A stretch of DNA of 64,000 nt from contig CM068583.1 of assembly GCA_035048485.1 (NCBI GenBank), forward strand, positions 42,763,542 to 42,827,541, given 5' to 3'. Positions 1-64,000 of this stretch are shown piece by piece (within the stretch, counting starts at the first letter, position 1; each line of letters opens with the position of its first letter). A model generated the notes under the pieces. The model did not search any database. It had not been told where the DNA came from and saw only the letters and a list, made by a program, of their open reading frames with translations. The DNA comes from Pteria penguin. Taxonomy: Eukaryota; Mollusca; Bivalvia; Pterioida; Pteriidae. Both the position numbers and the translations under genes were made by a program.

Positions 1-765
1 ATAATATAAATCAGAAAAACATCACATGAAAAAAGTTATCGACGCGTTAAGGAGGAGTTTCATGTAAAAGTCGGGCTATTGATACAACAACAGAAACGGG
101 TAGACCCATACCTTTGTTATATATTATCGTTATAGTAATCGCATGCAGAATAAGCATTTCGAAATATTATTTTTTTCTAAGTCACAATACTTTCGTTTTC
201 ATTGTGTTGTATTCACATTCACGTTTACAAGGGTTTATATCACTTATTTTCGGTTGCTGTTATGCTGCTTATTTTTAACATGTACTCCACGACTGGCACG
301 AGAGGCCCGCAGAGAGGTTTCTTTGAACACTAAAAACAATGGTCCATTTTAACTTTACAAGAAGCAAACAATTTCAAACATTAAACTCACCTTAATTTAA
401 GGATACAGCATTAACGATCTCTTCTGAATCAATCTGATTATTGTTCTATGAAGACAACAACTTTCTCAGGCCACGAATAAGGAAAAATATGGCGGACATT
501 TCTTATCGCGCATGCGCAACTTTTTCAACACATTTAAAACGAGGCTATGCTAGGATAGCGGGGTAGTTGCATATCCCTTTTAGATATATATACGTCCCTG
601 AATATATGTACATTTTGTCTCCTTCTTAGAAATCCGTTATTTGCGAGAATTCGCAAAAATGGTTATCTTGTATCAAAAAGTAGTATGTTTTTGATAATGT
701 CCCTGCTGTTGTTGATTGTAAACGAACAAATTTAGAATAATGCAATCAAACAAATGTTAATAGCA
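1..765. other. Intergenic sequence, no gene seen
   Basis: AT-rich sequence with many stops in all frames. I see no splice-consistent exon, no RNA gene and no recognisable repeat end in this stretch. Confidence 0.5.
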
Positions 766-854
766 TGCCAGAGTCATAGATTACTTTCAATAGTCTATGT
801 CTCTGATAGATAAGTTTCAACTGTTGAATGCAATCCTCCTTTTCCTATTGAAAC

Positions 855-1311
855 CATCGGGAGAGGGGATTAACTTAAAGGGGATTTTGAGTACGGACGT
901 GCGGCTGGAGTCGCCGGCACTCTACCGTTACCCATTCATATATTGAGCGAAGTGTAAAAATATACCCATTCAAAGACTGACAAATAGTGATGACGTATTC
1001 CACATAAATTTTGCGTAATATGCAATAAAAGGTGACACCAGAAATAAATTTCCCTATTAATTACCATAAACAGGCTTGCTATCAGTTTCTGCATTTTGAA
1101 CAGATTCTAGTGCAAAAATGTCTTCTAAAGTAATCCCCACATACGTTTTACCTGTTCATATATTTTGTGATTAGAAAGATGTCCACTGATATAAAATGGA
1201 AAATGATATATATACCCATTAATATATTGGGTGGCCTTAAAAGTATACCCCATTCCAACCGCACGTCTGTATATACCTTTATATAGGAAGTTACCCCTCC
1301 CCCTGTGATGT
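855..1311. mobile_element. Non-autonomous inverted-repeat element (~457 bp)
   Basis: The ends are imperfect inverted repeats: left CATCGGGAGAGGGGATTAAC, right (read on the minus strand) CATCACAGGGGGAGGGGTAA. A second, internal inverted pair lies at 892-909 and 1254-1271 (TACGGACGTGCGGCTGGA type). The insert is flanked by AAAC on both sides (851-854 and 1312-1315), and copy B of the host repeat has an uninterrupted TGAAACAAGTAG at about 2298. There is no coding capacity; the superfamily is unknown. Confidence 0.6.
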
Positions 1312-1417
1312 AAACAAGTAGATGGTATATCATTTGGAGAAATCACCGTCAAAGTTTTTACGTAATGTTAATGAAATTTGAGATGAATTCCACTACGTCA
1401 TTGTGCTCCACTGATAT

Positions 1418-1529
1418 TAGTCCGAGATTCTCTGCCCTTCTCCTTCTTTTGATATCGGTGATTTGTGCCGGGAGAGGCCCATAAACCGCCGATATCAAAG
1501 GTGGGAGAAGGGCAGAGAATCTCGAACTA
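1418..1529. mobile_element. MITE (~112 bp) with 9-bp target duplication
   Basis: Terminal inverted repeats of about 26 bp begin TAGTCCGAGATTCTCTGCCC on the left and TAGTTCGAGATTCTCTGCCC on the right (minus strand), with an inner GATATCGG/CCGATATC pair that makes nearly the whole element a hairpin. CACTGATAT flanks both ends (1409-1417 and 1530-1538) and occurs once at the empty site near 2402-2410. A 9-bp duplication fits Mutator-like elements, but that family assignment is only a suggestion. Confidence 0.75.
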
Positions 1530-1627
1530 CACTGATATGAGAAGTGCCGCTTTATTGATAGATAATTTATCAGTTAATGAATGGCAAATTAAACAAAGCA
1601 TAATATAAACTATAACCTTATAATCAG

Positions 1628-1787
1628 CAGTGGCGGATCCAGGATCTCCGAAAAGGGGTGGGGAAACGTGAAAGTCAAGTATTACAGAAACTACTAGGCC
1701 ATTTCGAGTGCCGAATCTGGAGTTTTACATGTAAATATGTGGCGAAAAGGGGGGACGCCGCCCCCTCCCCCTCTAAATCCGCTACTG
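1628..1787. mobile_element. MITE (~160 bp), CAGTGGCGGAT ends
   Basis: The element starts CAGTGGCGGATCCAGGATC and ends CTAAATCCGCTACTG, which are inverted repeats of each other with a few mismatches. The inside is G-rich on one side and C-rich on the other (AAAAGGGGTGGGG, CCGCCCCCTCCCCC) and can fold back. Ends of this kind are common in marine invertebrate MITEs. The flanking bases (ATAATCAG/ATCACAG) are only a loose target duplication. Confidence 0.6.
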
Positions 1788-1837
1788 ATCACAGTCAGAT
1801 GTGAAATCTGAAATATGGGCCGAATGGGAATACGGAA

Positions 1838-1902
1838 CATTCTCTACCCAGAGTTCCGTGCGCTAAACAAGAGTAAGGAGCGATAACTCTGGGTTGAGAA
1901 TG
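1838..1902. repeat. Hairpin-forming inverted repeat
   Basis: CATTCTCTACCCAGAGTT at 1838-1855 pairs with AACTCTGGGTTGAGAATG at 1885-1902, giving an 18-bp stem with one mismatch and a loop of about 29 bases. It may be the core of another small foldback element. Confidence 0.5.
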
Positions 1903-2225
1903 AATACGGAATTCTATTGGCTAGGTGGGAATGAACTTATATCGGACACGTAGCTCGAAATACCTGTGTTGCCCTTTTCCTGTTGCATTTGTGGAATGTC
2001 CTCATAGTTAAGTTTTTATTACTCAATCTTATAGTGGAGAAAACAGCTACTGAAATTTTGCATATATTTAACCAAAGTTTCATAAATTCCCAAGAGAATT
2101 TGAAACACAAAACTTACGGGAAACAGAAATATTAGGAATGTGGCGTTTTAAATCTTAATGTGGCGTTTTAAATCTTTTCAATAAGTGTGGGGTACGTAAT
2201 GGGGTTTCCGAAAAAAAAAAACTGC

Positions 2226-2445
2226 TTTCAGTAGCCTAAATCTGACTTTCTGATAGATCAGTTTCAGCTGTCGAATGCAATCATTATTTACTAGTGAAAC
2301 AAGTAGATTGTATATCATTTGGAGAAATCACCGTCAAAGTTTTTATGTAATGTTAATGAATTATGAGAACTGCATAAGAATTCCACTACTTCAATGTGCT
2401 CCACTGATATGAGGATTGTCGCTTTATTGATAGATAACATAGTAT
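2226..2445. repeat. Diverged repeat, copy B (empty sites)
   Basis: This is the uninterrupted counterpart of 766-1600. It contains in sequence TTTCAGCTGTCGAATGCAATC, CAAGTAGATTGTATATCATTT, CTCCACTGATATGAG and GCTTTATTGATAGATAA, and so gives the pre-insertion state for both small transposons in copy A. Confidence 0.65.
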
Positions 2446-2952
2446 GTATCCATATTCATTAAAAGTAAAATCCAGATGATAACATTGTCCTTGCTAAACT
2501 TTGTACCTTCATTACATAAATGTATATGATTGTCTGTTTTCTTTAGCGTAACTTCTCCTACTTAATACGTTTCTGTCTTTGTAATATTATGTTTGTTTTC
2601 TTTTATGTATATCTGTGTTTGAACACCATTTAATATTATAAATATATATAAATATGTTTTTCTTGACACTGCTGTATTCACTCGTTTATGACAGTAAAGA
2701 ATCTTCAATAAGTGGAATTATTTATGTGGATTTGAAGAAATATATATATATATAAATTATTTCTTTAAAATATTAGGATTTGCCCTTACACAAAACTATA
2801 CAGTTGGTGTACTTATAAATATTCAACATTTTCAGTTAGATGAAGAGGAAATTACTCATTCTATGGTATCAATTAATTCGATAGTATTACACACGCACAT
2901 ATCAGCATAAGGATACAAGATTTAAGCTTTGTGAAATAAAATGATCAACAAG

Positions 2953-3067
<115 letters not shown>

Positions 3068-3189
3068 CTCGAAGAAAGAGACAAATTCTGTAAGAGAAAT
3101 CCTGATTTATTAGCAAGATTTATTGTATGTACGGAAGCACAGTAGACAAAGCATGGGAAACATTGAAAACAGGAATTCTACAAAGTATG

Positions 3190-3840
3190 GAAAACAAGAG
3201 GTTCAAATGGGCCTATATCGCCCAGCACACCTAGAGTATTAGGGAAGTTCCTATGGCCAGAGACTTCTGGACAATATTCACACAAACTGACAACCTTAAA
3301 TTTAAGGGAAGGCCTGAACTTCAGGAATTTAACAACATTTTATGACGTATGTGTACCGGTATATATAAATTCCTAAAGTTAAGTTTTTTCCTAAAATTTA
3401 AGGGTTTGATCTTGAGTGAGTATTGTTCAAAAGTCCCTGGCTGAAGGAACACTTGTGTGAAATATGATGAAGTTTCTAACTAACAGTCAGTAAGGTATGA
3501 TAGAATAAAGGCCTTTCCCAATATTTTGGGGATATTTGCCGAGTATCTTTGACATTGCAGAAATGACATTGAGCGACCTTTGTCGAAGTCCCTGTCCCAA
3601 GGAATATTTTTGAGAAATGTGATACAATTCTGATTAATGGTTCAAGAGATATGAGGCCTTTTCCAATATATGTATGTCCTTACAGAAATGACCTTGAGTG
3701 AACTTTGTCCTAAAGTCCACATCCCAAGGAACATTTGAGTGAAATATATTAGAAATTACCGGTTTTTAAAGAGATATGAGCCCGATCGGACGGACGGACA
3801 AGACAACTATTTGCTCTCCCGTATATTTGGGGAGCATAGA
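3190..3840. repeat. Hairpin-bounded modular repeat, diverged copy
   Basis: It begins ACAAGAGGTTCAAATGGGCC followed by TATATCGCCCAG, close to the starts at 18559 and 21392, and ends after GATCGGACGGACGGAC with CTCCCGTATATTTGGGGAG, a short hairpin. Inside, a module of about 130 bp (GTCCCAAGGAACATTTGAGTG type) recurs at about 3435, 3590 and 3720. Confidence 0.5.
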
Positions 3841-4079
3841 AATTGTCCATAACAACATCACGTCATTCTAAAACATTTATACATTATGAAAATAAAAGAA
3901 AAATGCAAACACAACTGATAGTTTCGAATGCACAAAAACTTCTCTTTTTGCCGTTTTGCAGGAATATGACCGAGTTCTTGCGCCTAAAGGAGTCAAATCA
4001 TGCAAGAGGTTTCCCTAAGCCAAGACTATTCCCTGAATTTTTGTAAGTGTTATGTAATACTTGAACAAGTTTTATGATG

Positions 4080-4770
4080 TAACAAGCTGTATAAATACGA
4101 ATGACCCCGGCGGCAACTATGTCAGTATAGGCTGTTAACCTAAAACTAGGTCAAACTCCAAGATGAAGGTCACAGGGGCAAAAATTTGGTATCGATGGAA
4201 AAGTCTTGTTACAAGGTATATACGCATGTGAAATATGAAAACCCTATTACCTACCATTCAAAAGATATACATGTACCTAGTGGTGGATTAAGAAGGGGCG
4301 CCCTCTTACAAGGCATATGTATATAATTAAGGTTGAAAATACTTAAATAACGGGAAAAAGCCATGATTTATGCCCAAAATAGATAAGTATTTTGGCTTAT
4401 ACTTGACATTTACATGTGAACCTCCCTTTTCGGAAATCCGGGATCTGTCACCAATACCCTATGTTCTGAAATGTAGGTCAAAGGTCAGAGGTAAAAAAAT
4501 TATTGTACCGACGGAAAGGTTTTGTCACAAGAAATACGTATGTGAAATTGGAAAGCCCTACCTCTTATGATTCAAGGTTATAAACAATGTTAAAGTGTTT
4601 GAAATGAAGGTCAAAGGTCATAGTCAAGGTCACGAGATTAAAAAGTTTTGCATCGATGGATAGGTCTTGTCACAATGAAAATGCATGTGAAATATGAAAG
4701 CCCGATCTCTTACAATTGAAAAGATATGTGGAATGATAAAGTGCTTTACCGCACAGACAGGCCAAAGAAT
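4080..4770. repeat. Modular repeat with 'aggtcaaaggtca' units
   Basis: Two or three diverged modules of roughly 200-250 bp each contain AGGTCA-rich sequence, then TATCGATGGAAAAGTCTTGT and GCATGTGAAATATGAAA motifs (around 4150, 4440 and 4610). A related fragment lies in an intron at 14470-14660. No coding capacity is evident. Confidence 0.45.
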
Positions 4771-7500
4771 AGATGCCCAAATCTTTAATAAAAATGTTTT
4801 CAAAAACGCCTATATAGACAATATTCTCATGATAATTCAATAATATTAGTATTAGTGTGAAGCAAAAACTCCATCTTTTCCTCCAAGTATGACAGACCAG
4901 TGAAGTAAATCACATAAAATTTTATGCATTTGAAAACTATCTATTTAGGTTGTGGACGGGCGTGTGTAAAATCCTCGGCCCTCTCTATTCTCTCGTAGCA
5001 CCTATTACATAACAAGGTGCATAGAATAATGTAGAAGGAATTGACGTTTCTCCAACTGAACCACAAAACCAACATTGTACATATAGTGCAATAAGACCAC
5101 ATGCTTGAAAAAGAAGGAACTTGAAATTATGTAACTTGTGATGGACAGTCTTAGAGAAGCAAGGGTAACGATCTCTTGCAGAATATACAAAACATACATA
5201 GAACAGCAGATTATAATCTCATTATAAGTCTTTGTAAATCCAAATGTCCTTAACATGTACTTCGACTAATATAATGACTTGAGGTCAAGTGAGTGGAACT
5301 TAATATAGTTTTGATTGAGCCTCTGTCAAGTATGTGGTTGAATCCTAATCAAGGCAAATGGATAAAACTGCCATTATAATTTACATGTATGTTCTAATAC
5401 ATATATTCTTGTTGCCAGTCCATCACATAGGTGATATCACTCTGCTGTGGTATTGATCTGTTAACCAAACAAACAGTAATCAAGTTATGATTTATATTCA
5501 GCAAAAAACGAAATTAATACTCTCATTTTTACTTCTGCATGAATAAGAAAACTATTTTACTGGAAAATGAATGATTAATTTATTATGCTTGATTCTTTCA
5601 ACATAGAAATAACATTCACACAACAAAGTAATTTTCTTGATAAATATCACAGTATATAACTTAAACTCTGAATCTAATATACAAGGTATAAACTTTGATA
5701 ATTTGTCAAAATCACAAAAATAAAGTGGATGTTGATAACCCATCGATCATTAAGTCACACTATATTGAATCAATGTCTCACAAAGAAACAACTCAATTCA
5801 GGTCAATCTACAAGTATGATAAAAAATGTAAATAGTAAACGTATCATCATAAAGTATGTAAATTTGGCACAAACTATTGTCATATTTAGTATAATACTAT
5901 TTTACAACATTCTGTTGCAGAATGAAACAATTACAGAACTAATTACTCTGATGATGACAGATGACAGTTCCTTGTATTGTTATACAAGGTCATAGCAGTG
6001 CATTTAGGTCACACACTCACTGCATTAACCACCTTCCTTTTCAAATAACGATGTGTTATAAATACCAGTACATATAGAACATCAATGAGAAGTACACATA
6101 CACTGTTATGATTATTTCCCCAACGTGGGTACCTCCTTAGACACTAACTACACTAACAACAGAAAGACTTCCTCATGTGGACATTTCCTTCCTGGTCTAC
6201 TTCTTAGGGATGGATGACAATAAAGATCTTCTCTACCATAACTTCACTGTTAACAGGAAGCACTGAATCAAGTTTAAGCTTAATGTGCAAACAATGTAAC
6301 ATATTCTACAATTACATATTGTCAGCTAATGCATTACATGTATTTGGAGGAAAATAGAGAGTTGAAATTGCTTACAAGTATGAATTCAACTTCAACATGT
6401 TCATTCATCTATAAAGAGGGAGGTAATATAGTAGAGATAAGGGTTCAGAATGTTGGATATAGAATAAACTTTAATGAAGGTAACACTGTGCATGTTTGAA
6501 ACAATACATGATTAAATTATTGTTAAAAAAAACCAACTTTCTTTAATACAAAATTTATGTGTTCTTAAAAGTCTACACCTCCTTGTTTTTGAAAGTGCAG
6601 TCAAAATCAGTGAAAATTTTACTTCAATGAAAGGCAGAAATGTCATAATCTGAGCTGTTAAATCGATTGTTTATGGTGCTCTGCAAATTATTAATTACAA
6701 CATTAAATAATATTCATAAGATAGGTATACATGAAGCCCAAGAGTGCATGAAAGTTTGTACTTAAGTTTCTGTATGATGTTAGAAGAAATAAACCTATGA
6801 ACCTTCTTGTATTTAGAACATTTAGAGTAAACACAGATGAAGAGAGCTCTAACTACAATGTCATCTGCAAGTCAGTTGATAAATATTTACAAAGAGAAAA
6901 CAACAAATGAATACTATTTTAATTGAAATAATTCCTGTTTTTTATAAAATTTGATTGATTAGCTTTGTACATATTCATTACTACAAATGATTTGAAAATT
7001 ATCAATTTCACAGAAATTTCAAGAAACTGTTCGAGAATAAATTTTAAAAGATTTCATCAAAAGATAAACATCTTTCCATAATATAAATCCAAATTTATCG
7101 CCTATTTTAAAATGACTTATTAGTAAAAGATTTCAATCAACAAATTAAGCAATCTTTAGATATTAATCTTAAAATATGATGTAAAGATTTAGCCATCTAT
7201 TTTGATAAAACAATATGAAACACAAGTGTAATATGTACTTGTCCCTATTCTTCACTGCACTCCAAAAGAGGATTCAGTGAAGTATAAGTAATTCATAGAT
7301 ATATTCATGTAGCAAAGTGGGGTGGGTGGGTTAATATTCCTTCACAAAATTTATTAATTTTTATAAAAGGCATGATTATACATGTATAAAAACCTAACTA
7401 CATGAACATTTCTCTACAGAAAACAGCTTCTCAAATGAGAGTTTTTCCACTGCCATTTTCAGTATTGTTATACTTTCAGTTACCTACATATTATTAAGGT
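4771..7500. other. Intergenic sequence downstream of the minus-strand gene
   Basis: AT-rich non-coding sequence. The short open frames here have no conserved features and no matching splice sites. The part next to 7750 is probably the 3' untranslated region of the minus-strand gene. Confidence 0.5.
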
Positions 7501-7524
7501 TTAACAATCTATCTATTATTTGCT

Positions 7525-7530
7525 TTTATT
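7525..7530 (-). terminator. Candidate polyadenylation signal
   Basis: AATAAA on the minus strand, about 220 bp past the stop codon of the minus-strand gene. Several other AATAAA-like hexamers occur further on, so this is only the nearest plausible one. Confidence 0.3.
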
Positions 7531-7750
7531 ATCAATGCATGTAGTTTTAGCTATAGATCTATAGATATATTGGTATATATTAGAGATTTTTCTCCACTCC
7601 TTTCATCATATAAAAACATAAGCTTACCTATTATTGTAAAAATAAAACTCAGTTACACTTTACTACAGTATCAGAAATAACTGACATGCTTTACATGGCC
7701 ACCAGCTATCAGTGATATAAGAAGTATAATTCTTTTAAAATTTTAAAATC

Positions 7751-8607
7751 CTAGCTAGATTTTTCTAAAGACTTATCAACAATTGTGACCTGAATGCTTG
7801 TAACTCCCTCTGGTAAATCTTTTCCTTCTACAGAAGTATCCATTTGACATTCATTTTTATCTTTAGTGAGAAAAAATTCTGGGACCACATTTTTATTATC
7901 AGCTGACACTTCAGAGTTTGTTGACTTGGTTACTGGTTCATCAGAGTTTATGTCCCTGGGAGTCTGAGGTGGAGCAATGCTACTATTTGTTTTGTAAAGT
8001 GATTCACCAGAACTTAAAGCAACTGATTTGACTGTTAATGTATTACTTAAATTAGGTGCAACTTGTGTACTCTCTCCTAAGACTGCTTCTTTGACATCAG
8101 TTTCTGTAGTTTGAAGTTCATTACTTTTGTTAGTACTCTGCTGACCTGTATGATCCTCTGATGAAGGAGACTCTTCTGCAAGATCTTTAGCAGATTTCTC
8201 AGACTCGTCAATAATTTCAGTTTTCGCTTCACAAGACTCACCAGGTTCATTTTTATCAAGTTCTATTTTTTCAGTACCAATATTAGAATCAATATTAACT
8301 ACTGTTTCCTCTGCCTTATTGTCAGTATCTGTATTGTCTTTTATCTGAGTTTCAGACTCATTATCAGACTGAACTTCCTTAATCTTTTCAAGACTTTTTT
8401 CCAAGGTTTCACTTGGATTTTCTTTATCACTACCATCTTTTAATGAGAAAGCACTAGTGGGGGTTGGTGGAGGTTGGTTAACTGTATCCTCAGAATAATC
8501 TCTTTGTTTACGGTAGTACATTTTTGGAGCCGTTTTACCTGTAACTGTTGGAAGGACCGAGTCGTAACCATTCTTTGGCTTTGATGTTTTGAATGTGACC
8601 ATAACTT
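7751..8607 (-). CDS. Exon 10 (last) of the minus-strand gene
   Basis: The acceptor is TTGTATTTCAG|AA. The exon encodes 285 residues: a short basic start (VMVTFKTSKPKNGYDS), a proline run (PPPTPT), then a long low-complexity acidic tail rich in Glu, Asp, Ser, Thr and Asn. The bias and lack of hydrophobic clusters indicate disorder. The stop is TAG at 7751-7753. The adjoining intron joins in phase 1. Confidence 0.75.
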
Positions 8608-11600
8608 CTGAAATACAATTAAAGCTTTTTTTTTGGAATTAATCATCTAAAGATGAGTAAAGATTATTATGAACCATCAAACATAAACTCTAAATGATGA
8701 TTCTGGATTTTATCATTAGATAATAAACAAGATTTCCCATAGCTGTATAAATTCATTTAAATAAACTTTAATTATTCATCATACTTCTATCAATTTCCAT
8801 TTCCATTATAAAAATCAGTACCTAAATGAATTCTCAATGTTAATATCAATTTCATGTTTATGCTTTATATCTATTAAGTTTTTACTTTATCATGAAAATA
8901 TCTTGCTACAAAAGTAAATTCAGCTTTACTCACATGCAGGTTATTCAAATGAAAAAATCAAACTACATTTGTAAGCATTTGTAAGTATGTCATGTCTGAA
9001 ACTTTATACTATTAAAACTGTATTAATTAGAATGTACGACAATTGTAAAGAGTGTAAGTGATGAATTCTCTTGGATGAAGAGTGACCACTAGCAATTGGT
9101 CTGACAATGGGGTATGACATGAGCATAACTGGTCTTTGACCTATAGAGTTGAAATCTAGCTACTCATAAATGCTATAGAGCTTATGTTGGAAAATTTGTC
9201 ACCCATGGTTGTCATGATCCAATTCACAAGTACAGACAGTTTTCAGGATACAGAAGTTCAACAGAGAAATAACATTAGGACCACAGAAAGATAAAAATGT
9301 TGTATTTCATCCCAACCCCTACCACAGAACATTTGAAGGTAGGCACAATAGATTGCTTGGTTATCCATTGAAAACCTCTTTAGCAATTACTTTAAAGCAA
9401 TTAAAGAATTTAGATTATACTCTGTAAAAATAGGATAGTGCAGAGCAAACATTGAAAGTTGCCAATTGCAGATTTTTCTACATGCTGCAACCTGAATTCT
9501 CAATAGAATACAAACTCACTAAGGAGCAAATCACTAATGTTTATATTATAAAATAGAGAGCAAAACAGAAATAAAAAATTCTATAGTTTCTGCTAAACTA
9601 ATCACTGACATTCCTTAGTTGTTATGTCCTTGTTATTGATACATAAGAAATTAGATGGTCACTATTGTAAAACACTTAAATTGAGGGGACTTTACTTTCC
9701 CATATTTTGACATGTGTGACACTAAACAAAAACACAAATATGACACCAAACGAAAACAAAGAGCTTCCTTACTGATGATGTGACTGTTGAAATATAACAC
9801 GTTTACGAGTTCTCGTGAAAAAGAGGTTGCTGGTAAATTCAAATTGAGATCACCATGAAAATAAAGACATGCAAAATATAAGTGATTTACAGGTTACACC
9901 ATTAAGGAGTCTATCTCCCACACAGTAAATAGACACACTTCAATATTATTGCTACTGTATCAATAAGCATTATTCTGATTAAAAGTAAAGTATATTCAGA
10001 TTAGATAATAAATTTCAGAAATTGCAGAACAACTATAAAATAAGGTTAAGTCATTTTTATACTTGAAGGGTATACACAGCAATTCTATAAGCTTCCCACT
10101 CCCAAAACCATCACCACTTCTACCGTCACCACTAGCTACGAACTTTTTTTACGCTTGGATTTTTCATGTTTAACGTTCTCACTTTGGTTATCCCTGTGCA
10201 ATATTGTCACTGAAGTGCTGTGCTCTCCCCATGCACTTAGAGGACGACCGTGCATAGGAGAAGATAGTAACCTTTTTCCTGGTGCTGTTGATGGTCTCTT
10301 TTCTGTAGGAGAGTTCTCTTCAATATCAGAGCGAGGAGAGTCTGGGAAGGAATAAATGAATTTAACAGATAAGACTATCTATTCCAATCTCCTCAGTACA
10401 TAGAGAACACAGATAACAAGGACAACTATATATCCTTGTTTAATTATACACCTGTCAAAAGTCACACAATAGATAAATTCTTCAAATTTGACAATGTGAC
10501 AATCAAAGATTTAGAAGGTTTTGTTTCAGTAAAAGTGTTGTTTGAACATGTTAAATAGTAAACAGTATGCAATTTTCATGAGGTATTTCACAAATTTATG
10601 CATATACTGTTTAATGATTCATACAGACATAAAATATCAATGTTTCGTTGTGAATTGTATATTTGTGAAACAGATTTGTTAAAACATATAAAATTGGAGA
10701 TTACGAACAAGTGCATAAATTTTCAATGATACTCATAGTTCCAGTATAACATTCTAGATTAAAGAACAGAAGGGAGTGTACTGTGCACATAATATAGGTC
10801 ATAATGTTCATCTGATATCAAAAGTACACATCAAGGTAATCTTATATGCAAAATATCAAGTCTTCAGTCCTTCTCAGTTCTGAAATTCTTAGTTAAATCA
10901 TTGAACCATGAAATATTTGCCACACTGACTTAGTTTCATCTGAAATCAAAGATACAAATCAAAGTAATTTAACATGCAAAGCATTAATTTTGTGAGTCCT
11001 CTTTAGTATTGAAGATTGTTGAGAAAAATCATTCACCCATGAAATGTAGGTCACACTTAGTATGATCTGAAATCAAAAGTACATATCAAAGTCATCTCAT
11101 ATGCAAAGTTTTAAGTCTGTGGTTCTTCTAAGTTCTAAAAGTCTGCTTTGACCAAAAACTACAAAACAATGCCAAAGTCAGACAGATGGAAATCACCAAT
11201 CAATAGATCATAATTAATTGTCTTTGCAATCTAGCTAAAAAATGGCCACTATTCTGTGATTTGTATATAGCACGTGAACAAACCTGGAGGTACACTTGGA
11301 ACACTTTGTCCTTTATCTCTACTTTTTTGAGTAGCATGCCCAGTCATAAAAAGAGCATGAGGATTGGTTCTGGGCATGTATACACCATACACAGACAGAC
11401 CTTTGGCATCAAGGAAGTGAGCTCTGAAAAAGACTGAAAATTATTAAATCCAGCCTTAGATGAATTATATTAAATGGTAGTATTTCAAAAAAACACATCT
11501 ACTGCCTACTAAGATAGAAGAGACATATATATCACAGTGGGAAAAACACATAAATACAAGACTGGCAGACAATAGACAAATTGATGCTTAATTAGTGTCA

Positions 11601-14600
11601 TTCTACATGCAGCTTCTTATTAGATTTAAATTTAATTTTCACTTCAATTTCGTTTTTAAGGAAAAGTTTATTTAAGAAGAAATCACAACTTTGTAATTAT
11701 GAAACACTCCATGCAGATTTTCACTATATACATGTAGTTCAAAGGACTATGAATCAAAAATTTGTATTTCATTACAGGGAAAAATTTATACTTTAGATAT
11801 CAATTTTCCTAGTACTCATCAATGAATGAAAAAACTACTATCATAAATAAAACAGTTAATTACATGTACAACATCTAAATCAAAACTCCTTCAAAAAGCC
11901 AGTGATAAAACAGTTATATATATGTATCTGTACTGAAATCAAGTTTCTTTGTTCAATTCATTGTTTATGGAATAATTAGATAGAAAAAATATGGAAGGAG
12001 ATTGAAATGACTTGAAATTTCAAGATTATGCTGACCATAACCATCTGCCTGATTCTAGAAAGCATTCAAAATTACTGTACCCTAGGCCTATGTTTTGAAT
12101 CCTTGAAAAGGCAGGGTTAAACTTAATAGGTAATACACATAAAGCTGGTGTCTCCTTGACCACTAGCTTGACTCATCAGAAACATGAGTTTTCTGTCAGC
12201 AACTTTCCGAGTCTTATTGCTCTATGATATTATGCATTATGCTCCATCACAGTTTGATTATTTCCATAGATCAGAGAGATCCATAATCATCATCATTGGT
12301 ATCAGGGGCAGACTTAGGGTGCATACTTAGAGTAATCAGCACTGCTTCACTTACACATCTAGTGATATTATTTATTGTCAAAAGACATCACTGTTATCAG
12401 CAATTACCCTTTGTTGCCTACTGACATTTTGACAGAGCAATTATGAAGTAATAATTGCCTCATTGTTAAGGTGCGAATCGGGATTCATGTATGTCAACTG
12501 AAAATTACAAAGAAAATTGGGTAAAGGGACAGAGACTGATTTTGTAAAAGTTGGAAATTCGTTTTATGCATATGAAATTTTATTGCCATACATTACCTAT
12601 TATACCTGGCTCCAGTAAGGAAGGCATGAGGGGATTCCCCATCGACAGAACTAGGCAACACCCTAAAAGTAATCAAGGAAGTAAATAGCAAGCGCAAATA
12701 TTAAGCTTCCATCAAAAGAACTAAACAAACACTCTTAAAGTTAACAGCTAGGAAGTACATCATAGTTAGTGCAAATACAAAAAGAAAGAGATGTATTAAG
12801 TTCAAAGTCAACTTTAGAATATGTTCACAGTTCTGATGATGCATGATGCACTATTGAATAAGGTGTACAGGTGAATCAGCAATTTAATCATATAATGCTG
12901 ATTTAATTGGTTAATTTGGTACAGTAGGTGATAGCAAACAGTTCAATACAATGCATTCCAGAGTTTTCATCACTCACCAGAGTACACAAAGTTGTGGTAT
13001 CCAATGACCTTGTATTTTCTACAGGGAAGATGAATATAAACTTGCCTTGCACATTCGAACATTTCATTTGATATGTAACATGCTTTTACAGTACTTTTAT
13101 TTAGATTTTTAACTATAAAAGTAACCATCACAAACACTCGGCCTTTCTTAAAAAAAAGGTGTTACAAAAGTGCTACCATGATTCTGTATATCGTTAGAAA
13201 ATGTTTCACTGAATATGAAGGCACCGACTAATGTATTTCTTAGGCATTAGGAGTTTTAAATCTTTCTCTTATATACATGCATACAAAATTTTGTATCAAA
13301 CATTTCAACAAATCAACCAGCTACTGTAACTGAGCAAAGTAAATCAAGGATAACGTATTCATATAATCAGTACTGAACAAAGAAGTGTAATGCCTTGATT
13401 TTCTTGATGATAACCATAACATATGTAAAAACGAAGAAGTAAAATCAACTAATGTAAAGATAATAATTTAGAGAGTGAACTGTGATACAGAATGCATACA
13501 TCTCCAGTGTAAATTTCGTTCCCTTGAATTATACTTGTTATAATTACATAAATATTGTGTCATGCAGCAGGAATGACTTTACAACCTTTACCATGCATGT
13601 AAGAGACTATAATATACAATATCTATCCAGAATTATACATCATACTTTTTATAAGAAACCCAGCATTTTGATTTATCTCTGGACATTGACATATGTGCAT
13701 GCAATTGTGATTAATGTAAATGAATGTTCATGCAACTTACCTTTCTATTATTACTTTGAAAATTAGAAAATAAATACATATGTTTGTTGATATGATTGTA
13801 CCTGATTAAGGGATGATGCAGAGTATAATTATATACAGAAGGTATGAGAAAGAAGCAAAAAACAAAATCCCTTTATTTTCTTAAATGTTTCTCAAATGAG
13901 CATAAGATATTAGTATAATACTTTAAATTACAATGGCAAGCAATTGAATTCTTTCTGTAAGATATATATTACATAGTCAAAAGAAAACCACTTACTCTTT
14001 ATTTACAGGAGCCTGGGAAGCTTGATTTTCAGATTCTGTAATTAAAGCTCATTAAATGAGAATCCAGAATGACAAAGTGAATTCTTTTTGTGAATATGAC
14101 AAAGAATTTTCATCCCAAAATAAAACAGAATACCAGTTGTATAATCTGATAATCACTTTCAAGCAAATAGATAGTAAAAGACAAAATAGGACTATATATT
14201 GATTTATATAAATAGATTACAACACACATACATGTTCTTTCTCTCACACGTATCTGATAGTTCTACTCTTTGAGCGGGAAAATATATATAGATATTTATA
14301 AAAAAAATACACTGAATGAACATGCCTGCCAAATGAGTGCATGTGTCAATTCAAAACACATTCTGACACAGTATTTTCATAAAAGTCAAACTAGTGATAT
14401 GTTTGAACATAATAAAAAATTGTGTTGCAGAATCAAAGAGTGTGAGAAAAAAACAAGATGTGTTTGTGAAACATGAATGTCCCTGGCAGCAACAAAGTCC
14501 AAATTAGGCAAATTTTGCAGTGTCCTTTATCTTGAATACACCCCATATATAAAATATGAAAACTCTACCTCATACAATTCAAAAGTTCTAATCATGATTG

Positions 14601-17600
14601 AAGTTTTTGAAATGTTGGTCAAAGGTCACAGTCAAGGTCATGAGGTCAATGACATTGGAATAATTCATACTATTTAATATATATATGTATATTTATAATT
14701 TTAGTATTAAATTCTATACTTCCAGCTTTGATAATCTTATAAATTTCATTAACATTTATCACAATGGCATTATACTCCTTCTTAACAAATATATGCAGTA
14801 AAACTTGTTTGCAGCTGGAATATGAAATACAGGTATACTGTTATGAATTCTAAACATGCGTTGTGTATTGTCTATGAGAAAACCCTTATACCAAATAAAG
14901 CAAAAACAGTGATATTATCTAGATTTAGTGATGTAGCCATTTTGTGAATATCATCATCCAAGAAGAATGTGCTATTGCATGAAGTAAATATAGGTAAAAT
15001 GTAAATTAATTTAAATTACCTTGAGTTATTAACTTACAAACTTTGACATTATGCACCATCTCAGTCCGATCAGTGCTTATATCCCAACCTGACAGAGTAG
15101 GGTCAAAAGGTCACATAGTAAAATTAAGGATTGTTTACACATGTATGTAATTTTCAAGGAAAACTTATTTCCTGTCCAAATATTTTGTCTATCTATGCAA
15201 TATTGAGAAAACATCTCTTCCATGTATAAACAATTTTTGTTAAAAATTATTTAACCTGATCCTTTACTGGTTATCAAATATTAAATAAATTTGGCTAAAA
15301 CCGGGTTCTCTATAAATGTCTCTTTACCACCAGGATTGACCTATGGGTAAAATTCATCAAAGTTCATGTTTATCATAATGGAAAATGCTATGGCAAACAT
15401 GCATGGAAAACATCCATAGGAATACACCTATTGTCCACACCACCAAATCTCTTTAAATCAAGTTTATTTGAATATTTCTTGGGTTACCACACCGTTCATC
15501 AAATACATTTCATTATAAATAATGAAATCAGTTTTTTCACAGTTAACAAAAATAACAAAATAAAAGTACATGTACAGTGACAAATGTAACATTAAACAGG
15601 GAATTACCACAGCCATGACTGATAACTCCACAGGAAAAACAATATTCAAATTATCAAATTTCAAAGGAGTGCTGACATATCTCTTTCATATTTATTGATT
15701 AATTTTCTATCATAATAGTGAATGCATTTATAACAAACTTTTCAGATAATTTTTTTTAACTTTTTGTCATATTTTACCATAGAAGATGCCTTACTTATAT
15801 TTAATTTCAGCTAGCATTAATATAATATCGCTAATGTGTCAAGTAGAGTGAATTCAGTTACAACTGAGCAGTTTTGATTATGTAGACAAGATTCCAGGAT
15901 CATGGCTTCAGAAATATCCAAATCATAACAATATTTTGGGTGTTCAAGTTTGGTGGCCCAGACAGCCAATGATATTTCCTTTACATAAACAAGGCCATAT
16001 GAGATAAGTTTTGTATGAATTTCAACAAAATCTGTGTCATATCTAGAACAATAACTTATTCTATTTGCATGGTTTATAATAAGCTGCAGGAATCAAACCC
16101 CTATGTAATCAATTAAGATCAAGTAGAATACCAGAAGATTGTTATTGGTATGTTTCAATAAAGTAATCGTCTTACACAATTTGAAATATCATGATGTCAT
16201 AACAACCACAAATCAACGAACAATGGATGAATGTACAGACAAAAGGGTACTGCATTTCAATTGACTGACTTTATCTGAGAGCTGAAAATTCAAAGAATGA
16301 TTCATTTGCAAAGAACAGCATAACAGCATTTTAAGCAATAACATTACTTTTCATTATTTCTCTTCGAACTTCATATGAATTCACTGGAGCTGATGCACAC
16401 CTCTGCCTTGCTCTCAATAGTCTGTATAAAAACATATACACAAATTATATTAACATTTAATACTGCATTAAACTTTGGAAAATGATTTAACCAGATTTTT
16501 GTTTATTGTTTTGGGTCACAGCAGGACAATTTCATTTCCAGATTTTCATCTGTCTGATGTAGAAACTCGTTCAGAGCAGCAAGGGTTCATTTACATGTTA
16601 ACATTTACCATGATCTGGGTTTTTCTGCCTCATTTACCATGACCTTGGTTTTTCTGCCTCATCTACCATGACCTTGGTTCTTCTGCCTCATCTTAAAAGG
16701 ACACAGATGCCAACAATGGATCTCAGATCTGTGACCTCACATCCATGAGAAAAACACGCTATACACTGAGCTACACAGGCTTAAAAGACTCACTAGAAAG
16801 TATCCATACTCGAGTAAACAATGAATGAATCTAAGTAAAAACAATGAACTTCAAGCCTTTTCATATTGCAGAACTATTTTCAAATACATGTAATACAAAA
16901 ACATCAAACAGTAACTTTTGAATAAATAAAATGTTGTATTACGTAGTGCGTGTTGGTCGTCCATATTTCAGTTCTGATTTAGACAGAGTCTGGGGATCTA
17001 TGGCTGTCAAATACGAATGAGGTGTATTAGACCTGTAGTATGAAGTTGCACGTTTACGTGGAGTATTGTGTGTAGTGGACACCGGTGTTGTAGATCTCTT
17101 CTGGGCATGAATGAGACTTGATTCACTGCCAACCTTTAAAACAGAACAAGTTGGAATGCTGTATCAAATATGCCAAATCAAAGTTTGAAGACAAAAACTA
17201 TACTACCATTTCAATGAATAGGGCTAATCTTAAGTTACAAAGCAGTTTGCAATGTTGAATCAAAGAGAAAGAATTTAGCAGTCACCCATGGCTACCAGAT
17301 TTAGAGTTAGGTCCCTAAGTTTTATAAGTTGGGTGACCTGGTGTACTCTGATTCAATTTTCATTTTTTACGACTCTTTTTAAAGTATTCAAAATACATAA
17401 AAGCTTATGGCTAGTATGAAGAAATGTGATGAAATTAATAATATTCAATTACAATGCTACAAATAAATCAAGTTGTATTAGAGTCTGTTGTATCTGGGTC
17501 CCTAGTATGAAATTAATAATCATTTCAATAAGGTAACACTTATTTCTGAATTACAATACAGTTCATAATGTTGAACTGAACAGAAGGGACTAAGCAGTCA

Positions 17601-20600
17601 CCTAACCATCCATGGCTTTTACATTTGGACCTGGGTTCCCAACTTTTACATGTTGGAAGCCCAGGTGTATCCTGATTTAAATTTCATCAAGAAGATTCTA
17701 TTCAAAGCATACAGAATGAATAAAAGCATATGACCATCATCAATTACCAATATGTAAGGCTCAAATGTGATGAAATCAATAATAAATTACAAAACTTTCA
17801 ATAAATATGAATTATTGAGTTGTATTATCCTCAAGGGCTTTCATTTTCAGTTTTGTTCTTAGTCATAGAATGAGGTCAAGATTATTCCTGAATCAATATT
17901 CTGAGAGTAAATTCCTGTATCACATACAGATCTTTCAATCACATATAACAGTGCTGACTTGTGTATATCAGTATTAATAACATAATAAAAAAAATTATCA
18001 AATGCAGAGACTTTAAAAGTAAGCAGGCACTAAATTGAAACAAAAGGTCAAAAAGACGATAATAGAAGCAAGTTCTTGCAGACTTTTTTATCTTTTCATC
18101 CGTATCATGAATATTAGGCCAAATAATAACATGCTGGTCACAATCAATTCTTCATCTCTACCTGGCTTCTGAAGAATCCCACCCTTCACAGTTCTAAAAA
18201 TTCTTTAACATGTATATAATTGTATCTTAGTAATATTGCTATATTTTATGCTTTACTGTATTCCCTAATTTATTAAAATAGCTAAAGAAGTTCTTAAAGA
18301 AATTACATGAAAGTAAATACACTACATGGTGGCTGTATTTATTAGATACAAGGAAGATAAAATTCTCAAAGCGTAAAGGTCACTTTATAACGAAACAATA
18401 CAAATAATAGATGCCCAAGTGGGCCTGCATTGCTCCCTAAGCACTATGGGTACATGATATATTCAGAAAGTTTCATCAAATCTATCTCAAAGAACACTGT
18501 GATACATTTGGGATTTCATTTTATACAGCTTATTGGAAGTTTCACCTCACACAGAAAACAAGAGGCCCAAGTGGGCCTATATCGCTCACCTGAGTACCTA
18601 TATTATCAGTCATGCATGAAGGAAAAATTCATTTATTTTTGCATTAATGTGACCAAGTCAACACAGATGTTGAAAATATGTCAAATTTTATTTCAGGCTA
18701 GAATAAAAAACAACACTTTTTTGCACATCCATTCAGGTGATTTTGATATTAAGCATTTCCTTTGTCTCTGCAAGAAGTCATTCAGGGCAACAAGTTAGTC
18801 ATTTTCTTTAGGTGGGGCCTTTTGTTGACTGATTTCAAGTCTGGGTCATGAACAACAATTGTTTCAAATATTGTCCAGATCTAACTTAAAATTGCCTAAT
18901 TTCATATGTTGAGTGTTGAGAAACATCTTAAAACTTATTTAGATGTGTAAAGAAATGAAAAAAAAAATTTGACCACAGCTGGATTTGAACCGCTACTCTC
19001 CATATTTCAATTACCAAGTGGTATATGTACTATTGTGAGAACTGCTTTTTAGACATGGTGGCATTATCTGTTAACCAATTTGGATGAAATTTACCAAATT
19101 GATAGAGGACTTTTAGTACTTCATGTATTCCATGTTTCATTAAAATCTTTCATGTGGTATAACAGCAGAAGTGAAAAATGTGATTGAATTGTTCCTATAC
19201 ACCCTCATTTGGAAGTCTTAAAAAATTCATAGAAAATCCAAAAATTGCGATATTGACAAAATTCTTTCAAAGTAACAATCCTTACCATAATTATGATCAC
19301 AATAGTCCATAAGAAATCATCATTATCAATTAACTAGGAAATAAGACACTTTTTTCTGCATTGAATCACCAAGTCCAAAGAAATGTCGAAAAAAATTCTA
19401 AAATTTGATTTTGGAAGGGAACCAAAATGACAATACATCTTCACTCATCCCTCTAGATCATTTCTATGCATTCTGTTTGTCTCTGTATACAGCCCGTATG
19501 AAAAAGAATATTGTTAAACGAGGGAACTCTTTTGTGACCTACTCTTGACTATGGTGGCGCCACCTGTAAAGAGGTCTGGACGAAAACAACAGAATTTGAA
19601 GAGGATCATAAGTGACTTATTTCTACCAAGATTTATTAAAATCCTTCAAACAGTTTTGTAGAAAAAGTTGAAAATGTGAAAAATGGCCACCCCCCCCCCC
19701 CCCCCCCCCTTTTTTTTTTGGAAGTCTTAAACGTAAAATTCCTAATTTCATATGTTGAGTGTTGAGAAACATCTAAAAACGTATTTAGATGTGTAAAAAA
19801 AAAAAAAATTTTTTTGACCACAGCTGGATTTGAACCGCTACTCTCCATATTTCAATTACCTAGTGGTATATGTACCATTGTGAGACCTACTTTTAGACAT
19901 GGTGGCATTATCTGTTAACCAATTTGGATGATCCGCACAAAAAACAAAACCTTTGAAAAGGACTATGAGTACTTGCATCCTACCCAGTTTTATCACAATC
20001 CTTCAAGTTGTTCTGTAGATCAAGTTGAAGATATGAAAAATTGTCCCCCCCCCCTTTTCTTGGAAGTCTTAAAAAATTCATAAAAAATTCAAAAATCGAG
20101 ATATTGAAAAAATTCCTTCACACCAGCATTCCTTACCATAGAAATGATTAAATGAAACCAAATGAATGCATCAATGTTTACTAAAAGAAAATAATAACTC
20201 TTTAATGCATTAAAATAACAAAGTCCAAAATAAAAATGAAAAAACGTCAAAAATTTGATTTCGGAATGGAACCAAAAATAAGAACACTTCTTCACACATC
20301 CCTCTAGATCATTCCTATGCATTCGGTTAGTCTCTGTATGCCCCCGGTCTGAAGAAGAAGTTTGTCAAAGTAGGGTACCCTCTTTGACCTACTTTTGCCT
20401 GTGGTGGCGCCACCTATTGATGGATCCTGACAAAGATGACCACATTTGTCGGGGACCTTGAGTACTTGATGCATGCCAAGTTTCATTGAATTCCAGCAAG
20501 TGGTTCTGAAGAAAAAGTTCAAACTGTGAAATGTTTACACCAATTGTCCCACCCCCCTTCTTCTTGAAAGTCTTAGAAAATTCATAAAAAATCCAAAAAA

Positions 20601-23600
20601 TGAAATATTGAAAAAATTTCTTCGCAGTAGTATTTCTCATCATAAAAATGATCAAATTAAACCAAATTAATGCATCAATGTTTACTAAAAGACAAAAATA
20701 CTTCTTTTCTGCATTAAAATTACAAAGTCCAAAAAAACGTAAAAAAAAACGTCAAAAATTATTTATCGGATTTCAACGATATGAACAAACTTTAGACATA
20801 CATCCTTCTAGATCACTCAGATGCCATTAGTTTTATAGTCCATACACTGGTTCTGGAGAAGAAGATTTTCAAAGAGGGGTACCCTCTGAGATCTATTTTT
20901 AGCAATGGTGGCGCCACCTATTGAGGGATTTATATGAAATGAACAAACTTGGTAGAGGACCCCTAGTACTTCATCCACACCAAGTTTCATGCAAATCCTT
21001 TAAGCGGTTCTGAAGAAGAAGTTGAAAATGTGAAAAGTTTACGGACGGACGACGGACGGACGACGGACGAAGAGTGATGCCAATAGCTCACTTGAGCCTT
21101 TGGCTCAGGTGAGCTAAAAAAGCCTTGTAAGATCCATTATGCTTTGCCATGGTCCTACCTCTTACCTAAAACACAACGTTTGTAGAAAACTTTGAGAACT
21201 TTACTTCTGAAGTGTTTCATAAAAGTCTGTCCTTTAGTTCTAAAGAAGATTATAGATCTATATAAAAGCTATAACAGTAAACCCCTGATCCGGTTTTTAA
21301 AAGTCATTAGATAACTTTAAAGACTTATTTTTTTAATCCAATTATTTACATTAACATTTACTCCCTACTCCAAACAAAAAGAGCAAATAAACAAGAGGCC
21401 CAAATGGGCCTATATCGCTCACCTGAGTACCTTGATTATCAGTCATGCAGGAAGGAAGAAGTTATTTATTTTTGCATTACTGTGACTAAGTCAACACAAA
21501 TGTTGAATATATGTCAAATTCTATTTCAGACCAGAATAAAAAACAGCAACAGTTTTTTGCACATCCATTCATGCGATTTTGATATTAAGCATTTGCTTTG
21601 TCTCTGCAAGATGTGATTCAGGGCAACAAGTTAGTCATTTTCTTTACGTGGGGCCTTTTGTTGACTGATTTCAAGTCTGGGTCATGAACAATTGTTTCAA
21701 ATATTGTCCAGATCCAACTTAAAATGGCCTAATTTCATATGTTGGGTGTTGAGAAACATCTAAAAACTTATTTACATGTGTAAAGAAATGAAAAAAAAAA
21801 TTTTTGATAGCTGGATTTGATCCTCTACTGTCCATATTTTAATTACCAAGTGGTATATGTACCATTGTGAGACCTTTCTTTTAGACATGGTGGCACCATC
21901 TGTTGACCAATTTGGATGAAATGTACAAAAAATGATAGAGGACCTATAGTACTTCATGTATACCATGTTACATTAAAATCTTTTATGTAGTACAATATCA
22001 GAAGTTAAAAATGTGAAGAATTGTCCCTATGAACCCCCATTTGGAAGTCTTAAAAAATTCATAGAAAACCCAAAAATTGAGATATTGACAAAATTCTTTC
22101 AAAATAACATTCCTTACCATAATTATTATGATCAAAATAATCCATATGAAATCATCATTATCGATTAACTAGGAAATATGACACTTTTCTGCATTGAAAT
22201 CACCAAGTCCAAAAAAAATGTCGAAAAAATTTCTAAAATTTGATTTTGAACCAAAATGATAAGACTTCTTCACTCATCCCTCTAGATCATTTCTGTGTAT
22301 TCTGTTTGTCTATGTATACAGCCAGTATGAAGAAGAAGATTGTCAAAGGAGGGTACTCTTTTGTGACCTACTTTTGACTGTTGTGGCACCACCTGTAAAG
22401 AGGTCTGGATGCAAACGACAGAATTTGAAGGGGATCATAAGTGATTTATTTCTACCAAGATTTATTAAAATCTTTCGAACAGTTTTGCAGAAAAAGTTGA
22501 AAATGTGAAAATGGCCAATCTCCCCCCTTTTTTTGGAAGTCTTAAAAAATTCATAAAAAATCCAAAAATTGAGATTTTGACAAAATTCTTTCACAATAAT
22601 ATTCCTAATATTAATATTACATAATTCTGATCAAAATAGTCCATAAAAAATCATCATTATCAATTAACTGAAAAACATGACAAGTCCAAAAAATGTCAAA
22701 AAAAAAAAAGTCAAAAATTTGATTTTGGAATAGAACCAAAAATAACAACACTTCTTTACACATCCCTCTAGAGCATTCGTATGCATTCGGTTTGTCTCTG
22801 TATGCCCCTGGTCTGAAGAAGAAATTTGTTAAAGGAAGGTACCCTCTGTGACCTACTTTTGCCTGTGGTGACGCCACCTATTGACGGATCTGGACAAAAA
22901 ACAACAACACTTGTAGGGAACCATGAGTACTTCATGCATACCAAGTTTCATCAAATTCTGTTCGGCTGTTCTGAAGATGAAGTCAAAATTGTGAAAAGTT
23001 AACGACGGACGACAGAATATGATTGATCACAATAGCTCACTTGAGCCTTTGGCTCAGGTGAACTAAAAAAGTAATGCATTATTAGTAATCTATACAGTCA
23101 AAATGTGAAAATCCAAGAAATTTGTTAAAAACTCACAAAATACTTGACCACTAGATCCACTGGTGAATAAGTATTTGGTAAACAAAGCCCCAGAAACAAA
23201 CAACAACAATAACAAAAACTAGAGCATGTTTGTAAAATATATGCCCTCACGTAGGCTTAAATCATAGCAGGAACAAAGCTTTCCTAAACTGTAAGTTTCA
23301 TGGACCTTAACTCCTATTAATATTACCAGTAGTAACATTGCCTTTTGACATATTGACCCTTAAATCTATAGGCATCCTTCCCTTTTAATAACATTTTAAA
23401 TACATCTGTTTAAAAAAACTTGACCTGTAAAATATGTGAAATATGATCAAATTCTGATGAGCAGTTAATGATGTTTGATAATTTATGAGAATCATTTAGA
23501 AACAAATAATTTCTGACTTTTCTAACTTTTTTTTTATAAGCTGTGACCTTGACCTTTGGACCAAGAAATCAATAGGATTCTTTCTCTCTTGATAATTAAG

Positions 23601-26600
23601 CATGTATCCAATTTGGTTTGAATATGATGAAATGTACTTGAGTTATCATCAAGAAACCAATAATTAGTTTATTCTCATCAGCTGTGACCTTTGACCTTTA
23701 AATTTCACCCCAAAATCAATAGGGTTCTTCCTCTTTTTATAAGTAAGCATTTATCCAAATTTGCTTTGAAGTTGTTGAAAGGTACTTGAGTTGTTATCCA
23801 GAAACCAATGTGTGACGGAAGGACAGAAGGACAGATGGACAGAAGGATGCACAAAGCAAACACTTAATGCCCCTGCCACACCTGGTGGGGGCATAAAAAA
23901 AAGTATACATAACAAAACAAAAAACAAGACAAATGCCTACATTGCATGATACATCCATCAGACACAAGTTACAGTGACAATCGTTATGATTTGAAAAAGC
24001 AACTATAGGGCAGACATAGCAGGTTTCATACAAAAACCTTGACCTTTGACCTTTAAAAACAATAGGCATCCTACACTTGGCATACGTCAACAGTGGTGAA
24101 TCCCCCACCCCTCCCCCTTTCTCTACTGTGTCTAATTTCTCTAACTCATTAAACTGTAAGAAAATATCTGAAGACCTGTAATTAATAGGAAAGTTAATGC
24201 ACAGATCCTGAATCACATTAAGTTTGAGAAAATTTGTGCAAAAGATAAATTTGCTATGATTTTTTATAATATTTTCTAAACAATTTCATATTTTTGACCT
24301 CAAAATCACTGATACATGACATATCATGCCAGTTATCAAAAAGAACAAAGAACTTTATGCAAGTAAACATTTCTGAAAGTTCTCTTAAAATCTTATTAGA
24401 AATGAAATCAGAATCATGACTACAAGGTACAAATCATTTTTTTTTTATTTTTAATATGCTCTCAAACATTTAGTATTTTTGGCCTCAGAATTACTGATGC
24501 ATGACAGATTCAAGTTGGTTATCAAGAGGAACCAAGAACTTCATGCAAGTAAACATTCCTGAGAGTTTTGTTGAAATCTGACACATAATGAAGAAAACTT
24601 AACAAAATATAATGAAAAATATACACTATGTAATGGATGAATTTCTTAGATCTAATGTAAATAAACATTTTTAAGGATGAGAAAGTTTCCCATAGAAATT
24701 TTAAAGTCATAATAAATAACTGATTGTCTCTGAATTCATATTCCGGGAACAGTAATCATCTTGCCAACCAAAATGTTAGTCTCGCAGTAACGTCAAAAGG
24801 GTCTATAGGGCACCCACTTATGAAGCGGGCCCTAATAACAGTTGACCAAGTTGAAAAAACAAAAACCAGCTCAAAAAAAAACCTTAAAAAACTTTACTTT
24901 AAAACAAAACCAAAAATAGCAACAACATCTCTTCAAACACCCATCTAAATTACTCTTATAATTTAGTTTTTCAATTTATGAAACTGGTATGTTGTAGTTT
25001 CCCAAAGAAAGGTACCTACAGTGAGGTGCAGTCCTAACATATCATCGCGTTAACGTGAAGTTTGCTTTCCTTGTGAACTTAATTTCAAGACGGCATAAAC
25101 ATGCTCGACTGCCATGTGAACATGTTTGTTAGTCACATTCGCTTGCTTACAACCTAAAACTTATATTAACATGTACATATAGAAGTCTAAGGAGGATAAC
25201 TATGAGAAAAATTATTGAACAATAACCAAGTTTGAACTTGACCTAGATACCCTTGAGATATATCTGTATACCAAATATCAATATAAAACATTTATCTTTA
25301 TTGGTAACACAGATAATTAGCAGAAACTGTAAAGGGCAATAACTCTGTCAAAAACTAAGGGACCAAACTTATATTCAAATATGACCTGCATCTTCCCTTG
25401 ATACATCTGTATACCAAATATCAATTTAATCCATCAAACCTTCAAAGAGAAAATGAGCTGAAACTGTCATTTTTAAGAAATTTTCTATGTTCAAGGACAA
25501 AAATAATCAGACCACACCCATATTCAAACTTGACCTGCATCTTCCCTTGATGCATCTCAGATCCTCAACAGATCTGGCCAAGTTTGATCAAAACTCTACT
25601 GTCAGTTCTTGAAAAAAAACTGAAAATTTAAATAGTTTACTAAGGATGCACACTGCACAAGTTCATGCAGGACAGAAAATCGAAGCCAATGATCACAATA
25701 GATCACTTCAGTCAGGTGAACTATCAAGTTAGTATCCAATATCAGTAGTGATTGGGAATAGACTTTTACTGTAACCATCTGATGGTAAGCCAGGTAAAAA
25801 GTGCATTTGTTTTTTTTTTTTCGATCAAAGTTTTTCAGCTGGTAATTTTCATGATTTCAAGCCAATGGTAAAAGTACCTAGTGTTGGGTTATTTTGAAAG
25901 CCTTGATAAGTATCTTAATCTTCTAGGTCAATCTGAAATACAATCATATTTGAATCTTTATTTAGGATGAAAAAACATCAGAATATTTTGACTTGGAATG
26001 CTTACTCGACTGCTACTAAGAAGTCCATGGACGTAAAAGGGGGACTCTCCACTGTGTGTAATTTCCTTACTGATATCAAAAGCCCAAGCTGGTGAGGCTC
26101 TGCCTTGGATGAATTCCTCATGAAATAGTCTGTTAATTTCTTCATTCATTTGATTTTGATACTCACTGCTTCTGTTGAAGGAATATTGACTCATAGGGTG
26201 AGCCTTTTTCCCTGACAAAAAAAAAAAGAATTATCCATGTTGAGCACATGATCTAGCACTAAAATAATGATAATGTAAAGAATAGCAATCTTTGTTTAAA
26301 GAAAGATAGCCTGAACAAAAAATGTCTACATTTTCATAAGAAAAGATTGTAATTCATGTATATTTAGTAAATTATAATTATCAGATAGAAAAGTCTGAAA
26401 TTGGAAAACAAATTGTTTTAATACTTATAGAGATCAACCTTTCAAGTCAGTTTATGACTCATAATTATTATGCCCCTGTATCAATTTATCAAGGGCATAT
26501 TGCTTTTTATCTATTAGAATACTGTGTTCTGAAGGCTAATGTACTCTTCATTACCATAATAAACATAGTGGAAAAACAAGACAGCCAGAGCAGCTCTATT

Positions 26601-29600
26601 TCTATACATAGGAAATTATGTAAAACTTTTTGTCCAAGGTACTATTCTAAAGTATTGTACAAGAAAAGAAAAAGTCCAAAAGATAGTGTAATTAAAGATT
26701 ACCACACTCACCTTGATACAGTATTTGTCAAACAAAAACAAGATATAGTTAGAAGTTCTATAAAACATTGTTATCTTGAACTAAGTCACTCAAGCATAAG
26801 ATCAAGGTCAGATTATCCTCTGATGTATGCGCTTAAGTCAGTATTCTAAAGATGAAACCATGTTGCAAGTTTGGTAACTGTTAGCACCTAAACTTTCACC
26901 AATACTAAATTACCCCAAACTACTTAACCCAAGTCACTCAAGCAGAAAATGTGGATCAGATGCATCATAAGATGCATGTGTTTAAGTCAGTATTTCAAGA
27001 TGAACCTATGGTGTAAGTTTGGTAACTGTAGCACCTCTCCTTTCTTCAATATTGAATTACCTCACACTACTTAAGCAAGTCACTCAAGCAGAAAATGTAG
27101 GTCAGATGCATCAACTAATGCAAGGGATATCGAAGTTTAAATATATGCAGTGATAGATTGATTGATTGATTGATTTTTGTTTTACGTCGCACCACGAATA
27201 TTTCACGTATATGGTGACAGCATCTGCCTGATGCGGGGCATACAACTTTTGACCTTTGCAACGGACCCACCCGAAGCAGTGAGGGATCTTTAACGTGCCA
27301 TGCATACCACAACACAGGGCCTTGGTTTTAACTGTCTCATCAAAAGACATGACACCGGCATGACCAGAGCGGGACTCGAACCCCCACCTCTCGATCAGGA
27401 GTCCGATGCGATACCACTAGGCCATGCCGGCTTCAGTGATAGATTCAAGATTTTAAGGATAAGGAAGGGGACTTAAAAGAGCTAAATGCAAGCAAGAGGC
27501 CTAAGTGGACCTATATTGCTCACCTGAATACAATTTGCTTTTTCAACTGACAGCTTGAAAATTTGCAGATAAATATACATATTGATATTCCCTGATGTTT
27601 ATTGTGTTGTGACTACATTTTGTACTGAAAATTGTCAGAGTGTAAAATTTGAATCATCATCAACAAGACAGCAAAAATATGTACTTGGTGATGATATGTC
27701 TTGTAACCAGTAATAGTTTTGTGCAGTGCCCAACTCAGAAGAAGCAGCTAAAACTCTACCAGTAGTCCAGTAACAGTTCCCAGACAAATTCTGAGGTTTT
27801 TGGCAAACAATTTTTGTTACAGTGGACCAAAATGTATGATGTTTGGTATAGTATACACTGCACAGTCGACCCTTTATGCATATATATGAAATATATAACT
27901 TATGACCAAAATCATGCATTTACTTAATATGAGAGGGCACTTTTACAACTAGCACTTTCTGCCATTTTTTCCGACTTTTCTCCCAGACACTCTGGTCTAC
28001 TGACATTATTAGACACTTTGGTCTACTGACATTATTAGTGGATAAAAAGTCAATAATCAATCTCTTATAATAAAAATATTTATAATGAAAATATGGAATA
28101 ATTCTGACTTAACAATGTATTTAAGGCCATTTGATCAAGACCATGGATTATCTGAAAGTAATGTAGAATGCACTTTTTTATAAAAAGTCCAGAGACATAA
28201 AGGTAAAAGTTTTACCATAATAAGTCATTTATCCATTAAAAATCATTTTCTATGTAACAAGTTTTGTGATTATTACTTGTCCATCATGCTGAGTATATAT
28301 CATATTTGCCCTAAAAAGTACTGAAAACACCATTGCATCATTAAAAAATGCCTAAATATGGGTAAGGAAATTCAAGTACATCTATATCTCAAGTTTCATT
28401 AATATTCATCAAAATTTGACTAACTAGAATAGAACAGAGCTAGAGTAAATTTGCTATGAGCTAGATCCTTTACCCAACATAATCAATGGCTCCTGACCAG
28501 TGAAAATAAAATAATGTTGGACTAACGAACATGTCCAGTAAACAAGTCCCATAAATAACCTTAAATTTCCTGACCGACTTTCCAGTGAAGATGAACAAAA
28601 ACTAAAAGTGAAACAAAAAGTTTAGAGGCCTTTTCATTTATATGGGAAAAAGATGTTGACAATGATGATTATTGTATTAATTTTGTTGAAGAGAAGATGA
28701 CTGGAGATATGTGTTTTTACCATAACCCCGCAATGAAAATCAAAGTGAGCAGTTGTATGAGTTTTGTAACATGCATCTTTCTAAAATATACATTTTGTTT
28801 TCAGTCTGGTAAAAGTTGCTTTGGTCCAGTGAATTGTCCTAGTTTAACAGACTGAATGTCTTGTAAAATGTTTTATAATTTCATATTCACTGCTTTGACT
28901 GTGCAGTGATATACAATACAGATAGATAAAAGTAAATATTTTTATGAAAAATACTTTTTGAGGAAATTAATTTTAATCAGCAAATGTTTCAATGATATAT
29001 TGGTGAATTAAATACAAATAAATTTATTAATGGCAGTCAATGTAAACAACAGCAACATGGTCACCTGTCAATGAATCCAGCCATATGAAATTTTAAAAAG
29101 GCCTGAAGTAAGTAAAATCTTAATGAATATTAATGAAACTTGAGATATAAATGTATTTAGACCTCCTTCACTCACATGTTGGTGTTTTTGGCAATACACC
29201 GATTCATTTTTCAGCATAGAAAGTGATGTTTGGCAAACTTTTGATTGTTATACTTATGACGGCATAGTCAAATGTCCGACTTTTCCAACCTTGCATCATA
29301 ATCGTATTTTGCACTAAAATGCTTAACATTCATTGAAAGTGGATCGGTGTTTTCCACGGATCCATGTCGTACTATTTAATGAACATTTTCCATCAGATTT
29401 GTACTGTAGGATTCAAACGTTTTTAAAAAGATCTCTTGCCGAATATTTCTCGTTTATTTTATTTACTTTATACATATAATGATAAAATTGAAAGTAATAC
29501 CTCTGACACCTCCATGGGGTCTTTTCCCATTCTGAAACTCATCTAATACTGGTTTATCAAAGGTCAAATCCAGAAGTCTAAGCTTGGGTTTTCGACAATT

Positions 29601-29627
29601 TCTCGACCGGGTGCCTTTATTCGTCAT
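7751..29627 (-). CDS. Uncharacterised multi-exon protein (~619-636 aa)
   Basis: I assembled this gene from ten coding segments on the minus strand: 29501-29627, 26006-26211, 16943-17133, 16348-16421, 15038-15088, 13996-14035, 12597-12662, 11284-11423, 10183-10341 and 7751-8607. Every junction has GT and AG, and the phases agree from start to stop. The start is the first ATG after an in-frame TAA 15 bases upstream. The front half is basic. A proline-histidine motif recurs (SPHAFLTG, NPHALFMTG, TPHSYLTA), followed by a serine/proline stretch and a long acidic, Glu/Ser/Thr-rich tail of about 270 residues that should be disordered. No signal peptide or membrane segment is visible. I do not recognise the family and assign no function. 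With the 51-nt segment 15038-15088 included and the nearest acceptor used for the next exon, a TAA forms at the junction; skipping it restores an open frame of 619 residues. Confidence 0.7.
8608..10182 (-). other. Intron 9, no further feature seen
   Basis: AT-rich intron sequence with no recognisable mobile-element end or conserved frame. Confidence 0.5.
10183..10341 (-). CDS. Exon 9 of the minus-strand gene
   Basis: The acceptor is CCTTCCCAG|AC and the donor AACCAAA|GTGAGA. It encodes a Ser/Pro/Arg-rich segment including KRPSTAPGKRLLSSPMHGRP. If the donor is not used the frame reads on through a Lys/Arg-rich end to a TAG near 10137, which would give a shorter isoform without the acidic tail. 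Confidence 0.65.
10790..11160. repeat. Three diverged ~125-bp tandem units in intron 8
   Basis: The string TCTGAAATCAAA(A/G)(G/A)TACA with nearby CATGCAAAG recurs at about 10810, 10940 and 11068, each followed by a CTTCT(C/A)AGTTCT or related stretch. This makes three old tandem copies inside the intron. There is no coding capacity. Confidence 0.55.
11284..11423 (-). CDS. Exon 8 of the minus-strand gene
   Basis: The acceptor is TTTTTCAG|A and the donor CCTCCAG|GTTTGT. It encodes AHFLDAKGLSVYGVYMPRTN followed by PHALFMTGHATQ, another copy of the recurring motif. This is the part most likely to be a folded or conserved core. Confidence 0.7.
11424..12596 (-). other. Intron 7, no further feature seen
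   Basis: Non-coding AT-rich sequence; I see no repeat boundaries or RNA genes. Confidence 0.45.
12597..12662 (-). CDS. Exon 7 of the minus-strand gene
   Basis: The acceptor is ACTTTTAG|GG and the donor AATAG|GTAATG. It encodes VLPSSVDGESPHAFLTGARY plus two residues, with a second copy of the PHA-TG motif. Phase 2 in and out. Confidence 0.7.
12663..13995 (-). other. Intron 6, no further feature seen
   Basis: AT-rich intron sequence. The short plus-strand open frames here have no conserved features. Confidence 0.45.
13996..14035 (-). CDS. Exon 6 of the minus-strand gene (short)
   Basis: A 40-nt exon with acceptor AATTACAG|AA and donor AAAGA|GTAAGT, encoding SENQASQAPVNK. An in-frame alternative acceptor 12 bases upstream (AATGAG|CT) would add LIT-like residues and avoid the stop made with exon 5. 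Confidence 0.55.
14470..14665. repeat. Repeat fragment related to 4080-4770
   Basis: It contains AATATGAAAACTCTACCTCA, then GTCAAAGGTCACAGTCAAGG and TCATGAGGTCA, matching the order of motifs in the module at 4440-4640. It lies in intron 5. Confidence 0.5.
15038..15088 (-). CDS. Candidate cassette exon 5 (51 nt)
   Basis: The acceptor CTGTCAG|GT and a strong donor T|GTAAGT bound 51 nt encoding SWDISTDRTEMVHNVKV. The length is a multiple of three and the phase matches both neighbours. Joined to the nearest acceptor of exon 6 it produces a TAA across the junction. It therefore needs either skipping or an upstream exon 6 acceptor near 14047. It could be an alternative or frame-terminating exon. 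Confidence 0.45.
15089..16347 (-). other. Intron 4, no further feature seen
   Basis: Non-coding sequence with no recognised element. Confidence 0.45.
16348..16421 (-). CDS. Exon 4 of the minus-strand gene
   Basis: The acceptor is TTTATACAG|A and the donor AAA A|GTAATG. It encodes LLRARQRCASAPVNSYEVRR and four more residues, is basic, and continues the phase exactly. Confidence 0.65.
16500..16786 (-). mobile_element. tRNA-derived SINE in intron 3
   Basis: On the minus strand the head reads GCCTGTGTAGCTCAGTGTAT followed by AGCGTG, an A-box-like tRNA start, then ATGTGAGGTCACAGATC where the tRNA T-arm would lie. It continues into the body with three 31-bp copies of CCATGACCTTGG-TTTTCTGCCTCA at 16602-16692. 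Functional tRNA structure is lost, so this is a SINE and not a tRNA gene. Confidence 0.5.
16943..17133 (-). CDS. Exon 3 of the minus-strand gene
   Basis: The acceptor is TGTTTTAAAG|GTT and the donor CACTAC|GTAATA. It encodes a Ser/Thr/Arg-rich segment with TPRKRATSYYRSNTPHSYLT, which contains one copy of the gene's recurring (S/T/N)PH motif. The exon ends in phase 2. Confidence 0.7.
17230..17720. repeat. Diverged ~315-bp tandem duplication in intron 2
   Basis: 17230-17420 and 17540-17740 share GTTACAAAGCAGTT/ATTACAATACAGTT, AGCAGTCACC, CCATGGCT, GGTCCCTAAGTTTTATA/GGTTCCCAACTTTTACA, GGTGTAC/GGTGTAT and CATAAAAGC/ATAAAAGC in the same order. Function unknown. Confidence 0.5.
18559..21115. repeat. 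Hairpin-bounded modular repeat, five-module copy
   Basis: It starts CAAGAGGCCCAAGTGGGCCT followed by ATATCGCTCACCTGAG. It ends with GGACGGACGACGGAC and a hairpin whose arms are GCTCACTTGAGCC and GGCTCAGGTGAGC at 21086-21114. The 5' GCTCACCTGAG is the reverse complement of the 3' CTCAGGTGAGC, so the ends are also subterminal inverted repeats. Between them a module marked by GGTGGC(G/A)(C/T)(C/T)A recurs at 19057, 19553, 19901, 20403 and 20907, that is about every 500 bp with one short interval where 18886-19085 has been duplicated at 19732-19930. Poly-C/T tracts occur at the module ends (19687-19720, 20045-20060). No transposase is encoded. Confidence 0.7.
21392..23063. repeat. Hairpin-bounded modular repeat, three-module copy
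   Basis: Same start (ACAAGAGGCCCAAATGGGCC) and same end hairpin (23035-23062) as the copy at 18559, from which it is separated by 276 bp, in the same orientation. The module marker occurs at 21889, 22382 and 22867, so spacing is 493 and 485 bp. It has three modules where its neighbour has five. Non-coding. Confidence 0.7.
23215..23896. repeat. Hairpin-ended repeat with 'ggacagaaggacaga' tail
   Basis: It starts around ACTAGAGCATGTTTGTAAAA and ends with GGACAGAAGGACAGATGGAC followed by GCCCCTGCCACACCTGGTGG GGGC, a short hairpin. Two internal modules contain AGCTGTGACCTTTGACC or similar plus AATAGG(A/G)TTCTT at about 23540 and 23680. The design resembles the elements at 18559 and 47448 but the sequence differs. 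Confidence 0.5.
23897..26005 (-). other. Intron 2, remaining part
   Basis: Mostly AT-rich sequence. 24240-24560 shows diverged tandem copies (ACTGATGCATGACA, GGTTATCAA, AACTT-ATGCAAGTAAACATT), and 25190-25720 resembles a degraded modular repeat ending AATAGATCACTTCAGTCAGG, a decayed form of the hairpin end seen at 21086. No exon is seen. Confidence 0.4.
26006..26211 (-). CDS. Exon 2 of the minus-strand gene
   Basis: A T-rich tract leads to the acceptor TTTGTCAG|GG, and the donor is AGTCGA|GTAAGC. It encodes a 68-residue stretch including GKKAHPMSQYSFNRSSEYQ and ending FYVHGLLSSSR. The exon leaves the frame at phase 0. Confidence 0.7.
26770..27115. repeat. Degenerate ~145-bp tandem repeat in intron 1
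   Basis: AAGTCACTCAAGCA(T/G)A(A)GA recurs at about 26780, 26930 and 27068, each followed by GGTCAGAT(T/G) or GATCAGATG and, in the first two, CTTAAGTCAGTATT or TTTAAGTCAGTATT. Three old copies; non-coding. Confidence 0.5.
27158..27434 (-). mobile_element. tRNA-derived SINE, complete-looking copy
   Basis: On the minus strand it starts GCCGGCATGGCCTAGTGGTA (A-box) and carries GGGGGTTCGAGTCCCGC (B-box), then a conserved body (CATGGCACGTTAAAGATCCC, GACGTAAAACAAAAATC) and ends in an ATCA tandem tail (ATCAATCAATCAATC). This head-body-tail structure is a Pol III SINE; related copies are at 32042, about 37225 and 50555. It lies in intron 1. Confidence 0.8.
27435..29500 (-). other. Intron 1, remaining part
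   Basis: Non-coding. A decayed start of the hairpin-bounded family (AAGAGGCCTAAGTGGACCTA) lies at 27492, and a 27-bp unit (AGACACT-TGGTCTACTGACA) is doubled at 27986-28038. Confidence 0.45.
29501..29627 (-). CDS. Exon 1 (start) of the minus-strand gene
   Basis: This exon encodes MTNKGTRSRNCRKPKLRLLD and 22 more residues and is rich in Lys/Arg. An in-frame TAA lies 15 bases before the ATG, so the start is well bounded. The donor is CAGAG|GTATTA. The exon ends one base into a codon, which the G-G of exon 2 completes as glycine. Confidence 0.7.
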
Positions 29628-30009
29628 GTTAATTACTCCTTATTTATATTGTATAATAATTTTTAATCATTTTCTATTCCGATAATAATAAATCAAGCGT
29701 CATGTTGTGAAATACACGGGATGTGTTTCATGAAAACGTAAGGAACCGTCCCGCCTGAAGTAAGTCGGCCATGTTGTTGATGTCGTCGTCAACGCGAAGG
29801 TGAAGGTCAATTAAATAAAATGATGTGAACAGGTGCGCGAGAATTGAAAAAAAAGGTCGATGATCAAAGTTAACATTACACGAATATAATAATGTGTATG
29901 GGGCAACTCTACGGTTTTTTTTTTTTAAAGTTTTCAATAGAAGTTAATTTTTTTGTTTTTTTTTAAATGGCAGTTGGGATATACCTGATAGCAGTGATGT
30001 ACATAATAA
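29628..30009. promoter_or_regulatory. Upstream region of the minus-strand gene
   Basis: This is where the 5' untranslated region and promoter of the minus-strand gene must lie. I see no TATA box at a convincing distance. GC content is a little higher near 29740-29800. No specific site can be called. Confidence 0.3.
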
Positions 30010-30150
30010 AGAAAAAAGAGGAGTTACCGGCTGAGTTATGTGGCAGAAGTCACAATACATGAATATAAATAATATAATAGAACATTTAACACATTACAAA
30101 AATATTTGATTGTAGTGCAATTACGATACCGACTTATAATAAGAATAAGT
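30010..30150 (-). mobile_element. Penelope-like element 3' tail, truncated
   Basis: On the minus strand it matches the tails at 38459, 50024 and 54381: CGGTATCGTAATTGCACTAC, ATATTTTTGTAATGTGTTA, GACTTCTGCCACATAACTCA and CTCCTCTTTTTTC. It lacks 13 bases (around CATGGAGCTATAC) present in the others and stops at about 30145, so it is a 5'-truncated copy. Confidence 0.65.
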
Positions 30151-30194
30151 GAACAGCAGGCATTTTTACAAAGAATTATAAATGTATTTTCTTT

Positions 30195-30375
30195 TACGTA
30201 TGTACAGAATAAATCCTTAAGTCATTTTCGCTTAAAAATCGTAAATATAAAAATTTCCTAACGGAAAATCCTTAACTTTAAGGATATGTAAAAGTTGTCG
30301 TAACTCTTTATAAGGAATTTCCTTTCGTTTGTGAAAATGACTTGAGGATTTGCATAAAGAATCCGTACGTAAAAC
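30195..30375. repeat. Foldback element (~180 bp)
   Basis: AATCCTTAAGTCATTTTCGC at about 30212 is the near-perfect inverted partner of GTGAAAATGACTTGAGGATT at about 30332, and the outer sequences (TTTACGTATGTAC and GTACGTAAA) also pair. Further AAGGATTTTC-like strings lie inside. It has the look of a palindromic MITE with no clear target duplication. Confidence 0.5.
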
Positions 30376-30429
30376 ACTTACGGAAAACCTTACGACTCTT
30401 TGTAAAAATGCTTGCAGATCCTTATGAAA

Positions 30430-32040
30430 CGTAGATTTCTCTGTTCAAAATTTAAAATTTCAGATTTTCCTCCCAAGAAAATGCCAATATCTTTACACAA
30501 ATTACTGATCTTTTCACCATAACATTTTTTGGGGGTGTTCCCAATTTTTAAAACAAATTGTTTCCGTTGGACCTCGATCTTAAAATTTTAAAGTTCTTTT
30601 AACAACTCAGTAATGTGCGTCAGGTCTTTGTATAAGGTGAAACACTAATGATTTTATATTCGAGCACAATAAATTCTATTCAAATGGAAAGCATTACCGT
30701 CATTGATTACATGCAAGCTTTACTGTAATCATTTTTAACGTCCAGCTAAAAGTAATTATTCATACATGAAAATTCAATTTATGAAAGTGTCATGACATTT
30801 GATCCACCTTATCAAGAAAAATCCAATAAATTTGAAATTAAGAAATGAAGTATAACACTAAAGGCTTTAAAACTTTTAATAAAGTGGCCAAGGTGTGGAA
30901 TACTATTCTGTCCTAGAAGAAATGATGGATTTTCTATGTAGTCAACACAGATTGTTGCGAGAAGAATAAGCGCTTGTATACTGACGTAGGGCTTGGTTGA
31001 ACATTGAGAATTATAAGCTATTTCAGTAAACTTACGACATAAATGATATAGAGCGTATTGTCTATAACTCGGCGGCTTAATTGTTCACGCCCTTACATAA
31101 AAGAGCACAAAGGCCTTTAATGATTTTATATAAAAGATTAGTTGGTAGCTCCAGAAGAGATCGAACTATCTGATTTAACGATTGAAGAGCTGATCTTTAT
31201 GTATTGATGATTAAGATTATGATTTGCGCTAATAACTAAGTCTTCAATCATGTGTGTTGATTTTTAAACAATGGTATATGTATTCTTGTAAACAATGTAT
31301 TACAAATTAACATAGCAGCTAATTGTATAGAAGTTTTTTGAATTAGTTCAACACATGAATGTTTACACCTACCCTCTTTTTTTGTGATGGTTTTGGTTGG
31401 ATTTGGATGGCGTGGGTTCGAACACATAAAACACAGGGTTACTGTATGATAGCTTGTTAAATAATTTTGCCATAGGATAGAATTGCAAAAGATTCGTGGA
31501 TTCAGATGAGTAGAGAGAGTGCACGACGCATTATTCATTATTTAGAAGGCGGTACTCTACGGGGGTCATATATGATAATTAAAATATAGTTTGTGCTTCT
31601 ATATTGATTCAATGGCCTGTGATACAGGGAGGACCAGAAAATTAAAACACTATATACCTAGATATAACAATAACGTCTAAATACGATAACAAGAATATCT
31701 TAACACCATAATTTACTAAAAAATCCTATTAATATTGTTTATTGATCCAAAGTATTAATACTTATAGATATACTTAAATATCATTCAAAAAATATAAATA
31801 CACATCGTTAAGGTCAACATAAATAAGCATATACATATATTGATTTTATACAATAAATAAGTTTATTTACAAAATACTGAGAGATAGTATAAATTGACAA
31901 TGTGTCATTTATGAAAATAAATTTAATGTATTTCTTTAATTTAGAAGCATGTTTCAAAAACTTTCCAAGATTACATAGTTCATAGTATTATTGAAGCTGA
32001 GTAACTGAATTAATGTAAAGACAGAAAATCTTCTATAATG
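30430..32040. other. Intergenic sequence, no gene seen
   Basis: AT-rich; the short open frames, including a 96-codon one on the minus strand at 31248-31538, show no family features. Confidence 0.45.
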
Positions 32041-32041
32041 A

Positions 32042-32601
32042 TATTGATTGATTGATTATTGTTTTACGTCACTCCACGATTATTTCACGTATATGGTGAC
32101 GGCATCTGCCTGATGCATTGCATACAAATTTAGACCTTTGCAATAGACCCACCCAAAGCAGTGAGGGATCTTCTACGTGCCACGCCTACCGTGACACGTG
32201 ACCTCGGTTTTTACTGTCTCCTCTGAAAGACAGAACACCGGTGTGTCCAGGGCGGAAGTCGAACCAGGTGTAACAGTTTCAAAGTTCCCCCGTGCTGAAA
32301 GTTCCCTTTTGATGTTTTGCGCATGCGCGTATCGGTAGGAAACTTTCAGTCTGTGTTATATGCATGGTGAAAGTTTCCTCGTGGTGAAATTTCCTTGGTC
32401 CACGTGAAATATGAAAGAATAAAGATTAATTCTTATAATTGTACTGGATCTGGCTTTTAGGATATAATTGTGATAAATTTGAGGGATTCTAATATTGACG
32501 CATGCGTATGTGCGACAAAGGGAACTTTCAGCATGGGGGAACTTTGAAACCGTTACACCGGGACCTCTCGATCATGAGCAGAGCGCCTTATCCACTATTT
32601 A
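32042..32601 (-). mobile_element. tRNA-derived SINE split by a nested element
   Basis: It matches the SINE at 27158 in the same orientation: ATTGATTGATTGATT, TTACGTCACTCCACG, TTTCACGTATATGGTGACGG, GTGAGGGATCTTCTACGTGC. The head resumes at 32560-32601 (CTCTCGATCATGAGCAG, GCCTTATCCACTAT) after an inserted element at 32267-32559. The insertion separates the B-box region from the A-box region. Confidence 0.75.
32267..32559. mobile_element. Inverted-repeat element (293 bp) inside the SINE
   Basis: The left end GGTGTAACAGTTTCAAAGTT plus 20 more bases and the inverted right end GGTGTAACGGTTTCAAAGTT plus 20 more match at about 38 of 40 positions. The inside contains further GGAAACTTTCA/TGAAAGTTTCC pairs (32338-32385), and no coding capacity. 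Its boundaries are confirmed by the interrupted SINE. Confidence 0.75.
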
Positions 32602-32602
32602 A

Positions 32603-32671
<69 letters not shown>

Positions 32672-32712
32672 TATAATAGTAATAATAATAATAATTATTA
32701 TTATTATTATCA

Positions 32713-32776
<64 letters not shown>
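32602..32776. repeat. (AAT)n-(ATT)n inverted microsatellite
   Basis: About 90 bases of AAT repeats are followed after ATAATAATTATTATTATTAT by about 80 bases of ATT repeats. The two halves are self-complementary, so the tract can form a long hairpin. The long Ile frames on both strands are by-products. Confidence 0.9.
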
Positions 32777-32779
<3 letters not shown>

Positions 32780-33513
32780 CACACACGAAATACAACAACA
32801 ACACAACACAAAAATGTCAAGAAACCTCACTGGTGTTTTTGGGACATTTAAGAATAGTCTAGCTAAATAACAGGACGTCCAATTTGAGAGTTAAGATAAG
32901 CATTAAGTGATTACTATTTTTATGTAATTATTCTGATTCGATAAACCCACCCTTAAGAATACTAGTAGTGATGAAATCAAATATATAATCACTTGTTTTT
33001 CTAACATTTAACAAACAATTACTGTTCCACCCCGTTGATCGAATTCCGATAAACCTTCTGTTTTCAGAACGAATGAGTTAATTAAGACATTTCCTTTCAC
33101 AGCGTTCTAAATTAACAGGCATAAAACACCAACAGTATTCAGTTTCTTATTTCTTTATAAACGGAAAAATGAAAAACAACACTAGAGAAGTATGCAAACT
33201 CATGGAGGTAGAAATTCATTCACTTTGTTTCCAAAACCAATTGGCTTTTATCTATTTATGGTTCTTTCCGGGATCTGCTGCTAATGTATGCACTAAGCTC
33301 CGCCTCCTTAAGTCCTATTACACACGGATCTCCGAATCAAGCCACAGCAAATGACAGGTGTCGATATATCATATAGGTAAATTTATGACACCATATTTGA
33401 AAATATTTATACGGGTACTTCAGCTGCTGTCTCTAAACTCGAGTTAGCATCCCACATAATATATTCACTTTATTTATTTTACTGTTAGATGCAGCGCATT
33501 ATGCTTGTATAGA

Positions 33514-33520
33514 TATATAA
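33514..33520 (+). promoter_or_regulatory. Candidate TATA box, GT84-like copy 1
   Basis: TATATAA lies 36 bases before the ATG at 33556. A start of transcription 25-30 bases downstream of it would leave out the earlier, out-of-frame ATG at 33537. The region is AT-rich, so chance is possible. Confidence 0.3.
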
Positions 33521-33555
33521 TATTTGTTGGGAAAATATGTATAGGATCGAGCTGA

Positions 33556-35604
33556 ATGGAAAGAAGGTACAAATTGATTCTTTACTTCACAGCATGGGTT
33601 TTACTTGCTATCATTGCTGTGATTCTGAATTTTCTGAACATAAACTTCGACAAAACCCATTATGCCACTGGAATAGTATTGACTTTAATATTGGGTATAG
33701 TACAAGGAAGCGTGCTCGAATACCCCGTACAAACTATTGCTTGTCTAATCGTCGGTGGCTGGAAACGCGATGTACCACGAGCACCGTCATTTTCACAGAC
33801 TTTGATTCTGAACTACAATCTGCTTGCTTACAGTCAAGAAGAGATAGACGAGTGTATGGAGATGATGTATAAAGCATATATGGGAAATCTTAGTTATAAG
33901 ATATCAGCAGTTCTTGTCAGTGCAACCAGTGATGATCTACTGAGGGGCTACGAGATATTCACACGTGACTATTATAGGACTTCTATTTTTGATGAACTTT
34001 ATAGCGAAGGACTAGCCTTTGCTCGGGGAGAATTCGACTCCATCGACCCTTCGCATTATCGTCATATATGGGCACAGTACCAAAATATAGAACCCAGTGA
34101 ATTCAAAAGAATTTATCTTCATGAAATCTGTGGAAGATTCGCTAGAGAATTTATGGTCATTCACAGAGTAAGTAGAGTGCTTCGAAAATGCGGACAATAT
34201 CAAGATTTAATGCTCCTATCGTCAGGCGATAACCGTGCATACACATATTGTGACGTTGACTTTTACAGTCGAAGTGCTCGAAAATATGGAGAACCTTTGT
34301 TTTATGAAACTGCTGATGTACTAAATATTTTGGGTAAAAATTTCGATTACACACTTGTACTTGACGGGGATACAGGTGTTCCAAAGAAAACAGCTTACGA
34401 TTTATTACGAATAGCGGAAGCACATCGGAATCGTGGAATTATTCAGCCCGCCATAAATCTGCAGTGTCAAAAACGTGACACCATATTTATGCATTTAGAA
34501 TGCATGCGACAGACACTAAATGAACCACTTACAAATTCGAATGCTGCTATCTTCGAACAGTCGTCTTATTTTGGAAAAGCTTTGATAAGGAATGACATTT
34601 ACATTGAAAAAGTTTTAGGTTCTAGGGAAAATCTTATTGAACGTGTACCCATAGATGTGTTAAGTCACGATACATTCGAGGCGGCTTTGTTACAGCCTTT
34701 GTACGTAGGAACAGTTTTCCTAGAAGAAGCCCCTTGCTATAATTATGTCTCTTGGAATATACGAGAAAGGCGATGGAACAGAGGTGAAATTCTGCTAGCT
34801 ATATATTTCTGGAAAACATTTTTCGGGAAACCGATGCGTTGGTTACAAAAGAAATTTCAGCGACAACGATTCATTGAAACTCATCTGCGAACAGAGTCAA
34901 AATTAGATTTCGTGAGTCGCCACATTGCCCACGCTGCTATTCGACAGATGATCATGAAGCCATTGCTTTTGTTATTTGTTTTGATACACATTGCTGTTGA
35001 GCTGAAATATCAATACGCACCAATCATTATTATAATGTTCTTTGTTCTTGTGTTTCCAAAGTTTGCAACATGTAACTGCCGTAATTTGAAATTTGTGATA
35101 GTGGAAACTATTGCGTCAATTCTTCAGTTTACACCAGAGGCGGCTACTGGTTGCATTAGGATAATACGGGCGTTTGAAGCAAACATATGTGCATCGGCAA
35201 AATGGGTTCCACAGCGAGCGGTAGAAGCTGAATTCCACAATTGCAACGCTTTTGTATCATCTTTCAAACACTTATGGGGATACAGTATCTGTGCTGCCAT
35301 TGGAAGCATTCTTATTTTGATATTTTACATGCCAGGGGTAATGGTACTCTTTATGTTCGCAACCTTAATACTTTTACCTTTATATACAGGACTGACATCA
35401 CTTCCATTAGGATTTGCGGCTCGCTACAGACCACGAGTCGAAGATGAGGAAGTAGGGCTCACGAACGCGCAAAGGAGAAACATGTATCGAAAAATGAGCA
35501 GCACATGTACAAAAAGTACGCATATCTCCCAATCATCATCGCCCTCACAATCTTCACAAAAGAGTCTGTTGCGCTGGCTGGATCCGAATGCGGATATACG
35601 ATGA
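33556..35604 (+). CDS. GT84-like membrane glycosyltransferase, copy 1
   Basis: A single exon encodes 682 residues. Two hydrophobic segments (about 7-27 and 38-66) precede a cytosolic GT-A-like domain: KISAVLVSATSDD (115-127) as the first strand, LVLDGDTGVP (267-276) with the DxD motif D270/D272, SSYFGKALI (336-344), VLSHDTFEA (368-376) with the likely catalytic D372, and RERRW (403-407) in place of QxxRW. Four more membrane segments follow (about 467-482, 487-502, 575-592, 595-615), and the stretch PEAATGCIRIIRAFEANICA to AVEAE (527-559) fits the segment after the GT domain in bacterial cyclic beta-1,2-glucan synthases (NdvB/ChvB). The order of motifs suggests GT84; OpgH-type GT2 is the main alternative. 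The GH94 phosphorylase part of the bacterial enzyme is absent. The likely role is UDP-sugar-dependent beta-glucan synthesis at a membrane, by inference. The Ser-rich C-terminal tail (648-670) is unlike bacterial members. AATAAA signals follow, and host repeats flank it. Confidence 0.75.
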   Translation: MERRYKLILYFTAWVLLAIIAVILNFLNINFDKTHYATGIVLTLILGIVQGSVLEYPVQTIACLIVGGWKRDVPRAPSFSQTLILNYNLLAYSQEEIDECMEMMYKAYMGNLSYKISAVLVSATSDDLLRGYEIFTRDYYRTSIFDELYSEGLAFARGEFDSIDPSHYRHIWAQYQNIEPSEFKRIYLHEICGRFAREFMVIHRVSRVLRKCGQYQDLMLLSSGDNRAYTYCDVDFYSRSARKYGEPLFYETADVLNILGKNFDYTLVLDGDTGVPKKTAYDLLRIAEAHRNRGIIQPAINLQCQKRDTIFMHLECMRQTLNEPLTNSNAAIFEQSSYFGKALIRNDIYIEKVLGSRENLIERVPIDVLSHDTFEAALLQPLYVGTVFLEEAPCYNYVSWNIRERRWNRGEILLAIYFWKTFFGKPMRWLQKKFQRQRFIETHLRTESKLDFVSRHIAHAAIRQMIMKPLLLLFVLIHIAVELKYQYAPIIIIMFFVLVFPKFATCNCRNLKFVIVETIASILQFTPEAATGCIRIIRAFEANICASAKWVPQRAVEAEFHNCNAFVSSFKHLWGYSICAAIGSILILIFYMPGVMVLFMFATLILLPLYTGLTSLPLGFAARYRPRVEDEEVGLTNAQRRNMYRKMSSTCTKSTHISQSSSPSQSSQKSLLRWLDPNADIR

Positions 35605-35629
35605 ACTTAATCATCCAAACACAATAAGG

Positions 35630-35650
35630 AATAAACTTCTTACGAATAAA
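35630..35650 (+). terminator. Tandem polyadenylation signals after GT84-like copy 1
   Basis: AATAAA occurs at 35630-35635 and 35645-35650, 26 and 41 bases past the TGA. This fits a eukaryotic transcript with a very short 3' end. Confidence 0.55.
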
Positions 35651-35814
35651 AACAAATATTATAAGGTACAGTGGGATTAATAAAAATCATACAGGATAGT
35701 AATTTGGTTTTCTGTATGAGAGGAAAATGTTTTATGTTTCCCTCAATTATTTTTTTGATTTTTATGGTTTTACCCTATATCGAGTCTCTTTTGTCAAAAT
35801 CAATACATTTTAGT

Positions 35815-36090
35815 TATGCACTTTGCTTGCGATGCAGACGCTCTGGATTCGATTCCTGGATTGTGCCAGTATTTTTGAAATGTGGGTAAATTCCTGCTTC
35901 CATATTGCGAGAAACATTTTTGAAAGAGACGTAAAACACCAATCAACCAACCAAATAAGCGACGTAAAACACCAACCCACCAACCAAATAAGCGACGTAA
36001 AACACCAATCCATCAACCAAATAAGCGACGTAAAACACCAACCAATCAACTAAAACGACGTAAAACATCAATCAACCAAACAACCAACTA
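35815..36090 (+). mobile_element. SINE remnant with 33-bp tail minisatellite
   Basis: GGATTCGATTCCTGG at about 35843 resembles a B-box, followed by a short body (TCCATATTGCGAGAAACATTTTTGAAAG). The tail GACGTAAAACACCAATCAAC plus CAACCAAATAAGC is then repeated about four to five times with a 33-bp period (35929-36085). The short A/B region is decayed. Confidence 0.6.
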
Positions 36091-37200
36091 AATGAATTTA
36101 ATATATTATATGCAATCAAAGTGCGCCTTACATAAAATATCGCTTTTTGACGTAAAATCAAGAATGATTTGAAATTTAGAATTTTTAATTCGTATTGAAT
36201 ATATGTTCTGTATTTTATTTTACATCAGACATATTTATACATATATATCTGTGATATTTGTTAAAGGAATAAAGTATTTTAATCTTACTTTTGTGTATTG
36301 AGTAACTTAAAGTTTATATTTGGGTATTATTTAGAAGAAGACATGGTTTCATTTTCATAAAATCATAATTATTTCATGTAATTACCAAAAGCAAATCTAT
36401 TACTAGTAATAGTAATATAATTATGATTAAGCAGTGGTTGTACTATTACGATAAATGATTTTGTTTCTGAAGAGTCGTTCTGTCCATACACAGTCTTCAA
36501 AATTTCTGTCCCTTTGTTTTATTCCATTTCAAGTTATTTTTCCTATTAGGTTACATACTGAATTATTAAAAACAAAACAATCCTTAAAAGTAAAGTTAAT
36601 TAAATAAAAGAACACTAATAAATCATGTAAAAAGGAGATCTGACTGAACAGCATGATGGTGCCCATCCGGAAAATAAATCAATAGATAAAATTAACAAGC
36701 TTATGTTTCAAATCCACCCAAACTCGAGATCCCATCTCTGTTTTTCCGCTTCTTAGATAAAAGAAAGGAAAGAACAGTTAGTTATAGTGTGTACTGTAGT
36801 TTATTGAAATTGATGAAATTGCGTAAATGTGATTATTGAAAAACATTGTTGTCAATAAATCATTCATATAAAGGCAAATCATTTTACTCATAACGAACAA
36901 ACAAAGAAACAAAAATACGCATCAAAATCTGTCAAATTATTTATACAAGTATGTAGTTCAAGACATAAAAACACACGGAAGAAAAGAAACCGTAATATCA
37001 ATTCAAACTATATCCCCATACACCAAAATACCTTTCACCAATAACTAAAATCAGCAAGCTAGTAGGAATGGGGTATAATTTGTGGAGTTACGAGGTTCAA
37101 ATTTCTTTGAGGGTGTCGTTTCCCGGAAGTAAACAAAGTAAATGACTATACGTAATGTAAACAGTCGATGATAGATGGTGAGTTGCTTGGATCATGCCCG
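36091..37200. other. Intergenic sequence, no gene seen
   Basis: AT-rich, no recognised feature. Confidence 0.45.
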
Positions 37201-37345
37201 AAAGTTCCGTCGGAGGAGCATCGGTTTCCTGTCTTTCGGATGAGAAAATGAAAACCCAGGTCCATGTCACGGTAGACGTGGCACGTAGATTGAACGAAAA
37301 GTCAATGATGTGGACGCTCCCCGACCGTGTGTGTTGAAGAAGATA
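37200..37345 (+). mobile_element. SINE fragment
   Basis: AAAACCCAGGTCCATGTCAC followed by GGTAGACGTGGCACGTAGAT matches the body of the SINE family at 50555 (plus strand) and 32042 (minus strand). The head is degraded (CGGAGGAGCATCGGTTTCC). Confidence 0.5.
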
Positions 37346-38458
37346 AATGATTAGTGCAATACTTTCAGTTAAACATAAAACGAAGATATATTGTGTATGT
37401 GTATGGCCCCAAATCCATCGTACTGATAATCTGATAAATGAAAATACGATACCTATGGAAGTCTAAAAAAATACAAATCCACTACAACATGTTGATATGG
37501 TGGTGAAACGTAGCCACATGTATAAAAATAAGTTTTGGACTTGTGATGTATGTGGTCTATTTTAATGGTGTACATGTATCTATTAACATCTGACATAGAA
37601 CATTGTACTCTATTTTAGCAAAGTAACTCTTTTTAAAAGGTATTTTATAAAATGAATAGGCTTAACGCAATTAATAAAGGACACTGCTGGCTTTATATTG
37701 CACTGACTCTCTATAACGACATTGTTATTAAGAATAATTAAGTGGTGTTCGAGTGTTGCGCAGGGCAAGGTATAATATCATAAAGTTTGCCATATTACTC
37801 CATGTAACTGAATGATTCATTGTACCTCAGGTGCCCTTCAGTAAAGCTGATTAGTTCGATGCACCATCATAGCTCTTCTGTTTACATTACTGCCATGAAA
37901 GGCGTGAGATCATGTAATACAGTCCTCCAGTGAATGTTTATATCCTATTCATATGTATTAAGAAGTAATAAGTAAGGCAATGGGCCGTTATCTTACATGT
38001 ATACCGTTAATTAAGTTATAAAAAGTACTTTTTAATACATATTGTACATATATGCAACGGTCAAAAGAGATGAAGAAAAAGTGTAATAACATTTACGTCA
38101 AATCTTCAGCGGAGATGGTTTAACAGAAAGAAACAGTATGTCAATTTAATTTCACTTACAGATAATATACAATAATAATATTAGGATAGTATGATGACCC
38201 CTTTTCCAGAATGCCATATGACATTCTTGAACATAATCATATACTATGACGTTCTTTTACAAGTCTGACACTTCGCAATAAATGAATTTTCCCTCGAAAA
38301 CGATGGTGTATTATGCTAGCAGAGGACGTTCACCCTTCCTTCCAGACACCTTGTCTCATTCCTTTTGGAATTTGCAATGTTTTTTTTTTATTAAACCAGC
38401 ACCACTGAATTTGGCGCGTTTTTATTGGACTTTGAGTATTGAATATCAAATTGTACTC
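37346..38458. other. Intergenic sequence, no gene seen
   Basis: AT-rich, without recognisable exon or repeat end. Confidence 0.45.
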
Positions 38459-38646
38459 TTAACCACACCATTTGTTTGGCTTTTGTCAAATTAAATGACC
38501 GTCCTAAGTCGGTATCGTAGTTGCACTACAATCAAATATTTTTGTAATGTGTTATATGTTCTAGTATATTATTTATATTCATGTATTGTATAGCTCCATG
38601 GTGACTTCTGCCACATAACTGAGCCAGTAACTTCTCTTTTTTCTTT
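38459..38646 (+). mobile_element. Penelope-like element 3' tail, truncated
   Basis: It is nearly identical to 50024-50215: TTAACCACACCATTTGTTTG, GACCGTCCTAAGTCGGTATC, ATGTGTTATATGTTCTAGTA, CTCCATGGTGACTTCTGCCA, ending CTCTTTTTTCTTTC. Only the last ~190 bases are present, as expected of a 5'-truncated retro-insertion. Confidence 0.7.
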
Positions 38647-38905
38647 CTTTGGAATCTATGCTTTACACAACGATTTTTCTTAAATTCTAAATATAATAAA
38701 TATTATTTTGTCAAGGAAAAATCTTAGTCTAAATATAAAATACCCTAAAACAAATTTCATCAAGATATCAATTCAACCTCATATAAAGATAAAGAGATGA
38801 CTTTCTGTCAATAAATAATCACACATTCGCTGTAAAAATATTGATTATTACTTATATATTCATGTAAGCATGAAGTTAAGGAAACTAGAAATAGCTAAAA
38901 TTCTA

Positions 38906-41225
38906 ATATCTAGATATCACATTATCTTACGACATATCTAAATATCACGTTATCCTACGACATATCTAGATGTCACATTATCTTACGACATATCTAGATA
39001 TCACGTTATCTTGCGACATATCTAGATATCACATTATCTTACGACATATCTAGATATCACGTTATCTTACGACATATCTAGATATCACGCTATCTTACGA
39101 CACATCTAGATATCACATTATCTTACGACATATCTAGATATCACATTATCTTACGACATATCTAGATATCACATTATCTTACGACATATCTAAATATCAC
39201 GTTATCCTACGACATATCTAGATGTCACATTATCTTACGACATATCTAGATATCACGTTATCTTGCGACATATCTAGATATCACATTATCTTACGACATA
39301 TCTAGATATCACGTTATCTTACGACATATCTAAATATCACGTTATCCTACGACATATCTAGATGTCACATTATCTTACGACATATCTAGATATCACGTTA
39401 TCTTGCGACATATCTAGATATCACATTATCTTACGACATATCTAGATATCACGTTATCTTACGACACATCTAGATATCACATTATCTTACGACATATCTA
39501 GATATCACATTATCTTACGACATATCTAGATATCACATTATCTTACGACATATCTAGATACCACATTATCGTGCGACATATCTAGATATCACATTATCTT
39601 AGGACATATCTAGATATCACATTATCTTAGGACATATCTAAATATCACGTTATCCTACGACATATCTAGATGTCACATTATCTTACGACATATCTAGATA
39701 TCACGTTATCTTGCGACATATCTAGATATCACATTATCTTACGACATATCTAGATATCACGTTATCTTACGACATATCTAGATATCACGTTATCTTACGA
39801 CACATCTAGATATCACATTATCTTACGACATATCTAAATATCACGTTATCTTGCGACATATCTAGATATCACATTATCTTACGACATATCTAGATATCAC
39901 GTTATCTTACAACACATCTAGATATCACATTATCTTACGACATATCCAGATATCACATTATCTTACGACATATCTAGATATCACATTATCTTACGACATA
40001 TCTAGATACCACATTATCGTACGACATATCTAGATAACACATTATCTTACGACATATCTAGATACCACATTATCGTACGACATATCTAGATATCACATTA
40101 TCTTAGGACATATCTAGATATCAGATTATCTTAGGACATATCTAGATATCAGATTATCTTAGGACATATCTAGATATCAGATTATCTTAGGACATATCTA
40201 GATATCACATTATCTTAGGACATATCTAGATATCACATTATCTTAGGACATATCTAGATATCACATTATCTTAGGACATATCTAGATATCACGTTATCTT
40301 ACGACATAATCTGCATATCACGTTATCTTAGGAAATATCTACATATCACATTATCTTACGATATATCTACATATCAGATTATCTTAGGACATATCTAGAT
40401 ATCACATTATCTTAGGACATATCTACATATCAGATTATCTTAGGACATATCTAGATATCACGTTATCTTAGGACATATTTAGATATCAGATTATCTTAGG
40501 ACATATCTAGATATCAGATTATTCTAGGACATATCTAGATATCACGTTATCTTACGACATAATCTGGATATCACGTGATCTTAGGACATATCTACAAATC
40601 ACATTATCTTACGATATATCTAGATATCACATTATCTTAGGACATCACATTATCTTAGGACATATCTAGATATCACGTTATCTTAGGACATATTTAGATA
40701 TCAGATTATCTTAGGACATATCTAGATATCAGATTATTCTAGGACATATCTAGATATCACGTTATCTTACGACATAATCTGGATATCACGTGATCTTAGG
40801 ACATATCTACAAATCACATTATCTTACGATATATCTAGATATCACATTATCTTAGGACATATCTAGATATCACATTTTCTTACGACATATCTAGATATCA
40901 CATTATCTTAGGACATATCTAGATATCACATTATCTTAGGACATATCTAGATATCACATTATCTTACGACATATCTAGATATGACGTTATCTTAGGACAT
41001 ATCTAGATATCACATTATCTTACGACATATCTAGATATCACATTATCTTACGACATATCTATATATCACTTTATCTTACGAGATATCTAGATATCACGTT
41101 ATCTTAGGACATATCTAGATATTACGTTATCTTACGACATATCTAGATATCACATTATCTTAGGACATATCTAGATATTACGTTATCTTACGACATATCT
41201 AGATATCACGTTATCTTACGACATT
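38906..41225. repeat. 28-bp satellite array (~82 units)
   Basis: The consensus unit is GACATATCTAGATATCACAT followed by TATCTTAC, with ATATCTAGATAT a 12-bp palindrome. Variants (CACGTTATC, TTGCGAC, TTAGGAC, CAGATTATC) are not random: a block with TAAATATCACGTTATCCTAC starts at 38939, 39191, 39331 and 39639, at distances of 9, 5 and 11 units, which shows duplication of multi-unit blocks. A 144-bp block at 40441-40590 also recurs at 40670-40820. Confidence 0.95.
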
Positions 41226-41355
41226 GATTATCACCTTAATATCTTTCCCGGGTTGCGCCACTGTGTATAAGTGGTTGGTTACCTCCTGTTTCCATGTCTG
41301 ATATAACTGAAAAATCATTGAAAGCGACGTAACACCAATCAACCAACCAACTTTA
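41226..41355 (+). mobile_element. SINE remnant with CAATCAACCAACC tail
   Basis: CCGGGTTGCGCCACTGTGTA lies where a SINE body would be, and the tail AGCGACGTAACACCAATCAA plus CCAACCAAC matches the tail of the element at 35815. Confidence 0.5.
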
Positions 41356-42086
41356 ATATCTCAGTTCATGAAAACTGACAATTTCAATTGCAGCATCACC
41401 AATTTTCCCAGTATGAGTACCACTATCACATCATCCCCCACCCATGGCAAATTCTCATCTTCGTTAAAGTCTTACAAAAATACTGTCTGCAGTGAAGAAG
41501 AAGCTTCAGAAGTGCTCTGATATATTCTATCTGAGAAGTGGTGTTTATAATTTTTTGGATATTGAAAAACTCTTTTAAGAAGACTTAAAATCTCAAAATT
41601 TGTCAACTGTGAAATATATAAATCTCATGACTTCTAACCTCTTTTAAATCTTTCCCTAATGACGAATTCAAAGAAAGACTATTAGCATCGTCGATAGCTG
41701 TTTCTACTAAGGGAAGGAAACCCACAAATATAAATATACCATGTTGGATTATATGGGCATATATTTTATTAAAATTTGACAGTGGTTATTAGTTTAAGTA
41801 CTCTAAAAATGAAACAAACATGCCTAACCTTCTGATTGACAATTTATATGTTGTTCTTACTGATGAAGTATTCCATCAAACATCGGTATTCCATCGGGCA
41901 CCGATTGTGTACTTTTACTATTGAAGCTGAATATATGTCCACGTTGTATATCCTAACAAACTCATTATTAAAGATAAACAAAATACAGTTCCTGCGTTTT
42001 GTACTGAGATCTTCTACTGATTATTATGGTGAATTTACTACTTAACATTACTCAGTTTTCTATTAGGAAATACGAGGCTATTGTCA
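41356..42086. other. Intergenic sequence, no gene seen
   Basis: No feature recognised. Confidence 0.4.
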
Positions 42087-42972
42087 TATTACAAGTAAAC
42101 TTCGATATCTCGACATCGGATATCTAGACAACCCGGATTATCTCGACATCAATCGTCGGTCCCAACTTTTATAATCTGATTAAATTTAGTTCGGATATCT
42201 CAACATCCCTTATGTTGACTAACATGCTTATCTCGACTTCGTTTTGCAGTACCGTGAGCAAAATTGACCTGGTTTATCTCGACAATGGCTTCTTATTAGC
42301 GGATTATAACTGTGATCTAGCCTTAACTGATCGTTGCGCAACACGCGTAATTACTTGACTGTAACGACCTGCGCATCGACGGCTTGGCTTATAATCATAA
42401 GTGTGTAATCTGTTCAAATTAATATACCTTAATGATAAAATTGAAATATGTTTGCAGATAACAATCAACGAAATGTTCATTTAATGATGAAATTGGTGAT
42501 TCATTTTACAAAAGTAAGCTATCGGCAAACTTCAAATACTTTTATAAATAAAATTTAAAAGGGTGTTCATTCACATTTTGTCATCAAAACCATCTATGCG
42601 ATATCACAGATAGATTTCTTACCCTCTCATCTTTACACAATCCCTGCCCCAACGGCAATGTAAATCGAAACGGTGAGATAAAACGTAAACTCAAAGTTCA
42701 TTCTGTCGAGACCAAGTATCTTATTAACTGTGAAATAAAACATACTGATTTATTATCATATGTGAATAAAACAATCATTAAAAGTAATCCGTCTTATGTC
42801 TGTGTTCTTGCTACGCTAGTATGCGGCTACATTTATATTCTAACCAGCGATTATCAAAATCAACTTCGACACGTAATATTTGTCTTTTTTCACTCAGTTT
42901 GGATATCTCGACCTACCTATATCTCGACATACATTTATTCGTCCCTACGATGTCGAGATATCGAAGTTTGAC
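42087..42972. mobile_element. Non-autonomous DNA transposon, pogo/Tigger-like ends
   Basis: The left end AGTAAACTTCGATATCTCGA and the inverted right end AGTCAAACTTCGATATCTCGA (read from 42970) match over about 25 bases. The right end is followed by TA (GTTTGACTGTA), the usual pogo/Tc1-mariner target. Subterminal GATATCTCGAC/ATTATCTCGAC copies recur at 42144, 42190, 42230 and 42905. The interior (~880 bp) has no transposase frame. Confidence 0.55.
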
Positions 42973-43139
42973 TGTATATGACATCTCGATACCAAGAATG
43001 TTGAACGATATTATTTTGGATCGGAAATACTCCAATCATTTTGAAAACTGAACACCTTATTTGAACTTCACCCGATTCGACAATAACATTTGCGATAGGT
43101 ATTGCTAGCAAGCAGATGATTAATATGATTAAATCATAT

Positions 43140-43605
43140 CTTTATTCCACTTCTCTATTTGTCCATTTTCGGATAAAGATATGGCGAAACCCCGTAAAAA
43201 CAGATATAATTTCACTTATCTCGTTATTCATACCATCGTACAAGTTGCTGTAACCGTCATTACACGTATCCGTTTCTATTTGTTTACTCTCCATCTCCGA
43301 CAAATCATTTCTCATATGCGCACATTCCACCTCTGGCTTCTAACTTTCAAATTATCAACTCTCTGCAGTAAAGATTCTATGCATGTCAATCTATCCTCTA
43401 AAACACTATTTCTATTCATCTTTAAATCCAAATTCTGAGATATTTTATAAATAGCTTCCAAGTCCTTTGTCGTAACTAGTTTTTCTTCACATGAGTTTTC
43501 GTTCACCACGTTTAAATTATTCAGTACTATGTTCCCGGTCTCTTGAAAACTGGAGATTGTATTATACACAAAACATACACAAAAAGGGCAAACATTAAAA
43601 AAGGC
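43140..43605 (-). pseudogene. Broken coiled-coil ORF, possible retroelement ORF1
   Basis: Two overlapping minus-strand frames (43312-43569 and 43142-43330) look like one protein broken by a frameshift near 43320. The first has heptad-like spacing (LEAIYKISQNLDLKMNRNSV, then LEDRLTCIESLLQRVDNL), the second starts CAHMRNDLSEMESKQIE. A short coiled coil is typical of non-LTR retrotransposon ORF1 proteins, but no RT is adjacent, so this is a weak guess. Confidence 0.35.
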
Positions 43606-43794
43606 ATAGATCCTGAAATCTTTTCTCTTAAACTAACACAAATAGGTACGGCAAGTATTCACACAATTTAGGTAAAATTTTTCAACAAAATACCGGGAAT
43701 ATCGATTTTCCTTCTTAAAATCACAAAATTCAGGATCTCCTCAAATCGTGACCACTCACATGACCAACCTTGACATTTTAACACTTTATCGTCC

Positions 43795-43905
43795 GTCATG
43801 GAGTACCCATCCTCCCGTTAGTCTGAGTGCAACACTCAAGGAAAAGTCTGTATCAGTTTGTATAGGACCCAATACAAGATTTGAAGTCTTCACTTCCATC
43901 GGGGA
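43795..43905 (-). mobile_element. Penelope-like element fragment, decayed
   Basis: On the minus strand TCTTGTATTGGGTCCTATAC, then a TTGCACTCAGACTAACGGG run, matches the coding end shared by 48770-48840 and 49620-49700. About 110 bp survive. Confidence 0.5.
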
Positions 43906-45419
43906 TTTACTTATCCTCTTAAATTAATGTTCTTTGGTTTCCTCCTATTTGCTGATTTTGTGTGACCTTCGGTTTCAGAAGATTTTGATGCTGAGTAGAT
44001 TTTATTCATCTCTTCATTACAGAGAAATACATATACCATATAATGGGAGTCTGAGGACACTGACATTTCACTTGGGATGTGTTGCGATTGAGAATCCCAG
44101 GTAACCACGTTTATAATACATGCTAATATGCACATTGTTGTCAATAATTTTGATGTATATGTCTCAGAAAACTGGTTTTCTTGTGGTTAGACGGTTAGCC
44201 CACAAACAGAATAACGACACCACTTGAGTGACGATTGTCATTCCAGGTGACTGACCTAAGTTGGCACCACAGCTACATCACAGTCTTATGTAATTGTGAT
44301 AGTCTGTAATGCGCCTATTCTTGTATTCTCTGCATGCCCGTGCCTATTTTTCTTATACGACTGAGTTAAACGCTTTCTTTCCATTTCTATCAAATTTATC
44401 ATTATAAATTCACACGTGCGTTTGTTTAATTTACAATCACAGACAGATGTCAAATCACCAGAATGGGAGAGAAACTTATTTTAAATAATAGAATATGAAT
44501 ATTTATATTGAAAAATACAATAGCATTTTATTATTCAAAAGTGATCTTTGGTATAGCTAATCATATAACTGATTACATTGGTTTTTCGTTATAGCATGTG
44601 CACACGAAATACATCTAATCAATTTCCTATTTTCCAAATTGTGAGCAAATTAATTGATATAGTATTCTAAGAGCGAAATGGGAGTAAAGATAACTTTATT
44701 ACATAAATGAAATATTCATCAGACCCTACGTCTGACCGTCCGCGATGATAACTACTCACGTCACTATATCCATGGTGACGGGTGATATGCTATTTTCATA
44801 GCTTTATTTTTTTTAGTAGGATATTACTCACAATTCACTTTGTCTTTCACTTGTTTACGTCCAAATCATAATGCTTCTATATTAGAAGGATCTACAAAAG
44901 GCTTGTAGCAAGCTATTGTAAACATTCTTTAGCTGAATTTTTCCACAATTTCTATTTTCAGTTTATGATAAAATCCATTTTGAATGAAATAGGATGAAAT
45001 TCGGTGAGAGAATGCATCTTTCGCTTCAGGACTGTATCGGACGTATATCGGATTTTGTAGTATGGAGGCATTATAATTTAAACGTAAATAAGTGAATGAC
45101 AAAATAAATTGTGAGTAATAAAACGTTTGACGTTTTTGAAAATTCCTATTGGTTCCCTCTACGTGAGGGATTCAGACTTACGCTTGGATTAAGACTGATC
45201 TTACTAATTCTCAGTTGACTTATGTTCCACATAATGCAAAACTAGAGCTTACGATAATAGCTATTTCCTCCACTTGCGCACTAAGTTAAACTAGATGTTG
45301 ACATACTGATTTATGAAGTTTAATTGTATGTAGATTTCACGAAACTCGGTGGAATTGTTGCGACCTCTTTATGATATCTATTATGTACACGTGCAGACGT
45401 CCAAGAAAGGTGTCTGATC
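43906..45419. other. Intergenic sequence, no gene seen
   Basis: No exon or repeat recognised with confidence. The last part should contain the promoter of the lectin gene. Confidence 0.4.
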
Positions 45420-45427
45420 TATATAAA
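45420..45427 (+). promoter_or_regulatory. TATA box of the lectin gene
   Basis: TATATAAA ends 37 bases before the ATG at 45465, so transcription should begin around 45450 and give a very short leader. Confidence 0.55.
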
Positions 45428-45464
45428 CCTTGAACGAAATTTCTTATCGCCGCAAGTCTCCGTT

Positions 45465-45534
45465 ATGGCGTTGTTTGTGGAATTCTTTTTCATTGTTACT
45501 TATGTTTTAGACATTGCATATTGCCAACCGCCAG
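45465..45534 (+). CDS. Lectin exon 1, signal peptide
   Basis: It encodes MALFVEFFFIVTYVLDIAYC followed by QPP and one base of the next codon. The hydrophobic core and the small/polar end fit a signal peptide with cleavage near AYC-QPP. The donor is CCAG|GTAAAT. Confidence 0.75.
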
Positions 45535-48500
45535 GTAAATGTAACTCTATGATTTACAGAAATGACTAGATAACGTAAGATAATATACAATATACATGTG
45601 CATGGATATTAATTTTCGTGCACCAGATGCGACAATTATGCTTATTTTGTAATTCACAAACTTTAAAAAGTATTAATTATTTATAGAAAAATTACTTGCT
45701 AAACAGACCTTTCAAGAAAAGGTAAAATTCATCAAACTTTGTATAGAGGAAGAATTGTACTAACAAGTAACAGCAGAGCTTTACCTGATGTAGACACTAC
45801 GTTCTCCCTTATTCAGTTTAATCATTTTGACAGTATGTTCAGCCAAATGATAAAATCAAATGACTGTAATTCTATACCAGTTGAAACAGATATTGTCACG
45901 TGAACAGCCGGACCACTTTATTACAAGTAAATAACTGATTTTTCTCTACAAAATTTGATAGAATATTTTACTGGCATCAAATTTCTTTTCAGGATGTCCT
46001 TCAGGCTTTGTTGCTCATTTAGGAAAATGTTACCACATATCGGAGACTGAGGCGTCATGGGCTGGAGCAATGGTAATATATCATACTGTATATAACACTT
46101 TCGACTATGTGTATGCCTTGTGAAAACTCTCAATCGATTCAGTTGATTAAAATTCCGCGCTGAGGATTTGAATTTAGTGTTACCATACACATGTGCATGT
46201 GTAGATGTGATACTATCTAGACGGTGTAATTTTTTGTTGTCTGTTGTAAGAATTTCAGGATAGGTATATCCTGTCAAATACATTCAGGTCTCACTTTGAC
46301 TTTTTTCAAGGATCCATTAATGTTTGAATTAATGGTACATCGATTTGTATGACACCAAATTCTTCATATTTTACATTCTTAAGGTTGTTGCAGTTATTAT
46401 TAACGAATAATGCACTTTCATCTTAGTTTTGCACTTTTGGATTCAATAATGATTTATATGCCACAGACACTTATGTAAGACGCGCGATGTCATGGTCATT
46501 TATGTATTCGATATGTGACATTGCCAATTTCTTATCTTTATCAGTATTGAAATATGATAATTGTGTTTTCATTGTCAAGGCGTTGCTTTTTATCGAAATT
46601 AAAAATCCATACTCAAAATAGTTTGTCGTTATCTTTTCATTCATTTAATTAAGACAATTAGTGGTGGCGATAAATAAGTCTGATGGTCATGACAAAGATA
46701 CATATTCTAAAATAATATATACAAATGTAGATCCAAATATGTATGAAATATCATTATTTGTAATAAAAGTAGAAATGCTATCAATATTTAACGACAGTTT
46801 TCAGTATAACTTATGAGTTGCTGCAACACGAGAGTAATGTACCTCAGTAGATATTCATGGACTCCTGAAAATCAGAAGTCAAACTACATGCCCGTGAGAA
46901 ATAGTGTTTCCTGTTATTCTTACACACTAAATATATATTCAATTTAGGAACGAGTTCTTTTTTTACCCCACCCGATTTAAAAAAAAGGAGGACTCCATCC
47001 TAGTGTGTTGAAAGAGTTAATTTTAAGGGTAGTATCAGAACAGTGGGGTCTTTTTATCCCATTATTTTTATATTTATTATCATTAAGTGATGAACCACTA
47101 AAACTTTTGAGTGGGATTGGGTATGAAAGGCACTCTTACCTCCAATTATTAGTAATTTGTAGACAAATCCCTGACCAATATGGTGGATTGATGGAAAATA
47201 AGTATTTCAAAGATGAATTAAATCAAACATTAATAATAAAGAAGTGCATGTGTGTGCGCAAAAAAGTGGCCATGTCCTTGCAACAAAGTTAGAGTTACCT
47301 CTCTTTAACAAACACAGATGAGAATCATTTTACTTACATTGCAATGAGGTCTATGGTTACGTCTGCATATATCAAGTATAAATCGTGAAAGGAGCTACTG
47401 TGAAACAAGTTTGTACTTTTACTTTTATTTTAATACCATTTTTATACACCCGTCATTAGACGGGACGAATATATTATGTTATGGCGCTCTCCGTCCGTCC
47501 GTCCGTCCGGGGTCATGTTTTTTCTGGACTTTTTTTGCCGTCTTTCAAGATATTGAGTTGAAATATGCTTTATCTCAAGCGGCGTCAATACCAGTTCGAG
47601 TTTTGTTACGATTGATCTACTTTTGACGGATTTATGGCCCTTGGACTTATAAATTTCAAGATTTTTTTTTTCAGAAATTCATTAAAAATCTATTTTTTGT
47701 CAAAACATTATGAAATTTATCATGAAACAAGTAAAATGTACCAACTATCACATATGTTATGGGTTTTAATATCTTTTCCTTCATTTTTGAGAAATTTATT
47801 TTAGGGGGGGGGGGTTGACCATATGTCCTAGGTCATGTTTTCCAGACTTTTTTTGCCGTCTTTCAAGATATTAAGTTGAAATTTGGTATATAGCTATATT
47901 CCAAGCGGCGTCAGTACCAGTTCGAGTTTTGTTACGATTGACTTACTTTTGACGGATTTATGGCCCTTGGACTCATGAATTTCAAGATTTCGTTTTGAAA
48001 ATTCATTAAAAATCTAATTTTTTTAACATCATTATGAAATTTACCATGAAACAAATAAAATGTACGAACTTCCACATATTTTACAGATATTGATATCTTT
48101 TTCTTCATTTTTGAGAAATTTATAATTTTAGGAGGGGGGGGGGGAGGTGTAAGGGGGGGGGGGGGGTTGTCCCTAAAATATTTCAAGTTTTTTTGCAGGT
48201 CAAGTTCCAAGAGGGGTTGGATAGGACCATTTCTGCAGGAGTTATTGCCCTTGGACTTATCCTATGATAAAATGCTATGAAACGCAATTAACTTCAGTAA
48301 ACGTCAGATGTTTTTCATGAAAATCATGCCAAATGCGAATTGATCCTGTCGAAATTAAGCGACGGGCGTATTATGCAACGCTAGGCGTTGCTCTTGTTAT
48401 GACATATTTGTTAAGTTTAGTTTAATGTTGTGATGCAAATGTGTTATATCAATATTTGTTTACGTTAGTTTCCTATTACTCTTACTTTTGCTTTGCATGT

Positions 48501-51500
48501 ATTACGTCATAGTCCATATCTTTACAATTCTGACATCATAAAGCAAATAACAGTATATACAACAAACACAATAGACTTTTAAATTCGGAAATGTGACTTT
48601 TCAACAATATGTATCCAACAGAATTTCCCATCCCAATTTCTACGGTGATCTAGTGTACAAACTAAGGAGGGTCAAAGGTTCCGATAACTTCATATCCGCG
48701 GATTCTAAAATTATAAAACGTCTTCGACATCGACAGTATGACCCCAAGATCATCGATAAAACCATAGGTCTTGTATTGGGTCCCTCTAGAATCCAATTAC
48801 TTGACCGTTGCACGCTGACCAACAGGGAGGTGGGGACTCTATGATGGGCCTTGTCCAAAACTTTTCAGAGGAGACAAGGCCCTGATCCTCGTCAACTCTG
48901 ACCTTTAGTCGGGAATCCTATTGATCAAGGATCTGAGCTCGCTTACAGACGAACAGAGCACGGTTACTTGTGTTGATGTCGCCTTACACATTTTTGATAG
49001 CAACATATTATTCTAGAAATTTTTCATGTGTAATCAATTTTTATAACCTCTCTTCTTGACAAACCTGTTGATCCTTGTTTTCTATATGGAGGATTATTTA
49101 TAAATTTTTAAATGTGTGTCCTTTGATTGTACTGCTTTTGGGGTGAGTGGGAAGGTGGACGCCCGTAATCGGTTAACCACACCAATAAAGTGATGTTTCT
49201 TACTTCAATTGACCGTCCTAAGTTGGTATCGTAACCGCAGCACCGTCGGATATTTTGTAATGCCGTTCAGTGTATATTCTACTATTATCATTTTTTTGTA
49301 TGCAGGTCCTTTGTGATTTGTGTCATACAGCTTTGTCAGATGTCTTCCGTTCTCTCTTCTTTCTGTAATATGAGAAGCTGTAACATTGGATGGTAAAATG
49401 ATTAATGTTCCTTCCAAATCGATCAGATTGTCAGATGACAAGTGAGATTGGTGGATACGTTAATCAATTTGTCGTCCAATATTACTGCTCCTTAGTTAAC
49501 ATCAGACGTTCATTGCTCCTTCTTGGCACATGATCTCATTATTCTTACATTATGTAATAAAATAGTCAAACGTCTCCTAAATAGACAATCTGATATTGAG
49601 ATCATCAAAAAGACTATAGGTCTTGTATTTGGCCCCTCTACAGCCTTATGCAGACTTTTACTTGAACGTTGCACGCTGACTAACAGGGCGGTGGGGTCTA
49701 TATGACGGGCCTTGTCCAAACCTCTTTCAGAGGAGACATGGTCCTGAACCTCGTCCCCTCTGACTGTTAGTCGGGACTCCTACAGATCTAGGGTCTTAGC
49801 TCGCTTTCAGACTGGCAGAGCGCGGTTTATCATGTTGATGTCGCATATATTTTTATACCATTATGTGTTTTACAATACCTTACGTGTTTATATTTTATGA
49901 CCTCTCAATATGCGATACCTGTTGACCCTTGTTCTTTACATGGAGGATTATTTATAAATTTTTAAATGTACGTCCTTTGATTGTTCTGCTGTTATGGTGA
50001 GTGGGAAGGTGGGCCCATAAACCGGTTAACCACACCATTTGTTTGGCTTTTGTCAAATTAAATGACCGTCCTAAGTCGGTATTGTAATTGCACTACAATC
50101 AAATATTTTTGTAATGTGTTATATGTTCTAGTATATTATTTATATTCATGTATTGTATAGCTCCATGGTGACTTCTGCCACATAACTGAGCCAGTAACTC
50201 CTCTTTTTTCTTACATGATCCATGATTTCTAAGCCGAGTTATTACATAGTTTTCGTCAGTTGTACTTACCGCTTAATTTATATGATAACAGATGTCAAAA
50301 GAAGCTTTCAGTAAAACGTTACGATAAATATAGAAAATATATACCTTTTAATTTCTAAAGTAAACTCGGCCATGGTACTATTAGCTAGTTATAATCACGT
50401 TAATAAATTGTAATGTGTTGTTGGAAGCATAAAACTGTGAGACAAAATGTAAGCAAATTAAACGTATAATTTGTTTGATTGATATTGAATTTTTTAATGT
50501 TTATCTGAGCAATTCTTGTGCTCAATATATTGTCTTGTTAAAATGAACAATATCCAATGCCTGTGTATCGCAGTGGATGAGGTGCTCGGTTACTGACTTA
50601 GCCGTGGTTCGATTACAACCATGCGCACACCGATGTAGTGTCTTTTGGATTAGAGAGTGAAAACAGAGGTCACGTGTCACGGTGGACGTGGCAAATAAAG
50701 ATCCTTCGCTGCGCCGGGTGGGTCCTTATCAAAGATAAAATCTTCTATTAAATTCAGGCAGATGCAATCTCTATATACGAGAAATAATCGTGAACATTAC
50801 TATATAAAAAATAACTAGCACGTTTACTGTGCTGTATGATAAGTTTGAATTTAAACATTATTTTAGCCATTATTATCATTAAGATATAAATGCAGATTTA
50901 ATGATGAATATGATTTTCACAAATGCATAATGTATCATGCATAACATAGTTTTCAAGGTCTATACATGAGGAGATCTGTTTGCATAACAAGTAGTGTGTA
51001 TATATCTAATGTTCCCATGTTTTTTATTAGGGATATTGCAAAACGATGGGCGGAAAATTGGCTAAAATAGAAAGCGCTGATGTCCAGAACTTTATCCAAA
51101 CTCAGATAAGTTCTAAATACAAAGGTGAAGTATTATCGTACATATTACTTATAAAAGTGATATCAAAAATGCTTAACTCATATGTATCGAAAGAGGATGC
51201 TATATAAAATTCACTACTACTTAGTGGGAAATTGAATTTGCTGTAACTTAATGATTATGTCAGAATTATCTGTTGATATATGTACATATATGTATATGAT
51301 ACTACTATATGAGTATGCAACGAAAGTTTGAGCATCGAAATGACTACTATGAAAAAGTGTCCGAAGGTGCCCCCATATTTTCCTAACCCCGGTCACTTTT
51401 TCTACAATACAGAACGAATATATTAGTTTCCTACTTTCTTCATGAAAGGAGAATTGTTTATATTTCACATGCACATAGTTTAGATCTGCGTAACATTTCG

Positions 51501-53406
51501 TTATAAGGGAAAATACATGTATCTCAAAATTAAAAAAATCAATACATGCTATCAATATATTTTTCTTATTATGTCGAAAAGTTAATCTAATGGTCTGCCC
51601 TATTTTGTGAAATTTTCAAATTTTGTTTTGCCATTGAAAGATAGTATCATTACCAAAGTACTTATAAAGAACAAAAGGATATAGTTAAAAAGACATGGAA
51701 AACTTTTTATATATTGTTTTAGACCGTTATACACAACTGGTATGGTTGGCTACAGAAGATGCCTACTCATCATCGGCGCCTGTTATTATCTTTAAAGATA
51801 AATAATTTAGCAAACCACTTTTGACTGCCCTAGTGTAATTGTTTATTTAGCATAGATATGTAGTTTCATTATGTTGTCCCTATGGATTGATACTGTTCTT
51901 AATCTATTTTAACTTAAGATTTATGTTACATCAACGCCCTTTACAGAATAATGCAGACTTTTCCTCGAGATTTGCACTCTCACTAACAACACGGTGGGGA
52001 CTGTATCAGACCTTGTCTAAAATGTTTCAGACGAGATATGATCCTGAACTGTGTCCCTTCTGACTGTTAGTCTAGACTACTGCAGATAAGCGACCTAGGG
52101 TCACTTTCAGATTCGGTTGGCTTATGATTTATATTTGTTCCATAATATTATTCCCCTTTTAACTTTTATGATTTTTCAACCTGTGGCTACCAAGTCTGTG
52201 ATTACTTGTCTCATAAAACTGGGTCAGATGTCTTCTTTTATTTCTTTTGGAAAGTTTATTTGAAACCGCGATTTATCACAATATTTACTCCATATTCATA
52301 TCTGATGTCTTTATACTGAATGTAACATATCTGTTTTAGCTAACAACATCACCGTGAGGACAGGAAATGATTATAGATACCATTACATATACGATTCCGG
52401 CATCGATGTTCTGGGCCATACATCTGTAACATTTAATGTTATGGCATGCAACGATGCCCATGTCGCTCTATCGAAGACGAAGGGTGTGGATACCAGAGAT
52501 ACCTACGAGATTGTGATTGGGGGATGGGTGGACAGCCAATCAGTCATTCGAGACTGTAAACAGTGCCAAAACTATGATGTGGCCAATCATAATCACCATC
52601 CAATAAGCTGTACTGCTTTTAAACCGTTCTGGGTCAGTTGGGCACACAACATCATCAGAGTTGGCACAGGCAATATAGTTGGCAAAAATATTATCTTGCA
52701 ATGGGATGATCAGGGACCACATGATGTCAATTATGTAGCAGTGGCCACGGGGTGGGGTGCAACAGGAATCTGGACATTTAATAATGGTATGATCAGACAA
52801 TTCGAAAATAAAAATGAGACGTTGTCATATTTAGAGTGTTATAAGTATACTACGATAAATAAAACTAGAATTGATATATTTCATATTCATACAAGATGAA
52901 GATAGTAGATTATTATGTATATCTGTAGTTGAACGCAAAACAAGAAATTTAATATAAAAAAAGGTAGGTAAGAAAATACTATCTATAATGATGAAAGACG
53001 TCAGGTAAAAGCATAGCTTTATCTTGTCATTCAAGGTCTTATAGTTTTGTATAGTATGTTGCTAATATTAGTTTATTATAGTACCATAAAAGACTGTCAG
53101 ATGCTCCTATTATAGAGATTAAAGTATATAGTTCATATGGATGTAAATTCGGATATTGTAGCTACGTTCTCCCCGGGACTGTTTTGGATTGGCGGTACAG
53201 ATCTGGCAGTGGAAGGACAGTGGTTGTGGCTTCCCGGAGTAAGCGAATTCGACTATATCAACTGGGCTCCAAATGAGCCCGATAACTTCAACAACCAAGA
53301 TCACTGTGCACTTATTGATCTACATCGAGGATATCAATGGGCTGACGACATTTGTGAAGAGAATAGAAACTTTATTTGTGAATTTGATCCTTCTGGAAAT
53401 AAGTAA
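45465..53406 (+). CDS. Secreted C-type lectin with optional FAMeT-like exon
   Basis: Exons 45465-45534, 45993-46072, 51031-51124 and 53162-53406 join in frame to a 162-residue protein: a signal peptide (MALFVEFFFIVTYVLDIAYC), then one long-form C-type lectin domain with CPSG, KCYH, YCKTMGGKLAKIES, FWIGG, WLWLPG, DHCALI, WADDIC and NFICEF, giving all six cysteines. The sugar/calcium loop reads EPD where EPN or QPD are usual. Exon 52340-52786 lies between the two halves of the lectin domain, has phase 1 at both ends and 447 nt, and codes for a whole FAMeT-like domain; with it the product is 311 residues. Such lectins act in animal innate immunity or particle capture outside the cell, a family inference. 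Introns hold many repeats. The last exon's acceptor could also be at 53131, adding ten residues in frame. Confidence 0.75.
45993..46072 (+). CDS. Lectin exon 2, N-terminal CTLD
   Basis: The acceptor is TTTCTTTTCAG|GA and the donor GCAATG|GTAATA. It encodes CPSGFVAHLGKCYHISETEA and SWAGAM, the first cysteine pair and the conserved Trp-Ala of the domain start. Confidence 0.8.
46073..47440 (+). other. Lectin intron 2, first part
   Basis: Non-coding; no repeat boundary recognised. Short open frames on both strands show no domain features. Confidence 0.4.
47448..48398. repeat. Hairpin-ended repeat with two internal modules
   Basis: It starts with a hairpin CCCGTCATTAGACGGG and a GTCCGTCCGTCCGTCCG run, and ends with GACGGGCGTATTATGCAACG plus the hairpin CAACGCTAGGCGTTG. 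Two internal modules (47510-47820 and 47830-48180) both contain TTTTTGCCGTCTTTCAAGAT, GGCGTCA-TACCAGTTCGAG and TTTGACGGATTTATGGCCC and end in G-runs (47803, 48135, 48155). It lies in lectin intron 2. Confidence 0.65.
48560..49280 (+). mobile_element. Penelope-like element, 5'-truncated copy
   Basis: The frame 48593-48844 encodes the end of a Penelope-like reverse transcriptase (QQYVSNRISHPNFYGDLVYK to CTLTNREVGTL), and the following ~430 bp match the non-coding tail of the copy at 49430. The element is cut short inside its tail near 49275. The catalytic domain is missing. Confidence 0.6.
49430..50215 (+). mobile_element. Penelope-like element, second 5'-truncated copy
   Basis: It lies in tandem after the copy at 48560. 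The 49523-49705 frame ends TLTNRAVGS, followed by the shared tail with AACCACACCATTTGTTTGGC and the complete 3' end at 50215. It shares 50024-50215 almost exactly with 38459-38646. Confidence 0.65.
50555..50810 (+). mobile_element. tRNA-derived SINE, plus strand
   Basis: The head GTGTATCGCAGTGGATGAGG (A-box) and GTGGTTCGATTAC (B-box) is followed by the family body: GGTCACGTGTCACGGTGGAC, AAAGATCCTTCGCTGCGCC, GGCAGATGCAATCTCTATAT. The tail is lost. It lies in lectin intron 2. Confidence 0.7.
51031..51124 (+). CDS. Lectin exon 3, CTLD middle
   Basis: The acceptor is TTTTTTATTAG|GG and the donor TACAAAG|GTGAAG. It encodes GYCKTMGGKLAKIESADVQN and FIQTQISSKYK, the C-x-GG-LA-I-S helix region. It ends in phase 1. 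Confidence 0.8.
51728..51806 (+). CDS. Possible alternative terminal exon
   Basis: After the acceptor TATATATTGTTTTAG the frame continues in the right phase for 26 residues (YTQLVWLATEDAYSSSAPV within it) to a TAA at 51804-51806. Joined to exon 3 it would end the lectin early, after the signal peptide and half a domain. It may be a real short isoform, a decayed exon or chance. Confidence 0.3.
51930..52245 (+). mobile_element. Penelope-like element, strongly diverged fragment
   Basis: CGCCCTTTACAGAATAATGC, CTAACAACACGGTGGGGACT, CCTTCTGACTGTTAGTCTAG and GTCTCATAAAACTGGGTCAG follow the order of the element end at 49620-49850. It ends about 100 bp before the FAMeT-like exon. Confidence 0.5.
52340..52786 (+). 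CDS. FAMeT-like domain exon (symmetric 1-1)
   Basis: The acceptor is TCTGTTTTAG|CT and the donor AATAATG|GTATGA; 447 nt, phase 1 at both sides. It encodes about 149 residues with the marks of the farnesoic-acid-O-methyltransferase-like domain (Methyltransf_FA): FNVMACNDAHVALS, YEIVIGGWVDSQSVIR, FKPFWVSW, IRVGTGN and VAVATGWGATGIWTF. Despite the family name, such domains in molluscs are usually parts of extracellular proteins and methyltransferase activity is not implied. If the exon is instead the start of a separate protein it lacks its own signal peptide. Confidence 0.75.
53162..53406 (+). CDS. Lectin exon 4, C-terminal CTLD and stop
   Basis: The acceptor is ATATTGTAG|CT with a poor pyrimidine tract; an in-frame alternative is TATATAG|TT at 53131. 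It encodes PGLFWIGGTDLAVEGQWLWL, the loop NEPDN, DHCALI, QWADDIC and NFICEF, then DPSGNK and a TAA. EPD replaces the EPN of mannose-type lectins, so sugar preference cannot be read off. Confidence 0.8.
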
Positions 53407-53409
53407 ATG

Positions 53410-53415
53410 AATAAA
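53410..53415 (+). terminator. Candidate polyadenylation signal of the lectin gene
   Basis: AATAAA begins four bases after the stop codon. It is unusually close, so a later signal may be used instead. Confidence 0.35.
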
Positions 53416-54380
53416 CATAATGGAAAGACTATTTTTTAAATGTTTTAATATCTATTATGTTAAATCTACACAAGAACATTTAGGCATTAAGCTTTTGGTG
53501 AAGATGCTTAGACTAGTTACAAAACTTGAATAGCTCAGAGTAGTAATGAGAATATAAATTAGATAAGTTATCCACATTTTGTCACAGTTTTAATGAATTG
53601 TTATCTTCTGACTTTACCATTTGTGTGAACTTTGTTCAGATTTAAGATCATTGATGATGATTTATCATTCAGTCATGTATTTCTGGTCCATACAGTAAAT
53701 CTAATGAATTTTAACGGTGCATCCTAGTATAAAGTTTCAATACATTTAACTGCTTAAGATATTGTCCATTTTATATATTTGCAGTCTGAGGATTTTAGTC
53801 AAAGACTATTCATAAAATTCATATTTTATCTGCATTTCTGGGACATCACTATGAGTCGAAATTCAACATATTCTGACAAGAATTAATACACATTTGCACC
53901 TACTTGTGACATTTATATTAATAAAGTAATTAATCACCTATCCAATCATTTTAATAGTTTTCCAATTTAACCCTTGTAGAAGCAGTTGAATGGAGACCGA
54001 GGGCCTTTAAAATGAAATATCTCTGACCATACCAATGAAATGCCATCATAAAATACGGGCTCAAAAACAGCGAATCTCGGACTATTTCGATTTTCATGTT
54101 TTCTGTGGTGTTCTGAGCATTAAAATATACTTGCTTAATTGTAAAAATTTCCCACTTTTTATATCTATCACTTTGTGTACATATCTATCATCTTGAGTTT
54201 TGGCCCAAAATATAGAGAGATACAGTCATTTACATGGCGTCAAAATTACGAACTCATGTGAAGAGTATGCCAGACGTTGGGCTTAGAGAGAGAAGGTTGA
54301 ATTAGACACTTTCTGAATGGTTGAAGTCGATCAGCGGTCTGCTAAAGAAAAGAGATCGAAGATTTTGTCAGTTTTTCAAA
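53416..54380. other. Intergenic sequence after the lectin gene
   Basis: No further exon or repeat recognised. Confidence 0.4.
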
Positions 54381-55640
54381 AGAAAAAAGAGGAGTTACTG
54401 GCTCAGTTATGTGGCAGAAGTCACCATGGAGCTATACAATACATGAATATAAATAATATACTAGAACATATAACACATTACAAAAATATTTGATTGTAGT
54501 GCAATTACAATACCGACTTAGGACGGTCATTTAATTTGACAAAAGCTAAACAAATGGTGTGGTTAACCGGTTTACGGGCCCACCTTCCCACTCACCGTAA
54601 CAGCAGAACAATCAAAGGACGTACATTTAAAAAGTTATAAATAATCCTCCATGTAAAGAACAAGGGTCAACAGATATCGCATATTGAGAGGTCATAAAAT
54701 ATAAACACGTAAGGTGTTGTAAAACACATAATGGTATAAAAATATATGCGACATCAACATGATAAACTGACTGCTCTGCCAGTCTGAAAGCGAGCTAAGA
54801 CCCTAGATCTGTAGGAGTCTCGACTAACAGTCAGAGGGGACGAGGTTCAGGACCATGTCTCCTGTGAAAAAGGTTTGGACAAGGTCCGTCATATAGTCCC
54901 CACCGCCCTGTTAGTCAGCGTGCATCGTTCAAGTAAAAGTCTGCATAAGGCTGTAGAGGGGCCAAATACAAGACCTATAGTCTTTTTGATGATCTCAATA
55001 TCATATTGTCTATTTAGAAGACGTTTGACTATTTTATTACATGATAAAATAATGTTATCGGAGCCTTTTACTTTCCTTAGTTTATATACGAGATCACCGT
55101 AAAAATTAGGATGGGAAATTCTATTGGATACATACTGTTGAAAAGAAATATTTCCAAATTTAGATAAAAGTTCTGAATAAGATCTGAAGAATTTGTCGAA
55201 TGTTTTTCTTAGCTTGTGATATCTGTAACCCTGAGTTAAAAGTTTAGTAGTAATTTGTAAATTTCGTTTATGAAAGTCCAAAACATCGGTGCAGCCTCTG
55301 ACAAATCGAACTAATTGAGATATATAGATACCATATGATGGGAGTCGAGGGACATCGCCATCCAAGTAAGGGAAATTTACAATAGGAAATCCAAAATCCT
55401 CACGTTTATCATAAATATTAGTATATATTAGGTGGTTGATAATTTTGATGTTTAAATCTAAGAAAGGTGTAGATTTATCTCAAGTATTAGCTTTATCCAA
55501 TGTGAGCTCTGGTGAATATATTTCTGATATAAATTGTTCGAATTCAGGGTTGTCGATGACCAAATTGTCATCCGGATATCTGCAAGTATTATTAAATTTG
55601 TCAATGAGGTCAAAACGTTTTGGTTTTTGAATAGAAACCA
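54381..55640 (-). pseudogene. Penelope-like retroelement, minus strand, 5'-truncated
   Basis: On the minus strand the sequence starts in the RT palm with RYPDDNLVIDN (the YxDD catalytic motif, intact), contains an in-frame TGA shortly after, and continues as an open frame at 54889-55365 with YGIYISQLVRF, QGYRYHKLRKTFDKFFRSY and CTLTNRAVGT. The non-coding tail ends at 54381 and matches the tails at 30010, 38459 and 50024. No GIY-YIG endonuclease is visible. The family call rests on the layout of the RT thumb, and another RT class cannot be fully excluded. Confidence 0.65.
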
Positions 55641-57345
55641 TAAACAAGAACAAACACTATTCTATATTTCGTGACTCCAGTGTAGTTAGAGAACATTCTC
55701 GACTTCGTGAAAATTTCATTATTGTTCCTGCTGACAAGGCAGCTAACAATTACACATTCGTATTTAAGGTATATTATATTTAATGTCTTACAGAAGAGCA
55801 AGGACATCATTCAACGCCTGGGAATCCAACTTACACAGTTATAAATCTGTCTCCTTCAGAGGTATTGGATAATCACAAATCAGTTCTCAGTTTCTTCGGT
55901 ATTACTACAAATGAATCTGATCTCGAGCTACCATACCTTGTTTTGGATTTCAAAGATGCATAAAACTCCATATAAGCATCGATTCATAGCTGGATTTTCC
56001 AAGTGTTCCACAAGTCTCTCTCCGTGTTACTCACCAAAAGTCTAACAGAAATCAAATATAGTCTTCAGAAATACGGCTCTACTGCTTACCCGAGAAGCGG
56101 AATCAATCAAATGTGAATTCCAAGTATCTTCTAGAGCACTTAAAATCTCCTATTTTCACTAGCATAAAATCTTTTGGCTTTTCGACTCTTTATACAACCA
56201 TTCCTCATCAAAAACTGAAGAACAGAATAACAATTATTCAAAACGCCTTCTTAAAAAAAAAAGGAACTCGCCGGTATGAGTACCTCGTTTTAGGCCACAA
56301 AGACACATATTTTGTAAAGAAGCAGTCTGATTCCAACCACAAGTATACAGAAAAGAAGATCATCCAAATGTTAGAAATTCTTATAGATAATATTTTTGTG
56401 ATATTTGGTGGGAAAGTGTTCCAACAGATTGTTGGCATTCCTATGGGTACTAATTGCCCACCTCGTCTGGCCGACATATTTTGTACTCTTACGAAGCAGA
56501 ATTCATACAGTCTCTGCTCTCTAAAGGCAATAAACAATTAGCATCCTGGTTCAACTTTACATACAGATACATCGATGGCGTTCTGTCGATTAACAGCCCT
56601 GTATTTAAGGATCACCTCAATATAATATATCCAAAGGAACTTGAGATAAAAGATACAACAGAGAGCCCATCTTCTGCTTCATACCTCGATATACTTATAT
56701 GACGATGGTTTATTAGTAAGCTCTATGTATGACAAACATGACGATTTCAATTTCATTATTACCAACTTCCCTTTTCTGAGTAGCAACATACCTTCCTCTT
56801 CCGCATATGACGTCTTCATTTCACAACTTATACGCTGTGCCAGGGCATGCTCTAAATACGAAAATGTCGTCAAGAGAGCGAGGCTTTTTGCCACGAAAGT
56901 ACTCTCACAAGGATATGTTGAACGTTTGAAATTGTCACTGAGGAAGTTCTATGGTCAATATAGGCATCTAGTGCAATTTCAGATTCCTCTTTCAAGAATG
57001 TTAACTGATATTTTGGGACCTAACCATACAAAATAACCAATCTTAACTTTTTGACTATACATCATTTGACATAATACGTACATATATATACAGACATTTG
57101 TTCACGTGCGTTTCCGACACCGGATTTTCAGTCAAGCTGCATTTCTTGTCTTGAATGGGAAAATTTGACTTTGTGTTCTTGTCTTCTTCGTGTGCTCGTG
57201 CATGTATATTTATGTATTTACATCCTCGACTTGAAAGGTTGTTGCAGGACATTTGCGACGGGTATTGCATGCAACCAGGGGACACTTACTCCTCCCGGGC
57301 ACCTGGTCTCACCTCGATTTTATTGGGGTTTGCATTTGTCTGAAT
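55641..57345 (+). pseudogene. Penelope-like retroelement, plus strand, broken
   Basis: RT pieces lie in order but in several frames: FIIVPADKAANNYTF (about 55705), LTKSLTEIKYSLQKYG (56030), KSFGFSTLYTTIPHQKLK (56160), QQIVGIPMGTNCPP (56420), YIDGVLSINS (56565), ITNFPFLSSNIPSS (56750) and a thumb to 57036. The catalytic YxDD has become YIDG, and there are frameshifts and stops, so it is inactive. It abuts the minus-strand copy head to head at about 55640 and belongs to a different subfamily, whose 3' part (GACGGGTATTGCATGCAACC, ACCTGGTCTCACCTCGATTT) reaches about 57345. Confidence 0.7.
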
Positions 57346-57629
57346 ATTACACTATACACGATATTGTTCGTTTTTTCCATGGAATATGAGATATGGTTTA
57401 CCCTTCAGTACTTCTTCGTTTTTTACTTTTGTAGGAACAAATAAAAATATATACTCGTGTAGCAAATTAGCGCACCGTATGTGCGACAACTTGCGTCTCT
57501 TCAGTGATGCTCAAGAATGAAACTATTTATAAAAGTATAAATATTTGAAAAGCAAAGTAAGAACCAAGCTGACTTATTATAAGAGTGAAAATACGAAATT
57601 AACTGGTGTCACATGACTGACTATACCAA
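57346..57629. other. Short intergenic stretch, nothing seen
   Basis: No feature recognised. Confidence 0.4.
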
Positions 57630-57790
57630 TAACAACAATGTACCACACTGGCCATTCACAAGCCCCTGATATTCAGAGGTAAGAAAAGGTGTCTGGGAGG
57701 AGTGACCGTGTCCTGTTTGGCTAGTCACACCCGCCGTGAATGCCCTTACATACAGAGCACTGTATATATACATAAATGTGCACAAACACT
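57630..57790 (-). mobile_element. Penelope-like 3' fragment
   Basis: On the minus strand GGCGGGTGTGACTAGCCAAA, then CACTCCTCCCAGACACC and a GTTTGTGAATGG-like end, follow the order of 57255-57340 and of the minus-strand copy at 58690-58760. Confidence 0.4.
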
Positions 57791-58669
57791 GCAGAAAATG
57801 CCACAGTCATATCAGGAAAATGGGTAAAATAACACTTAAGTCAAATCCTCCTTGAGGGAATAAGTGTGACGTTAATGTAAAATACTAAAGTAACTGTTGT
57901 CACATAACTATGGCACTATAAACAAAGCTTCTAGGGACAGAGCATTGTATGAGATAGTATATATGTAGTATACCTCATACGTGGTAAAGAAACTCTCAGA
58001 ACATATGCACCGACATTAATTGAAGCAGTAGTGTAGTTCCACGATTCCACGGTCCAAAATATAAGGAAATAATATACGTACAGAGCTCTTTATTAATGAT
58101 TCAATGATTTACAAAAAGATTTAAGGTACGATATATATATTTCGTGTGAGTATCAGAGCACTGAATTGGAAACTGACAGTCCACAGCAGCGGTATCGATC
58201 CAGAGGCAATTATAACTAAAAGCACTTGTATATATGCACTTGCTTTAAATATTTTTGCATCAAAATACATGTTAAATTTTGTTGAATGAATTGAAAAAAG
58301 CAAATAACAGATTTTAACTGAATGTTAATTTGGATATTTGCAGTATAATCTTTAGAAGAGAAAGTATCTGGTACCTGTGTCAACAAAGCAGCACAAGGCA
58401 ACACACAAAGATATAGAAAATGTCACAGTCACACAGCATCATGGGTGTAATGAAACACAATGAAGAAGAAAGTTATTTTACCACACTTATAATCCTAACC
58501 TTAATAGCGAATTACCGTTTTATAATTTATAAATACAAAATTGAGTAACTATCACGCAACGTCACCATAAGATCATGAATGAATGAAAAACAATTTTCTC
58601 TCTTTTCCGTCTACCGATCAGTTATCTAATTTCGAAGTCTAATAGTGGACGCTAAACTATGGAATTGTC
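57791..58669. other. Intergenic sequence, no gene seen
   Basis: No feature recognised; short minus-strand frames at 58121-58404 lack family marks. Confidence 0.4.
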
Positions 58670-59215
58670 CCATACAAATCGTTCACAAACCCCATAAAAT
58701 AAAACATTTCGAGGTGAGACCAGGTGACCGGGGAGAGTGAGCATGTCCTGTTTGCACCCAACTCCCGTCGCAACAGTTATATTGAAACATGTCAAAGTCG
58801 GTGAAAGTCCCCATGCACACAGAAATGTACATAAATGGTGAAAGTGACGTCATAATAGGAATTGTCGAACAGTCATTCAATCGCACTCCAGAACGTCACG
58901 AATCATTTTGCAAAATGGGGTCTCATATTTTCTTATGAGATCACCGTAGCGACCGTAGAACTTTCTCAATGACGATTTTAGACGTTCTGTAACATAACCC
59001 TGAACAAGTACTTTTCAGTCAGCCGCTTAGCCCTTATGACTATTGTATTTCGAGCATGCCCTGACGTATCTTATAAGCTGAGATATGCCATAGGTAGGAG
59101 AGGAAGGGATGTTGCTGCTCAGGAAAGGGAAGTTCGTTATGTGCAAGTTGTAATCGTCACGTTTGTCGTACAGGGAGGTGTTCAAGTGACCGGTATTAAT
59201 AGACAGTATGGTAGA
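58670..59215 (-). pseudogene. Penelope-like RT thumb fragment, minus strand
   Basis: On the minus strand the reading TSLYDKRDDYNLHITNFPFL continues into SSNIPSSPTYGI, QLIRYVRACSKY, then after a frameshift QGYVTERLKSSLRKFYGRYG. Its order and wording match the plus-strand copy at 56720-57000. The tail (GTTGCGACGGGAGTTGGGTG, CACCTGGTCTCACCTCGAAA) ends at about 58680. Confidence 0.6.
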
Positions 59216-59683
59216 AATCTCTGACCGATTTAATCAAGTTTTCTACATGTATCTAAAATCTGTGACATTCTGAATACTGCATACTTTACAGGCAAATTCT
59301 GTCATACAGCTGAGTAAGATTTTCTTTATGTATCTTGCACTAGACTTATTTCTTCTGCTGGTTGCTTGTTAATTTTTTTCATATAATGCATCTTTCTGGT
59401 GTAGCTACATGTATCTTGGTTGTTATATGAATAATTGACACATTGCTATAATTCATGTAAATGGGAAACAACACATACAAACTTCTGTAAAATTAAACGG
59501 ACCCTACCAAATGTTACATTCATTCTTTTTTACATATTGCCTTCACAACGCAAAGTGAACATGCATTTCAATTAATTTTTCTCTCTAAAACGACGTACCT
59601 GAAACCAAAATAGTGTAAGCAAATCAAAGCATTGTATGCAATACAAAACAGAAACGCTCTATGAAAATAAATAATAAGTATAC
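59216..59683. other. Intergenic sequence, no gene seen
   Basis: No feature recognised. Confidence 0.4.

Positions 59684-59758
<75 letters not shown>
59684..59758. repeat. (AAT)n microsatellite
   Basis: An uninterrupted run of about 25 AAT/ATA triplets. Confidence 0.95.
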
Positions 59759-59767
59759 TAGAGCTTA

Positions 59768-59787
59768 CCTGTTGCCGAGGCAACAGG
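59768..59787. repeat. Perfect short hairpin at a repeat start
   Basis: CCTGTTGCCGAGGCAACAGG is a perfect 9-bp stem with a 2-base loop, preceded by AACTAGAGCTTA. It resembles the leading hairpins of the elements at 18559 and 47448 and may open another, truncated member of that kind. Confidence 0.45.
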
Positions 59788-59799
59788 GCAGGTCTTCCT

Positions 59800-60270
59800 T
59801 TTTAGAAAGAAAAAAGAACAATACGTAGATAGAAAGAAGTTTACGTAATTACGTAATTTTTAAACTTAAATAGCGGCTATACCATAAAAGCTAGATAATT
59901 GTTGGTGTTGGTTTTAATGCAAAAAAAAACATACCTGTCAGAAATGAGAATAAAAACTTGAAAAGTCTATCTTGAATGATAAACTTATATTTGAGAAATT
60001 GAAAAAATAAAGCACTGTTACGTAATTTCCTTTAAAAGCATATTTTTTTCAATTTTCTTCGTTTTAAACAATTTTCCCTGGCTAAGCAAATAAGTAGCAG
60101 AGAGAAAAAGGTTGTTGGTAAAGCTGTTTTTAAGAAAATGGCAGTCAAAGTGATAGGAATTATAATAATAATAATATAATTTGTCCGTGCGTATTATCCC
60201 ATAATCCGTAATCTGCATAAATATCATCAGGTATATATACAAAGAATGGAAATTTACAGTATCGGATTAA
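59800..60270. other. Intergenic sequence, no gene seen
   Basis: AT-rich sequence without recognised features. Confidence 0.4.
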
Positions 60271-60276
60271 TGCTAA

Positions 60277-61963
60277 TTCCAAACATTATCTCTTAGTATA
60301 GATATCAGACACTACCAAACATTATCTCTTAGTATAGATATCAAACACTGCCACACATTATCTCTTAGTATAGATATCAAACACTGCCACACATTATCTC
60401 TTAGTATAGATATCAGACACTACCACACATTATCTCTTAGTATAGATATCAGACACTACCACACATTATCTCTTAGAATAGATATCAGGCACTACCACAC
60501 ATTATCTCTTATTATAAATATCAGACACTACCAGACATTATCTCTTAGTATAGATATCAGACACTACCAAGCATTATCTCTTCGTATAGATATCAGCCAC
60601 TACCAGACATTATTTCTTAGTATAGATATCAGACACTACCAAACATTATCTCTTAGTATAGATATCAGCCACTGCCAGACATTATCTCTTAGTATAGATA
60701 TCATACACTACCAAACATTATCTCTTAGTATAGATATCATACACTACCAAATATTATCTCTTAGTATAGATATCAGACAATACCAAACATTATCTCTTAG
60801 TAAAGATATCAGACACTACCAGACATTATCTCTCAGTATAGCTATCAGACACTACCAGATATTATCTCTTAGTGTAGATATCAGACACTACCAAACATTA
60901 TCTATTAGTATAGCTATCAGACACTACCAGACATTAACTCTTAGTGTAGATATCAGACACTACCAAACATTATCTATTAGTATAGATATCAGACACTACC
61001 GAACATTATCTCTTAGTGTAGATATCAGACACTACCAGACATTATCTCTTAGTGTTGATATTAGACATTACCAAACATTATCTCTTAGTGTTGATATCAG
61101 ACACTACCAAACATTATCTCTCAGTATAGATATCAGACACTACCAGACATTATCTCTCAGTATGGATATCAGACACTACCAAACATTATCTCTTAGTGTA
61201 GATATCAGACACTACCAGACATTATCTCTCAGTATGGATATCAGACACTACCAAACATTATCTCTTAGTGTAGATATCAGACACTACCAAACATTATCTC
61301 TTAGTATAGATATCAGACACTACCAAACATTATCTCTTAGTATAGATATCAGACACTACCAAACATTATCTCTTAGTATAGATATCAGACACTACCAAAC
61401 ATTATCTCTTAGTATAGATATCAGACACTACCAAACATTATCTCTTAGTGTAGATATCAGACACTACCAAACATTATCTCTTAGTGTTGATATCAGACAC
61501 TACCAAACATTATCTTTCAGTATAGATATCAGACACTACCAAACATTATCTCTTAGTATAGATATCAGGCACTACCAAACATTATCTCTTAGTATAGATA
61601 TCAGACACCACCAAACATTATCTCTTAGTATAGATATCAGACACTACCAAACATTATCTCTTAGTATAGATATAAGACACTACCAAGCATTATCTCTTAG
61701 TATAGATATCAGCCACTACCAGACATTATCTCTTAGTATAGATATCAGACACTACCAAACATTATCTCTTAGTATAGATATCAGCCACTGCCAGACATTA
61801 TCTCTTAGTATGGATATCAGACACTACCAAACATTATCTCTTAGTTTAGATATCAGGCACTACCAAACATTACCTCTTAGTATAGATATCAGACACCACC
61901 AAACATTATCTCTTAGTATAGATATCAGACACTACCAAACATTATCTCTTAGTACAGATATTA
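60277..61963 (+). repeat. 36-bp satellite array (~47 units), one frame open
   Basis: The unit is AGTATAGATATCAGACACTA followed by CCAAACATTATCTCTT. All units from 60295 to about 61960 keep a 36-bp period with no indel that I can see. Read from the AGT, each unit encodes the 12 residues SIDIRHYQTLSL. This frame is open from 60277 to the stop at 62062-62064, about 595 codons, with the first ATG at 61162. The other plus frames have a TAG in most units. No start context, splice site or signal peptide supports a gene, so I call it a satellite. Confidence 0.9.
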
Positions 61964-62064
61964 GGACATACATACGCATATTTATTCCGAACATTTATGT
62001 GCGTATTTCGACAACCTGTGCTCAAGGCCGAAACTTGAAAATATTTGCAGAGCAGGCTGATTAA

Positions 62065-62694
62065 TGAAATCTGGGTTTCTAAATAAGAGGTTAGATTTAA
62101 CTTTTGGATTTTCCAGATAGAAATTGGAAACATTAGAAAGCTTGGTACATAGTAAAACATAATTACAGTGAGATAGGGTTGTTAACGAGAACATTATTAT
62201 GGAAAATAACGTGTATTTTAAAGATTTTATAGCTGAAGATCAAGACAGCAGCGACTGTTGGTTTTGTCAATCGTGAACCGATTAATGACATGAAAGTTGA
62301 GTGGTACAGGATTGTTCGTGTTCAGCTGTAACCATATGACGACGAAAAAGCTTTGTATGCTCTATTACACGCCATACAAATATTCGTAATGACCTATCTC
62401 AAAATTAATTATTCAGTGTAGGGTATTATCAACCAAAAAATAGACGCCCACATCTTAAATATATATGTACCAAATGGACAGTAAAACAAAAACCACATCA
62501 TATTCATATCACAGCCTGAAATAAAAAGTTCCTGGGTGAGACAAATACTTATTTTCTGAGTGTACTAAATGTGAACATTGATGATGATGCGAAAGGAAAT
62601 ATTCTTGTGTTAAGGTTGCTTTTTATGTTGATATATAACGTTAAAATAGCAGTTACACATGTACTGTTTAATTGTAACCATCACATCTGGTTGA
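62065..62694. other. Region upstream of GT84-like copy 2
   Basis: It does not resemble the region upstream of copy 1. No TATA box stands out near the ATG. Confidence 0.4.
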
Positions 62695-64000
62695 ATGGAA
62701 AGAAAGTACAAGTTAATTCTTTACTTCACAGCATGGGTTTTACTGGCTATCATTGCTGTGATTTTGAATTTTCTGAACATAAACTTCGACAAAACCCATT
62801 ATGCCACTGGGATAGTATTGACATTAATATTGGGTATAGTACAAGGAAGCGTGCTCGAATACCCCGTACAAACCATTGCTTGTCTAATCGTCGGTGGCTG
62901 GAAACGTGATGTACCACGAGCACCGTCATTTTCACAGACTTTGATTCTGAACTACAATTTGCTAGCTTACAGTCAAGAAGAGATAGACGAGTGTATGGAG
63001 ATGATGTATAAAGCATATATGGGAAATCTTAGTTATAAGATATCAGCAGTTCTTGTCAGTGCAACCAGTGATGATCTACTGAGGGGCTACGAGATATTCA
63101 CACGTGACTATTATAGGACTTCTATTTTTGATGAACTGTATAGCGAAGGACTAGCCTTTGCTCGGGGAGAATTCGACTCCATCGATCCTTCGCATTATCG
63201 TCATATATGGGCACAGTACCAAAATATAGAACCCAGTGAATTCAAAAGAATTTATCTTCATGAAATCTGTGGAAGATTCGCTAGAGAATTTATGGTCATT
63301 CACAGAGTAAGTAGAGTGCTTCGAAAATGCGGACAATATCAAGATTTAATGCTCCTATCGTCAGGCGATAACCGTGCATACACATATTGTGACGTTGACT
63401 TTTACAGTCGAAGTGCTCGAAAATATGGAGAACCTTTGTTTTATGAAACTGCTGATGTACTAAATATTTTGGGTAAAAATTTCGATTACACACTTGTACT
63501 TGACGGGGATACAGGTGTTCCAAAGAAAACAGCTTACGATTTATTACGAATAGCGGAAGCACATCGGAATCGTGGAATTATTCAGCCCGCCATAAATCTG
63601 CAGTGTCAAAAACGTGACACTATATTTATGCATTTAGAATGTATGCGACAGACACTAAATGAACCACTTGCAAATTCGAATGCTGCTATCTTCGAACAGT
63701 CGTCTTATTTTGGAAAAGCTTTGATAAGGAATGATATTTACATTGAAAAAGTTTTAGGTTCTAGGGAAAATCTTATTGAACGTGTACCCATAGATGTGTT
63801 AAGTCACGATACATTCGAGGCGGCTTTGTTACAGCCTTTGTACGTAGGAACAGTTTTCCTAGAAGAAGCCCCTTGCTATAATTATGTTTCCTGGAACATA
63901 CGGGAAAGAAGGTGGAACAGAGGCGAAATTCTTCTCGCTATATATTTCTGGAAAACGGCTTTTGGAAAACCGATGCGTTGGTTACAAAAGATATTTCAGC
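62695..64000 (+). CDS. GT84-like membrane glycosyltransferase, copy 2 (cut by window edge)
   Basis: The first 435 codons of a second copy, equal to codons 1-435 of the gene at 33556, with a constant offset of 29,139 bases and no indels. It keeps LVLDGDTGVP, SSYFGKALI, VLSHDTFEA and RERRW, so the GT domain looks intact. I see only four amino-acid changes (R4K, T326A, F422A, K433I) against more than 25 silent ones. Silent changes cluster at the start and after about 63,885, and the middle is almost identical, which suggests gene conversion. The role is as for copy 1. The C-terminal membrane part lies outside the window, so whether this copy is complete is unknown. Confidence 0.75.
   Translation, partial: MERKYKLILYFTAWVLLAIIAVILNFLNINFDKTHYATGIVLTLILGIVQGSVLEYPVQTIACLIVGGWKRDVPRAPSFSQTLILNYNLLAYSQEEIDECMEMMYKAYMGNLSYKISAVLVSATSDDLLRGYEIFTRDYYRTSIFDELYSEGLAFARGEFDSIDPSHYRHIWAQYQNIEPSEFKRIYLHEICGRFAREFMVIHRVSRVLRKCGQYQDLMLLSSGDNRAYTYCDVDFYSRSARKYGEPLFYETADVLNILGKNFDYTLVLDGDTGVPKKTAYDLLRIAEAHRNRGIIQPAINLQCQKRDTIFMHLECMRQTLNEPLANSNAAIFEQSSYFGKALIRNDIYIEKVLGSRENLIERVPIDVLSHDTFEAALLQPLYVGTVFLEEAPCYNYVSWNIRERRWNRGEILLAIYFWKTAFGKPMRWLQKIFQ

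Follow-up and report, generated by a model that had tools for sequence, protein, structure and literature searches.

Five conserved, intronless genes of Pteria penguin probably form an animal-resident third lineage of OpgH/GT84 membrane glycosyltransferases, with a predicted activity as UDP-sugar-dependent beta-glucan synthases. The first of them, copy 1, was found in a 64-kb stretch of DNA (the window; C4:42763542-42827541) as a single open frame of 682 codons plus a stop. The features of copy 1 and of its neighbour, copy 2, which had been overlooked at first reading, are listed in Table 1.

Table 1. Coordinates of copies 1 and 2 and of the features of copy 1 in the window
Feature	Position	Strand	Basis or remark
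Copy 1 (L102), animal OpgH/GT84-like membrane glycosyltransferase, intronless CDS	33556..35604	+	ORF; sub-cut-off NCBIfam MdoH matches; AF2 model; Cgs match; five paralogs
Predicted transmembrane helices 1-2, N-terminal	33574..33717	+	hydropathy peaks at residues 7-25 and 36-54; AF2 helices
Predicted cytosolic-type GT-A catalytic domain, ~residues 82-412	33799..34791	+	AF2 strands/helices; hhalign to OpgH and GT84 profiles
Ala123, apparent place of UDP-binding Asp (OpgH LSD; GT84 LTD, Cgs D527)	33922..33924	+	Ala in 5/5 paralogs by two alignments
DxD motif (DGD, residues 270-272)	34363..34371	+	D270 and D272 invariant in 50/50 aligned rows
Pro324-Leu325, where GT84 has Pro-Tyr (Cgs primer Tyr694)	34525..34530	+	spacing check; Leu/Met in 5/5 paralogs
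LSHD (residues 369-372), predicted catalytic base D372	34660..34671	+	invariant in 5/5 paralogs
RERRW (residues 403-407)	34762..34776	+	R406 = D372 +34, like R773 vs D739 in Cgs
Predicted transmembrane helices 3-4	34948..35073	+	hydropathy peaks at 465-483 and 488-506
Predicted transmembrane helices 5-6, after a ~60-75-residue stretch	35248..35388	+	model helices 565-590 and 593-611; hydropathy
Variable Ser-rich C-terminal tail	35416..35601	+	3-55% identical among paralogs; pLDDT <50 for residues 610-682
Copy 2 (L103)	62695..64000, cut by window end	+	684 aa when complete, with an intact frame

Locus and reading frame

The window belongs to a 74.1-Mb contig (C4) of an assembly of 838,482,794 bases in 49 contigs, a scale in keeping with the animal setting claimed in an earlier note on this DNA. 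The 682-residue single-exon frame described there was confirmed, and a chance origin was rejected, since the longest stop-to-stop frame across 30 first-order random sequences of 64 kb was 176 aa. DGD, SYFGK (residues 337-341), LSHD and RERRW were all found at the residues assigned to them. In both copy 1 and copy 2 an in-frame TGA immediately precedes the ATG, and conservation among the paralogs (n = 5) begins at the start Met of copy 1. AATAAA motifs are present 3' of the copy 1 stop, as had been said; the SINEs said to lie nearby were not recovered, ARAGORN and Rfam at gathering thresholds giving zero matches.

Other parts of the window were also inspected. On the minus strand, a stop-to-stop frame of 295 aa at 7754-8638 has a high content of Glu, Ser and Thr and no Pfam match; it is possibly a large exon. 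Frames matching Methyltransf_FA (E 3e-33) and C-type lectin (E 7e-9) lie on one strand at 52306-53403 and are perhaps exons of one or of neighbouring genes. Open stretches at 48575-48841, 49537-50000, 54476-55479 and 56062-57033, some of them repeated (77-96% identical), are retroelement-like in appearance; four frames checked against Pfam gave zero matches. Two long tandem arrays have AT-rich, look-alike units (38906-41224, 28-bp, ~83 copies; 60279-61961, 36-bp, ~47 copies), the second lying directly upstream of copy 2.

Sequence relationship to OpgH and GT84

For the copy 1 protein Pfam had nothing above cut-off, the best hit (E 0.07) being unrelated; of the other four copies, three gave weak generic GT2 matches. 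In NCBIfam, every copy matched MdoH (OpgH) models and no others, with a best E between 3e-11 and 9e-8 depending on the copy; the top of eight MdoH models gave copy 1 38.7 bits, below the curated cut-off of 419. Searching plasmid records with tblastn matched 79 of them, the 20 listed being annotated in one case as MdoH and in 14 as glucoamylase-family or GH94 proteins (NdvB type), with five unannotated, one of which is read as OpgH.

Profiles were built after removal of redundancy (GT84, 12 to 10 rows; OpgH, 77 to 23 rows), leaving out L047 and L062 because of their length, together with ten viral-locus near-copies. Copy 1 scored 56.4 bits on the OpgH profile (23 rows) and 39.3 on the GT84 profile (10 rows); the former score is favoured by the source of the OpgH loci (an LSHD-pattern scan, best 80 of 331 confirmed, ranked by likeness to copy 1), the latter comes from a small set, and the labels OpgH and GT84 were given to rows by length and motifs and, in a few cases, by annotation. 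The other four copies gave OpgH/GT84 scores of 54.3/39.2, 45.9/40.5, 48.9/21.0 and 38.3/37.1 bits, as against 16.1/-0.5 for BcsA, 16.2/1.8 for PgaC and less than 0 for 20 shuffled sequences. OpgH rows did not exceed 21.5 on the GT84 profile, nor GT84 rows 18.7 on the OpgH profile, so that the animal protein stands nearer to each family than the two stand to each other, the OpgH rows having been ranked by likeness to it. In hhalign, the paralog profile scored 145.7 with OpgH over 302 columns and 111.5 with GT84 over 527 columns (residues 4 to 622).

Diagnostic residues are shared with both families. P298, K341 and R409 (the last in 4/5 copies) are each found in 10/10 GT84 rows and 0/33 OpgH rows; A342 (33/33 OpgH rows), mostly Y338, and Pro-Leu at the primer site are shared with OpgH. 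The DxD motif and the base are 102 residues apart in all five copies, 103 in OpgH (4/4 looked at) and 112-115 in GT84 (10/12, where the motif was cleanly found). In the GHNA motif before the base, Asn occurs in 33/33 OpgH rows and Lys in 5/5 copies.

Catalytic residues and primer site

In Cgs (PMC10901819), D527 and D624 bind UDP, D739 is the base, R773 lies in the RW motif and Tyr694 bears the glucan primer. D270, D372 and R406 correspond by motif and order to Cgs D624, D739 and R773 and are invariant in 5/5 copies; bacterial rows were picked through LSHD, and their agreement at that motif is by construction. In 10 of 12 GT84 rows a Pro-Tyr pair precedes the base by 45 residues; in the five paralogs the Pro is followed by Leu or Met, and all of them lack an equivalent of the autoglycosylated Tyr694.

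Two alignments placed Ala at position 123, where the first UDP-binding Asp is expected, and the region was unaligned in a third. The distance from Ala123 to DxD is 147 residues, compared with 96-101 in GT84 (8 rows where found) and 60 in OpgH; this placement therefore requires an insertion. Four positions further on, an acidic residue (D/E127) is kept in 5/5. Such a replacement could weaken or change donor binding, and the apparent Ala in every copy is what would speak for a pseudoenzyme or regulatory membrane protein that kept the fold when polymer synthesis was gone. We consider that reading unlikely, as none of the other catalytic residues varies among the five copies despite their ancient divergence, which is unexpected for a dead site: DxD, the predicted catalytic-base Asp of LSHD and RxxRW are kept throughout.

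Predicted fold and membrane layout

The predicted fold is a GT-A domain with two membrane helices on its N-terminal side and four on its C-terminal side. The AF2 model was of middling quality (pLDDT 63.7, pTM 0.68). Its best structural match was Cgs, of GT84 (fold Z 18.8; hyaluronan synthase Z 12.7), a result to be read with the input alignment in mind, which included OpgH and GT84 rows and may bias the model towards Cgs. Ranked by Foldseek E-value, the top row was a hyaluronan synthase. A sequence search of the PDB found no OpgH chain, so OpgH was no competitor in the fold search.

Past the base, hydropathy peaks run as two close helices, a gap and two close helices, with spacings like those of GT84 and unlike those of E. 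coli OpgH; plain hydropathy overlooks some helices in all groups, and it is the pattern, not the count, that is compared. By hydropathy alone each paralog has 5-6 peaks, and a single one of these, in paralog L106 (103-121), falls within the GT domain. Copy 1 is predicted to have the GT84 arrangement of six helices, the fourth and fifth of them separated by a long stretch, in agreement with the membrane order claimed earlier; for Cgs the layout is given in the legend to Fig. 1 of PMC10901819.

Placement of the family

In a rooted tree of 50 rows (outgroup BcsA and PgaC; the first 10 of 24 new bacterial proteins, L114-L137, included), the animal clade joined GT84 at 100/96, a grouping flagged as long branches meeting, and grouping with OpgH was disfavoured (p-AU 0.02). 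When GT84 was taken out and the same outgroup kept, the OpgH rows no longer lay on one side of a branch, which makes the rooting unsure. Without the outgroup, OpgH (33 rows), GT84 (10 rows) and the animal five fell into three clades, each at 100/99 or above. GT84 (10 rows) formed a clade of its own at 100/100, with the animal proteins outside. For the rows analyzed, the trees show the animal five as a third lineage beside OpgH and GT84.

These results bear on the reading of the gene as a true GT84 module, acquired by transfer, of which the GH94 and cyclase halves were lost. Consistent with it are the fold match to Cgs, the GT84-like helix layout, the rooted grouping together with the low p-AU of the OpgH alternative, and P298 and K341. 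It is nevertheless improbable in our judgment: OpgH profiles score higher, the GT84 clade excludes the animal proteins, the rooted join is the one flagged for long branches, the DxD-base spacing is OpgH-like, the primer Tyr is missing and the genome holds no GH94 over cut-off. The single genomic GH94 match had 17.9 bits against a cut-off of 27, and in the control search GH94 matched 2 of 14 genomes, above cut-off in one. Pfam found no GH94 in the copy 1 frame; PF10091, taken here to mark the cyclase part, did not match copy 1 and was found in two GT84 proteins scanned. Of the earlier proposal of a GT84 module, an intronless animal gene for a bacterial-type glucan synthase stands, with Cgs as top structure and GT84-like helices and residues; membership of GT84 itself does not, given the profile scores, the separate clade and the missing GH94, cyclase domain and Tyr primer, and the proposed loss of a GH94 half is likewise unsupported.

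Five paralogs, selection and probable gene conversion

A protein search of the genome, in which the best candidates alone are scored, gave five places, all open frames without internal stops: copies 1 and 2 on C4, 29 kb apart, two others on that contig (at 57.76 Mb and 17.0 Mb) and a fifth on C10. All are single frames with the same Met start and keep DxD, LSHD, RERRW and the block EFMVIHRVxRVLRKCGQYQDLMLLS. Amino-acid identity ranges from 55% to 96% (619 core codons). For nine of the ten pairs dN is 0.23-0.37 and dS could not be computed by NG86 or YN00, a failure read as saturation. Judged from these coding comparisons, the five copies are the outcome of old divergence under purifying selection.

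Copies 1 and 2 differ by 33 bases and 4 residues across 435 shared codons (dN 0.0049, dS 0.107). Full-length comparison gave 42-44 base differences per 60 codons at codons 541-660 and none at codons 181-300. Their longest identical run is 434 bases, and 2000 permutations produced runs of at most 150 (whole length) or 365 (first 540 codons). The flanks had no alignable similarity within the stretches compared. The likeliest account of this mosaic is that an older duplication underwent gene conversion within its coding part, which would also explain why the similarity begins at the ATG. The Ser-rich tail, which had been said to look newly added, differs in every paralog, as fits an unconstrained tail.

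Origin and other identities

With the paralog profile, matches at E up to 1e-5 came from 29 of 194 genomes in a first phylum and from 1 of 247 in a second, and at E up to 1e-7 from 35 of 398 in a third; of 6 further genomes, 5 had a match (E up to 0.01). The matches listed fall inside positions 202-503 and mostly inside 245-425; the strongest had 49.9 bits over 252-412. Among the 839 prokaryote genomes of the three phyla and the 6 further ones there was no full-length close relative, and bacterial identity did not exceed 32% among the best 80 of 331 confirmed loci. A recent transfer is therefore not supported. The family may have arisen by ancient transfer or by vertical descent.

A recent bacterial gift or contaminating bacterial DNA would fit the lack of introns and the bacterial nearest relatives, the collections searched being bacterial, viral and plasmid. 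The weak, partial best match and the low identity speak strongly against it, and we regard it as very improbable; contamination was rejected on the 74-Mb contig and the occurrence of copies on two contigs.

That an ordinary metazoan chitin or hyaluronan synthase was misread is scarcely tenable. The GT-A membrane fold is shared, and a hyaluronan synthase came first by Foldseek E-value; against this, Cgs had the higher Z, solved hyaluronan synthases gave no sequence match at E up to 10 (the similarity being in fold alone), and Chitin_synth_2 did not match copy 1 at E up to 10. In the genome Chitin_synth_2 matched 24 pieces, all above cut-off and none at the five copy places, which indicates that the genome search does find GT2 genes; as it also matched 4 of 14 control genomes, E. 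coli included, these are called chitin-synthase-type. The longest frames of three such loci carry EDR and QRRRW motifs, which we take to be of the chitin-synthase type, and 105 frames from these loci scored at most 3.0 (OpgH) and 6.0 (GT84). A better match to a metazoan GT2 family, named in the earlier note as the contrary outcome, was looked for and not seen: curated models gave no chitin-synthase match, and on the OpgH and GT84 profiles the animal protein outscored the control frames by a wide margin. The 24 pieces lie on C2, C4, C5, C9 and C14, with several neighbouring pairs and some internal stops, and several matches come as separate pieces; this suggests an expanded, intron-bearing family.

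A phycobilisome linker match (best E 0.002 for copy 1, 0.004 for the family profile) was set aside because it covers just ~residues 80-176, where there is no Pfam family. A viral origin was rejected: viral contigs gave no match with the copy 1 protein alone, a second viral-contig search gave 15 loci with open frames of 1076-2172 aa that are NdvB-like by length and motif, phage records gave no match, and the best viral fold (E 1e-6) was weaker than the top PDB matches. No prior description of the family was found in the open-access literature searched.

Proposed function and significance

From the conserved residues, the family is most likely an active membrane beta-glucan synthase. The donor would be a UDP-sugar, most likely UDP-glucose, taken up from the cytosol, and residues would be added singly to a beta-glucan at the membrane face, the product passing into the enzyme's own membrane part. 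OpgH builds beta-1,2 backbones, and because both groups of kin make such backbones, the product is first guessed to be a beta-1,2 chain. Cellulose and hyaluronan synthases begin chains without a protein-bound primer; with neither a primer Tyr nor a GH94 length controller, chain start in the animal enzyme may be primer-free in the same way. We more tentatively entertain a class of its own, an ancient animal beta-glucan synthase between OpgH and GT84 that makes a beta-1,2 (or otherwise undescribed) glucan without protein primer or GH94.

The membrane polysaccharide synthases usually listed for animals make chitin, hyaluronan and, in tunicates, cellulose. A conserved family of five genes from a different synthase class would, if true, point to an animal glycan not yet described. 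At the sequence level the family would, moreover, bridge OpgH and GT84, two groups with poor scores on one another's profiles, and as a small relative free of GH94 it would lend itself to the study of priming and export in this group.

Comparison with known systems

BcsA and the hyaluronan synthases (GT2) share the fold class and catalytic residues with the animal proteins but have weaker fold scores than Cgs; the BcsA and PgaC rows have TED and Q..RW in place of LSHD and R..RW, and their profile scores are much weaker. Cgs (GT84) is alike in the GT-A core, DxD, LSHD base, RW motif, base-to-Arg distance of +34 and residues of the GK and RWxRG type, and in the predicted arrangement of 2+4 helices with the long 4-5 stretch. 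It differs in size (about 2800 residues, against 682 here), in the N-terminal TPR-like, cyclase and GH94 domains missing from copy 1, whose frame starts at helix 1 and ends soon past helix 6, in the Tyr replaced by Leu/Met, in the first UDP-binding Asp that is apparently Ala here, and in the longer DxD-base spacing. OpgH/MdoH has GHNA where the animal proteins have GKA, a different helix spacing, a pre-RRW insert in 3/3 rows that is missing here, and NCBIfam cut-offs far above the scores obtained; it is alike in Pro-Leu at the primer place, near-identical spacing, comparable size and freedom from GH94, and is the best sequence-profile match.
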